Below, piece after piece: positions 1 through 44,785 of a stretch of DNA of 44,785 nucleotides; position 1 is the first letter of the stretch, and every line of letters begins with the position of its first letter. This DNA comes from Planctomycetota bacterium (lineage in GTDB: Bacteria > Planctomycetota > Phycisphaerae > Phycisphaerales > SM1A02): contig VGYB01000015.1 of the NCBI GenBank assembly GCA_016873115.1, forward strand, positions 1 to 44,785, written 5' to 3'. The position numbers and the translations under genes are program-made. The notes beneath the pieces were generated by a model, which was not told where the DNA came from, ran no database searches, and worked only from the letters and a program-made list of their open reading frames with translations.

Positions 1-2
1 AC

Positions 3-764
3 AATCGCCAGCGCGGTCAATGGGGCGAAATCGCGCTGCGCCAGGTCGTCGAAATGGCGGGTTTGCAAGCGGGGATCCACTTCGACGAGCAGTCCAGCGT
101 CACGGGCCAGGATGGCCGCCTTCGCCCGGACATGGTGGTCAAGCTTCCGGGGGAACGCACGATCGCGGTGGACAGCAAGGTTCCCCTGGCGGCCTACCTC
201 GCGTCGATCGAGCCCACAGCGACGGATGCTGAGCGCACCGCGGCCCGGGCTGCGCACGCTGATGCGGTGCGGACTCATGTCAAGGCGCTCGCCTCGCGAG
301 GGTACGCCGAGGCAGTGGGCGGCGAGATGGAGTTCGTCGTGCTCTTCATCCCAATCGAGAGCGCCTTCACCGCGGCGTTCGAGACTGACCCGACCCTTCA
401 CGCCGATGCGATGAACCAATATGTGCTCGTCGTCACGCCGAGCACGCTCCTCGCGCTCCTGCGCACCGTGGCCATGCATTGGAGCAATGTCGCGCTCGCT
501 GAGAATGCCGCTCGCATCGGCGAGCACGCCAAAGACTTGGTCAAGCGATTCCGCACCTTCGCCGAACTCCTGGCCAAGGTCGGAGCGCAGCTCGGCTCCG
601 CGACGAACGCCTACAACAAGGCCGTGGGTTCGTTCGAGTCGCGGCTGCTGCCGGGCACGAACCGCGTAGCCGAGATGACCGCCATGGACTCCGTCGAGGC
701 CCCCGAACAGGTCAGCGCCCTGCCGCGGCAGCTCGAACTGCCGGAAGGCGACCGCGAAGCGTGA
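3..764 (+). CDS. rmuC: RmuC family protein (3' part; start lies outside the window)
   Basis: The reading frame is open from the window edge and begins with NRQRGQWGE, the conserved entry to the RmuC domain; 253 residues are visible. Further family features are a DSKVPL stretch around residue 56, VLFIPIESAF, and a long helical tail with the conserved WSNVALAENA segment. RmuC proteins limit recombination at inverted repeats and carry a PD-(D/E)XK nuclease-like core; DSKVPL matches the usual DSK site. The N-terminal coiled coil normally found in the family would lie upstream and cannot be seen. The gene converges on the minus-strand isomerase-like gene with 15 bases between the stops and no clear terminator. 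The family call is firm; the biological role is family knowledge only. Confidence 0.88.
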   Translation, partial: NRQRGQWGEIALRQVVEMAGLQAGIHFDEQSSVTGQDGRLRPDMVVKLPGERTIAVDSKVPLAAYLASIEPTATDAERTAARAAHADAVRTHVKALASRGYAEAVGGEMEFVVLFIPIESAFTAAFETDPTLHADAMNQYVLVVTPSTLLALLRTVAMHWSNVALAENAARIGEHAKDLVKRFRTFAELLAKVGAQLGSATNAYNKAVGSFESRLLPGTNRVAEMTAMDSVEAPEQVSALPRQLELPEGDREA

Positions 765-779
765 TCCGCGCCGATCGGG

Positions 780-1772
780 TCAGGTCCACCACGGCGTGGC
801 GGGCTTCTCCTCGATGATCGCGTCGGTCAGGAAGTCAATCGCCTTCGTCAGGCCTTCCTCGATGCTCATCAGCGCATCCTCGTGCTCGATCGAGAGCACA
901 TGGTCGTAGCCGTAGCGGCGCAGGGTGCTCACGAAGGGCTTCCAGAACTCGTGTCCGTGGCCATAGCCGCAGGTGCGGAAGTTCCAGCTGCGCCGCGTCA
1001 GCGCCGTGTATGGCCGTGCATCGAGGTACCCATTGAGCGGCCCCTCGTGGCGATCGAGCTCGGTGTCCTTGGCGTGGCAGTAAAAGAGCAGCCCCCGCTC
1101 GCCGAGTTCACGCGCCGCCAGGATCGGATCGATGCCCTGCCAGAAGAAGTGGCTCGGGTCGAGGTTCGCCCCCAGCACCGGCTTGCCCTTCAGTCCGCTC
1201 GCCTTCGTCGCGCGCTCGCTCAGCCGGATGAGGGTGTCGGTGTTGTAGGCGCAGAAGCCAGGGTGCGCCTCCCACGCCGTCTTCACGCCGTGCTTCGCGC
1301 AGAGCTTCGCCTGCTTCGCCCAGTACGGCACGAGCACCTCATCCCACTGGTACGCGAGGATCCCGGTGAAGTCGTTTGGCCACGGGCAGGTGACCCAGTT
1401 GGGAGTCGCATCCTTGCGCGACCCGCCGGGGCAACCACTGAAGGTGATCACAATGTCGGTGCCGAGCACGCGGGCGAGCTTGACCGCAGTCTCGTACTCG
1501 TCGTGATGCGCCTTGGCGATCTTCCGGTCCGGGTGCACGGGATTGCCATGCACGGCCAGGCCGCTGAGCTCCAGATGATGGTCGCGCAGCAACCCCTTGA
1601 TCCGGTCCTGCTCCTTGGCACTCGCCAGCACCTTGCGCGGATCGAAGAACGGCTTGCCCGGATACGCCCCGACGGGCAACTCGATCGCGTCGAGCCCCAT
1701 GTCGGCGCAGTCGCGCACGGCGTCCTCGAACTTGCGTCCAGTGAACAACGCTGCCATCACGCCGAGCTTCAT
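780..1772 (-). CDS. Sugar phosphate isomerase/epimerase (xylose isomerase-like TIM barrel)
   Basis: This 330-residue protein begins MKLGVMAALFTGRKFEDAV and has the length and strand pattern of the AP-endonuclease-2/xylose isomerase-like TIM barrel family. Candidate metal ligands in family positions are Glu about residue 168 (TAWEAHP), Asp about 205 (NLDPSHFF), a His in YCHAKD and a Glu in LSIEHED near the C-terminus. Start: the ATG has a GGAGG Shine-Dalgarno sequence 5 bases upstream, whereas longer in-frame extensions run antisense through the next gene. The substrate cannot be told; family members act on inosose, hydroxypyruvate, hexuloses and related compounds. It is divergent from the secreted-protein gene at 1864 and not in an obvious operon. 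Confidence 0.85.
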   Translation of the reverse strand: MKLGVMAALFTGRKFEDAVRDCADMGLDAIELPVGAYPGKPFFDPRKVLASAKEQDRIKGLLRDHHLELSGLAVHGNPVHPDRKIAKAHHDEYETAVKLARVLGTDIVITFSGCPGGSRKDATPNWVTCPWPNDFTGILAYQWDEVLVPYWAKQAKLCAKHGVKTAWEAHPGFCAYNTDTLIRLSERATKASGLKGKPVLGANLDPSHFFWQGIDPILAARELGERGLLFYCHAKDTELDRHEGPLNGYLDARPYTALTRRSWNFRTCGYGHGHEFWKPFVSTLRRYGYDHVLSIEHEDALMSIEEGLTKAIDFLTDAIIEEKPATPWWT

Positions 1773-1828
1773 TGGGGCCTCCAGGGTTGGGCCAGCACGA
1801 TAGTGGCTTGGGAGCCCCCCCGCCCCGG

Positions 1829-1857
1829 TTGCGCCGGGCCCCGGGTTCACGGACAAT
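1829..1857 (+). promoter_or_regulatory. Predicted sigma70-type promoter, near-leaderless
   Basis: TTGCGC (1829-1834), 17 bases, then GACAAT (1852-1857), with the ATG of the downstream gene 6 bases after the -10. The transcript would start at or next to the start codon. Seen in sequence; promoter activity is inferred. Confidence 0.45.
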
Positions 1858-1863
1858 CCGTCG

Positions 1864-3366
1864 ATGCCCTGCCCACGCACCCCCACGGTCGCGGCCCTTG
1901 CCGCGGCGATGGCCCTGCTTGCCATCACCTGTGCGCCGTGCCATGGGCAGTCGCCGCCCGCGAGCCCCCCCAAGGATCCGTCGGTCCCACCGCCGATCGC
2001 GCCATCGCCTGCACCGAGCACACCAACCCCCGACGCACCGTCCGCGCCCACTCCGGAGCAGCCACCCGAGGGTGCCATCCGCCGCGTGCATGTGGTCGAG
2101 AGCCGCTCGCGCGAATTCAGCGGCTGGGTGATCGCCGATGACGACACGACCTTCACGATGCAGCGCGGCTCGACGGTCGTCACCTTCGAGCACGGTCGCG
2201 TGCTGAATGTGATCGACTTGGTCGATGTGCCGGCCAGCGGCGCGACGGGGCTCATCACGATGCGCGACGGCACCAGCGTGCGCGCGCACATCCTGGATGA
2301 CGGCTTCGATGCCGTGGTCTATTCGATCGCCGGCATCCGGACGGTCGTGCCGCGCGACCGCGCTTGGCAAGTCACCCTCGATGTCGGCTTCGACGAGCGC
2401 TACCGCAAGCTCAAGGCCGCCCTGCGCGATGACGATCTCGATGGCCGGCTGGCCATGTGCCGCTGGCTCTTCGAGCAGCGTGCCTACGACGAAGCGCTCA
2501 CGGAAACGCGCGCCCTCATCGCCACGCGCCCCATCGACGAGGCCAAGCGGCTGCTGGCTGCGATCGAAGCGCAGGTCGCCGTCTTCCGCAGCGCGCCGGG
2601 CGGCAACGCAGCCCCGGCCGGCGGCGGCGCGACGCCGACACCCCGTGCGCCATCGGCAGTGCTTCCGGACCGCCTGCTCACCCCTTCCGAAGTCAACCTG
2701 ATCCGTGTCTACGAGATCGACTTCAACCGACCGCCGAAGGTCACGGTCTCGGCGGACACCATCAAGGAACTCATCGCCTCCCACGCCTCCAGCGACCTGA
2801 TCCCCGAGTCCGAGGCAGGACGCACGCGGCTCTTCACGCAGGATCCCATCGAGCTCGTCAAGCTCATGTTCGACCTGCGTGCACGCGAGCTCTACGGCCG
2901 GATCCAGGTCGAGACCGAACCGCACGCGCTGAACATGTTCCGCACCAAGGTCCACAACGCGTGGCTCCTGGGCAACTGTGCGACGAGCCGTTGCCACGGC
3001 GGCCTCGATGGGGGTGAGTTCTTCCTGCATGCGCGCAACGGCAACAGCGACTCGGTGCGCTACACGAACCTGCTCATCCTGCTCGAGTCGCGCTTCGATG
3101 GCCGGCCGATGGTCGATTTCGACCAACCCCATGACTCGCTGCTCGTGCAGCACGCCCTGCCGCGCTCCAGCGCGCGCTTCCCCCACCCCGATGTGCCGGG
3201 CTGGAAGCCCGTTTTCGACCGCACCAACGAACGGCTCATGGCGGAGTGTGAACGATGGATCGCCTCGATGCACCGTCCCCGTCCGGAGTACCCTGTCGAC
3301 TTCGATCCCCCGTCCCTCCGCTCGCCCGACGCCGGCGACCTGAAGGATGTCCCCGAGTCCCGCTGA
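1864..3366 (+). CDS. Exported protein with Pro-rich linker and CX4CH haem-like site, unknown function
   Basis: 500 residues. A signal peptide (residues 1 to about 28: basic start, hydrophobic AALAAAMALLAITC core, cleavage near HGQ) is followed by a Pro/Ser/Ala-rich linker to about residue 70. A beta-rich segment with two small repeats (SGWVIADDDTTF, RAHILDDGFDAVVYS) resembles domains that bind or stabilise surface components. A helical middle part and a C-terminal region contain NCATSRCHGG, with Cys372, Cys377 and His378. C-x4-CH occurs as a variant haem c attachment site in some multihaem cytochromes, and short Cys/His sites of this kind are common in planctomycete surface proteins. No other haem site or obvious catalytic motif is visible. 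The lipoprotein gene follows 26 bases later on the same strand. Function unknown. Confidence 0.75.
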   Translation: MPCPRTPTVAALAAAMALLAITCAPCHGQSPPASPPKDPSVPPPIAPSPAPSTPTPDAPSAPTPEQPPEGAIRRVHVVESRSREFSGWVIADDDTTFTMQRGSTVVTFEHGRVLNVIDLVDVPASGATGLITMRDGTSVRAHILDDGFDAVVYSIAGIRTVVPRDRAWQVTLDVGFDERYRKLKAALRDDDLDGRLAMCRWLFEQRAYDEALTETRALIATRPIDEAKRLLAAIEAQVAVFRSAPGGNAAPAGGGATPTPRAPSAVLPDRLLTPSEVNLIRVYEIDFNRPPKVTVSADTIKELIASHASSDLIPESEAGRTRLFTQDPIELVKLMFDLRARELYGRIQVETEPHALNMFRTKVHNAWLLGNCATSRCHGGLDGGEFFLHARNGNSDSVRYTNLLILLESRFDGRPMVDFDQPHDSLLVQHALPRSSARFPHPDVPGWKPVFDRTNERLMAECERWIASMHRPRPEYPVDFDPPSLRSPDAGDLKDVPESR

Positions 3367-3392
3367 CCACGCCTTCCCAATCGGCACCCACC

Positions 3393-5414
3393 ATGAACCG
3401 CACCCTTGCCGCCTGCTGCCTCGTCGCCCTGCTCGCTGCCTGCACCGACCCACAGGCTCGCCATCCCGAGGACGCCACGAACGCGATTCGCATGTGGGGG
3501 CAGAAGCTCGCGGCTGCCAACAACGCCGAGACGCTCGACGAGCGCATCGAGCAGTGCCGCACGGCGGCGCAAAGGCTTTCCTCGATCCCGGGAGCGAGCA
3601 GCGCACAGCAGAGCGCCTCGTCCCTGATCGCCGCGCGCGGGTACCTGCAGTCCGCCACCTTCGGCATGCAGAAGGTCGACACCATGATGGCGCAGGACCG
3701 CGCAGCCCGCGCGATGATCACCAGCCTGCTGCCGGACATGGTCGTCGCCGGTGCCGCACTCGAAGCGATCCAGGCCACCAACCTCGGCCCGATCGCTGCC
3801 GAACTCGAGCGGCTCGCCATGACCTTCGAGGCAGGCGGCGTGCTCGAAGGCATCGATGCCGTGGCGCTGGCCGAGCAGGCCGAGGAGCTCCAAGCCGCAG
3901 CGGCCACGCTGCAGGCCACCTCGGCATCGCGTCTGGCCGAGGCCCGCGAACGCCTTGCCGCCTCGCGCTCCGAATCGCCGATGGGCCGCGTGCGTGCGAG
4001 CGACGAAGCCCTGGGCCTGACGCTCGAAGCACGCGAGGCGGCTCGCGATGGCATGGTCGCCGAAGTCACCTACGAAGCACGTGCTGCGACAGCCATGGAA
4101 CTCGCGTCGATGGCTGATGCCGACCAGAACCTTGACGCAGCGCTCGAACACGCCGTGCAGTCGGTCGCCGCCGAGGCCAAGCGCTTGCAGGACGCGGCCA
4201 AGGAGAGTGCCGAGGCGCTCGATGTCATGAGCGCGCAGGTCGCCGAGGCAGCCAGGGGCATCGCCGATCGCCAGGGCGATGCGCTCCAACAGGCTGTCGA
4301 GGCCGTGACGCAGGATCTGGAGCAGGCCGCCACCCATGCCGGGCGCGCCGCGGGCTTGCAGGGTGCAAGCGGCCAGAGTGCCCGCAACGAGCAACTCACG
4401 ATCGCCCTGCTCCAGGCGCGCCTGGCCGACCTGCGCGCCAGTGCCGCGCTTGCCGATGCAGCCATCGCCGACATGGCAGGCAAGGCGGGTGATGTCGCCG
4501 ACGGCATCGAGTTCGAGGGCGGCGATCCGAGCGAGCTCGTCACGGCTGCGGTCACCGCCTACAAGAACGCCAAGGAAGCGATCGACGGCAGCAGCGCGAC
4601 CGAGGAGTCCAAGACCGCGATGAAGGCGCAGCTCGACACCGCGATCAAGTCGCTCGAGAGCCCTGAGGACTTCGCCGCCGAGATGGCTTCCAAGAGCGGC
4701 ATCGCGCTCGCCTCCGACGCGAAGAAGCCCCCCAAGCGCCCCGCGCGCGCCAAGGCTCCCGCGCGCGCTCCCCTTCCCGACCCGATCGGCTTCGAGAGCG
4801 CCGAGGCGCTGCTTGAGGCGATGAAGACCAGCTACGACTCGATTGAGGGCTTCGACCGCATCGCCAAGTGCATATCCGGCCGCGACGATGCCTCCCGACG
4901 CAATGGTCAGGTCCTCGGCACGCTGAGTTCGGCGATGGGCCCGCTGGTGGTGGCGATGAAGGCCACCTTCGGACCGGAAGCGCTCGCCTCGCTCGGCGAA
5001 TCGACCGCCGGAGCGGCGGATGCGGCCGATTCCACGCTCACCGATGTGACCGACACCGAGGCCACGCTCGTCGCGGGTCCGCAGAACATCAAGCTCTTCA
5101 AGGAGGGCGAGGCATGGTTCATCGATGTGGCCTCGATGCCGCAGGAGGTGATGAGCAGCCCCATGATGAAGCAGCTTGGTGCGCAGATCGGCATGATCGC
5201 AGGCCCGATGCGCGGTGCCGCCGAATCGGTTGCCGCCAAGATCACCGCCGGCGAGATCGCCGATCCGGGTGCGGCGATGCAGGCCTTCCAGCAAGCCATG
5301 ATGGGTGCCATGATGAAGGCCGCCAGCGGTGCCATGGGCGGCATGGCGATCCCCGGTGGTCCGGGCGGCATGGCCAATCCACCCGAGGGCGACCAGGACG
5401 GGACGCTGCCCTGA
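3393..5414 (+). CDS. Ala-rich helical lipoprotein, unknown function
   Basis: 673 residues starting MNRTLAACCLVALLAAC, a type II signal peptide with lipobox LAAC and Cys17 as the lipidated residue. Most of the mature protein (about 20-460) is Ala/Glu/Gln-rich with heptad-like spacing and probably forms long alpha-helices or coiled coils. A basic Lys/Pro/Ala linker lies near residue 450. The C-terminal part has KLFKEGEAWFIDV, as in small secreted domains that report or bind cell-envelope components, and ends in a Met/Gly-rich tail. The ATG was chosen because it gives a clean lipoprotein signal; upstream in-frame codons lie inside the preceding gene. It converges on queG with only 3 bases between stops. 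I do not recognise a function. Confidence 0.72.
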   Translation: MNRTLAACCLVALLAACTDPQARHPEDATNAIRMWGQKLAAANNAETLDERIEQCRTAAQRLSSIPGASSAQQSASSLIAARGYLQSATFGMQKVDTMMAQDRAARAMITSLLPDMVVAGAALEAIQATNLGPIAAELERLAMTFEAGGVLEGIDAVALAEQAEELQAAAATLQATSASRLAEARERLAASRSESPMGRVRASDEALGLTLEAREAARDGMVAEVTYEARAATAMELASMADADQNLDAALEHAVQSVAAEAKRLQDAAKESAEALDVMSAQVAEAARGIADRQGDALQQAVEAVTQDLEQAATHAGRAAGLQGASGQSARNEQLTIALLQARLADLRASAALADAAIADMAGKAGDVADGIEFEGGDPSELVTAAVTAYKNAKEAIDGSSATEESKTAMKAQLDTAIKSLESPEDFAAEMASKSGIALASDAKKPPKRPARAKAPARAPLPDPIGFESAEALLEAMKTSYDSIEGFDRIAKCISGRDDASRRNGQVLGTLSSAMGPLVVAMKATFGPEALASLGESTAGAADAADSTLTDVTDTEATLVAGPQNIKLFKEGEAWFIDVASMPQEVMSSPMMKQLGAQIGMIAGPMRGAAESVAAKITAGEIADPGAAMQAFQQAMMGAMMKAASGAMGGMAIPGGPGGMANPPEGDQDGTLP

Positions 5415-5417
5415 GCC

Positions 5418-6512
5418 TCACGCTCCCAGCCGCGTGAGCTGCCGCTGCGCGGCATGACGAACCAGGTCAGGCTGGGCAGGATCCACGGCGAGTTCACGGA
5501 GTTTCTGCGCCAGCGCCTGACGCCCGGCCTCGCTGCCCTTCCCTTGGACGATCGCCGACGCAGCGGCGTGCACCGCATTGCGGCGTGCCATGTCGAGCGA
5601 GACCCGCTTGAGCGTGCCCGCAAGGAACGCCGCGGTCCGATCCTGCTCCGTCCAACCCAGCACCGTGAGCAGGTCGTGGCTCGCGCCACGCCCGTCGAAG
5701 TCAGGATGGATCCCCGCCCCGCGGCTGCGCACGGTCGGAGCGTTGTGTGGACAGACCTCCTGGCAGATGTCGCAGCCGAAGAGCCAGTCACCGACCGAGT
5801 CCGCGAGCCACGCACTGCCGTCGCCGCGCTCCTCGAGCGTGAAGGTGCTGATGCAACGCGATGCATCGACGGACCACGGCGTGATCGCCTGCGTCGGGCA
5901 GGCATCGATGCAGGCCGTGCAGGCACCGCACGGATCGCTGCCGACACCGGGTGCCGCGCGCGTTGGCTCGAGCTCCAGCGTCGTCAGCAGCTCACCCAGC
6001 AGGATCCAGGAGCCGAGACCGGGCGCAATGCCCAGCGTGTGCTTCCCGATCCGCACGACTCCGGCACGCTCGGCATGCTCGCGCTCGAGCACGGGCTCAA
6101 GATCGCCGCAGCGCCGGAAGGCGTGTCCCGGGAACGCGTCATCGAGCGCCTTGTGCAGCGTGAGCAGGCGCTTCTTCATGCGTCGGTGGTAGTCGCGGCC
6201 GCGGGCGTAGCGCGCCGTGCGACCTCGCGGTGCCGCGCCCTCGTCCACGCGATCGGGCCGACCATCCGCATAGCGATCGGCGACCACGATCACGCTTCGT
6301 GCGCCGGGGAGCATGGTGCACGGATCAAGCCGTGCCTCGAGCTGCTCGCGGAACCATTCCATCGGCCCGTGACGCCCGGCAGCGACCCACTCGCGGATCA
6401 CCTCTTCGCGCGAGGAACGCTCGAGCCGTGCCACGCCGACGGCGGCGAAGCCGAGCTCGCGCCCCCTGGCCACGATCCACTCCGTGAGTTCGGGGCCGCC
6501 AGCGGGGATCAT
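5418..6512 (-). CDS. queG: Epoxyqueuosine reductase
   Basis: 364 residues. QueG reduces epoxyqueuosine to queuosine in the anticodon of tRNAs for Asp, Asn, His and Tyr, and uses a corrinoid plus two [4Fe-4S] clusters. The clusters are visible as CGACTACIDACPTQAI and CDICQEVCPHN, and the N-terminal half carries the FAAVGVARLERSS and RYARGRDYHRRMKKR segments typical of the corrinoid-binding part. The C-terminus has a short helical HEAT-like tail. Length agrees with the family. Its ATG overlaps the hpnE stop (ATGA), so it is the last gene of the hopanoid operon, which is an odd partner for a tRNA-modification enzyme. QueG needs cobalamin, a point of contact with the B12 riboswitch further along. 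Confidence 0.93.
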   Translation of the reverse strand: MIPAGGPELTEWIVARGRELGFAAVGVARLERSSREEVIREWVAAGRHGPMEWFREQLEARLDPCTMLPGARSVIVVADRYADGRPDRVDEGAAPRGRTARYARGRDYHRRMKKRLLTLHKALDDAFPGHAFRRCGDLEPVLEREHAERAGVVRIGKHTLGIAPGLGSWILLGELLTTLELEPTRAAPGVGSDPCGACTACIDACPTQAITPWSVDASRCISTFTLEERGDGSAWLADSVGDWLFGCDICQEVCPHNAPTVRSRGAGIHPDFDGRGASHDLLTVLGWTEQDRTAAFLAGTLKRVSLDMARRNAVHAAASAIVQGKGSEAGRQALAQKLRELAVDPAQPDLVRHAAQRQLTRLGA

Positions 6513-7900
6513 GCGTGCAACCCAAGCCACGCCGCCACGCGTCCGGGCGGCACATCCTCCACCACACCACCTTGCCCGGTCCAGGCTGCAGCAGCGGTGT
6601 ATCCCGAGCGCACCGCGCCTTCCATCGTGGCGGGCCAACCGGTCGCGGTCCAGTCGCCGGCCAGGAACAGGTTGGGGATGCCACCGGCGATCGGATCCGG
6701 CACGGCCTTGGGTCGCAGGCGGTCGATGCCGGGCACGCAGCCGAAGGTTGCACGCTTCTCCTTCACCGCACGAACGGCCACGGGATCGAGGCCACGCACC
6801 CGCGGCAGCGCCCACGCCATGTCGGCGAGCACGCGACGGACGATCTCGTCCTCGTCGAGTGCCATCCAGGCATCGGCGCCGCTGATCACGGCATGCACAT
6901 GCTCTCGGCCCTCCTCGTCTGCCTTGCGGAAGAGCCACTGCGTCGCGCGGCCCGGCAGCACCAGGTGCGGCGTGTCCATGACCGGATGGTCGAAGAAGAG
7001 ATGCACCCCGAGAATGGGGCTGAACGGGATGGACTCCAGCTCCCTGAGCCGCGCGTCGGCCCGGCGCACGGTGTCGCTGCAGAGCTTCGCCAGCCGATCG
7101 GGGGGCACGCTCGAGATCACCGCGCTGCACTCCACCACGCCCTCGTCGGTCGTCACGCCCGTGATGCGACGACCGTCGTAGTTCAGTGCGATCGCACTCG
7201 TCGACTCGCGCAACTCGCCACCGGCCTTGAGGATCGCCTCGCGTGCGGGGTCATAGAGGCGCGCGAGCGGCACCGTGCTGATCCCCATGCACGGACTCCA
7301 CGCATCCTGCAGGAAGCCATCCTGGAAGACCTTCATCGCGTAGACGGCATCGCACGATGCGCTCGGCACATTGCATGCACTCACCACCACGGGATCCCAG
7401 AAGCGATCGATGGCGGCGGGCGTCTGGAGCGTCTCGCGCAGGAACGCGCCGAACTCGCGGCCCGCCCACGGCGTGCGGCCGTGGCGACCGAGCCGGATCA
7501 ATCGCCACATCGCGCGCGCGATCGCGACCTTGTCACGCAGTTCCAGCTGCCGCATGCGCAGGAACGAACCCGTGAAGTGCCATGGTGCGGGCCACCACGA
7601 CGGTGCCATGCGATCGGGATCCATGGGCGGATTCGCCCAGAAGGTCGTGTCATGCCACTCGACCAGTCCATCGACGCCGAGCCGACCGTAGAAGTCGATC
7701 AGGTTCGTGCAGCAGCCCATGAGCACATGCTGGCAGTTGTCCAGCACGAGCCCCGTCCGCGCATCCTCGAAGCTCGTCGCACGCCCGCCGAGCTTGCCGC
7801 GCGACTCGATCACGATCGGACGGTCGCCGGCTTCAGCCACACGAAGTGCCGCAGCGAGCCCGGCAATGCCACCACCCACGATGGCGACCGAGCGGCTCAT
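6509..7900 (-). CDS. hpnE: Hydroxysqualene dehydroxylase / squalene-forming FAD oxidoreductase
   Basis: 463 residues. The N-terminus is a Rossmann FAD site, VAIVGGGIAGLAAALRVAEAG, followed by the GGRATSF segment. The C-terminus has LFLAGDWTATGWPATMEGAV, the second FAD contact of the amine oxidase/phytoene desaturase fold. HpnE removes the hydroxyl from hydroxysqualene to yield squalene, completing the HpnC-HpnD-HpnE route. The upstream neighbours are the two synthase-fold partners, which supports this over a generic phytoene desaturase. The ATG overlaps the hpnD stop by 4 bases and the gene itself overlaps queG by 4, consistent with translational coupling. The product would feed hopanoid or sterol synthesis at the membrane; no cyclase gene is in the window. 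Confidence 0.9.
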   Translation of the reverse strand: MSRSVAIVGGGIAGLAAALRVAEAGDRPIVIESRGKLGGRATSFEDARTGLVLDNCQHVLMGCCTNLIDFYGRLGVDGLVEWHDTTFWANPPMDPDRMAPSWWPAPWHFTGSFLRMRQLELRDKVAIARAMWRLIRLGRHGRTPWAGREFGAFLRETLQTPAAIDRFWDPVVVSACNVPSASCDAVYAMKVFQDGFLQDAWSPCMGISTVPLARLYDPAREAILKAGGELRESTSAIALNYDGRRITGVTTDEGVVECSAVISSVPPDRLAKLCSDTVRRADARLRELESIPFSPILGVHLFFDHPVMDTPHLVLPGRATQWLFRKADEEGREHVHAVISGADAWMALDEDEIVRRVLADMAWALPRVRGLDPVAVRAVKEKRATFGCVPGIDRLRPKAVPDPIAGGIPNLFLAGDWTATGWPATMEGAVRSGYTAAAAWTGQGGVVEDVPPGRVAAWLGLHA

Positions 7901-8787
7901 GGCACGTACGCCCCTCCGTGCCAGCCCAGTCGCGCACGGAGCGCCACCAGCAGCTTGGCACCCGCCGGCAGCGCCACGCGGACCTCGACGACCGAACGCG
8001 GCCGATCGCGGATCCGTCGTGCGATGCCGCCGTAGATCGCTGTCATGGCCCAGAGCGTAGGCCTGCACGACCCGTCGATCAGCCCATCGAGGGGTGCGCT
8101 GGAGCGGTAGTGCGCCACGCAACGCTCCACCTGCGCCATCATGAACGATTCGCACCGCGGCGCGTCGGTCCAGGCCAGCAGGCTTGCCGGATCGAGCCCC
8201 GCGCGGGAGAGTTCATCCACCGGAAGGTAGCAGCGCCCCATGCCGTGGTCCTCACGGAGATCACGGAGGATGTTGGTGAGCTGGAACGCGATCCCACGGT
8301 CCGTCGACAGCCGCATCGCCTCCGGATCGCTCGCGCCGAAGATGCGCGTGCAGGTCCGCCCCACCGTCCCTGCAACGAGGTCGCAGAAGTGCCGGACCTC
8401 CGACCAGTCCCTGCAGGGTCGATGCTCGGCATCGAGCCGCTGCCCATCGAGCATGCCGTCGAAGTCGGCACGCACCAGGCCGTGATCCCCGATCGAGCGT
8501 GCGAGTGCGGGCCACATCGGGTCGCTGTCGGGCAGGTGGCCCGCGAAGGCTCGCTCGGTCGCCGCACGGAACGCCGCGACCTGCTCGATGCGGTCGGGGC
8601 CGCCGTCGTCAACCAGGTCATCGGCCCTGCGCATCCATGCATAGACCGCATACAGCGCCGAGCGACGGGGTTCGGGTGCGAGCCTGAGGCCGTGATAGAA
8701 GTTGCGGGCCTCGCGTCGCACGATGCCGGCGCAGTGCGCGGCACTCGCCGCGAGGGACGGCTCGCTCCAGGCCTTGACCGCGCTCAC
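7897..8787 (-). CDS. hpnD: Presqualene diphosphate synthase
   Basis: 296 residues of the squalene/phytoene synthase fold. The first Asp-rich motif reads RRADDLVDD and the second is in FQLTNILRDLREDHGMGRCYLP, both magnesium-diphosphate binding sites. HpnD condenses two farnesyl diphosphates to presqualene diphosphate. It is assigned HpnD rather than HpnC because its motifs are the fuller ones, closest to true synthases, and because it lies between hpnC and hpnE. Start: a GTG at 8785-8787 overlaps the upstream stop as GTGA, like the other junctions in this operon. A longer start at 8886 exists but would overlap hpnC by about 100 bases and adds no family sequence. Confidence 0.87.
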   Translation of the reverse strand: MSAVKAWSEPSLAASAAHCAGIVRREARNFYHGLRLAPEPRRSALYAVYAWMRRADDLVDDGGPDRIEQVAAFRAATERAFAGHLPDSDPMWPALARSIGDHGLVRADFDGMLDGQRLDAEHRPCRDWSEVRHFCDLVAGTVGRTCTRIFGASDPEAMRLSTDRGIAFQLTNILRDLREDHGMGRCYLPVDELSRAGLDPASLLAWTDAPRCESFMMAQVERCVAHYRSSAPLDGLIDGSCRPTLWAMTAIYGGIARRIRDRPRSVVEVRVALPAGAKLLVALRARLGWHGGAYVP

Positions 8788-9785
8788 CGCGCGTTCCTCC
8801 GTGCGCGGATCACGGCCTGCAGCACGATCCAGGCCTTCTCCATGGTCCACAGTCGCGGGCGATCCAGGCATGTCTCGACATTCCACTGCTCGATCCGCGC
8901 GAGCGTGCGACGGCCACCCTCGGCGAAGAGCCAGAGCAGCGCTCGATGCTGCGGCGCCACGGCCTGCTCGAGCGCCCCGATCGAGTCATACATGGGGGCC
9001 GTGCGCACCACGCACTCCCACAGGCACTCCCGCCACTGGGACAGGAACTCGCGATCGGGCGCATGGCCGACCTCGATCATCGAGCGGAACCGCTCCTCCA
9101 GACGCTCGCCCCGGAAGAGCTCCGTGGGCACGTAGATCCTGTTGCGCTCGACAAGATCGCGGCGTGCATCCTGCCAGTGGTTGGTCAACTGCAGCGCCGT
9201 GCAGATCGCATCGCTGGCGGCGATCGCAGCCGGGTCGTGCTCGTCGAGGACGCCCAGCACGAGCCGACCCACCGGATCCGCGCTCTCGCGGCAGTACGAC
9301 AGCAGGTCGTCCCAGCGCTCGTAGCGGTTCTGCACCTGATCGCGCAGGAACGCCCGCAGCAGGGCATCGAACGGTTCGCACGCCAAGCCGTGCCGCGCGA
9401 CGACCGGCTGCAGGGCCACGAAGACCGGATGCACCGCATCGCCGGCGAACGCTCGATGCAGCGACTCGCGCCACCAAGAGAGCCATGCGGTCGCCGCCGC
9501 GCGATCACCGGCCTCATCGCCAAGATCGTCGCTGATGCGGCAGAACGCGTAGATCGCCTGGAACGCGCCACGCGCCGCCGCCGGCACCAGGCCGCTCATC
9601 ACGCTGAAGTTCTCGGTGGCGCCGCTGGCCACGCGCGCACAGAACTCCCGTGCATCGTCGACGCTGCACGGCACGCTGGATCGGGGTCCCCAACGATCGA
9701 GTCCGGCCCGCACCATGAGCGATCGAGGCAGGTCCGGCATCGCGGTGGCGAGGACCGTCGAGGCGTTGCCGGTGCGGTCGTCCAT
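8784..9785 (-). CDS. hpnC: Hydroxysqualene synthase
   Basis: 333 residues, the second squalene/phytoene synthase-fold protein of the operon. It shows the HpnC-type motifs CRISDDLGDE and LTNHWQDARRDLVERNRIYVP. HpnC converts presqualene diphosphate to hydroxysqualene. It is the first gene of hpnC-hpnD-hpnE-queG. Upstream on the minus strand is a TATCGT hexamer ending 10 bases before the ATG, back to back with the ispH promoter. The N-terminal 40 residues before the first conserved helix are not conserved-looking, so an internal Met start is possible. Confidence 0.87.
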   Translation of the reverse strand: MDDRTGNASTVLATAMPDLPRSLMVRAGLDRWGPRSSVPCSVDDAREFCARVASGATENFSVMSGLVPAAARGAFQAIYAFCRISDDLGDEAGDRAAATAWLSWWRESLHRAFAGDAVHPVFVALQPVVARHGLACEPFDALLRAFLRDQVQNRYERWDDLLSYCRESADPVGRLVLGVLDEHDPAAIAASDAICTALQLTNHWQDARRDLVERNRIYVPTELFRGERLEERFRSMIEVGHAPDREFLSQWRECLWECVVRTAPMYDSIGALEQAVAPQHRALLWLFAEGGRRTLARIEQWNVETCLDRPRLWTMEKAWIVLQAVIRARRNAR

Positions 9786-9839
9786 GGGGTCCGGCACGAT
9801 ACTGCCCCACGCCCGGGCAGGGCTATCATCTCCGGGCTC
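9786..9839. promoter_or_regulatory. Divergent promoter region hpnC / ispH
   Basis: These 54 bases separate two divergent isoprenoid genes. On the plus strand TATCAT (9824-9829) ends 10 bases before the ispH ATG. On the minus strand TATCGT (reading 9801 to 9796) ends 10 bases before the hpnC ATG. The mirrored spacing suggests paired, nearly leaderless promoters, and any regulator bound here could act on both. No convincing -35 elements are visible. Confidence 0.45.
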
Positions 9840-10907
9840 ATGAAGTTGATCCTCGCCAATCCCCGTGGCTTCTGTGCCGGCGTGTACATGGCCATCGATG
9901 TCGTCGACCAACTGCTCGACATCTGCCCGGGCGAACCGATCTTCGTCTACCACGAGATCGTGCACAACACCCATGTGGTCGGCCGCTTCCGCGACCGTGG
10001 CGTGCAGTTCGTGGAGTCCATCGACGAGGTGCCCGAGGGCGCCATCGTGGTCTTCAGCGCGCACGGCGTGAGCCCGGCCGTCCGGCAGCAGGCCCGCGAC
10101 CGACGGCTCAGCGCCATCGACGCGACCTGTCCGCTCGTGACCAAGGTGCACGCCGAGGCGATCCGCTACTCGCGCAAGGGATTCCAGATCCTGCTCGTCG
10201 GCCATCGCAACCATCAGGAAGTCGCGGGCACGCGCGGCGAGGCGCCCGACTCGATCCAGGTGGTCGAGAGCCCTGCCGACATCCCGCGCCTGCACATCGA
10301 GGATCCCGAGAAGCTCATCTACCTGACCCAGACCACGCTCTCGACCGACGATGCCGGGGTGATCATCCGGGCCCTCAAGGAAGCGTTCCCGTCGATCAAG
10401 GAACCACCCGCGAGCGACATCTGCTACGCGACGACCAACCGCCAGGAGGCCGTGCGCGCGCTCGGGCCCAAGGCGGATCTCGTCATCGTCGTCGGCAGCC
10501 GGAACAGTTCCAACTCGGTCCGGCTGACGGAGATCTCCGAGAACGTCGGTACACGGGCCATCCTCGTGGACGATGCCAGCGAGATGCAGGATGCCTGGCT
10601 CGACGGCGTGGAGACCGTGCTGCTGACCGCGGGCGCCAGCGCACCCGATGACTTGATCCGCGGCGTGATCGAGTGGATCGCCGCGCGCCAAGAGCTCACG
10701 GTCGAGCAGCACGATGTCCGCCACGAGGATGTCGAGTTCGGCCTGCCGGGCACGCTCAAGGACATGATGCGCGCACGCGGGATCGATCCCACCGGCCGAC
10801 GCGTGGTGCGCGAGGACTGCGGCGTCCGCAACGCCAGCTGGTTCAATGACCAGGCGATCCCCTTCACGACCGTCGACCTGACCATCGGTGCCAGCAGTGG
10901 CCACTGA
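9840..10907 (+). CDS. ispH: 4-hydroxy-3-methylbut-2-enyl diphosphate reductase
   Basis: 355 residues. IspH (LytB) catalyses the last step of the MEP pathway, giving IPP and DMAPP. The three [4Fe-4S] cysteines are visible: Cys12 in NPRGFCAGV, Cys97 in DATCPLVTK and Cys195 in SDICYATTNRQ. Other family sites include HEIVHN, the SAHGVSP catalytic loop and GSRNSSNS. The length is at the upper end for the family because of a C-terminal extension of about 40 residues. The ATG is fixed by the family N-terminus (MKLILANPRGFC). It is divergent from the squalene operon that consumes its products, and its 3' end overlaps rlmN. Confidence 0.95.
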   Translation: MKLILANPRGFCAGVYMAIDVVDQLLDICPGEPIFVYHEIVHNTHVVGRFRDRGVQFVESIDEVPEGAIVVFSAHGVSPAVRQQARDRRLSAIDATCPLVTKVHAEAIRYSRKGFQILLVGHRNHQEVAGTRGEAPDSIQVVESPADIPRLHIEDPEKLIYLTQTTLSTDDAGVIIRALKEAFPSIKEPPASDICYATTNRQEAVRALGPKADLVIVVGSRNSSNSVRLTEISENVGTRAILVDDASEMQDAWLDGVETVLLTAGASAPDDLIRGVIEWIAARQELTVEQHDVRHEDVEFGLPGTLKDMMRARGIDPTGRRVVREDCGVRNASWFNDQAIPFTTVDLTIGASSGH

Positions 10908-11982
10908 GCGGCCGCATGTCTTCGACCTCGACCCTGCCGCCATGCAGTCGTGGTGCGCAGCTCGAGGCCTGCCGAAGTTTGCGGCAGCGCAGATCCTCGA
11001 CTGGGTCTACGCGAAGGGCGTGGGCGACCCCGCAGCCATGTCCAACCTCTCGAAGCCGGCGCGTGCAGCCCTGGCGGAAGGCATGGCCTTCATGCGCGGC
11101 CGCCCGCTGCGCCACCAAGTCGCCACCGATGGCACGCAGAAGATCCTCATGGGCTGGCCCGACGAGGGCGAACTGCTGCCCATGGCCAAGCCATCCCGCC
11201 AGACCGAGTGCGTGATGATCCCGACCGAGGACCGACGGACCGCATGCATCAGTTCGCAGGTCGGCTGCCCCGTCGGTTGCCGCTTCTGCGCCAGCGGCAT
11301 CGGCGGGCTCGATGGCAACCTCACGGCCGGACAGATCGTCGAGCAGGTCTGGCAACTCTCGCGCCTCGAGGGCGTGGGCCGCATCAGCAACATCGTCTTC
11401 ATGGGGATGGGCGAGCCGCTGGCGAACTACAACGCGGTCACTGCGGCGATCCGCACGCTGCACGCGGAGTGGGGCTTCGGGATCAGCGCGCGCAAGATCA
11501 CGGTGAGCACCGTCGGCCTGCCGGCGGCGATCCGCAAGTTCTGCTCGTTCGAGCTGCCCGTCACGCTTGCCCTCAGCCTGCATGCGCCGTTTGACGACCT
11601 TCGCCGGGAGATCATCCCGTGGGCGGAGTACAGCACGATCGCCGAGCTGCTCGAGGCCTGCCAGGAGTGGTTCGAGCGCACTGGCCGCGAGATCACGCTC
11701 GAGTACATCCTGCTCGGCCGTGTCAACGACCGGGCCGAGCATGCCCACGAACTGGCGCGGCTGGCCCGCACGCTGCGCGCCAACGTCAACCTCATCCGCT
11801 ACAACGAAGTCCAGGGCATGCCGTACGAGCGTCCCTCGTCGGAGGATGTGCTCGCCTTCCAGGAGATCCTGCGCTCCAAGGGCGTGAATGTGCACATCCG
11901 CGCCAGTCGCGGCCGCGACATCGCCGCCGCCTGCGGGCAGTTGCGCCACGAGAGCATGCGCCGCGACCAGTCAGCCGCGTGA
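10888..11982 (+). CDS. rlmN: Dual-specificity 23S rRNA A2503 / tRNA A37 methyltransferase
   Basis: 364 residues from the GTG at 10888. RlmN is a radical-SAM enzyme that methylates C2 of adenine in 23S rRNA and some tRNAs. The radical-SAM cluster is C127-x3-C131-x2-C134 (CPVGCRFC). Downstream are the SAM segment MGMGEPLANY, KITVSTVGL, SLHAPFD, and the C-terminal HIRASRGRDIAAACGQL with the methyl-carrying cysteine. The start is uncertain: GTG at 10888 or 10897 retain the conserved N-terminal FDLDPAAMQSW helix, while the first ATG (10942) would cut it. Either GTG overlaps ispH (by 20 or 11 bases), so translational coupling is likely. Confidence 0.93.
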   Translation: MPAVATERPHVFDLDPAAMQSWCAARGLPKFAAAQILDWVYAKGVGDPAAMSNLSKPARAALAEGMAFMRGRPLRHQVATDGTQKILMGWPDEGELLPMAKPSRQTECVMIPTEDRRTACISSQVGCPVGCRFCASGIGGLDGNLTAGQIVEQVWQLSRLEGVGRISNIVFMGMGEPLANYNAVTAAIRTLHAEWGFGISARKITVSTVGLPAAIRKFCSFELPVTLALSLHAPFDDLRREIIPWAEYSTIAELLEACQEWFERTGREITLEYILLGRVNDRAEHAHELARLARTLRANVNLIRYNEVQGMPYERPSSEDVLAFQEILRSKGVNVHIRASRGRDIAAACGQLRHESMRRDQSAA

Positions 11983-12014
11983 ATCGTCACGCGCCGCACG
12001 GGCGTCACGATTCG
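11981..12014. terminator. Stem-loop between convergent rlmN and the 12005 gene
   Basis: Arms 11981-11992 and 12003-12014 pair over 12 positions with one mismatch and a 10-base loop. The hairpin includes both stop codons and could end transcription in both directions, but neither side has a U-run, so it is only terminator-like. Confidence 0.4.
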
Positions 12015-15000
12015 CGGGGGGCGAGCGATCCGGGACGCAGCGCGTCGATGTCGCCGGCACTCATCCCACGGATCGAACCATCGAGTGCATCGGCGTGGAG
12101 CTCCTTCGCCGCCTGCAACCACTGGTCGTAGGTCGATTCGCTCGCGGCAGCATCGGCCACGAAGCGGTAGCCCGCCTCGCGGGCATCCTGTCCCGAGCGA
12201 CCGCGCCAAGCGAGCGGTACGAACGGCATGATGACCTCGACGACGCGTGCGGGCCAATCGCTGCCCTTGACCTCGGCCTTCCAACGCCGCCCCGGCACGG
12301 CCACATCCACTCGGTAGAGATAGCGTCGCGACACATGGTCACCGCGGCTGCGGACCTCGCCCAGCCACTCGCGTACACGGCGACGGTGCTCGTCACCGAC
12401 GGTCATCACGCAGAGATACGGGAAGTCCCGGATCAGGCTCAGTTCAGCCAAGGGCAGCACGCACGCTGCCGTCAGCGGCATGTGATCGATCCCCCGCTCA
12501 CGCGCGGCCAGCGCGACGATCGCATCGCCATAGCGCTTGGCGTAGTCACCACCTCCCCAGATCACGCATCGACGGAAGGCCAGCACGAGGTCATGCAGCG
12601 GCTGTCCGCCATCGATGCCCCCCAGGGGTTCAAGGGTGCGCAGATAGGGTCGCAGCAGCGAGACCACGCGACGGGAAAGCCGGCGCGACCGCGGATTGCC
12701 GTAGACGCGTGCCTCGAACTCCATGCGCCGCATCATGTCCTGCGCACGCTCGCGGTCACTGGCACTCACGCGCTGTTCGGCCTGCTCGCTCGCCACCAGC
12801 CGACCGAATCGCAGTGCTTCCAGGCTGCGTGCGTAGCCACGCTGCTCCATGCGGCGTGCCGCGGCCTCGAGCGCTTCGACCGTCACCGGCACGAGCCCCA
12901 GCTGGAACGATGCCCCGAGCATGGCCACATCGAGCACGCGATCGTTCAGGAAGGCGTGCCGTACGCGACGGCCCATGTCGAGCGCCAGAGCTGCGGGCGC
13001 ACCCAGGGCATGCTCGATCGATGGTCCAAGCGCGGCTGCAGCCGACTCGAAGGGCTCACGCAACTGGTCGGGGAAGGCACCCGTGTTGACGCACGCACGC
13101 GTGCGCCCCGCTGCACCGATGCGCAGGTAGGGATCGGGGCCGAGGGCGCGAAGCGACTCGACCGGATCCATGCCGATCAGCACATCACCTTCACCGAAGG
13201 GGATCCGGATCGGCATCGGCAGGTCGTCGCTGCTGGCTGCACGCGTGAAGAGCACCTGTGCCCACGAGCGCCTGCCGGGTCCGATCGGCGTTGCGTGATG
13301 CACAGCCTCGACGCGATAGCCCATGGATCGTCCCGCTTCACAGAGCATCTGCACGGCAACGCCCGGGGGATCCCCGCGCCAGCCTGCAAGGTGCGCGCGC
13401 CAGACGCCTTGCGTGGCGTGCAACGGTGCGGGCGTCGGCAGGCTCGCCGCCCGGCGCGCGGTCTCGGCCAGCGCCACGGGCCGCTCACGCTCCAACTCCA
13501 CCTGCTCGAGCAAGGGCTCCACCCGCAAGCGCCAGCCTTGCCCGGGTTCGGGCGTCGCACGCACGATCTCGGCCGTGGCACGCAAGGGATCCGCGCCGCG
13601 CTCCAGGCCCTGGTCGATCAGCGTGGCCAGCGGCGGATCGCGGAGGTCGCAGGCGGCGTTCACCGGCCAGATGAATCGTTGCATCGGCAGGTATCCCAGC
13701 CGGTCGACCTCGATCAAGTCGCGTTCGAGCACATTGATGTCGCGCCGCGCCGGCGGTCCATCGCGGGCGATGAGGATGGTCACACCACCCTCGTCAGTGG
13801 CCTCGATGATCGACCTGATCACCGCATCACGGTCGTTCACATCGACACGGACCGTCCGTGGCAGGCTCCGTGCATCGCCCGGCGTGCAAGCCTCGCACAG
13901 CCGCGCGACATCAGGTTCCTCATCGGCCGCCAGGTCGCACACGACGAACACCCGGGGCCCCGTGCGAACCGCATGACGCACGGCGGCACCGCCCTCGATC
14001 GACCAGCGCCGTCGGTCCCAGACCTCGATGACGGTCGACCCGGTTCGCGCAGGCTCGGGCCCCCCTGCAAGCACCGCATGCCGCGGCGCCTCGCCTTGGT
14101 CGGGCGCGCGCACGGCCAGTGCCTCGATCGCATCGAGTGCCGCTTCGGTGGCGGCCAGGCGCGCACTGGCCAACCCCAGATGCTCATCGCGCGGAGGGAC
14201 CACCACGCCCTCGAGCTCGACATCGGGTGCCAGCAACGCATGCGGATCCTTGCTCGGCCGCAACCCATCGAGCAGATGGACCATCTTGCGCACGAGCGTG
14301 GAACTGCGCGTGCCTTCGTTGGGTTCGAGCCTGACGCGAGCATGACCTTCGATCGGCGGAAGCTCGGTCCACCACACCTGCGCGGCATGGCCGTGCCCAC
14401 GACGGATCCGCTGCGCCAGCCCGACCACGCGCGGCGCCGTGCTGCCGGGCCGGGGCTCGACCACGATCGCGTGCTCGCAGCGCTCGAGGAATCGCTCGAG
14501 CGCACTCTCGTCGATCGGTGCGCTGGCACCGAGCCGGAAGACCGGCACGCGACCGGTGAATCCGGTGGCATCGAGCATGTGCAGCGTCGCGTGCACACAC
14601 GGCCCGATGGCGATGATGCCATAGCGCTCTCGCTCGCCCGGACTGGGCATGAACCACGCGTGATTGAACTCATCGCGACGAAGCTCGCGCAAGGGATCGC
14701 CGCCTTCCGCGACCAATGCCTCGGGTTCGACCGCATCGAGCATCGTGACCACGCGGTTGGGCCGCATCGAGAGCGTGGCCCAGGATCGCAGCATGGTGTT
14801 GTGCACCACGATGCCCACCGGAAGGCCCGCGGCAGCTGACATGCGAAGTGCCAGGCCCACACAGCGACGCAGGCTCTCCAGATCCCACGGCTCGAGCGTC
14901 GGCATGCGCAGGCGCCAGCTGATGCGGCGAGGGCAGGTGGCCGGCGAGAGGTGCGGATTGTCCTCAAGCACCAGGGCCACCGGACCGGCGCAGGATCGAG

Positions 15001-15355
15001 CCAGTCGCTCCAGTGCCCCCACGCCTCGATCAATCTGGTCGTTGGGCACGAGCGCAATCGCCCCACGACCGGCAGCGGATTCGATCGCCGCCAGGCTGAT
15101 GCTCCGCACCGCATCGACCGAGGCTTCGAGGCGAAGCCCGTTGCGATCGAGTGCCGCCTGCGTGGCGGGATCGGTCGTCATGCGGAACATCGGTTCGAAG
15201 GGCGGTCGCCTCGGACCGAAGACCGCGACGGCCGGCATGGGTGACTCGAGGGCGCCCTTCAGGAGGGCCTCGGGCGCCGAAAGCAAGGCGTCACCATCGG
15301 TGCGCGCCAGGGGCGGCGTCCACGCATCACGGGGGTCGTGCTCGCGGCCAGTCAC
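12005..15355 (-). CDS. Degenerate indolepyruvate:ferredoxin oxidoreductase-like fusion protein
   Basis: 1116 residues. The domain order follows the fused IorA-IorB-type 2-oxoacid oxidoreductases. An N-terminal pyrimidine-binding region (about 20-200, with LEPWDLESLRRCVGLALRMS and VGIVVHN) is followed by a transketolase C-like region (VPVFRLGASAPIDESALE, to about 300) and a TPP-domain-like region (about 440-560). A gamma domain (about 720, IGMDPVESLRALGPDPYLRIG) and a C-terminal helical DUF6537-like part (GGGDYAKRYGDAI) complete it. The TPP GDG...N motif and the CxxCxxC cluster cysteines expected between the TPP and gamma parts are not present; VNAACDLRDPP stands where cysteines would lie. It may therefore be a non-catalytic or re-purposed relative. 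The GTG start follows a TAGGAT hexamer by 6 bases. Family assignment is from motif memory and fairly sure; the activity is unknown. Confidence 0.7.
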   Translation of the reverse strand: MTGREHDPRDAWTPPLARTDGDALLSAPEALLKGALESPMPAVAVFGPRRPPFEPMFRMTTDPATQAALDRNGLRLEASVDAVRSISLAAIESAAGRGAIALVPNDQIDRGVGALERLARSCAGPVALVLEDNPHLSPATCPRRISWRLRMPTLEPWDLESLRRCVGLALRMSAAAGLPVGIVVHNTMLRSWATLSMRPNRVVTMLDAVEPEALVAEGGDPLRELRRDEFNHAWFMPSPGERERYGIIAIGPCVHATLHMLDATGFTGRVPVFRLGASAPIDESALERFLERCEHAIVVEPRPGSTAPRVVGLAQRIRRGHGHAAQVWWTELPPIEGHARVRLEPNEGTRSSTLVRKMVHLLDGLRPSKDPHALLAPDVELEGVVVPPRDEHLGLASARLAATEAALDAIEALAVRAPDQGEAPRHAVLAGGPEPARTGSTVIEVWDRRRWSIEGGAAVRHAVRTGPRVFVVCDLAADEEPDVARLCEACTPGDARSLPRTVRVDVNDRDAVIRSIIEATDEGGVTILIARDGPPARRDINVLERDLIEVDRLGYLPMQRFIWPVNAACDLRDPPLATLIDQGLERGADPLRATAEIVRATPEPGQGWRLRVEPLLEQVELERERPVALAETARRAASLPTPAPLHATQGVWRAHLAGWRGDPPGVAVQMLCEAGRSMGYRVEAVHHATPIGPGRRSWAQVLFTRAASSDDLPMPIRIPFGEGDVLIGMDPVESLRALGPDPYLRIGAAGRTRACVNTGAFPDQLREPFESAAAALGPSIEHALGAPAALALDMGRRVRHAFLNDRVLDVAMLGASFQLGLVPVTVEALEAAARRMEQRGYARSLEALRFGRLVASEQAEQRVSASDRERAQDMMRRMEFEARVYGNPRSRRLSRRVVSLLRPYLRTLEPLGGIDGGQPLHDLVLAFRRCVIWGGGDYAKRYGDAIVALAARERGIDHMPLTAACVLPLAELSLIRDFPYLCVMTVGDEHRRRVREWLGEVRSRGDHVSRRYLYRVDVAVPGRRWKAEVKGSDWPARVVEVIMPFVPLAWRGRSGQDAREAGYRFVADAAASESTYDQWLQAAKELHADALDGSIRGMSAGDIDALRPGSLAPRES

Positions 15356-15367
15356 GCTTGGATCCTA
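15356..15367 (-). promoter_or_regulatory. -10-like element 6 bases before a GTG start
   Basis: On the minus strand TAGGAT (15367 to 15362) is followed by 6 bases and the GTG start at 15355. It overlaps the stop codon of the upstream HAD gene. No Shine-Dalgarno sequence is present, so a leaderless transcript is likely; read-through from the HAD gene is the alternative. Confidence 0.4.
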
Positions 15368-16234
15368 ACGATGCCCGAGCACGAACTCGACGGCCTCGGC
15401 GAACCCATCGCGATCATGATGGCCCACACGCACACTGGCGGCGGCGTGCGCGTGCTCGTGCGCATTCGCCATCGAGATCCCAAGGGCCGCAGCGCGGAGC
15501 ATGCCAAGGTCGTTCATGCCGTCACCGACCGTCGCGACTTGGTCCTTGCCCAGCCCCCGCATGCCACACACATGCTCGATCATGGTCCACTTGTCGACGC
15601 CGGCAGCGAAGATCTCGAGGACATGCGTCTGCGTGCCAATCGACATGTCCTGCGTCACGGCACCCCAGTGCTGCATGGTGACGGCATCGCCCACCCGATC
15701 CCGGAGGCGATCGACCAACACGGGAAGTTCACGGGCGCTCGCGACCGTGCCCGTGCGCAGGACCGCGTGCGCGTGCGCATCGGGCTGCCAGTGGGTCGGG
15801 CACGCAATGCGCTCCACGGACACCGGGAACTCCTTGAACCACCAATCGCTCACCGGATGCAGCTCGTGGCTGCCGACGAGCAGGTAGTCGTGCCCCGCGC
15901 GCGATGCATCGCGGAAGACATGCGCCACATGACCGTGCTCACTGATGATGCGCACGCAGTCGTACGCCGCCTGCGGACACATGTCGAAGGTATGGACCAC
16001 GCCGCCGTCCGTCGCCCGGTGCAGGCTGGCGCCGCCCACCGCGATGCACAGCCCGTCGATCCCGGCCTCCTGCACGGCGGCGCGGGCTTCCATCCAACTT
16101 CTGCCCGTGGCCACCACGACCTCGAGGCCCTCGTCCCGTGCCTTGCGGATGGCCAGCCGATTGGCATCGCTGACATGCCCACGACGGTCCAGGAGCGTGC
16201 CGTCGAGGTCAGTGACGAGGAGTCGGTAACGCAT
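15365..16234 (-). CDS. Cof-type HAD-superfamily hydrolase (phosphatase)
   Basis: 289 residues. Motif I is VTDLDGTLL near the N-terminus, with the nucleophile and acid Asp. Motif II is VVVATGRS. A type C2 cap (about 85-190) lies between, and motif III/IV reads VATVGDGMNDLGML with the metal-binding Asp pair. Cof-type enzymes dephosphorylate sugar phosphates, pyridoxal phosphate or nucleotides; the substrate cannot be read here. The ATG overlaps nothing and gives the conserved N-terminus. The next gene on the strand begins about 9 bases downstream, and a membrane-protein gene starts divergently. Confidence 0.85.
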   Translation of the reverse strand: MRYRLLVTDLDGTLLDRRGHVSDANRLAIRKARDEGLEVVVATGRSWMEARAAVQEAGIDGLCIAVGGASLHRATDGGVVHTFDMCPQAAYDCVRIISEHGHVAHVFRDASRAGHDYLLVGSHELHPVSDWWFKEFPVSVERIACPTHWQPDAHAHAVLRTGTVASARELPVLVDRLRDRVGDAVTMQHWGAVTQDMSIGTQTHVLEIFAAGVDKWTMIEHVCGMRGLGKDQVATVGDGMNDLGMLRAAALGISMANAHEHAHAAASVRVGHHDRDGFAEAVEFVLGHR

Positions 16235-16265
16235 GGTGCAACGCCCGTTTGGACGCGACCGATGC

Positions 16266-16271
16266 TACACT
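16266..16271 (+). promoter_or_regulatory. Extended -10-like element (TGC-TACACT)
   Basis: TACACT preceded by TGC, an extended -10 arrangement, ends 10 bases before the ATG at 16282. There is no Shine-Dalgarno sequence. Confidence 0.4.
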
Positions 16272-16281
16272 TCCCGCCCTC

Positions 16282-17130
16282 ATGGCAGACCAGAAACGAC
16301 CCGCTGGGGATGTCTCGGACCGCAAGCGTCTTGCGCAGATGCAGCAGACCGATCTGGCGGAAGGTCGCCTGAACGAGGACTTCGTCCAGTGGCTGAAGAC
16401 CAGCGGCCCGAACTGGCTGCTGGGCGTGCTGGTGGTGCTCTGCGCCTTCATGGGCTGGAATTGGTGGACGCAGAGGAAGGCGAGCTCCGTTGCACTCGCG
16501 TGGGAAGAACTGGCCGGTGCGAGCATTCCGCCCGCGATGGTCGAGATCGCCAGCCGCAACGAAGGCGAGCCAGGTGTCCGCATGATGGCGCTCCTCAACG
16601 CTGCCGACACCTACATGAGCTGCCTGCAGACCGGCGTGCGCTGGGACCGCAAGCCCGAGGACGCCGACAAGGCGGTCACCCCGGAGCTGCGCGCGGAGTA
16701 CCTCGGCAAGGCCGATGAGCTCTACGCGCAGGTGATCACGGAGGCGACCACCCCCACCACCAAAGCGGTCTTCGCGGTCCCGGCAGCCTTCGGTCGCGCG
16801 ACCGTGGCCGAAAGTGAAGGCAAGCTCGCGCTCGCCAAGGAGCGCTACGAGCAAGCCGCTTCGTTGGCGAACGATGCGTATCCGCAGCTCGCCGCCCAAG
16901 CCAAGGCCCGCATCGAGTCGCTGGCTTCGCTTGAGACACCAGTATTCATCCCCGAACCGCCTGCACCGCCTGCACCGCCTGCGGCCCCCGTGCCTGCCGT
17001 CGATACGCCCGCCACGGCACCCGTCGCTCCGGCCATCGACCCACCCACCACAACACCGGTCGCTCCAGCGACCGACGCTCCGGCCACGGCTCCCGCTGCT
17101 CCCGCACCGGCTCCGGCCGCCACGCCCTGA
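16282..17130 (+). CDS. Single-pass membrane protein, TPR-like, with Pro/Ala-rich tail
   Basis: 282 residues. A charged cytoplasmic N-terminus (1-44) is followed by one hydrophobic segment, WLLGVLVVLCAFMGWNWW (about 45-62). A helical periplasmic region (about 65-215) includes ERYEQAASLANDAYPQLAAQAKARIESL, which has TPR-like spacing. Residues from about 217 to the end are a Pro/Ala/Thr low-complexity tail built from loose repeats of APVAPA type. The layout resembles YfgM-type ancillary proteins, but I see no motif that would fix this. RluD-type synthase follows 37 bases downstream on the same strand. Confidence 0.7.
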   Translation: MADQKRPAGDVSDRKRLAQMQQTDLAEGRLNEDFVQWLKTSGPNWLLGVLVVLCAFMGWNWWTQRKASSVALAWEELAGASIPPAMVEIASRNEGEPGVRMMALLNAADTYMSCLQTGVRWDRKPEDADKAVTPELRAEYLGKADELYAQVITEATTPTTKAVFAVPAAFGRATVAESEGKLALAKERYEQAASLANDAYPQLAAQAKARIESLASLETPVFIPEPPAPPAPPAAPVPAVDTPATAPVAPAIDPPTTTPVAPATDAPATAPAAPAPAPAATP

Positions 17131-17167
17131 CCACGCCGCGCATCGGCGCGCCGCCACACCGCACGCC

Positions 17168-18331
17168 ATGCCCAGTCCGACCAGTGCCCCCGATGACGAC
17201 TCGATCGTGTCGGGGCCCGGCGGAGCCATCCAGCTCATTGCCCCGGGCGGCCAGGTGGATCGCGAGGCGCTCTTCGCGCTCTACGACTCCAGCGGCGAAT
17301 TCGACGACGACCATCCTGTCAGCGTGACCTTCGAACTCACCCGCGATCTCGAGAAGCGGCTCGATCGCTACCTCGTCGACCGCGTGCCGTTCCTGTCGCG
17401 CACGCAGCTGCAGCGGCTGATCGACGAAGAGGCCGTCACGGTGAACGGCCGCATCCCCAAGGCCAGCACCAAGCTGCGCAAGGGCGACCGCGTGGTGGCA
17501 ACGCTCCCACCGCCACCGTCGAGCGAGATCCCGCCCGAAGACATCCCGGTCGAGGTCCTCTACGAGGACGACGAACTCATCGTCGTGAACAAGCAGCCCG
17601 GGCTCATCGTGCATCCGGCACGCAGTCACAAGACGGGCACGCTGATCAACGCGCTGGCGTGGCACTTCCGCCACCGCTCGGGCGGGCAGCTCTCGAGCGT
17701 GGGCAAGGACATCGCGCGACCGGGCGTCGTGCACCGGCTCGACAAGCTCACAAGCGGCGTGATGGTCGTGGCCAAGAGCGATACCGCGCACTGGCGCCTG
17801 GCCAAGCAGTTCGAGCACCGTCAGACCGGCAAGCGCTATCTGGCGCTGGTGCACGGCCGCATGGAGCCCGAGGCCGACCTCATCGACCTCCCGCTGGGCA
17901 AGCATCCGACGATCAAGGAGAAGTACGCCGTCCGGCACGACGAGACCGGCAAGCCATCACGCACGGTCTACCGCGTGATCGAGGAGTACGAGAACGCGTC
18001 GCTCGTCGAGCTCGAGCTGCTCACGGGCCGCACGCACCAGATCCGCGTCCACCTCTCGCACCTCGGCTATCCGATCGTGGGCGATGACCTCTACGGCGGC
18101 AAGCACTCGAGCGAAGCCGACTTCGGTGGGATGGCGACGGAACCGTTCCTCTGCCGCCAGGCCCTGCACGCGACGATGCTCGCCTTCCGCCATCCGATCA
18201 CGAACGAGCCGATGCAGTTCATGGCACCGCTCGCTGCGGATCTTCACCGTGCGGTTCGATTGCTCCGCGCGCATCGCTTCGTGCGCGCCCTGTCCGCACC
18301 CGGCACGGTCGTCCCGCGCCCGGCGGAGTGA
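17168..18331 (+). CDS. rluD: RluD-type 23S rRNA pseudouridine synthase
   Basis: 387 residues. After an acidic 50-residue N-terminal extension comes an S4 RNA-binding domain (RLDRYLVDRVPFLSRTQLQRLI, about 60-120). The catalytic domain follows, with VVNKQPGLIVHP and the RluA/RluD signature HRLDKLTSGVMVV, whose Asp (about residue 191) is the catalytic residue. LLTGRTHQIRVHLSHLGYPIVGD is the conserved C-terminal site. The combination of S4 plus RluA-type domain fits RluD (large-subunit helix 69), but RluC or an unassigned RluA-family enzyme remains possible. The N-terminal extension is not part of the usual family length. The gene converges on obgE with 2 bases between stops. Confidence 0.85.
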   Translation: MPSPTSAPDDDSIVSGPGGAIQLIAPGGQVDREALFALYDSSGEFDDDHPVSVTFELTRDLEKRLDRYLVDRVPFLSRTQLQRLIDEEAVTVNGRIPKASTKLRKGDRVVATLPPPPSSEIPPEDIPVEVLYEDDELIVVNKQPGLIVHPARSHKTGTLINALAWHFRHRSGGQLSSVGKDIARPGVVHRLDKLTSGVMVVAKSDTAHWRLAKQFEHRQTGKRYLALVHGRMEPEADLIDLPLGKHPTIKEKYAVRHDETGKPSRTVYRVIEEYENASLVELELLTGRTHQIRVHLSHLGYPIVGDDLYGGKHSSEADFGGMATEPFLCRQALHATMLAFRHPITNEPMQFMAPLAADLHRAVRLLRAHRFVRALSAPGTVVPRPAE

Positions 18332-18333
18332 CC

Positions 18334-19353
18334 TCACACCTGGGCGCGCGCGGCCTCGGCCATGCGCCAGACCGAGAGCATGACCTCGCGCACGCCCTCG
18401 CCGGTCGCGCCGCTCATCATCATCGGCTTCACGCCTCGCTTGGCGAAGCGCTCGAGCACATCGGCCAGGAGTTCAGCGCGATCCTCGGCAGGCAAGAGAT
18501 CGATCTTGTTGAGTGCCACCAGCTCGGGCTTGCGCGCGAGTTCATCGCTGAACTCCGCAAGTTCCCGGCGGATGGTTCGATAGGACTCGACCGGGTCGCT
18601 GCCATCGACCGGCAAGGCATCGACCACATGCAGGATGCACCGCGTGCGCTCGACATGTCGCAGGAAGTCATGGCCCAGACCGGCACCCTCGGCGGCACCC
18701 TCGATCAGGCCGGGCAGGTCAGCGAGCACGAGCCGCCGCTCGTCACCAAGATCCAAGATCCCCAACTGCGGCCCGAGCGTGGTGAACGGATAGTCCGCCA
18801 CCTTCGGATTCGCGCGGGTGCTCGCCTTCAGCAGCGTGCTCTTGCCGGCGTTGGGCAGGCCGACGAAGCCGACATCGGCGATGAGCTTGAGCTCGATCTC
18901 GAAGGTTCGCTCGACCGACGGTTCGCCGAGCGTGCGTTCGAGCGGCGTCTGGTGCACCGCACTCTTGAAGTGATCGTTGCCCAGACCCCCGCGACCGCCG
19001 GCGGCGATCACCACGCGCTGCCCCGGCTCAAGGATGTCCGCGACGATGTCGCCTGACTCCGGATCGATCACCTGCGCGCCCAGCGGCAGGCGGATGTCGA
19101 TGTCGGCGCCATCGCAGCCATGGCACTTCTTCTTCTGCCCGTTCTCGCCGTCCTTCGCGAACCAGTGCGGCTTGTAGGCAAACTCCACCAGCGTGTCGAG
19201 GTGAGGATCGCCCACGACCACCACATCGCCGCCCTTGCCGCCATCGCCACCGTCGGGACCGCCCTTGGGGTTGCCCTTCAGCTGCAGCAGGTGCGCACAG
19301 CCATCGCCGCCCTTGCCGCTCTTCACATGGATGACGGCACGATCGACGAACAT
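18334..19353 (-). CDS. obgE: Obg/CgtA family GTPase
   Basis: 339 residues. The N-terminal Obg fold is glycine-rich (GGPDGGDGGKGGDVVV and GGRGGLGN). The G domain has GFVGLPNAGKST (P loop, about residue 163), DLPGLIEGA (G3), NKIDLL (G4) and SGATGEG (G5). Obg proteins bind the 50S subunit late in assembly and link growth to nucleotide levels. The short form is seen here, with no extra C-terminal domain. The ATG has an AGGAG Shine-Dalgarno sequence 9 bases upstream. It lies downstream of rpmA, but a strong hairpin between them suggests separate or attenuated transcription. Confidence 0.95.
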   Translation of the reverse strand: MFVDRAVIHVKSGKGGDGCAHLLQLKGNPKGGPDGGDGGKGGDVVVVGDPHLDTLVEFAYKPHWFAKDGENGQKKKCHGCDGADIDIRLPLGAQVIDPESGDIVADILEPGQRVVIAAGGRGGLGNDHFKSAVHQTPLERTLGEPSVERTFEIELKLIADVGFVGLPNAGKSTLLKASTRANPKVADYPFTTLGPQLGILDLGDERRLVLADLPGLIEGAAEGAGLGHDFLRHVERTRCILHVVDALPVDGSDPVESYRTIRRELAEFSDELARKPELVALNKIDLLPAEDRAELLADVLERFAKRGVKPMMMSGATGEGVREVMLSVWRMAEAARAQV

Positions 19354-19429
19354 CGTTCAGTACTCCTGGGCGCACGCGCACGACGGCGCGGCGCAATGGT
19401 TCGACCCGCACGGCGTGGCGACCGTGGGC

Positions 19430-19465
19430 AAAAACGAAGCGGGCGCAGCATGGTGGCTGCGCCCG
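19430..19465 (-). terminator. Rho-independent terminator after rpmA
   Basis: On the minus strand a perfect 10-base stem (19465-19456 with 19449-19440), with a 6-base loop, is followed within 5 bases by a run of five T (19434-19430). It would end the rpmA transcript before obgE. Confidence 0.75.
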
Positions 19466-19481
19466 TCACGATGAGATCGAT

Positions 19482-19757
19482 TCACTTGGCGTCCATGGCC
19501 AGCCGGGGCAGGCTGGGGTCGGCGGGGATCACATCGACCACCCGGCCACGGAACCGCACGGTCCCCGGCACCTTGGCCATGACCGAGTCATCGGCCGCCA
19601 GGTAGGTCATGAATCCGGCCTTCCACTTCGTGCCGCGCTGGCGGACGATGATGGAACCGGCCTTCGCATCCTGGCCGCCGTACAACTTGATGCCGAGGAA
19701 CTGCGGATTCGAGTCGCGGCCGTTTTGGGTCGAGCCCTGGCCCTTCTTGTGTGCCAT
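19482..19757 (-). CDS. rpmA: 50S ribosomal protein L27
   Basis: 91 residues starting MAHKKGQGSTQNGRDSN, the diagnostic L27 N-terminus, which reaches the peptidyl-transferase centre. The later RQRGTKWKAG segment and beta-strand-rich C-terminus (VRFRGRVVDVIP) also fit. It is slightly longer than the usual 85 residues. An AAAGGA Shine-Dalgarno sequence lies 9 bases before the ATG. The usual partner rplU (L21) is not upstream; the next gene in that direction is an unrelated secreted protein, so the common rplU-rpmA-obg arrangement is broken. Confidence 0.96.
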   Translation of the reverse strand: MAHKKGQGSTQNGRDSNPQFLGIKLYGGQDAKAGSIIVRQRGTKWKAGFMTYLAADDSVMAKVPGTVRFRGRVVDVIPADPSLPRLAMDAK

Positions 19758-19788
19758 GACGAACAGTCCTTTCGAGAGCGAGTCGCGG

Positions 19789-19817
19789 AGTGTACGGGCA
19801 ATCGGACCGCCTGTGAA
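19789..19817 (-). promoter_or_regulatory. rpmA promoter
   Basis: Minus strand: TTCACA (19817 to 19812), 17 bases, TACACT (19794 to 19789). A leader of about 25 bases containing a Shine-Dalgarno sequence follows, unlike the leaderless pattern elsewhere in this window. Confidence 0.6.
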
Positions 19818-19923
19818 GCGCCAAGTCCGATGGCCAATGGTGATTATCCGGGCCGGCACGGCCCATTCGCCCGGGACGGTCACGGCCGATCGACCGCGAC
19901 CACCGTCGCGGCCTCGGGTCAAT

Positions 19924-20532
19924 TCAGCGCATGACCCATTCGCGATTCTTGAGGATCGCCGGTTCGGTACGGCGCCCCTTGGGATCGCCGGGTACCGCGT
20001 AATCGAGCTGGAGGTTCTCGCGCAGCGTGACCTTCTCCCCTGTCTTGGGGTGCACCTTCTGCTCGGTCTCGCTCGAGGCACCTGCGATGAACACCGTGAG
20101 CTCGGTGCCATCGGTGCCTTCAGCCAGCCACGCCACCATGCCCGTGCGACCGTTGTCCTCACCGGGCAGGAGGTCGTCCATCACCGCGAACTGGTCCTCG
20201 ACGCCTTCCTCGGCCATCGACGCGCAGATCGCCTTGCGCACCTGCGGCGGAACATCGTTCCCGCCGCGCATCAGGCGCCCTTCACCATCGAGCAACTGGA
20301 TCTTTGGCGACCAGAGCAGGGTCTGCCTGGTCTGGTTCACCACGTCATAGACGAAGTACCAGTAGCCCTTGCCATCCTGCGGATCGACCCACAGGCGCAG
20401 GCCCTTCGGGCGCACATCGAGCTTCCACGGGTCAGCCAGCACCGCCGCCACGGCAGGCTGCGGAGGGGACCAAGGGAGGACCATGAGCGAAGAAGCGGCA
20501 ACGAGGGCGATGGAAAGCGGGCGGATCGGCAT
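19924..20532 (-). CDS. Secreted protein of unknown function
   Basis: 202 residues. MPIRPLSIALVAASSLMVLPW begins a signal peptide that would be cleaved after AVA (about residue 30). The mature part is beta-rich and includes YWYFVYDVVNQT and FAVMDDLLPGEDNGRTGMVAWL, with a Thr/Glu-rich FIAGASSETE stretch. I recognise no family, though the pattern (a short exported beta domain with a conserved DVVN segment) recurs in planctomycete proteins in my experience. The ATG was chosen because TACACT ends exactly 6 bases before it and it gives the signal peptide; the open frame continues much further upstream without evidence. Divergent from the GNAT gene. Confidence 0.7.
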   Translation of the reverse strand: MPIRPLSIALVAASSLMVLPWSPPQPAVAAVLADPWKLDVRPKGLRLWVDPQDGKGYWYFVYDVVNQTRQTLLWSPKIQLLDGEGRLMRGGNDVPPQVRKAICASMAEEGVEDQFAVMDDLLPGEDNGRTGMVAWLAEGTDGTELTVFIAGASSETEQKVHPKTGEKVTLRENLQLDYAVPGDPKGRRTEPAILKNREWVMR

Positions 20533-20587
20533 GGAGGAAGTGTACAGATCCTCGCTCGCCATCCCCTCCCCCCGATACGCTTTGGAG
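20533..20587. promoter_or_regulatory. Divergent promoter pair with 6-base -10-to-start spacing
   Basis: Plus strand: TACGCT (20576-20581), then 6 bases, then the GTG at 20588. Minus strand: TACACT (20544 to 20539), then 6 bases, then the ATG ending at 20532. Both would give leaderless transcripts. -35 elements are not recognisable. Confidence 0.5.
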
Positions 20588-21538
20588 GTGTCGCTCCTCG
20601 ACCGAACTGGGCTCTTTGGACACGCCCCCGACTGGGGCGAGCCGTTCCAGCCCTCGATCTCCCAGCGGGCTGAGGCCCTTCGGCGCCTCGCAGGCCCCGA
20701 CCCGGCTGTCCTGCGCCGCCTGATTCGCGACGCGCGCGCCGATCCCAACTTCTTCCAGCATGCTTGGTGCGTTGCCGACCCCGAAGGCTGCCTGGGTGCC
20801 ACGGCACTCTTGGCCCCGCAAGCAGGCAACACGCTGCAGGCGCTGGTCACGCATGGCACCACGGATGCCGCGATCCCCGCGCTCGGTCGTCTCCTGGCAC
20901 GAGCACTGGACGGTGCTCACGGCCAAGGTCGCGCCATGGCGCAAGCCCTGCTCGAGCCCGCCCGTGGCCGAGAACTCCGTGTGCTGCACGCTGCTGGCAT
21001 GCGACGGCTCGCCACGCTGGGGTACTACGAACGCGCGCTGCCGCGCCGGGGTCGCGTGGCGGCGTCTTGGCCAGACGGGGCATCGATCACCGCCTGCGAT
21101 GTCCACAGTGACCAGGGGCGCACCACGCTCTCGGAAGTCCTGCAGTCGACCTACGAAGCCACGCTGGACTGCCCGGCCCTCGCCGGCCTGCGCACGCCCC
21201 AGGAGACGCTGGAGGGCCATCTGGCGACCCACGCAGTCGATCCTGACCTCTGGACGATGGTCTGGCTCGAGGGTCGCCCTGCCGCCGTAAGCATGTGCGC
21301 ACTGCTGCCGGGAACCGACGCGGCGGAACTGGTCTATCTCGGCGTGGTGCGCCCTGCGCGCGGCCGGGGCATCGGGCCGGCCCTCCTCCAGCACACGATC
21401 GGGCGACTGGAGCATCGCGGCGTGCGCAGCCTGCATCTGGCGTGCGATGAGGCGAACGCTCCGGCGCTGCACCTCTATCACAACGCTGGATTTCACAGGA
21501 CCATGCGCCGCATCGCGTTCATGCACGCCCTGCGCTGA
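20588..21538 (+). CDS. GNAT-family acetyltransferase, probable tandem GNAT fold
   Basis: 316 residues from a GTG. The C-terminal half is a clear GNAT domain: motif A in LGVVRPARGRGIGPALLQH holds the acetyl-CoA pyrophosphate loop (R-G-x-G-I/A), and ANAPALHLYHNAGFHRTMRR is the usual motif B. The N-terminal half (about 40-170) has a weak echo of the same order, ending AAGMRRLATLGYYERAL, so a degenerate first GNAT domain is likely, as in mycothiol synthase-like proteins. The substrate is unknown. The GTG start is supported by TACGCT 6 bases upstream; the open frame extends further 5' without family similarity. dnaA follows. Confidence 0.78.
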   Translation: MSLLDRTGLFGHAPDWGEPFQPSISQRAEALRRLAGPDPAVLRRLIRDARADPNFFQHAWCVADPEGCLGATALLAPQAGNTLQALVTHGTTDAAIPALGRLLARALDGAHGQGRAMAQALLEPARGRELRVLHAAGMRRLATLGYYERALPRRGRVAASWPDGASITACDVHSDQGRTTLSEVLQSTYEATLDCPALAGLRTPQETLEGHLATHAVDPDLWTMVWLEGRPAAVSMCALLPGTDAAELVYLGVVRPARGRGIGPALLQHTIGRLEHRGVRSLHLACDEANAPALHLYHNAGFHRTMRRIAFMHALR

Positions 21539-21825
21539 CCGAGTTGTCCACAGTGCATGCACCCGAGCACACGCGAGCAGGCGCGAGGAATTTCTCCACG
21601 CGCAAGTACGCACTCCGACGCGGCTTGTCGTTGCACTCCCACCAAGTCGCGACGATCGTCTTGGCAGATCCCGAACTTGGGTTAGAGTGAGCGGCCCGGT
21701 CACGATGACCGACGCCCGGTTCTCGTGGGCGGCTCGCACGGACGCAGAGGTCCACAACACCCTTGGTGCTCGGCACGGAGAGATCCTGCAGCGACGATGC
21801 CCATCGTCCATGCTGTGCCCCGTCC
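21539..21825 (+). promoter_or_regulatory. dnaA upstream region with promoter and DnaA-box-like site
   Basis: TTGGCA (21661-21666), 16 bases, TAGAGT (21683-21688) forms a promoter about 135 bases before the chosen dnaA start. TTGTCCACA (21544-21552) differs from the DnaA box consensus at one position, and AGGTCCACA (21748-21756) matches only its last six bases. No AT-rich unwinding region or box cluster is present, so this looks like an autoregulatory leader rather than an origin. Confidence 0.45.
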
Positions 21826-23304
21826 ATGCCGAGCCCCGCCGCACCCTTGCCCGAGTTTCCGCGCTTGAAAGACACCCAGACCTCCTGCTCCTTCGATGCG
21901 CGCGGCTCTTCCACGGGATGCGAGGCCATCGGCGAGGCCATCCGACAACGCATCGGCGAGGTGCCGTTCCGCATGTGGTTCGAGAGTCAGTCGGACCTGG
22001 CGGTCGACGGGGGCTCGCTCGACATCGCGGTGCGTACCACCTTCGCCAGCGACTGGATCGAGCGACACTACCGGGGCATCCTCGAGTCGGTGATGCACGA
22101 GCGCAGCGGCGCTGGTGCCAAGGTCACGATCCGTGCGGTGCAACAGCAGCCACCGTCCCCGGCAGCGCGTGCGCGGCGCGGCGACCCGGAACACTCGATC
22201 GAGTCCGCGCTTCCGGAGCGCGAGCGACGAACACGCCCCGGCGGAGCGTGGCGGACCTTCGATGACTTCGTCGCAGCGACCAGCAACCGCATCGCCCTCG
22301 AGAGTGCGCGCCAGTTCGCGGCGGGCACCCTGCCTGGCGTGAACCTGCTCGTCCTCCACGGGCCGTGCGGTGTGGGCAAGACCCACCTGCTCCATGCGCT
22401 CTGCTCCGCCCGCCAGTCGGCCGGCTCCACGCGCGTGCGCTACCTGACCGGCGAGCAGTTCACCAACGGCTTCCTCGCGGCGCTCCGGGCCAACACCGTC
22501 TCGGCATTCCGCCAGAGCGTGCGGGAGTGTGATCTGCTGGCGATCGACGATGTGCACTTCCTCGCCGACAAGACCGCCACGCAGGCCGAGTTCCTCCACA
22601 CGATCGATGCCGTCGGGCTGATGGGCGCGAAGGTCGCGATCGTGAGCGACGAGCATCCACGCGAGATCGCCCGGCTCTCGAAGGCGCTCGTGAGCCGACT
22701 GCTCGCCGGGATCGTGGCCAAGGTCGATGCTCCCGACCGCGACCTGCGCAACGCGCTCGTCCGGCGCTTCGCACAGCGCCGGGGCCTGCGTCTGTCCGAT
22801 GCCGCGATCGACTGCGTGGCCAGCCGCTGCGTGGGCAGCGTGCGCGAGATCGAGGGTGCCGTGGCCAAGCTGGCTGCGGTCTCCGTGCTCGATACGCGAC
22901 GGCTGCAGGGCGAAGCGCTCAACGAGAGCTCGGTCACCCAGGTGCTCGATGCCGACGCCACGCGCGAGCGCCGCACCAATGTGCGGATCCCCACCATCAT
23001 CGATGCCGTATGCGAGGCGCTCGGGGTCGAGCGCTCCGAGTGCCTGGGCGCGAGCCGCCATCGACGCGCGGTCCTGGCGCGTGGCGTGATCGCCATGCTT
23101 GCCCGCGAGTTCACCACCCGCAGCTACCCGGAAATCGCCAAGGCCATGGGCCGGAGCACGCACAGCACGATCCATGCCGCGGCCAGCCGCGTGCAGAGGC
23201 TCGTCGAGGAGCGCGCCCTGATCGAGTCCGCCGACGGGTCGTGCGGTGCGGATGAACTGGTGGCGCGCGTGCGCCGATCGGTGCTGGCTGCGCCTCGTTC
23301 CTGA
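21826..23304 (+). CDS. dnaA: Chromosomal replication initiator protein DnaA
   Basis: 492 residues. Domain I is visible (IGEAIRQRIGEVPFRMWFES, about 35-95), then a short linker. The AAA+ core has Walker A HGPCGVGKTHLL (about 178) and Walker B LLAIDDVHFLAD (about 238), and an arginine-finger region (LSKALVSRLLAG) follows. The C-terminal DNA-binding domain IV reads YPEIAKAMGRSTHSTIHAAASRV, a variant of the usual GRDHSTV signature. DnaA opens the origin and regulates its own gene. The Walker A Cys is uncommon. The neighbours are a GNAT gene and an exported helical-repeat gene, not dnaN or recF. The ATG was picked as the first Met; a TTG at 21763 would add 21 residues. Confidence 0.93.
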   Translation: MPSPAAPLPEFPRLKDTQTSCSFDARGSSTGCEAIGEAIRQRIGEVPFRMWFESQSDLAVDGGSLDIAVRTTFASDWIERHYRGILESVMHERSGAGAKVTIRAVQQQPPSPAARARRGDPEHSIESALPERERRTRPGGAWRTFDDFVAATSNRIALESARQFAAGTLPGVNLLVLHGPCGVGKTHLLHALCSARQSAGSTRVRYLTGEQFTNGFLAALRANTVSAFRQSVRECDLLAIDDVHFLADKTATQAEFLHTIDAVGLMGAKVAIVSDEHPREIARLSKALVSRLLAGIVAKVDAPDRDLRNALVRRFAQRRGLRLSDAAIDCVASRCVGSVREIEGAVAKLAAVSVLDTRRLQGEALNESSVTQVLDADATRERRTNVRIPTIIDAVCEALGVERSECLGASRHRRAVLARGVIAMLAREFTTRSYPEIAKAMGRSTHSTIHAAASRVQRLVEERALIESADGSCGADELVARVRRSVLAAPRS

Positions 23305-23328
23305 GCCTCCCGGACGCGGGTGTTGCCC

Positions 23329-23334
23329 TACACT
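23329..23334 (+). promoter_or_regulatory. -10-like TACACT, 7 bases before ATG
   Basis: TACACT ends 7 bases before the ATG at 23342, just downstream of dnaA. No Shine-Dalgarno sequence is seen. Confidence 0.45.
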
Positions 23335-23341
23335 GGCCACC

Positions 23342-24829
23342 ATGGTCCTCATGGGCGCGGTCGGTTCGATGGCGCTTGCCGCCCTCGTGCAGTTCGAGCA
23401 GATCGATTACACCCAGGTGAGCTTGGATGCGCTCGTGCGTTCGATCGCCCCGCGCGCCAGCGGTTCGCATCACGATGCCCTGCTCGCCCTGCGATCCATG
23501 AAGGATCCTCGGCTTGCGCCGCTGTTCAACACGCTGGCCCAGCTCCCTGATCCGACCGCGGCGATCGACGGCCTGCTGGGCGAGGCCGAACTGGCGACTC
23601 CCGCGGGCGTCACGCCACTCTCGCTACGGATGATCACCGACACACCGACACGCCTTGCGGCGATGCGCGCGGCCGTAGGTCTCAAGCTCCTCTCGCCAGC
23701 GGCCGCGCACGAGATCATGGGCTGGGACGACATCGAGCCGCTCGACCACGCCGTCCTCGCCAGCGTGCTGCTGCAGGCGGGTGAATCGGTCGAGACGGCG
23801 TCCATCAGCCCGCTCTTGGCCGATGGACGGCCCGCCGTCGCCGGACTCGCCGCCGCCCTCCTGCTGCAAGCAGGCGACGCGGAGGCCTGGGACCAGTTTG
23901 CCAGCCGTGTGGCCAGCCTGCAGGCCAGCGACCGCACGGCCACGATCCAGGAGGTCGCCCGTGCGGCCGAGGCCTACTCGCTCAAGGCTGTTGCACCGAA
24001 GCTCGCATCGCTGGCCAATGGCGAGGGCATTCCTGCCAACCTCCGCCTGCTCGTGATGGGCACCGTGCTCAAGCTCGATCCCACGAGGGCCGAGCCGCTC
24101 TGGCGTGCGGCGACCGTCGAGCGCTCGCAAGTCGCGCTCCTGCGCGCAGGCCTCCAACTCTTGGTCTCGATCGATGTGCCGCCCGCAGGCTGGGCCGCTG
24201 CGATCCGCAACGGCGATCCCTCGATCGAGGCGCTGGCCAACGCGATCGATGCCGCGACTTCGGGTGATGCACCAGCGTTGGGCAAACGGCTGGCCGCGAT
24301 GGTCGGCACCGGACAGCGCCTCATGGCCGAGGCTGCGCTGCAGCGTTCGCGATCGATGCCGGAGGACGCCGCTCGGCCGGTGCTCGATGCCCTCGTCGAT
24401 GCCGGGCTCAAGGCCGATGCTTCGATCCCCTTCCGTTCGATGGCTCTCGACGCGGGGCAGCGACTCTCCGTGATCGATCCCGATGGCATGGCCGCGCGAC
24501 TGGTGAGCGCTGCCGACGATCGCGACGCATCGGAACTCCTGGTCAATGCGATCTACCAATCCAGGGATGCTCGCGCCGCGGAACTCGCGTGTGCCGCCCG
24601 CGAGAAGCTCGGCCGCAGCGCGGCATCGATGGCCTGCATGGCACGGGCGCGAACGAGCGAGTCGGTCGATCCGGTGATCCTCACCCAGGTCGGCGTGGCG
24701 GCATCGGGTGGAAGCGAACTCAGCATCAACTTCAGGACGCAGGCGGCATGGATCTTCCTGTCGCGCTCAGGCCAGGCCGATCGCGCGATCAAGGCCATGA
24801 CCGAGGCATCCTTCAAGATGACTCCATGA
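23342..24829 (+). CDS. Helical-repeat protein, possibly exported, unknown function
   Basis: 495 residues. A short hydrophobic N-terminus (MVLMGAVGSMALAALVQ) may act as a signal sequence or anchor. The rest is a run of Ala/Leu-rich helix pairs of HEAT-like spacing, for example AVLASVLLQAGE, AAALLLQAGDAE and LRLLVMGTVLKLD. No catalytic residues or known domain are recognisable. Start chosen by the TACACT element 7 bases upstream; an earlier in-frame start would overlap dnaA. The stop overlaps the next ATG as ATGA, so it is probably translated together with the DegT-like gene, which suggests a shared process. Confidence 0.65.
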   Translation: MVLMGAVGSMALAALVQFEQIDYTQVSLDALVRSIAPRASGSHHDALLALRSMKDPRLAPLFNTLAQLPDPTAAIDGLLGEAELATPAGVTPLSLRMITDTPTRLAAMRAAVGLKLLSPAAAHEIMGWDDIEPLDHAVLASVLLQAGESVETASISPLLADGRPAVAGLAAALLLQAGDAEAWDQFASRVASLQASDRTATIQEVARAAEAYSLKAVAPKLASLANGEGIPANLRLLVMGTVLKLDPTRAEPLWRAATVERSQVALLRAGLQLLVSIDVPPAGWAAAIRNGDPSIEALANAIDAATSGDAPALGKRLAAMVGTGQRLMAEAALQRSRSMPEDAARPVLDALVDAGLKADASIPFRSMALDAGQRLSVIDPDGMAARLVSAADDRDASELLVNAIYQSRDARAAELACAAREKLGRSAASMACMARARTSESVDPVILTQVGVAASGGSELSINFRTQAAWIFLSRSGQADRAIKAMTEASFKMTP

Positions 24830-25995
24830 GCAACATTCCCCTCTCGAAGCCCGACCTCGTGCAAGCTGACATGGACGCGGTCATGGAGACGCTCCGTGGA
24901 GAGCGGCTGTCCCAGGGCCGTGCGCTGCTCGAGTTCGAGCGCAGGGTGGCGCAGGTCACCCGCCGTCCGCACGCCATCGGCGTCTCCAGCGGCGCCGCGG
25001 CGCTCGAACTGGCCCTGCGCGCACTCGACATCGGCGATGGCGACGAGGTGCTCGTCCCCAGCTTCGCATTCCCAGCCAACACCAATGCCGTCATCGCCGT
25101 CGGCGCGACGCCGGTCTTCGTGGATGCCGACCATCGCACCCTCTGCATGAGCGCGACCGAGGCGGAGACGAAGATCACGCCGCGCACCCGCGCGCTGCTC
25201 GGCGTACCCATCTTCGGTGCGATCGCCGGCCTGCAGGAACTCATCGCAGTCTGCGCGCGCGCCGAACTGCCGATGGTCGAGCATGCGGCCGAGGCATTCG
25301 GCAGCACGCTCGGTCCGGACAATGCCGGCCGCTTCGGGCGCATCACGGCACTGGGCTTCGGGCCCAACCGACCGATCGCCATGGGCGAGGGTGGGGCCAT
25401 CGTGACCAACGATGATCGGCTGGCGATCCTGTGCCGAGCCATGCGCAACCAAGGCCGCACGGACCGGCGGTCGTTCCCCGACCAATCGCCCGATGTCGGC
25501 ATGATCATGCGCTTCGCGTGCCTGGGCTACGACGCTCGCCTGGCCGAGCCGCTCGCCGCCCTCGGAGCGAGCCAGATCGATCGGCTCGACTCGATCCTGG
25601 AGCGTCGCACCGAAGTCGCCCGTCGCTATGTGCGGCGGCTCTGCGCGATGCCGAACCTCATCCTGCCGTCCATCCCGGATGATGGCACGATCTCATGGCC
25701 GCTCTTCTGGGTGCGCCTCTCCGACCGCTTCAGCAACATCGAGCGCGATGCACTCGTCGATGGACTCCACCGCCATGACATCGGAGCGGCAAACCACTAC
25801 CCCGCGTGCCACCTCTTGCCGCATGTCCGCGCCGCGTTCGGCACGCACTACGGACAGTGCCCCGTCGCGGAGAGCCTCTCCGATCGCACGATCACCCTGC
25901 CGATGTACACCTCGATGAGCGAAGACGACATCGATCAGGTGTGCGCGACGCTCGAACTCCTGCTCGGTCGCATCGAAACGCCAACGCGCGATTGA
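24826..25995 (+). CDS. DegT/DnrJ/EryC1/StrS-family protein lacking the PLP lysine
   Basis: 389 residues with the fold I aminotransferase pattern: IGVSSGAAALELALRAL (cofactor phosphate loop), VLVPSFAFPANTNAV and a conserved C-terminal lobe. In active members an EDAAQ-type Asp and a lysine in S-F-x3-K-x4-GEGG hold PLP. Here the corresponding segments read VEHAAEAFG, with His153 at the Asp position, and GFGPNRPIAMGEGG, with Arg182 at the Lys position (codon CGA). Known exceptions with a Lys-to-His change are dehydratases; a Lys-to-Arg change with Asp-to-His would not be expected to carry out normal transamination. It is translationally coupled to the upstream helical-repeat gene. Family assignment is sure; activity is doubtful. 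Confidence 0.8.
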   Translation: MSNIPLSKPDLVQADMDAVMETLRGERLSQGRALLEFERRVAQVTRRPHAIGVSSGAAALELALRALDIGDGDEVLVPSFAFPANTNAVIAVGATPVFVDADHRTLCMSATEAETKITPRTRALLGVPIFGAIAGLQELIAVCARAELPMVEHAAEAFGSTLGPDNAGRFGRITALGFGPNRPIAMGEGGAIVTNDDRLAILCRAMRNQGRTDRRSFPDQSPDVGMIMRFACLGYDARLAEPLAALGASQIDRLDSILERRTEVARRYVRRLCAMPNLILPSIPDDGTISWPLFWVRLSDRFSNIERDALVDGLHRHDIGAANHYPACHLLPHVRAAFGTHYGQCPVAESLSDRTITLPMYTSMSEDDIDQVCATLELLLGRIETPTRD

Positions 25996-26012
25996 GGTCC
26001 CACTCACGAGAA

Positions 26013-26036
26013 CGGCCCGTCCTTGGAGACGGGCCG
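26013..26036. terminator. Strong hairpin between the DegT-like gene and tRNA-Thr
   Basis: A perfect 9-base GC-rich stem (26013-26021 with 26028-26036) with a 6-base loop lies between convergent transcripts and probably ends both. There is no long U-run on either side. Confidence 0.6.
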
Positions 26037-26047
26037 CTGGCTCGGAA

Positions 26048-26119
26048 GCCACCCACGGGACTCGAACCCGTGACCTGAGCTTTACGAAAGCTCCGCTCTA
26101 CCGGCTGAGCTAGGGTGGC
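26048..26119 (-). tRNA. tRNA-Thr (anticodon CGT)
   Basis: 72 bases read on the minus strand. The acceptor stem GCCACCC/GGGTGGC is complete, the D arm is GCTC...GAGC, and the anticodon stem GAGCT/AGCTC encloses loop TTCGTAA with anticodon CGT. The T arm is ACGGG-TTCGAGT-CCCGT. CCA is not encoded. A TAATCT hexamer about 12 bases upstream could be its -10, overlapping the stop of the preceding HEAT-like gene; cotranscription with that gene (15-base gap) is the alternative. Confidence 0.95.
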
Positions 26120-26134
26120 GACGGGCTGGTGAGA

Positions 26135-28543
26135 TTACTTCAGGATCAGGCCGACGCTCTCGGCGGCCGGCAGATCCAGGGCGCCCCACGCTTGGCCGGC
26201 CGCCACGGCGGTGTCGCCGCTGGAGGATCCGATCAGGGCGCGCAGGCCATCGACATGGCGGGCCTGCAGGCGATTGCCGCCCACTCGTGCGCTGGCGGCC
26301 AGTGCACCCAGGAGCGCCGACTGCTCCTCTCCGCTCGCGGCGAGTGCAGTGTCGGCCAGGGCGCACTGAGCGCGGGCAGACTTGAGCACGGCCACGGTGT
26401 TGGCAACATCCAGGCGCGACTCGCCCTCGAAGCGCGCGAGCGCATCGAGCAGCTGGGATTCGGCGACGCTCGCATCGAGCGCACAGCCGGGCTTGGAGGC
26501 AATCGCGCGGAGCGCCGCGAGCGCTCTGGCCGCGTATCCGGAAGCTTCCTCGGCGGTCATCGCGCCGCCGGCCACCGAGCCCATGATGCTGGTGACGGCA
26601 GCCTTGAACGCCTCGTCGGGTGCGCCGATCTCGAAGAGCTGGGTGTTCATGTCCGCACCCACCGCTGCACGCACGCGACCGCTATCGGCGGCGCTGACGC
26701 TCACGAGTGCGGGGACCGAGGCCATCGTGCGGCTCGCGCGCAGTCCAGCCACGGCGCGGGAGGTGCCAGTGACATCGGTGCGGCTGCCGGCATCGTCGAC
26801 CGGACGGCGACCGCCGCGCTCGGAAGCCATCAACTGCACGACGAGCAGGTCAACGGCACTGTTGCCGAGCTCGGCCTCGAGCTCTTCAAAGGTCCGGAAG
26901 TCGCCGCCGACCACCCGGAAGCCTGCCGTGCCGAGCTTCTGTTGCAATGCGGCCCGGTCTTCGTTGCTCGTGGTGATCACGGCGGCGAGCGGATCGGCGC
27001 CGACGGCCAGGATCGAGGCGAGCGTGGGGACCACGCTCGAGTCGTACGCGAACGAACTCGTCGGGGCGAGGCCACCGAAGAGCAGCGCCGCATCGAAGCG
27101 CACGCGACGGTCACCGTAGGTCAGTGCTTCGCAGGCAGCGCTCACATCGCTCGGGGCAAGGCGCTGTTCGCCCGCGATCTCACCAAGGTGCATCAGGGCC
27201 GTGCGCGCCAGTCCGAGGTCATCGGCACCCAGTGCGAGGGCAAGCACATCCTGGCCAATGCTTGCGCCGGCCGCGGTCGCGAAGAAGGCCGCGCTGTAGG
27301 CGCGCTCGCCGCTGACCGGATCGGGGGACTCGCCCATGACCGCCTCGCGGCGCAGATCGTTGGCGACGAAGAGCGCAAGCGCCTGGGCGTTTGACGAATC
27401 AGCCAGCAGCGCGGAGCGCGCCGCCTGCATGCCCATGATGGCGTGGAAGGCTCCCGTGGGCACGGCCACCGGCATCAGGCCGTCGCCCTCCCAGATCCAC
27501 GCAAAATTGTTGGGTTCGTAGGGCTGCGCAAGGAGCGCACTGCGGCGATCGAAGTGCGCGCGGGCCAGCGAGGTGTACTCGGCCGAGACCGATGCACCCT
27601 TGCCGCCGCACGCGGTGTACGCGCGGCCGGCGGCCGAAGCGACTTCCTGCGATCCATCCTTGGAGAGTTCGAGTGCGCGCAGGCCCGCTGCGGCCGTTGG
27701 CGAACCGATGGCGCCAAGGATCTCGCAGATCAGGATCTGGTTGCTCGCATCGAGGTTCGGGAGAGCAGCCACGAGCGGCGCCACCCCTGCCGAACCGAGC
27801 TGGGTCAGCATGCGCTGCGCGGCAAGCGCGAGCTGGTCGTTGCCAATGCCGGTCGCCGCGCGCAGGAGCGCCGGCACGGCGAACTCACCAGCGCTCATCA
27901 GGCGAGCGCGGGCATACACCTGCTGGCGGCCCGAGCCAACGAGGTTGTCGACGGCCGACTGGATCATGCGGCCGTTACGGGCCAGTTCCCGGCGACCGTT
28001 CTCGACGCGGGTCTCCAAGGTCACCATCGCCTTGGTGACGCCGTCACCCATCTTGCGGCTGCGGGCGAGCGCACGCTCAAGCCGCTCCGTCAGGTTCTGC
28101 TCCTGCACGAGGAGCGCAAGGTCCTGGTCAGCGATGCTGGACTCCAGGAGCTTCTCGGCGCTCGCCTGGGCAAGCTCCACATTGGCCACCAGGATGTAGT
28201 GCAGGACATCCCGCAGCAGTCGGGCCTGTTCGGCGGTGGCACCTGCACTGTCGGTACCGCCATCGTCGGTGGCCATCGCGTCATCGCTGCCCTTGGCCGA
28301 GCCGGCGTCGTCCGCCATGGGCTCATCACCAGAGGGCTCATCCATCGGCTCGGCAGCCGGCTCATCAGCCGGGTCATCGGCCGGCTCGGAGGCAGGTTCC
28401 GAGGGCTCGTCGGGTTCGGTCGGATCATCGATGACGGCGATCACCACGGAGGTGGGCTGTGACACCGTCAGGGGAGCCGCCAAGGCAAAGCGGGCGAGGC
28501 CGAGGGCCAGCAGCAGCGATAGGGTCGAGAGCGGTTGGATCAC
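26135..28543 (-). CDS. Exported HEAT-like repeat protein with acidic linker
   Basis: 802 residues from the GTG at 28541-28543. A signal peptide (IQPLSTLSLLLALGLARFALAA) is followed by a highly acidic linker of repeated EPSDEPA-type units (about 35-95). A long Ala-rich helical-repeat region follows (for example VPALLRAATGIGNDQLALAAQRML and GVAPLVAALPNL). The C-terminal half has a segment, GFRVVGGDFRTFEELEAELG, that could be a small alpha/beta domain. No enzyme signature is visible. Starting at the in-frame ATG at 28612 would put 23 residues in front of the signal peptide, so the GTG is preferred. tRNA-Thr lies 15 bases downstream and the B12 riboswitch transcript is divergent. Confidence 0.68.
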   Translation of the reverse strand: MIQPLSTLSLLLALGLARFALAAPLTVSQPTSVVIAVIDDPTEPDEPSEPASEPADDPADEPAAEPMDEPSGDEPMADDAGSAKGSDDAMATDDGGTDSAGATAEQARLLRDVLHYILVANVELAQASAEKLLESSIADQDLALLVQEQNLTERLERALARSRKMGDGVTKAMVTLETRVENGRRELARNGRMIQSAVDNLVGSGRQQVYARARLMSAGEFAVPALLRAATGIGNDQLALAAQRMLTQLGSAGVAPLVAALPNLDASNQILICEILGAIGSPTAAAGLRALELSKDGSQEVASAAGRAYTACGGKGASVSAEYTSLARAHFDRRSALLAQPYEPNNFAWIWEGDGLMPVAVPTGAFHAIMGMQAARSALLADSSNAQALALFVANDLRREAVMGESPDPVSGERAYSAAFFATAAGASIGQDVLALALGADDLGLARTALMHLGEIAGEQRLAPSDVSAACEALTYGDRRVRFDAALLFGGLAPTSSFAYDSSVVPTLASILAVGADPLAAVITTSNEDRAALQQKLGTAGFRVVGGDFRTFEELEAELGNSAVDLLVVQLMASERGGRRPVDDAGSRTDVTGTSRAVAGLRASRTMASVPALVSVSAADSGRVRAAVGADMNTQLFEIGAPDEAFKAAVTSIMGSVAGGAMTAEEASGYAARALAALRAIASKPGCALDASVAESQLLDALARFEGESRLDVANTVAVLKSARAQCALADTALAASGEEQSALLGALAASARVGGNRLQARHVDGLRALIGSSSGDTAVAAGQAWGALDLPAAESVGLILK

Positions 28544-28682
28544 GTCGCGGACTCCGTGGTCGTGGGTGGCCCCGGCAGGCGCAGGGGCAAGGTTGGCAAG
28601 GGTATCGGGCATCCCGCTTCAGTGCAACGAACCCCGGACGACCGTTCGCACGGACGCCAGGCAAGGTTCCCGGTAACCTCCC

Positions 28683-28884
28683 GGCGTCGGTCGTTGGCCG
28701 GATGTCCGGCCAATCGCAGCGCGCCGTGTGCTGCGAGGGAAGCGTGGTGCAACACCACCGCGGACGCGCCGCCGTAACGGGTCGTTGGCTCAACAAGCCA
28801 GCGCCTCGACTCAATGAAGACCACTGGGCTCCGCGGCCCGGGAAGGTCGAGTCGGGACCCGAAGCCGGAAGACCTGCCGACACC
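28683..28884 (+). ncRNA. Cobalamin (adenosylcobalamin) riboswitch
   Basis: Conserved blocks of the cobalamin element appear in order. The 5' P1 strand is at about 28684-28690. The B12-box neighbourhood GAGGGAAG is at 28734-28741, then GGTGCAACACCACC at 28745-28758 and GCCGCCGTAAC further on. Next come CCACTGG at 28820-28826 and GGGAAGG at 28840-28846, then AGCCGGAAGACCTGCC at 28863-28878, whose end pairs with the 5' strand to close P1 (28686-28690 with 28877-28881). This matches the btuB-type consensus from memory. A GC-rich hairpin (28896-28900 with 28910-28914) sits between the aptamer and the Shine-Dalgarno sequence (GGAGG about 28931-28935) of the 28941 gene, so translational or attenuation control is plausible. 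The remainder of the 397-base gap, 28544-28682, shows nothing recognisable except the divergent upstream region. Confidence 0.93.
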
Positions 28885-28940
28885 ATGCGCTGCGTGCCCC
28901 CGCGATCCCGGGGCCAGGGCGCGAGTCCGCGGAGGTTCCC

Positions 28941-29834
28941 ATGCATCGCCTGCCCCTTTTCGTCCTGCTTGCCGCCCTGCCAGGCTCGGCCTTCGCACAA
29001 TCACCGTTCGCCGCGACCGTCGTGAGTTACTCGCCAGGATCAAGTCCGGCAGGCGGCTTCACCATCGCCGCATCGGCACTCGGCGAACCCACCCGCTTCA
29101 CGGGCGGCCCCTTCTTCCCGCAGGCCGTCACGCCGTTCCAACCGGCGTTCATGACCAACGAGATCGTGTCGCTCGGTGCAGGCGGCGAACTCGTGGTGGC
29201 GTTCGACCATGAGGTCATCGACGACCCGCGCAATCCATTCGGCGTGGACCTCATCGTCTTCGGCAATGCGTTCTTCAGTGATGCGGCGTACCCATCAGGC
29301 ATGCCGGCGGGAATCTTCGCCGAAGGCGGGCAGATCGCCGTCAGCGCCGACGGCGCGACATGGACCACGGTTGCGGGCATCGATGCCGATGGCTTCGCGC
29401 CGACCCGTGGCTGGCTCGATGCACCTCCCTACTCGGCGGTGCCGGGACTCGAACCCTCGGACTTCACCAGGCCGATCGACCCATCCATCACGGCGGCATC
29501 CATGATCGGTCAGGACTGGGCCAACCTCTGTGCCATGTACGACGGCTCCGGCGGCGGCGCAGGCATCGATCTTGCTCCGCTCGGTCTTGCCTCGATCCGA
29601 TTCGTGCGGGTCCGGGTGCCCGTGGGTGCGATGCAGAGTGCCGAGATCGATGGCTTCAGCGATGTGGCGGCAGAAGTCGCGAGTGGTGATCTCGATGGCA
29701 ACGGCTCGATCGATGGCGCCGATCTGGGCATCATGCTGAGTGCCTTCGGCATCGCCGATCCGGTTGCGGACCTCGATGGAAACGGCATCGTCGATGGCAG
29801 CGATCTCGGTGCACTCTTGGCGGCCTGGTCATGA
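28941..29834 (+). CDS. B12-regulated exported protein with C-terminal dockerin repeats
   Basis: 297 residues. A signal peptide (MHRLPLFVLLAALPGSAFA, cleaved before QSP) is followed by a beta-rich domain. It contains VVSYSPG, EIVSLGAGGELVVAFDHEVIDD, VDLIVFGNAFF, QIAVSADGATW and LAPLGLASIRFVRVRVP. From memory, this pattern belongs to a family of exported 'cell surface' proteins that often sit beside BtuB-type cobalamin transport genes under B12 riboswitches. The C-terminus is two planctomycete-type dockerin calcium loops, GDLDGNGSIDGADLG and ADLDGNGIVDGSDLG, likely for anchoring or protein-protein contacts. A GGAGG Shine-Dalgarno sequence precedes the ATG. It is first in the riboswitch operon; the stop overlaps the next ATG as ATGA. 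Confidence 0.8.
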   Translation: MHRLPLFVLLAALPGSAFAQSPFAATVVSYSPGSSPAGGFTIAASALGEPTRFTGGPFFPQAVTPFQPAFMTNEIVSLGAGGELVVAFDHEVIDDPRNPFGVDLIVFGNAFFSDAAYPSGMPAGIFAEGGQIAVSADGATWTTVAGIDADGFAPTRGWLDAPPYSAVPGLEPSDFTRPIDPSITAASMIGQDWANLCAMYDGSGGGAGIDLAPLGLASIRFVRVRVPVGAMQSAEIDGFSDVAAEVASGDLDGNGSIDGADLGIMLSAFGIADPVADLDGNGIVDGSDLGALLAAWS

Positions 29835-30613
29835 GGCGCGCGTTCGCGCTGATCGAGGTCCTGGTCGTGATCGGCGTCGTCGTGATCCTGATCGGGCTTG
29901 TGCTGCCTGGGCTCTCGACGCTCGCCGAGGGCGGCCGCAGCGCCGAGTGCCAGTCGAACCTCCGGCAACTCTTCAGCGCGTCGCAGGCGTACATCACGCT
30001 GAACAAGGAGCGCTTCGCCCCGGCCATCCTCATGTTCGCTCCCAGTGGTGGTACCGGCGTGCGCACGCTCTCGTGGGACCTCGACACCGCACCGGGGCGC
30101 GCTGCCCTGCCGGGGTCGATCACGCGGCATCTCGACTCGCCCAGCCGCGTCCAGCAGTGCCCAAGCTGGACCGGCAACGACCCCAGCGGCGATCCCTTCA
30201 CGGGCTACAACTACAACACGACCTTCATCGGTGCCGAGGGCCGTTTCCCGCAGGTGGGTCCTGGTGGCACGATCCTCGATGGATGGTCCAACGCACGGAC
30301 GGGGCTCGCGAGTGCGCAGTGCCGCAACTCCCAGGCCGCCCTCATGGGCGATGCCGGTTGGGCCGGCGGCACCAACAAGTACATGCGTGCACCCATGAAC
30401 ACGGTCGAGGGCGACCTCCTCATGATCTGTGCCGGAGCCCAGGCGTTCCGGCACCTTGGCTGTTCGCATGTGGTGCGCCTGGATGGCTCCGTGCACGGCG
30501 TCTGCACCAGCTGCGCCGGCGCGATCTCGACGCCGCAATCACTCGAGACGGTGATGGGCCATCCCGCCAATGGATTCCTGTCCGAGGATGACGCTGCCTA
30601 CGATCCACGGTGA
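29831..30613 (+). CDS. Type II secretion/type IV pilus-like pseudopilin
   Basis: 260 residues. It starts MRRA-FALIEVLVVIGVVVILIGLVLPGL: a short basic leader, cleavage before Phe5, Glu9 at position +5, and a 20-residue hydrophobic helix. This is the class III signal of prepilins (N-terminal cleavage/methylation domain). The C-terminal globular part has paired cysteines (QCPSW, SQCRNS, CTSCAG) and resembles the H-X9-DG-type planctomycete pseudopilins: FRHLGCSHVVRLDGSVHGV is close to that tail. It is translationally coupled to the upstream surface protein gene. A prepilin-like protein under a B12 riboswitch is unexpected. Confidence 0.78.
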   Translation: MRRAFALIEVLVVIGVVVILIGLVLPGLSTLAEGGRSAECQSNLRQLFSASQAYITLNKERFAPAILMFAPSGGTGVRTLSWDLDTAPGRAALPGSITRHLDSPSRVQQCPSWTGNDPSGDPFTGYNYNTTFIGAEGRFPQVGPGGTILDGWSNARTGLASAQCRNSQAALMGDAGWAGGTNKYMRAPMNTVEGDLLMICAGAQAFRHLGCSHVVRLDGSVHGVCTSCAGAISTPQSLETVMGHPANGFLSEDDAAYDPR

Positions 30614-30623
30614 GGCCTGACGG

Positions 30624-30833
30624 ATGCACGACCAGCAACTCAGCATCGATCGCTGTGTATGCCACGATGTGACCTTCGAGCGTGCGCTCGAGGTGGCGAA
30701 GGGGCGTGCGCTGTCGCTTGAGCAGCTCGCCGACGAGCTGGGCTGCACCACGGGCTGCGGTTCCTGCGAGCCCTATCTCCGTCGCTGCCTTGCCTCGGGA
30801 CAGGTGGTCTTCCGCGAGATCATCGAAGACTGA
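30624..30833 (+). CDS. BFD-like [2Fe-2S]-binding domain protein
   Basis: 69 residues. Cys11-x-Cys13 followed by Cys41...Cys45-x2-Cys48 (RCVCHD and GCTTGCGSC) is the cluster site of the BFD-like family (bacterioferritin-associated ferredoxin and similar domains in NirB/NasB-type proteins). It has no other domain. BFD proteins pass electrons to release iron from bacterioferritin; here the partner is unknown. It lies 10 bases after the pseudopilin gene and 18 before the methyltransferase gene, so it is probably in the same transcript. Five cysteines are present, so which four bind the cluster is not certain. Confidence 0.82.
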   Translation: MHDQQLSIDRCVCHDVTFERALEVAKGRALSLEQLADELGCTTGCGSCEPYLRRCLASGQVVFREIIED

Positions 30834-30851
30834 TTCCATGGGACCACGATC

Positions 30852-31478
30852 ATGAAGTCGATCATGAAGTCGCTGCACCGCGGCATCTACGCGGAGCGAC
30901 TGCGGCACCTCGTGGACCTGCTCGTCGAGGTCGTCCGCCCGGGCGACCGGATCCTGGATGTCGGATGCGGCAATGGCACGCTGCTCGATGCCCTGGTGCG
31001 CGATCCGCGCTGCCCGAAGGGCGTGATGCCGAAGGGTGTCGAGCGGGTGACGCGCGGCGGTGAGCCCATTCCGGTGGTGGCCTACACCGGCGGAAGGCTC
31101 CCCTTCGATGATGCATCGTTCGATGTGGTCACCATCGCCGATGTGCTGCACCATGAGCCCGACGACGAGGCCTTGTTGCGTGAGTGCCTGCGCGTGGCCC
31201 GGCGGGTGGTCGTGGTGAAGGACCATGCGCGCGAAGGGCCGCTGGCGCAGTCACGCATCTCCCTCATGGACTGGGCGGCCAACGCGCCGTACGGCGTGCC
31301 CTGCCTCTATCGATACCACTCGTTGCACGAGTGGCGGGCGCTCTGCGCGCGCGTGCACGCGCCGATCGTGAAGCTCATCAGCCCCATGCGCCTCTACCCT
31401 CGGGGATGGGAGTTCTTGTTCGGTGGGCGGCTGCAGATCGTGGTCGTCCTTGACGCCGCCGCTGCGCGCGAGGAGTAA
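30852..31478 (+). CDS. Class I SAM-dependent methyltransferase
   Basis: 208 residues. The SAM-binding motif I is ILDVGCGNGTLL, followed by an acidic/hydrophobic LPFDDASFDVVTIADVLHH motif IV and LLRECLRVARRVVVVKDH, all typical of the Methyltransf_11 type. The C-terminal part (SLHEWRALCARVHAPIVKL and FGGRLQIVVVLD) is less conserved. The substrate is unknown. It is the last gene of the riboswitch cluster, so it may be co-regulated by cobalamin; whether it modifies a lipid, a protein or a cofactor cannot be told. An alternative start is the second Met, 12 bases on. It converges on mutL. Confidence 0.8.
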   Translation: MKSIMKSLHRGIYAERLRHLVDLLVEVVRPGDRILDVGCGNGTLLDALVRDPRCPKGVMPKGVERVTRGGEPIPVVAYTGGRLPFDDASFDVVTIADVLHHEPDDEALLRECLRVARRVVVVKDHAREGPLAQSRISLMDWAANAPYGVPCLYRYHSLHEWRALCARVHAPIVKLISPMRLYPRGWEFLFGGRLQIVVVLDAAAAREE

Positions 31479-31495
31479 GCGAGCCAGAGGGTCAG

Positions 31496-33286
31496 TCACG
31501 AGCGCCCGAAACGGCGCTCGAGCTCGGCCGTGGTCAGGCGGAACGCGGTGGGCCGGCCATGCGGGCAGCGATCCGGCCGGTCGATCGTGTCGCGGCGCGC
31601 CAGGAGTGCCGCGATCTCGGTGGCCGTCAGCCGATCACCCGCCTTCACCGCAGCCTTGCACGCCATCAGGTCGAGCACCTCGCTCAGCGCCGCCTCGGCG
31701 GCGCGCGGATCATCGGCGCGCAGGTCGCCCGCAGCGATCGAGAGCAGGAACTCCTGCGCTCCGACGCCGCGCTCCACGAGAAAGCTCGGCATGCTGTGCA
31801 CCGCGATCATGCGCGCACCCGAGGGCGTGCACTCGAGCCCGAGCCGATCGAGGATCGGTGCGAGCGCCTCGATGCGTTCGATGGCGCCGGTGCCGCAATC
31901 GACGAGCTCGGGCATGAGCAGGCGCTGCCGTTCAAGCGGGGCGCGCTCGATGCGGGCCTTCAGGTCCTCGAACATGACGCGCTCATGCAGGGCATGCTGA
32001 TCGATCACGGTCACTCCATCGCCCTCCTCCACCACGAGCCAGGCATGATCGATCTGCATGAAGCGCACGGGAGCCGAGCGCTCGACCGCCCGCATCGGTG
32101 CGGCGTCGTGGGCTGATGATCGTGCAGCAGGTTCACGGGAGAGCTCCGTCACGGCGTCCCCGGTCGGCTGCGTCCACGGGATGCCGCCATCCGCGTGCAC
32201 GATCGTCCGTTGCGTCATGCCGAGCGGGAGCGGAAGCGTGGGTTCAGGATGCTCCATCGCAGGCAGCCGCTGCGTGACGACGAGCCCGCGGCGCTCGAGC
32301 GCCTGCGCCACGGCGCGGCGGATCGCTCGATGCACGAGGCTGGGGAAGCGCAGGCGCACCTCGGTCTTGGCCGGATGCACATTCATGTCGACGGCACGCG
32401 GATCGAGCTCGACGAAGAGCGCGTACACCGGATGCACGGACGGATCCATCAGCCCGCGGAACGCCTCGCGCACCGCATGCTGCAGCGAGCGATCCTCGAT
32501 CGAGCGCCCGTTGATGAGGAGCCACTGGTTGCGGGCGGATGCCTTCGCAGCAGCCGGCGTACCGACCACGCCACCGATGCGGATGGGCCCGTGCAGCTCC
32601 GGGGATTCGAGTTCGAGCGCCAGGTCAAGCAGTTCAGGCGCCAATCCGGCGCCGAGCACCTGCACGCAGCGGGTGCGCTCATCCTGCGGCGGAAGGTCCA
32701 TGATCGTCCGGCCATCGCTCGAGAGCGTGAAGCCGATGCCCGGCGCGGCGAGCGCGATGGCATCGACCGCATCATGCACGCGGCCGGTCTCGGCAGCCTG
32801 GCTGCGCAGGAACTTGCGCCGGGCCGGCACATTGCGGAAGAGCGTCTGGACCTCGACGACGGTGCCCGGCGCGCCCGCCGCCGGACGCGGCCCGTTCACG
32901 AACCCGCCATCGACCTCGATCGCATGGGCGTGGGGATCATTGGCTCGACGGCTCGTGATCCGGAGCTGCGCCACGCTGCCGATGCTGGCGAGCGCCTCGC
33001 CGCGGAAGCCGTAACTTGCGACCGCCTTGAGGTCATCGAAGCTCGCGATCTTGCTGGTGGCGTGGGCCGTGACCGCCAGCAGCAGTTCATCGGGTGCGAT
33101 CCCTCCCCCGTCGTCACTCACACGGATCAGATCGGCTCCCCCGCCCTCGAGCTCGATGCTGACGCGCGCTGCACCGGCATCGAGCGCGTTCTCGACGAGT
33201 TCCTTCACCACGCTCGCGGGACGCTCCACCACCTCGCCCGCGGCGATCTGGTTCACCAGTTCGGGCATCAGCAATCGGATCGGCAT
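31496..33286 (-). CDS. mutL: DNA mismatch repair protein MutL
   Basis: 596 residues. The GHKL ATPase N-terminus has VNQIAAGEVVERPASVVKELVENALDAG, DDGGGI and ATSKI...GFRGEAL. The C-terminal part carries the endonuclease motif DQHA-x2-E-x4-E (DQHALHERVMFE), plus ACKAAVKAGDRL and CPHGRPT. MutL of this type nicks the daughter strand in MutS-directed repair. Its ATG overlaps the nadE stop by one base (TGATG), so it is translated within the pckA-ilvA-nadE-mutL operon, a setting not typical for mutL. The divergent linker between the domains is short and acidic/Ala-rich. Confidence 0.94.
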   Translation of the reverse strand: MPIRLLMPELVNQIAAGEVVERPASVVKELVENALDAGAARVSIELEGGGADLIRVSDDGGGIAPDELLLAVTAHATSKIASFDDLKAVASYGFRGEALASIGSVAQLRITSRRANDPHAHAIEVDGGFVNGPRPAAGAPGTVVEVQTLFRNVPARRKFLRSQAAETGRVHDAVDAIALAAPGIGFTLSSDGRTIMDLPPQDERTRCVQVLGAGLAPELLDLALELESPELHGPIRIGGVVGTPAAAKASARNQWLLINGRSIEDRSLQHAVREAFRGLMDPSVHPVYALFVELDPRAVDMNVHPAKTEVRLRFPSLVHRAIRRAVAQALERRGLVVTQRLPAMEHPEPTLPLPLGMTQRTIVHADGGIPWTQPTGDAVTELSREPAARSSAHDAAPMRAVERSAPVRFMQIDHAWLVVEEGDGVTVIDQHALHERVMFEDLKARIERAPLERQRLLMPELVDCGTGAIERIEALAPILDRLGLECTPSGARMIAVHSMPSFLVERGVGAQEFLLSIAAGDLRADDPRAAEAALSEVLDLMACKAAVKAGDRLTATEIAALLARRDTIDRPDRCPHGRPTAFRLTTAELERRFGRS

Positions 33287-34917
33287 CAGGTCTCCCGCAT
33301 CGCCAACGGCAGCCGCCGGCCGGGACCGAAGGCTCGCGTGCTGATCTTGGGCACCACGCCTGCCTGCTCGCGCTTGAACTGCGCGCGGTCGATCGCCAGG
33401 CACCACCTGCGCACCATCGCCTCATCGAAGCCGGTGCTGCGCGCGATCGATTGCGGCGATTGCTCGAGGTCAACGAACCCGTGCACGATCGCATCCAGCT
33501 CGTCGTAGGGCGGCAGCGTGTCCTGGTCGCGCTGGTCCGGGCGCAGTTCCGCGCTCGGTGGCTTCGTGATGCTGCCTTCGGGCACGGGTGGCCGCGCGAA
33601 TCCCGCACGCGCATGGTGATCGTTCATCCAGCGAGCGAGCGCGTAGACCCTGCCCTTCGTGAGGTCACCGATCGGCGCGATGCCACCGCACATGTCGCCG
33701 TACAGCGTGGCGTAGCCGACCGCGAGTTCGCTCTTGTTCCCGGTGCTCACCACCATGGCACCCGTGGCATTCGAGAGCGCCATGAGCGTCAGCCCGCGCA
33801 GGCGGCTCTGCAGGTTCTCGTCGGCGAGGCCCTGGAGGGGCTCGACGCCGCCGATCGACCTCGCCAGCAGTTCATGCGCCGGGGCGATCGGGAGGAGGTC
33901 GGGTGGCTGCATGCCGAGGGCAGCCGCCGTGGCCCGTGCATCGGAGAGCGAATGGTCACTGCTGAACCGGCTGGGCATCATCACGCCCCGCACCTTGGCC
34001 GGACCGAGCGCACGCACGCAGAGTGCCGCCACGACGGCGCTGTCGATGCCCCCCGAGAGGCCGATGAGCGCCCGCGCATGACCGGTCTTGCGCAGGTAGC
34101 CCTCGATCGCAGCGACCAGGGCCCGGAAGGTGTCGTGCTCGCCATCGCGCGGCTCGATCGGGCGCGCCGGCAGGTCAAGGTCAAGCGTCTCGACCGACTC
34201 GGCGAATCGTGGCAACTCGGCGATCGCGCCCTGTGCGCCCACCAGCGCACTGGCGCCGTCGAAGACAAGATCGTCGTTCGCACCGACCTGGTTCACGCTG
34301 ACCACGCTGCCCCGGATCCGCTCGGCCGCAGACTGCAGGATGCCCATCTGGCGTTGGTGCTTGCCGAGCCGGAAGGGGCTCGCACTGAGCACGACGATCG
34401 CACGCACGCCGAGCGCCGCACACTCCGCCACGGGATCGCATCCGTAGCGGCCCGGCCCCACCGCGTCATCGGCGCGCCAGAGGTCCTCGCAGACGAGTAC
34501 GCCCAGCCGCGTGCCTCTCAGCTCGACGACCAACGGTTCCGTGCCGGGCTCGAAGTGGCGCCACTCGTCGAAGACGTCATAGGTCGGCAGCAGTCGCTTG
34601 TCGTACCACGCCTCGATGCGCCCGCCGCGAAGGAAGGCGACGGCGTTGCGCGTTCGCCGTCCGACACGGCGCGGCGAACCGACCAGCATGGGCAGCGGAC
34701 ACTGCCCGGCCAGCGCGGCCACGGCCTGCTCGCACCGCTCGACGAAACCCTCGCGCTCGATCAGGTCGCGCGGTGGATACCCGCAGACCGCCAGTTCGGT
34801 GGTGACGGCAAGATCGGCACCCTGCGACGCCGCCGTGCGCGCCGCCTCGGCGATCCGTGCGAGGTTGCCCTGCACGTCGCCCACCAAGACATCGAGTTGG
34901 AGCGGCGCGATGCGCAT
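33286..34917 (-). CDS. nadE: Glutamine-dependent NAD+ synthetase
   Basis: 543 residues. It has an N-terminal nitrilase-type glutaminase domain (about 1-260) with the Glu-Lys-Cys triad in TTELAVCGYPPRDL, WYDKRLLPTYDVFDE and VLVCEDLW. The C-terminal NAD synthetase domain (about 270-543) has the ATP pyrophosphatase P loop LSGGIDSAVV (about residue 288) and STGNKSELAVGYATLYGDMCGG. It amidates deamido-NAD to NAD with glutamine as nitrogen donor. A 6-base gap separates it from ilvA and one base overlaps mutL. The usual size for the two-domain form is about 540-580 residues. Confidence 0.95.
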   Translation of the reverse strand: MRIAPLQLDVLVGDVQGNLARIAEAARTAASQGADLAVTTELAVCGYPPRDLIEREGFVERCEQAVAALAGQCPLPMLVGSPRRVGRRTRNAVAFLRGGRIEAWYDKRLLPTYDVFDEWRHFEPGTEPLVVELRGTRLGVLVCEDLWRADDAVGPGRYGCDPVAECAALGVRAIVVLSASPFRLGKHQRQMGILQSAAERIRGSVVSVNQVGANDDLVFDGASALVGAQGAIAELPRFAESVETLDLDLPARPIEPRDGEHDTFRALVAAIEGYLRKTGHARALIGLSGGIDSAVVAALCVRALGPAKVRGVMMPSRFSSDHSLSDARATAAALGMQPPDLLPIAPAHELLARSIGGVEPLQGLADENLQSRLRGLTLMALSNATGAMVVSTGNKSELAVGYATLYGDMCGGIAPIGDLTKGRVYALARWMNDHHARAGFARPPVPEGSITKPPSAELRPDQRDQDTLPPYDELDAIVHGFVDLEQSPQSIARSTGFDEAMVRRWCLAIDRAQFKREQAGVVPKISTRAFGPGRRLPLAMRET

Positions 34918-34923
34918 GCGCGC

Positions 34924-36177
34924 TCAGTCCTCGCCGAACCGCGAAAGGCCCATGCGTGAACGCTCAAGCACCGTGATGCCGCAGTCGCGCAGCGCCGCAA
35001 AGACCTGTTCCGCATGCTCGGGGCCGCGGACCTCGACTTGGCAGAGCACCTGCACCTTGCTGATGTCTGGTCCGCCGAACGCACGCTCGTGGCTGACCTG
35101 CTTGACGCTTGCGCCGGCGTTGGCCAGCGTCGTGGCCAGCTCGGCCAGCCCGCCCGGCCGGTCCTTGATGATCGCGGTGAATTGCACGATGCGGCCATCG
35201 ACCGCCAAGCCATGCTCGATCACGCGCGCCAAGGTGGTTGGATCGATGTTCCCGCCGCAGAGCATGAGCGCCACGCGCTTGCCCTTGAGCTGGGGAACGC
35301 GGCCGGCGATGAACGCGGCCAGGCTCGCTGCGCCCGCGCCCTCGACGACGCCCTTCTCCCACTCGAGCAGTCGCAGGATCGCCAGCGAGATCGCTTCCTC
35401 ACCGACCTCGATCACCTCATCCACGTGGTCGCGGGCGATCGAGAAGGCCAGGTCGCCCACCTCGGGCACGGCCAAGCCGTCAGCCAGGGTGGGCTCCATC
35501 GACACCCGGACCGGATGACCGGCATCCAGCGCCGCACGGAAGCTTGCCGCACGGAATGCCTCCACGCCGATGACCTTCGTGGCAGGCGAGACCGCACGGG
35601 CCACCAGCCCGACACCCGCCAGCAGCCCACCGCCGCCGATGGGCACGATGACCGCGTCGAGCCGCTCGACCTGCTCGAAGACCTCGAGCGCCATGGTGCC
35701 GGCACCCGCGATGATCGCGGGGTCGTTGTAGCCGTTGATGTACGCCAGGCCCTCCATGCCCACGAGCTGGTCGGCCCGTACGCGCGCCTCGGCGATGTTG
35801 TCGCCGTAGACGACCACGCGCGCGCCGAGTTCCTTGCAGCGCACCTGCTTGATGAGCGGCGCGAAGCGCGGCATGCAGACCGTGACGGGAATGCCCAGGT
35901 CGCGGCCATGATGGGCGAGCGCGAGCGCGTGGTTGCCGGCGCTCGCAGCGATCACGCCACGCGCGCGCTGGCTGGCATCGAGCTGCAGCAGCGTGTTGCG
36001 CGCACCACGCTCCTTGAAGGAGCCAGTGGCCTGGCGGTAGTCGAGCTTGCAGAAGATCTCGGCGCCGAGGTGATCGCTCAGCGCCGAACTGCGGCGGCAT
36101 GGGGTGCGCTCGATGCCGCCGGCAATGCGCGCGGCCGCGGCTCTCACATCCTCGAAGGTGACGGTTGCGATGGCCAT
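34924..36177 (-). CDS. ilvA: Threonine ammonia-lyase with C-terminal ACT domain
   Basis: 417 residues. PLP fold II: Lys55 in GSFKERGARN binds the cofactor, SAGNHALALA and GGGGLLAG are the phosphate-binding loops. The C-terminal 80 residues (VDGRIVQFTAIIKDRPGGLAEL) form an ACT-like domain. It turns threonine into 2-oxobutyrate, for isoleucine synthesis or catabolism. A single ACT domain fits the short form, so the catabolic-type name tdcB would be equally suitable. It sits 3 bases after pckA and 6 bases before nadE in the same operon. Confidence 0.92.
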   Translation of the reverse strand: MAIATVTFEDVRAAAARIAGGIERTPCRRSSALSDHLGAEIFCKLDYRQATGSFKERGARNTLLQLDASQRARGVIAASAGNHALALAHHGRDLGIPVTVCMPRFAPLIKQVRCKELGARVVVYGDNIAEARVRADQLVGMEGLAYINGYNDPAIIAGAGTMALEVFEQVERLDAVIVPIGGGGLLAGVGLVARAVSPATKVIGVEAFRAASFRAALDAGHPVRVSMEPTLADGLAVPEVGDLAFSIARDHVDEVIEVGEEAISLAILRLLEWEKGVVEGAGAASLAAFIAGRVPQLKGKRVALMLCGGNIDPTTLARVIEHGLAVDGRIVQFTAIIKDRPGGLAELATTLANAGASVKQVSHERAFGGPDISKVQVLCQVEVRGPEHAEQVFAALRDCGITVLERSRMGLSRFGED

Positions 36178-36180
36178 GCG

Positions 36181-37761
<1,581 letters not shown>

Positions 37762-37835
37762 GGTGGTACATCCCAACACACGGGAAGTCGCGAATCCTAC
37801 CCAGGTCGAGGCCCCCGACCCATGCGTTCCCGCCG

Positions 37836-37864
37836 TTGCAGCAACCGTGCTGCCACGCTAGACT
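37836..37864 (+). promoter_or_regulatory. tRNA-His promoter
   Basis: TTGCAG (37836-37841), 17 bases, TAGACT (37859-37864). The -10 ends 12 bases before the mature tRNA 5' end. This is one of the best sigma70-type matches in the window. Confidence 0.65.
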
Positions 37865-37876
37865 TCCGCGACTCGC

Positions 37877-37950
37877 GGAGTCCGTAGCTCAGTTGGCAGA
37901 GCACCGGGTTGTGATCCCGGGTGTCGCGGGTTCAAGCCCCGTCGGACTCC
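37877..37950 (+). tRNA. tRNA-His (anticodon GTG)
   Basis: 74 bases including the encoded G-1 (37877), which pairs with C73 (37950), the histidyl identity element. Acceptor GAGTCCG/CGGACTC, anticodon stem CCGGG/CCCGG with loop TTGTGAT (anticodon GTG), T arm GCGGG-TTCAAGC-CCCGT. CCA is not encoded. The nitrilase-family gene starts 11 bases after its 3' end. Confidence 0.96.
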
Positions 37951-37961
37951 CTTCCTCGATT

Positions 37962-38765
37962 ATGGGTCACGCACCCACGAACGACCTCCGCATCGTGCTG
38001 CTCCAGCATGACCTGGCGTGGGAGGACAAGCCCGCCAACCGGAGCGCATTCGCCTCGCTCTTGGCCGAGTCGGCCCAACCGGGGTCGCTCGTGATCCTGC
38101 CCGAACTGTGCGATGTCGGCTTCACGATGCAGGCAGATCGCGCTGCCGAGCCATCGAGCCTGCCTTGGGCGCAGGATCTTGCCGCCCGGCACCAAGTCTG
38201 GCTGCAAGCTGGACTTGCGATCCGGGAGGCAGGCCGCACCTTCAATGCCGCGTGCATGATCGGACCCGATGGCTCGCTTTTGGCGACCTATCGAAAGACC
38301 TTCCTCTTCTCGCACGGCACCGAAACCGAGCACTACGCGGCCGGGTCGGGGCCGATCGTGGTTGAGATTGCAGGTTGGAGGGTCGCACCCTTCATCTGCT
38401 ACGACCTTCGCTTTCCGGAAGTGTGGCGTCATGCTGCACTTGCGGGCGCGGAGCTCTTCACGCTCAGTGCGAACTGGCCCGCGCGTCGCCATGCGCATTG
38501 GGCTGCGCTCGTCCGCGCACGGGCGATCGAGAACCAAGCCTTCGTCGCCTGCTGCAATCGGGTCGGTCGTGATCCGAACTTGGCCTACGACGGCGGATCG
38601 GCCCTGATCGATCCCATGGGCGAAGCGCTCGTGGTCGGCGACGGCCGCGCCTGTGCGCTCGACGCGGTAGCGCGGCGCAGCACGATCGAGTTATGGCGAC
38701 GCGACTTCGGTGCGCTCCGCGACATGCAGCCGGGATGGCTCGGATCGGATCGCCGCCACACTTGA
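37962..38765 (+). CDS. Carbon-nitrogen hydrolase (nitrilase superfamily, omega-amidase-like)
   Basis: 267 residues. The Glu-Lys-Cys triad is Glu48 (VILPELCDVGF), Lys112 (TYRKTFLFS) and Cys146 (APFICYDLRFPEVWR). The CYDLRFPE nucleophile box and the RARAIENQAFV segment fit the omega-amidase/YafV or Nit2 branch, which hydrolyses 2-oxoglutaramate or related amides; other amides are possible. The start is only 11 bases after the tRNA-His 3' end, with no separate promoter visible, so it is probably cotranscribed with that tRNA. There is no Shine-Dalgarno sequence. Confidence 0.87.
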   Translation: MGHAPTNDLRIVLLQHDLAWEDKPANRSAFASLLAESAQPGSLVILPELCDVGFTMQADRAAEPSSLPWAQDLAARHQVWLQAGLAIREAGRTFNAACMIGPDGSLLATYRKTFLFSHGTETEHYAAGSGPIVVEIAGWRVAPFICYDLRFPEVWRHAALAGAELFTLSANWPARRHAHWAALVRARAIENQAFVACCNRVGRDPNLAYDGGSALIDPMGEALVVGDGRACALDAVARRSTIELWRRDFGALRDMQPGWLGSDRRHT

Positions 38766-38809
38766 AACGCAGGCGTTTCGGTTGACGAGCGCCGCATGCG
38801 GAGTAGACT
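38764..38809 (+). promoter_or_regulatory. Promoter with upstream palindrome
   Basis: TTGACG (38782-38787), 16 bases, TAGACT (38804-38809). Directly upstream is a perfect inverted repeat, GAAACGC-AG-GCGTTTC (38764-38779), which ends 2 bases before the -35. The two-base spacer is too tight for a stable hairpin, so a dimeric operator is more likely than a terminator. Confidence 0.55.
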
Positions 38810-38858
38810 CCGCGCGCCGGGCCTTGCCCTGCGCTCGCACGGATCGCGGAGAAAGATC

Positions 38859-39551
38859 ATGCAGACTAGGACGTCTCGACGCGCAGCATCGCGCAGCTCA
38901 CCAACCAGAAAGTCGTCATCGTCCAAGAGTGCCTCGGCCTCGTCGGCGCGCCCGTCGCGCGGCGGATCGGGGCGCGGAAGGGCATCGCGTTCGGTGCGCA
39001 CGCAGCGCTGGGAAACGCCGCTCCGTCGTGCGTTCTTCAGCAGTGCAGGCCGCCTCGCCGCATCGATGGGCGTGAGCGTCGATGCGTGCGTCGCGCATGT
39101 GCGTGCGCTGCAGCCCGATGCTGGCTTCAACGACTCCGAAGTCGACACCATCCGCAAGGCAGTGCATGATCTTGTGCTGGTCGCCGGCTGTGTGCAGGAT
39201 GCACCACAGGCCTGGAGCGAGCTGCGCCGGGAGCACACCTGGATCTTGATCGAAGCCCTGAGAACCTATGCTCCCTCGCGTGATCGCGGGCTGCAGGTCG
39301 AGCGATTCTGGTGCAACCTGCAGGCGGCGTCCGTTCGCGGCCAACTGGGTCCGCTCGCACGAGGCCTGGACTCGTGGGACCCGCGCCGACCGCTCGGTCT
39401 TTGGCTGACCGACCTACTGTTCAGTCAGGTGCAACTTGCGCGTGAGTTCGCTCCATCGCACCCCGCGGTGCCCGTGCGTGCACTTGAGTCGCTTGACATG
39501 ATCGAGGAAGCGCGTACCCTTCGCTTCCCCCTGATTGCCGCGGTGCAGTGA
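38859..39551 (+). CDS. Unknown protein with Ser/Arg-rich basic N-terminal tail
   Basis: 230 residues. The first 47 residues are almost only Ser, Arg, Ala, Lys and Gly (for example SSPTRKSSSSKSASASS and RPSRGGSGRGRAS), a disordered basic tail that could bind nucleic acid. The remainder is helical and better ordered, with RTQRWETPLRRAFFSSAGRL and LREEHTW-type stretches (LRREHTWILIEALRTY). I do not recognise a domain. The ATG has a GGAGAAA Shine-Dalgarno sequence and its own promoter with an upstream palindrome (see 38764-38809). It lies between tRNA-His/nitrilase and tRNA-Phe; the latter follows by 33 bases. Confidence 0.65.
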   Translation: MQTRTSRRAASRSSPTRKSSSSKSASASSARPSRGGSGRGRASRSVRTQRWETPLRRAFFSSAGRLAASMGVSVDACVAHVRALQPDAGFNDSEVDTIRKAVHDLVLVAGCVQDAPQAWSELRREHTWILIEALRTYAPSRDRGLQVERFWCNLQAASVRGQLGPLARGLDSWDPRRPLGLWLTDLLFSQVQLAREFAPSHPAVPVRALESLDMIEEARTLRFPLIAAVQ

Positions 39552-39584
39552 TTGGCCGCCTGGTCAGAGGGGCCAATTCGGTCC

Positions 39585-39657
39585 GCCACCTTAGCTCAGT
39601 TGGTAGAGCACCGCATTGAAAATGCGGGTGTCCGCGGTTCAAGTCCGCGAGGTGGCA
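39585..39657 (+). tRNA. tRNA-Phe (anticodon GAA)
   Basis: 73 bases. Acceptor GCCACCT/AGGTGGC with discriminator A, D arm GCTC-AGTTGGTA-GAGC, anticodon stem CCGCA/TGCGG with loop TTGAAAA (anticodon GAA), T arm CGCGG-TTCAAGT-CCGCG. CCA is not encoded. No separate promoter is clear, so it may be read from the upstream gene. Confidence 0.96.
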
Positions 39658-39659
39658 TC

Positions 39660-39700
39660 AATGACGCGGCGCCCAGGTTTGCTGGGCGCCGCGCGTCATT
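39660..39700. terminator. Long hairpin after tRNA-Phe
   Basis: AATGACGCGGCGCCCA (39660-39675) pairs with 39683-39700 over 16 positions with a 2-base bulge and a 7-base loop. It lies between tRNA-Phe and the convergent MshEN-type gene (stop at 39712) and probably ends both transcripts. Confidence 0.7.
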
Positions 39701-39711
39701 GTTGGGTCGCC

Positions 39712-40245
39712 TTACCGACTGCTCGGTTCAGGGCGACCGCCAAGGGGGTCCAGTTGAACGCCACCGCGCACGGTCCGCGCGTCCATCCCCGTCATGGGGT
39801 AGTGGCGTTCGAGCGCCACGGCGAGTTCCTCGCTGTCGACGATCGTGAAGATGACGGTCCGGCCGAGCACGGCACTGGCGAATCGCGCCGCCCGGGCCAT
39901 GTGCTGGGTCGTGGTCGCGGCGACGAGGGCGCCCTCATCCAGGGCCAGGGGAAGCAGGCGGAATTGCCATGCCTGCCGCGCATCGACGAGCGCGAGCGCG
40001 TCGGGCTCGGTGGTCGACAGGGTCCTTCGCGATGAGGCCTGGATCTGTCGGTACTGGTCGATCCAAGCGGCCTCGATGAGCGATGGTGCGACGCCGCAGA
40101 TCTCCTCCGCGAGCGCGCCGAAGGGGCGCCCGTCCTGCTTCTGTCGGCAGAGCACCCGCTCCACTTCTCGCTCGGTCATCACGCCCTGCGCCACAAGCAG
40201 TTCGCCCAGTCGCGGCACATTGCGGATGAGTTCCATTGGGTCCAT
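39712..40245 (-). CDS. Stand-alone GspE/MshEN N-terminal-domain protein
   Basis: 177 residues. Residues 12-35 read RLGELLVAQGVMTEREVERV, then LCRQ. This fits the MshEN motif R-L-G-x2-L-x3-G-x5-L-x2-x-L-x2-Q, the N-terminal domain of GspE/PilB/MshE ATPases that in MshE binds cyclic-di-GMP. A second weaker copy starts PFGALAEEICGV. There is no ATPase domain in the protein, which ends with an alpha/beta segment (LGRTVIFTIVDSEELAVALERHY), so it is not a truncated PilB fragment with remaining P loop. An AGGGAAG Shine-Dalgarno sequence precedes the ATG. Nucleotide binding is inferred from the motif only. Confidence 0.75.
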   Translation of the reverse strand: MDPMELIRNVPRLGELLVAQGVMTEREVERVLCRQKQDGRPFGALAEEICGVAPSLIEAAWIDQYRQIQASSRRTLSTTEPDALALVDARQAWQFRLLPLALDEGALVAATTTQHMARAARFASAVLGRTVIFTIVDSEELAVALERHYPMTGMDARTVRGGVQLDPLGGRPEPSSR

Positions 40246-40351
40246 CGTGCTTCCCTCTGAGCGGTGCATCGGGCCCATCCGGTGGCGACTTTCGCCCGAT
40301 GCCCGGGATTTGGGCAAGTTTGTCCCCCACGGCCCGAGGGGCCTGCACCGA

Positions 40352-40357
40352 TAGGCT
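40352..40357 (+). promoter_or_regulatory. -10-like TAGGCT, 7 bases before GTG
   Basis: TAGGCT ends 7 bases before the GTG at 40365. No Shine-Dalgarno sequence is visible, so a leaderless transcript is likely. Confidence 0.4.
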
Positions 40358-40364
40358 CTGCCGG

Positions 40365-41357
40365 GTGACCGCCCCCGCGCACCACGCTCTCCTGCAACGG
40401 GTCGAAGCCTGGCTCGGTGACTTGGCGAGCGGCCGCGGCCCTGTGCAAGGCCGAGCCTCACAGCGGCACATCGAATCGATGCACGCCGTGCTGCGGGCCG
40501 GGCCATCGGTGACGGGTTGGTGGAGCGCCCTCGCCGAGGCACACGCGATCGCCGCAGCACTCGCGGCAGGTGCATCGACGGAACTGCATGCACCCACGCA
40601 CGATGGCCGCACCTGCGACCTCGTCGCCACGCGCGGTCCAACCCGGCTGTGGGTGCATGTGAAGTCGCTCGCACCGGATCCATCGATCGACCCGATGCCG
40701 GTGGAGCGACAGCGCGCCGTGCAGGAGGAACTCGTCGCCGCGCTGCGCAGCGTGGAAGGCGTCGCGCGCGGCGTGGTCGTCTCGGTCGAGGCGCTCGCGC
40801 CGCTCTTGACCACGGCACCGGACGTGAGGGCCGCCCAGGAGTTCCTGCGCCGAGCCTCGGTCGGCGATGAGTTGCTCGTGCGATCGGCCGCAGGCGATGT
40901 GCTGGGCCGCATGAGCGTGCTCTCACCGTGGGACGGCGGTCATGTCGCGATCGCTCCTGGTGATGTGCAGCGCCCGGGGCAGCAGCGAGGCCGCATCGAT
41001 CGGCTCATGCGCAGGGCCTGCGCACAGTTCATGCCCGGGGAGCGCAATCTCGTGGCGATCGCCGCGATGCCTGCGCAGGAACTGGCGATCGACTGGGCGC
41101 TCCTGGGCACGCCGATCGAGCGCTGGGATCGTTTCCCCCGACGCGGCGAGCGCGTGGCCTTCGGGCGCGCAGATGATGGACTCTGGTCGCGTGGCCGCGA
41201 ACCCTCGTGCAGACTGGCTGCGTGGATGGCGCCTTGGCCGCGCGCCGGCCGCGCGTGGCTGCGCGATGCGGCGAACGACGATGCATCGGCGCTCGTGCGC
41301 GACCTATGCGCCGAACAACCGCTCATGGAGCGGGATCCGGGCTGCGCGCTCGGCTGA
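40365..41357 (+). CDS. Unknown protein with restriction-nuclease-like segment
   Basis: 330 residues from a GTG. Around residues 75-105, ELHAPTHDGRTCDLV followed by TRLWVHVKSLA resembles the core of PD-(D/E)XK nuclease-like folds, where an Asp is followed by a strand ending in E-x-K; here that position is H-V-K, so catalytic competence is doubtful. The remaining sequence has a possible helical part (QRAVQEELVAALRSVEGVARG) and a C-terminal lobe (GTPIERWDRFPRRGERVAFG). No family is recognised. Start chosen by the TAGGCT element; earlier in-frame starts would reach the MshEN gene region. Its 3' end overlaps the hflX 3' end by 54 bases, tail to tail. Confidence 0.6.
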   Translation: MTAPAHHALLQRVEAWLGDLASGRGPVQGRASQRHIESMHAVLRAGPSVTGWWSALAEAHAIAAALAAGASTELHAPTHDGRTCDLVATRGPTRLWVHVKSLAPDPSIDPMPVERQRAVQEELVAALRSVEGVARGVVVSVEALAPLLTTAPDVRAAQEFLRRASVGDELLVRSAAGDVLGRMSVLSPWDGGHVAIAPGDVQRPGQQRGRIDRLMRRACAQFMPGERNLVAIAAMPAQELAIDWALLGTPIERWDRFPRRGERVAFGRADDGLWSRGREPSCRLAAWMAPWPRAGRAWLRDAANDDASALVRDLCAEQPLMERDPGCALG

Positions 41358-42863
41358 CTCCTCAGGCCAGAGCCGCTTGAGTGCGTGGATCGCCGGCTCT
41401 CCATTGATGACTGCCTTCACGCCCTGCGCCAGGAGCATCTCCGCATGGCGACGCGCCAGATCGGCGGTCAGCGTCACGGTGCCGTCGTCGCCATACTCCC
41501 GCTCGCGCGCGTGCCCACGCTTCTCCAGCATGTCCACCGCCTTGCCAGCCGAGAGCGGCAGCTGGATGCGCACGGTCACGACCGGCCCGAGCATCTGCGT
41601 GCGCACGACATCAGCGAGTGCCTCGAGGCCCTCGGCCGTACGGGCGCTGACCTCGACCGCACCCGGGCAGGCGCGGCGCAGCCGCTCGAGCCGCTCACGC
41701 GGATCCGCGATGCCGCCGTGCACCTTGGCGTACTCGGCCCAGTTCGTGCCGGACCGCGCTCTCGGGTCCTCGTCGCCATCGAGCCCATCGTCCGGGGCAG
41801 CACCGACTGGCCCGGAGAGCCCAGCACGCTCGCGGTCGCCCAGCGCATCCCACTCCGCGCACTGATCCGCCACGCGATCGAGCTTGTTGAGCACCACGAT
41901 CCGCGGCTGGTGGCTGGCTCCGATCTCATCCAGGACCTCCTCGACCGTGCCGAGCTGGCGCTCGGCGTGCGGATCGCCTGCGTCGAGCAGGATGAGGAGC
42001 ACATGTGCGGCGATCGCATCCTCGAGCGTGCTGCGGAAGCTCGCCACCAGATGGTGCGGCAAGCGGCGGATGAAGCCCACCGTGTCGCTGAGGAGGCACG
42101 ACTCGCCCCCACCAAGCTGCCACGATTCCACGCGCGTGTGCAGCGTGGCGAAGAGCTGGTCATTGGCGAAGGCTCCGCCGGCGGTCAGCGCATTGAAGAG
42201 GCTGCTCTTGCCGGCGTTCGTGTAGCCCACGATGCCCACCGTGAAGTGGTCGGCGCGGCGGCTCGCGACCTCGCGCGTGCGACGCAACTGCACCTCCGCG
42301 AGCTCGCGCTTGAGCTGCGACAGCCGGCGCTGCACGAGCCGGCGGTCGATCTCGATCTGCTTCTCGCCGGGGCCGCGCGTACCCACGCCCATCGGGGCAC
42401 CGCCGGTGACCTGGCCGAGGTGCGACCACATCGCGCGCAGGCGCGGGGCCGTGTACTCAAGCTGGGCGATCTCGACCTGCAGTTGCGCGGCACGCGTGGT
42501 GGCGCGGCCCGCGAAGATGTCGAGCACGAGCTCGCTGCGATCGAGCACCTTGCAGCTGACGGCCTCCTCGAGCGCCTGGAGCTGGCTGGGGGACAGGTCG
42601 TTGTCGAGCAGCACGACCTTGGCACCAAGTTCCTGCACCATCGCGGCCAGGGCCTCGACCTTGCCCTTGCCGAGGTAACTGTGGGGATCGGGCTTCGAGC
42701 GCCGCTGCGTCAGTTCCCCCACCACGCGCACGCCCGCGGTCTCAGCCAGCGCACGCAACTCGGACAATGGATCGGGATCGAGCTCGTCCTCGCGGGCCAG
42801 CACGCTGGCCACGATCGCGCGCTCGCGGCGGATGTCGATCTCGTCACGAAGTCCTTGCTCCAC
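41304..42863 (-). CDS. hflX: GTPase HflX
   Basis: 519 residues from a GTG. The N-terminal HflX domain is seen in GELTQRRSKPDPHSYLGKGKVEAL and the linker has RGPGEKQIEIDRRLVQRRL. The G domain has GIVGYTNAGKSSLFNALT (about 212), the switch region LHTRVESWQLGGG, LLSDTVGFIRRLPHHLV, and NKLDRV. Between NKLD and the SARTAEGL G5 loop is an insertion of about 45 residues with an acidic Gly/Asp-rich stretch (GLDGDEDPRARSG) that I do not expect in typical HflX. HflX binds and splits ribosomes. TAGAAT ends 7 bases before the GTG. Divergent from tsaD; tail overlaps the 40365 gene. Confidence 0.93.
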   Translation of the reverse strand: MEQGLRDEIDIRRERAIVASVLAREDELDPDPLSELRALAETAGVRVVGELTQRRSKPDPHSYLGKGKVEALAAMVQELGAKVVLLDNDLSPSQLQALEEAVSCKVLDRSELVLDIFAGRATTRAAQLQVEIAQLEYTAPRLRAMWSHLGQVTGGAPMGVGTRGPGEKQIEIDRRLVQRRLSQLKRELAEVQLRRTREVASRRADHFTVGIVGYTNAGKSSLFNALTAGGAFANDQLFATLHTRVESWQLGGGESCLLSDTVGFIRRLPHHLVASFRSTLEDAIAAHVLLILLDAGDPHAERQLGTVEEVLDEIGASHQPRIVVLNKLDRVADQCAEWDALGDRERAGLSGPVGAAPDDGLDGDEDPRARSGTNWAEYAKVHGGIADPRERLERLRRACPGAVEVSARTAEGLEALADVVRTQMLGPVVTVRIQLPLSAGKAVDMLEKRGHAREREYGDDGTVTLTADLARRHAEMLLAQGVKAVINGEPAIHALKRLWPEESAERAARIPLHERLFGA

Positions 42864-42910
42864 GAGGCCGATTCTAGGGGCGATGCGCCACGATGCCGTA
42901 CGCTTCGGGC
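42864..42910. promoter_or_regulatory. Divergent leaderless promoter pair hflX / tsaD
   Basis: Only 47 bases separate the two starts. Minus strand: TAGAAT (42876 to 42871), 7 bases, GTG of hflX. Plus strand: TACGCT (42899-42904), 6 bases, ATG of tsaD. Neither gene has a Shine-Dalgarno sequence or a recognisable -35, and there is no room for a leader. Confidence 0.55.
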
Positions 42911-43993
42911 ATGCTTGTCCTGGGCATCGAGACCAGTTGTGACGAGACCGCCGCCAGCGTGGTCGAACGCACCGCGGGCGCACTGCGCGTGCGCTCGAAT
43001 GTGGTCGCCAGCCAGGAAGCGTTGCACGCACCGTACGGCGGCGTGGTGCCGGAGCTCGCCAGCCGCGCCCACCTCGCCCGCATCGTGCCCACGCTCGAAC
43101 GCGCGCTGAAGGATGCCCGCGTCCGGTGGTCCGACCTCGACCGCATCGGTGTCGCGCGCTGCCCGGGCCTGATCGGCAGCCTGCTGGTCGGCGTGAGTGC
43201 GGCCAAGGGCGTGGCGTGGTCGCTCGGCAAGCCAGTCGTCCCGGTCGACCATGTGGTCGCGCACCTCGCGGCGTGCCTGCTCGATCGGCCGATGCCGGCA
43301 TGGCCGGCGCTGGGCCTGGTCGCCAGCGGTGGCCACACGAGCGTCTTCCGTCTGGATGGACCGACGGAGCCCCACCTCATCGGCTGGACGATCGACGATG
43401 CGATCGGCGAGGCCTTCGACAAGGCTGCAGCACTGCTCGGTCTGGGCTATCCGGGCGGCCCGAGGGTCGAGCGCGAGGCCGTCGGTGGCGATCCGCACGC
43501 CGTCCGACTGCCGAGTGCGTTCCTGCGCCGAGAGGGTGTCCAGTTCTCCTTCAGCGGAGTGAAGACGGCCCTGCTCTACGCCGCCCGCGGCGTGCCCGGC
43601 ACCGCGCGCCGCCCGGCACCCGCAGCTCCCCCGCTCACCCCCGATCGTGTGCGTGATCTTGCCGCAAGCTTCCAGCATGCAGCCGTCGCCAGCATCATCG
43701 AAGGACTCGACGCAGCGCTTGCGCAGTCGGGCGAGCGCCCACGGACCTTGCTCGTGGGCGGAGGCGTCAGCGCCAACAAGGCGCTCCGCTGCGCCCTCGA
43801 TGGTTGGGCGCAAGCGCATGGCATCGAATGCCGCGTGCCGAGCATGGCGCACTGCATCGACAACGCAGCAATGATCGCAGGGCTTGCCGCGCTCATGCCC
43901 GAGGCGGACGGCATCGGTGATCTTGGCTTCGTCGCCGAACCCATGAGCCGGATCGCACGCGGCGTGCGCGGTCCCACGAGAAGGGCATCGTGA
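42911..43993 (+). CDS. tsaD: tRNA N6-adenosine threonylcarbamoyltransferase
   Basis: 360 residues. TsaD transfers the threonylcarbamoyl group to A37 of ANN-decoding tRNAs. Family signatures: VLGIETSCDETAASVV, HAPYGGVVPELASRAH (metal-binding His), GSLLVGVSAAKGVAW, VASGGHTSVF, TFDDAIGEAFDKAA-type WTIDDAIGEAFDKAA, and LLVGGGVSANKALR. The first ATG at 42893 adds 6 unlikely residues (MPYASG); the second, 42911, begins at the conserved MLVLGIETSCD and lies 6 bases from a TACGCT hexamer. The next gene overlaps its stop as GTGA. Confidence 0.95.
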   Translation: MLVLGIETSCDETAASVVERTAGALRVRSNVVASQEALHAPYGGVVPELASRAHLARIVPTLERALKDARVRWSDLDRIGVARCPGLIGSLLVGVSAAKGVAWSLGKPVVPVDHVVAHLAACLLDRPMPAWPALGLVASGGHTSVFRLDGPTEPHLIGWTIDDAIGEAFDKAAALLGLGYPGGPRVEREAVGGDPHAVRLPSAFLRREGVQFSFSGVKTALLYAARGVPGTARRPAPAAPPLTPDRVRDLAASFQHAAVASIIEGLDAALAQSGERPRTLLVGGGVSANKALRCALDGWAQAHGIECRVPSMAHCIDNAAMIAGLAALMPEADGIGDLGFVAEPMSRIARGVRGPTRRAS

Positions 43994-44547
43994 GCTACCG
44001 CGTTCCCTATGTCGATCCCCGCCTGACCATGCTGCAGGCACCGCACCCGGCCACGCTCGAGGAGTCCGAGCTCCTCAAGCAGTGCACCGTCGAGTTCGGT
44101 CGCGTGAGCGGGCCCGGCGGCCAGCACCGCAATCGCGTCGACACGGCGTGCTGGGTCCAGCACACGGCGACCGGCATCGAGGCCCAGGCGACCGAACGCC
44201 GCAGCCAGGGACAGAACAAGGGCATGGCGATCTGGCGCGTTCGGCTGAAGCTCGCCGTGCACTGCCGCACGCCCACGAGCCGTGATCGCCATCAGTGCAG
44301 CGAGCTCTGGTGCCGGCGCAGGCAGGGCGAGAAGATGAGCGTGAACCCCGAACACGGGGACTATCCGGCGCTGCTTGCCGAAGCGCTCGATGTGATCGTC
44401 GCGCGCCGCTATGACGTCGCCGGTGCTGCGGGCGCCCTGGGCATCACGATGAGCCAGCTCAGCCGGCTCGTGCGCCACCACAAGCACGCCTTCGGCATGC
44501 TCAACGACGGACGCAAGGCGGTCGGGCTGGTGCCGCTGCGCAGTTGA
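43990..44547 (+). CDS. GGQ-type peptide-chain-release-factor-like protein with HTH-like tail
   Basis: 185 residues from a GTG that overlaps the tsaD stop. Residues 38-50, RVSGPGGQHRNRV, hold the GGQ tripeptide (43-45) that triggers peptidyl-tRNA hydrolysis in class I release factors, and TACWVQHTATGIEAQATERRSQGQNKGMAI continues the RF domain 3 fold. The stop-codon-recognition domain is missing. The C-terminal 50 residues (RYDVAGAAGALGITMSQLSRLV) look like a helix-turn-helix rather than the basic tail of ArfB/ICT1. It may rescue stalled ribosomes in an unusual way; that is an inference. Sharing an operon with tsaD keeps it in a translation context. Confidence 0.82.
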   Translation: MSYRVPYVDPRLTMLQAPHPATLEESELLKQCTVEFGRVSGPGGQHRNRVDTACWVQHTATGIEAQATERRSQGQNKGMAIWRVRLKLAVHCRTPTSRDRHQCSELWCRRRQGEKMSVNPEHGDYPALLAEALDVIVARRYDVAGAAGALGITMSQLSRLVRHHKHAFGMLNDGRKAVGLVPLRS

Positions 44548-44583
44548 GGCGCCCCGCGGCGTCAGCGCGCGCATCGGTTCCCG

Positions 44584-44589
44584 TACACT
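44584..44589 (+). promoter_or_regulatory. -10-like TACACT, 6 bases before GTG
   Basis: TACACT ends 6 bases before the GTG at 44596. No Shine-Dalgarno sequence is visible. Confidence 0.45.
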
Positions 44590-44595
44590 CGCCGC

Positions 44596-44785
44596 GTGCC
44601 CGATCCGCTGCTGGTCATCGCTGCAGGTGCGCTCGTCGGTGCGTTCGTCGGGCTCACCGGTGTGGGTGGTGGCGCGATCATGACGCCCATCCTGGTGCTG
44701 GGCTTCGGCATCGATCCCGTGGTCGCCATTGCGACGGACCTGCTCTTCGCCGCGATCGTCAAGATTGCGGCCGGCGCGGTTCACT
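44596..44785 (+). CDS. TauE/SafE-family permease (5' part; runs off the window)
   Basis: 63 residues are visible from a GTG to the window edge. The N-terminal membrane segment is rich in Gly (AGALVGAFVGLTGVGGGAIMTP), the conserved first signature of the TauE/SafE sulfite/organosulfonate exporter family, followed by a second segment (VVAIATDLLFAAIVKIAAGAV). The family uses about eight membrane helices in about 250 residues, so most of the gene is missing. TACACT lies 6 bases before the start. The substrate cannot be inferred. Confidence 0.8.
   Translation, partial: MPDPLLVIAAGALVGAFVGLTGVGGGAIMTPILVLGFGIDPVVAIATDLLFAAIVKIAAGAVH

Follow-up and report, generated by a model that had tools for sequence, protein, structure and literature searches.

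A conserved planctomycete locus pairs a cobalamin riboswitch with genes for a BtuH-like exported protein and a type IV pseudopilin

Architecture, leader RNA and conservation of the locus

The locus lies in a window of 44,785 nucleotides, the whole stretch of DNA analyzed here, which is the entire contig C15 (VGYB01000015.1) of a Planctomycetota bacterium assembly (GCA_016873115.1; 95.9% complete). It comprises a leader RNA and four ORFs, here called g1 to g4, with the following features:

28671-28895, + strand: class-I cobalamin riboswitch aptamer (RF00174, cmscan)
28672-28681, + strand: GGTAACCTCC, candidate anti-Shine-Dalgarno strand, proposed from the sequence and a genus alignment
28898-28913, + strand: GC-rich hairpin with GCGAT in its loop, directly 3' of the aptamer
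28931-28935, + strand: GGAGG, Shine-Dalgarno sequence of g1 (from sequence)
28941-29834, + strand: g1, exported protein of 297 amino acids (signal peptide at about residues 1-19, BtuH-like domain at about 20-247, dockerin at about 248-297)
28998-29681, + strand: BtuH-like domain of g1 (AF2 model, superposition on 7BIZ)
29682-29831, + strand: dockerin-type tail of g1 (superposition on 2Y3N)
29831-30613, + strand: g2, type IV pseudopilin of 260 amino acids, from a subfamily tied to g1 loci
30624-30833, + strand: g3, BFD-like [2Fe-2S] protein of 69 amino acids, an optional member (PF04324)
30852-31478, + strand: g4, SAM methyltransferase of 208 amino acids, a lineage-specific passenger (PF08241)

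A cmscan search of the whole window gave an RF00174 match of 60.3 bits (gathering score 31.5; E = 1.3e-12), whose alignment spans the full model (1-189) at 28671-28895 on the + strand and confirms the B12 aptamer proposed in the initial annotation. That annotation had also described four tightly packed genes, the third encoding a BFD-like protein and the fourth a methyltransferase. The packing is as described, with an ATGA overlap between g1 and g2 and gaps of 10 bases between g2 and g3 and 18 bases between g3 and g4, and both assignments hold, as g3 scores 28.5 bits against Fer2_BFD (PF04324; cut-off 26) and g4 scores 46.1 bits against PF08241 (cut-off 21.2).

Termination of transcription was dropped as the switch mechanism, since no terminator was found in 28300-31700 and a terminator-like pattern occurs in 6 of 76 leaders (pattern scan; leaders of at least 600 bases skipped). 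Because the leader has no visible terminator, the riboswitch probably acts through translational control, and B12 would be expected to turn the genes off. The strand GGTAACCTCC (28672-28681) could pair with 28931-28940, one position excepted, and the Shine-Dalgarno sequence GGAGG is identical in all eight genus sequences (8/8). A kissing loop at the place of the hairpin 3' of the aptamer is known for this riboswitch class, and the loop of the 28898-28913 hairpin might pair with the aptamer loop GGACGCGCC. This hairpin is retained within the genus with small changes, and the pattern CGCG[AG] is found close to the aptamer end in 50/76 loci versus 1369/3800 random windows. At one locus of the same genus (L028, genome G005), g1 and g2 are present and the aptamer core is absent. 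Elsewhere in the source genome, on contig C60, another exported gene is preceded by a weak RF00174 match that, at 25 bits, misses the cut-off.

Conservation was assessed in the 80 top-ranking g1 relatives, of which 69 carry planctomycete titles; the profile from alignment A4 was built from 19 of its 20 rows, with L043 excluded for its wrong orientation. An RF00174 match lies upstream of g1 in 76/80 relatives and, among the loci with room downstream, g2 is present in 68/70, g3 in 29/70 and g4 in 1/70. Fourteen of the 80 loci are on genomes most of which fed the profiles; leaving these 14 out, the riboswitch is found in 64/66 loci and g2 in 64/66. The conserved unit is thus the riboswitch with g1 and g2. 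The cluster proposed initially survives in these elements, but the idea of four genes forming one conserved unit was rejected given the single occurrence of g4. The g3 protein is perhaps an electron carrier, and g3 and g4 are at most accessory.

The g1 and g2 proteins

The N-terminus of g1 resembles a signal peptide, whose sequence does not end with a Cys. The C-terminal tail scores 23.8 bits against the NCBIfam GC-type dockerin model, under the cut-off of 29, and the modeled tail superposes on the dockerin 2Y3N with a Z of 9.1 and an rmsd of 1.0 over 50 residues. These results bear out the earlier description of an exported, dockerin-tailed protein, which may reside at the cell surface. A search with g1 against its own genome gave 65 matches and, among those listed besides g1 itself, all cover the C-terminal part, suggesting that dockerin-tailed proteins are numerous in this genome. 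None of 62 pattern matches in viral contigs was confirmed as a g1 relative.

By structure and by sequence alike, g1 emerges as distantly homologous to the domain with which Bacteroides BtuH binds B12, in agreement with the surface family usually accompanying BtuB to which the initial annotation had tied it. Using the AF2 model of g1 (pLDDT 95.8), Foldseek returned a single match under 0.001, chain 8BLW_B of BtuB1-BtuG1 (E = 1.7e-6). In VIA, the model aligned with BtuH2 (7BIZ) at Z 13.2 (rmsd 3.5, 144 aligned residues, 29% identity) and with 8BLW at Z 12.6 (rmsd 3.4, 148 aligned), and other beta domains trailed these two at Z 10.5 and lower. Two order-level g1 homologues from riboswitch loci, one of which matches the window g1 with an E of 1e-13, provide a link by sequence (E = 6.4e-18 and 2.8e-20 to 8BLW; 7.6e-11 and 2.4e-12 to 7BIZ), and a g1 profile matched BtuH2 with an E of 2.7e-5 and a probability of 74% (unrelated profile, 0.24). 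Direct phmmer with the window g1 listed neither a 7BIZ nor an 8BLW chain at E <= 1. In PDB searches with profiles, BtuH chains were not among the matches listed for profile A1, nor was any among the best 60 of 237 matches of profile A5, where EF-hand and dockerin chains appear because this profile includes the dockerin tail.

When g1 is mapped onto BtuH2, its Asn109 (codon 29265-29267) aligns with Asn399 of BtuH2, which contacts the B12 phosphate, and this residue is invariant in 25/25 sequences and in 53/53 of a larger g1 set. The corrin contacts of BtuH2, taken from one structure (His476, Tyr510, Trp511, and Trp577), fall in gaps for the window g1, in loops where the alignment is unreliable. 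With no recognisable counterpart of these contacts, B12 binding by g1 is not assured, although its homology to BtuH suggests this activity. PDB sequence searches with the protein encoded at L098:5615-6697 and with a small exported family gave no convincing match, and the former is accordingly not claimed as a BtuG.

The product of g2 is predicted to be a type IV pseudopilin, as had been proposed. Its N-terminus is of the prepilin type (N_methyl, 13.4 bits, under the cut-off of 21.2) and is clearer in relatives, one of which reaches 31.9 bits; the prepilin motif was found in most loci, with Glu9 invariant in 38/38. When the g2 model was compared in VIA, the top seven rows were all type IV pilins, at a weak best Z of 4.4; Foldseek returned nothing at E <= 0.001, and these fold searches gave no informative non-pilin relative. 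While DUF1559-type pseudopilins give between 14 and 83 profile matches in each genome, a single g2-type gene of at least 190 bits is found in 19/31 genomes (split across two contigs in G004), and all further matches to the g2 profile are at or below 102 bits, except for a 140-bit fragment at a contig end in G018. The g2 subfamily therefore seems to exist for the g1 locus alone. Distances between g1 proteins and between g2 proteins correlate across 32 loci (r = 0.80), a value that common vertical descent could give on its own.

Candidate B12 uptake genes in the source genome and its relatives

The window has no match to a TonB receptor or to FecCD, in line with the initial annotation, which had reported neither a TonB receptor nor an ABC system there. 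The first absence extends to the whole 95.9%-complete assembly (no matches to PF07715 or PF00593), but the second does not. FecCD matches occur on two other contigs, strong on C5 and weak on C42, and the C5 operon encodes a binding protein (PF01497, 28.8 bits), a permease (PF01032, 208.6 bits), and an ATPase (PF00005, 93.8 bits). The best NCBIfam model for the permease is BtuC, at 161.6 bits versus a cut-off of 334, so that the operon is best described as a putative BtuFCD-like ABC system that is generically BtuC-like. The RF00174 search found no riboswitch on contig C5. The source genome also has three secretin matches (one at a contig end) and 22 N_methyl matches, suggesting that the cell probably has a secretion or pilus machine at its disposal.

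In the source genome, B12-binding domains are present and no match to CbiC was found. Across 31 genomes, B12-binding domains and FecCD occur in 31/31 and CbiC, used as a single marker of B12 synthesis, in 0/31, and the host cells seem to need B12. A Plug or TonB-barrel match is present in 16/31 genomes and neither model matches in the other 15. As g1 occurs in 12/16 genomes with such a match and in 14/15 without, the idea that g1 and TonB receptors are mutually exclusive was dropped. Genomes with g1 and neither TonB model include G019 and G024, both 100% complete, and the single-contig G028 (99%). Taking into account that such near-complete genomes have B12-binding domains, no CbiC, and no TonB receptor, another outer-membrane route for B12 would be needed.

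Proposed function and comparison with known systems

We consider it likely that the locus serves B12-repressed capture of cobamides, with a dedicated pseudopilin, in bacteria that depend on B12 and often have no BtuB. At low B12, the riboswitch would permit production of g1 and g2, and of g3 and g4 where present. Once exported, the g1 protein would stay attached to the cell surface through its dockerin-type tail and capture cobamides with its BtuH-like domain. The g2 protein would join a machine resembling type II secretion systems or type IV pili and would either export or display g1, or help the captured ligand to reach the outer membrane; this role, the passage through that membrane and any physical contact of the two proteins are what we infer. 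A BtuFCD-like ABC system would then carry the vitamin over the inner membrane to B12-dependent enzymes. A bolder version, in which a B12-regulated and cobamide-specific pseudopilus passing through a secretin brings BtuH-captured B12 to BtuFCD and replaces BtuB in much of Phycisphaerae, providing TonB-independent uptake, appears unlikely.

The closest competitor to capture with a dedicated pseudopilin is quite possible, though we hold it less probable: g2 may only export or anchor g1 via type II secretion, while B12 enters through a porin or another channel. The secretin and N_methyl matches and an exported, dockerin-tailed g1 would suit such a role, yet among the many dockerin-tailed proteins it is g1 that the sole gene of the g2 subfamily adjoins. 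It is rather improbable that uptake is conventional, with a TonB-dependent BtuB that the assemblies lack or that has diverged beyond the reach of the models, and with g1 and g2 as accessories in the manner of Bacteroides BtuH. Plug or barrel matches in about half of the genomes and a TonB receptor directly behind a riboswitch in G030 argue for it; however, when this receptor was searched in 120 loci (E <= 1e-5) it was found at its own locus only, and 15/31 genomes, including the three near-complete ones with g1, match neither model.

Two further readings concern the function of the encoded proteins. Cobalamin riboswitches control B12-independent isozymes (metE-like) as well as transport, and g3 and g4 resemble cytoplasmic redox and methyl-transfer proteins, so that the operon might encode a B12-independent replacement function that B12 represses, and have no part in uptake. 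We regard this as highly improbable, as neither of the conserved members, exported g1 and pseudopilin g2, is an enzyme, loci can do without g3 and g4, and g1 is BtuH-like. There is also a small chance that g1 uses the BtuH fold to bind another ligand, such as a glycan. Carbohydrate-binding modules share this fold, pectin-, fucose-, and CBM32-type domains reach Z 9 to 10 and the residues with which BtuH2 contacts the corrin cannot be recognised, but BtuG1 and BtuH2 top the Foldseek and VIA lists by a gap, the Asn is invariant, and the riboswitch accompanies 76/80 loci.

Our analysis extends BtuH-type cobamide capture, known from gut Bacteroidetes, to planctomycetes, and the new element is the apparent coupling of BtuH-like capture to a dedicated pseudopilin. 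The locus shows how one of many DUF1559-type pseudopilins can gain a context, and the g1-g2 pair offers a defined genetic entry point to the question of outer-membrane passage. If true, the TonB-independent route would represent a type IV filament devoted to a vitamin, comparable to the pili that serve natural transformation for DNA.

BtuH2 of Bacteroides thetaiotaomicron is described as binding B12 and assisting its transport (PMC8941943). More broadly, the BtuH/BtuG1 H-domain is presented as a surface B12-binding beta domain, encoded in cobamide-transport operons with cobalamin riboswitches and required for efficient uptake; BtuH is a lipoprotein, its domain may follow PKD or beta-propeller parts, and more than 80% of gut btuH genes share an operon with btuB (PMC8941943, PMC10404256). 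The g1 protein resembles the H-domains of 7BIZ and 8BLW in its predicted fold, its phosphate-binding Asn, and, via the two order-level homologues, its sequence. It differs from BtuH in its plain signal peptide, dockerin-type tail, shorter loops, pseudopilin partner, and lack of BtuB. With no lipoprotein Cys and no Plug or TonB-barrel match, we classify g1 as a BtuH-domain homologue and not the locus as a BtuH operon. DUF4465/BtuJ proteins are exported jelly-roll cobamide binders of B12 scavengers, one of which, from the planctomycete Mucisphaera calidilacus, has been tested, and their genes often adjoin TonB receptors and ABC transporters (PMC13398666, PMC12751083); in contrast, no DUF4465 was among the Pfam matches of the window g1 up to E 1. 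Compared with BtuBFCD of Escherichia coli, the inner-membrane ABC step is likely common, given the C5 operon, whereas the source genome has no TonB-receptor match and instead encodes a surface binder and a pseudopilin.

Like other DUF1559-type pseudopilins of type II secretion systems and type IV pili, g2 is predicted to combine a prepilin N-terminus bearing the invariant Glu, a long N-terminal helix, and a C-terminal beta domain. It is set apart by the consensus motifs GGANKFMRAP and NGFLS-DD-AYDPR, by occurring once per genome and by its place beside a B12-riboswitch BtuH-like gene. Finally, pili-like fibres of Planctopirus and Gemmata bind dextran, and it was speculated that fibres take part in the uncharacterised passage of large molecules through the planctomycete outer membrane, which left a similar question about large-molecule uptake in planctomycetes; B12 and a pseudopilin gene go unmentioned in the portions of that study drawn on here (PMC5394234).

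Riboswitch and leader

The initial annotation had read a cobalamin riboswitch and four genes from the sequence, and its riboswitch was borne out by the Rfam model, which matched over its whole length at 60.3 bits (gathering score 31.5). All four genes are present:

28671-28895, +, cobalamin riboswitch (RF00174)
28672-28681, GGTAACCTCC, candidate pairing partner of the Shine-Dalgarno region
28931-28935, +, Shine-Dalgarno GGAGG, read from the sequence
28941-29834, +, g1, exported BtuH-like, dockerin-tailed protein, behind the riboswitch
29831-30613, +, g2, type IV pseudopilin, ATGA overlap with g1
30624-30833, +, g3, BFD-like [2Fe-2S] protein, same strand as g1 and g2
30852-31478, +, g4, SAM methyltransferase, same strand as g1, g2 and g3

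Nothing resembling a terminator turned up between 28300 and 31700, the leader (28671-28960) folds slightly better than its shuffles (z -2.25; 2/200 as good), and the genus alignment shows a conserved GC-rich hairpin as well as a conserved Shine-Dalgarno region. Taken together with the possible GGTAACCTCC pairing, these features lead us to favour translational control as the putative switch mechanism. The repressive sign, by which B12 would shut the genes off, follows what is established for the cobalamin riboswitch class. Among the 31 genomes compared (own plus 30 relatives), RF00174 scored above cut-off in 28, the exceptions being G005, G013 and G027. In the g1 leader of G005, from the same genus (L028:3591-3981), the aptamer core is missing as a single clean gap and the flanks, hairpin and Shine-Dalgarno are all retained; either the switch was lost naturally or the assembly is at fault here.

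Conserved unit and locus variants

A scan of one genome per species (84,980 species) yielded 185 g1 relatives, and our locus counts rest on the best 80 of these, with a planctomycete named in 69 titles and another or no name in 11. A riboswitch sequence profile (19 training aptamers; threshold set by the best reversed-sequence control, 11.3 bits) placed a riboswitch upstream of g1 in 76/80 loci, missing it at L118, L163, L179 and L191. Downstream of g1, in the 70 of these loci with more than 2.5 kb of sequence on that side, g2 was found in 68, g3 in 29 and g4 in one; without 14 loci on contigs of already sampled genomes, the riboswitch and g2 each stand at 64/66. The conserved unit is therefore the riboswitch followed by g1 and g2, to which g3 is an optional extra and g4 a purely local one, and it is smaller than the annotated four-gene block. 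By hand count, the g1 domain is present in 26/31 genomes, leaving out many further matches to the g1 query that correspond to the dockerin tail. Its profile matched in 28/246 genomes sampled across the phylum, where all 10 matches of at least 140 bits belong to the window's order or class. The riboswitch's divergent neighbour (26135-28612, -, 825 aa; no Pfam family at E <= 0.001) is present in 14/15 family loci, and this conserved gene and mutL share a stretch with the block in 11/15.

Several loci carry additional genes. An apparently exported protein of ~360 aa precedes g1 in G020, G021, G025 and G029 (no Pfam family over cut-off in the two scanned), a PQQ_2-type propeller protein lies between g1 and g2 in genomes G019, G024 and G028 and at loci L157 and L191, and a member of a small exported PEP-CTERM-like family (no Pfam family over cut-off) stands before g1 at L099, L173 and L180. 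This family also lies behind its own riboswitch in G002, G012, G016 and G018, and provides the own genome's second riboswitch gene, behind a weak RF00174 match (25 bits, 112 nt):

Contig C60 (L042) 5238-5747, -, small exported PEP-CTERM-like protein, 170 aa

The g2 and g1 proteins

The g2 protein has a prepilin-type start, with the Glu invariant in 38/38 sequences, and its model combines a long N-terminal helix with a C-terminal beta domain (pLDDT 91.2); the top seven rows of its VIA-align search are type IV pilins, all at Z 4.4 or less. The g2 profile found one gene of at least 190 bits in 19/31 genomes (split across two contigs in G004), which adjoins g1 wherever the contig allows, both lying at contig ends in G007. 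In G018 the match is a 140-bit fragment lying at the end of a contig, and the remaining matches, out of totals of 14 to 83 per genome, are all at or below 102 bits; in G020, G021, G025 and G029, several of the best of these again adjoin a g1 homologue. Since the top g2-type genes adjoin g1 and the distances of g1 track those of g2 (r 0.80 over 32 loci; 0/2000 permutations as strong), g2 belongs to the riboswitch-g1 locus, although the correlation could come from vertical descent alone.

The main domain of g1 is covered by no Pfam or NCBIfam family. Its AlphaFold2 model (53 sequences; pLDDT 95.8, pTM 0.86) retrieved in Foldseek 8BLW chain B, BtuG1 of Bacteroides thetaiotaomicron (E 1.7e-6), and nothing else at E <= 0.001. 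In VIA-align, it aligned to the BtuH domains of BtuH2 (7BIZ, Z 13.2) and 8BLW (Z 12.6), followed by PAPP-A and carbohydrate-binding modules at Z 10.5 and lower. Two g1 homologues from other families of the order, also behind cobalamin riboswitches, matched 8BLW (E 6.4e-18 and 2.8e-20) and 7BIZ (E 7.6e-11 and 2.4e-12), and the window's g1 matched one of them at E 1e-13. The g1 profile matched BtuH2 at E 2.7e-5 (probability 74%), versus E 0.24 for the control against g2.

The BtuH2 residues contacting B12 appear in passages of PMC8941943, with numbers that fit the structure's chain letters at a constant offset. Asn399, there assigned to the B12 phosphate, corresponds to Asn109 of g1 (invariant, 53/53), and Phe401 to Phe111 (Phe in 12/25 and 33/53). 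Gln333 is aligned to Pro in the window's g1 (Gln in 4/25), and His476, Tyr510, Trp511, Trp577 and Leu578 fall in alignment gaps; thus B12 binding by g1 is predicted as likely, and its pocket, judging from this alignment, would have to differ in detail from that of BtuH2. A g1 homologue in G017 (L039, 8574-9731) carries a PEP-CTERM-like tail in place of the dockerin, so that either tail seems able to serve as the surface signal. In G020, the BtuH-like protein (L097:9228-10346) scores weakly (25.9 bits, cut-off 120) with the LIC_13355 lipoprotein family, hinting at a possible BtuH-like character of this lipoprotein.

Apparent B12 need and a proposed uptake route

CbiC, taken as a single marker for de novo cobamide synthesis, had no match in any of the 31 genomes, and all 31 contain B12-binding domains, which in the own genome lie at four places, one inside a 1177-aa frame of MetH size. 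Contig C5 of this genome encodes a binding protein, a FecCD permease and an ATPase in a row (best NCBIfam model BtuC, sub-threshold). The missing TonB receptor, first remarked on for the window, holds for the entire own genome (95.9% complete), which gave no Plug or TonB-barrel match. Neither model matched in 15/31 genomes. These include G019 and G024, both 100% complete, and G028, 99% complete on one contig; g1 is present in 14 of the 15, the exception being G018. As 12/16 genomes with a Plug or TonB-barrel match also carry g1, the riboswitch-g1-g2 system is not a simple replacement of BtuB. In G030, with no g1 match, a TonB receptor lies directly behind a cobalamin riboswitch, together with a PF01902 (diphthamide synthase-like) protein (L104, 5454-8529).

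Most likely, low B12 would leave the leader open, surface-located g1 would catch the cobamide, g2 would export or present g1 or help bring the ligand in, and import would then proceed via a BtuFCD-like system; everything after capture, namely the g2 step and this import, we infer. According to passages of PMC5394234, planctomycetes have an uncharacterised way of taking large molecules up into their periplasm, and their pili-like fibres bind dextran, which makes a filament-linked uptake route conceivable. The own genome has three secretin matches.

Our full-text literature search found no joint treatment of BtuH and planctomycetes, and the papers it returned for cobalamin riboswitches with pilin or pseudopilin appear to concern other organisms. 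The nearest case among the papers found, as excerpted from PMC13398666, is a DUF4465 protein from the planctomycete Mucisphaera calidilacus that binds B12. The assortment of exported proteins encoded after these cobalamin riboswitches is similar to the set of accessory lipoproteins in Bacteroides, as presented in portions of PMC12751083.
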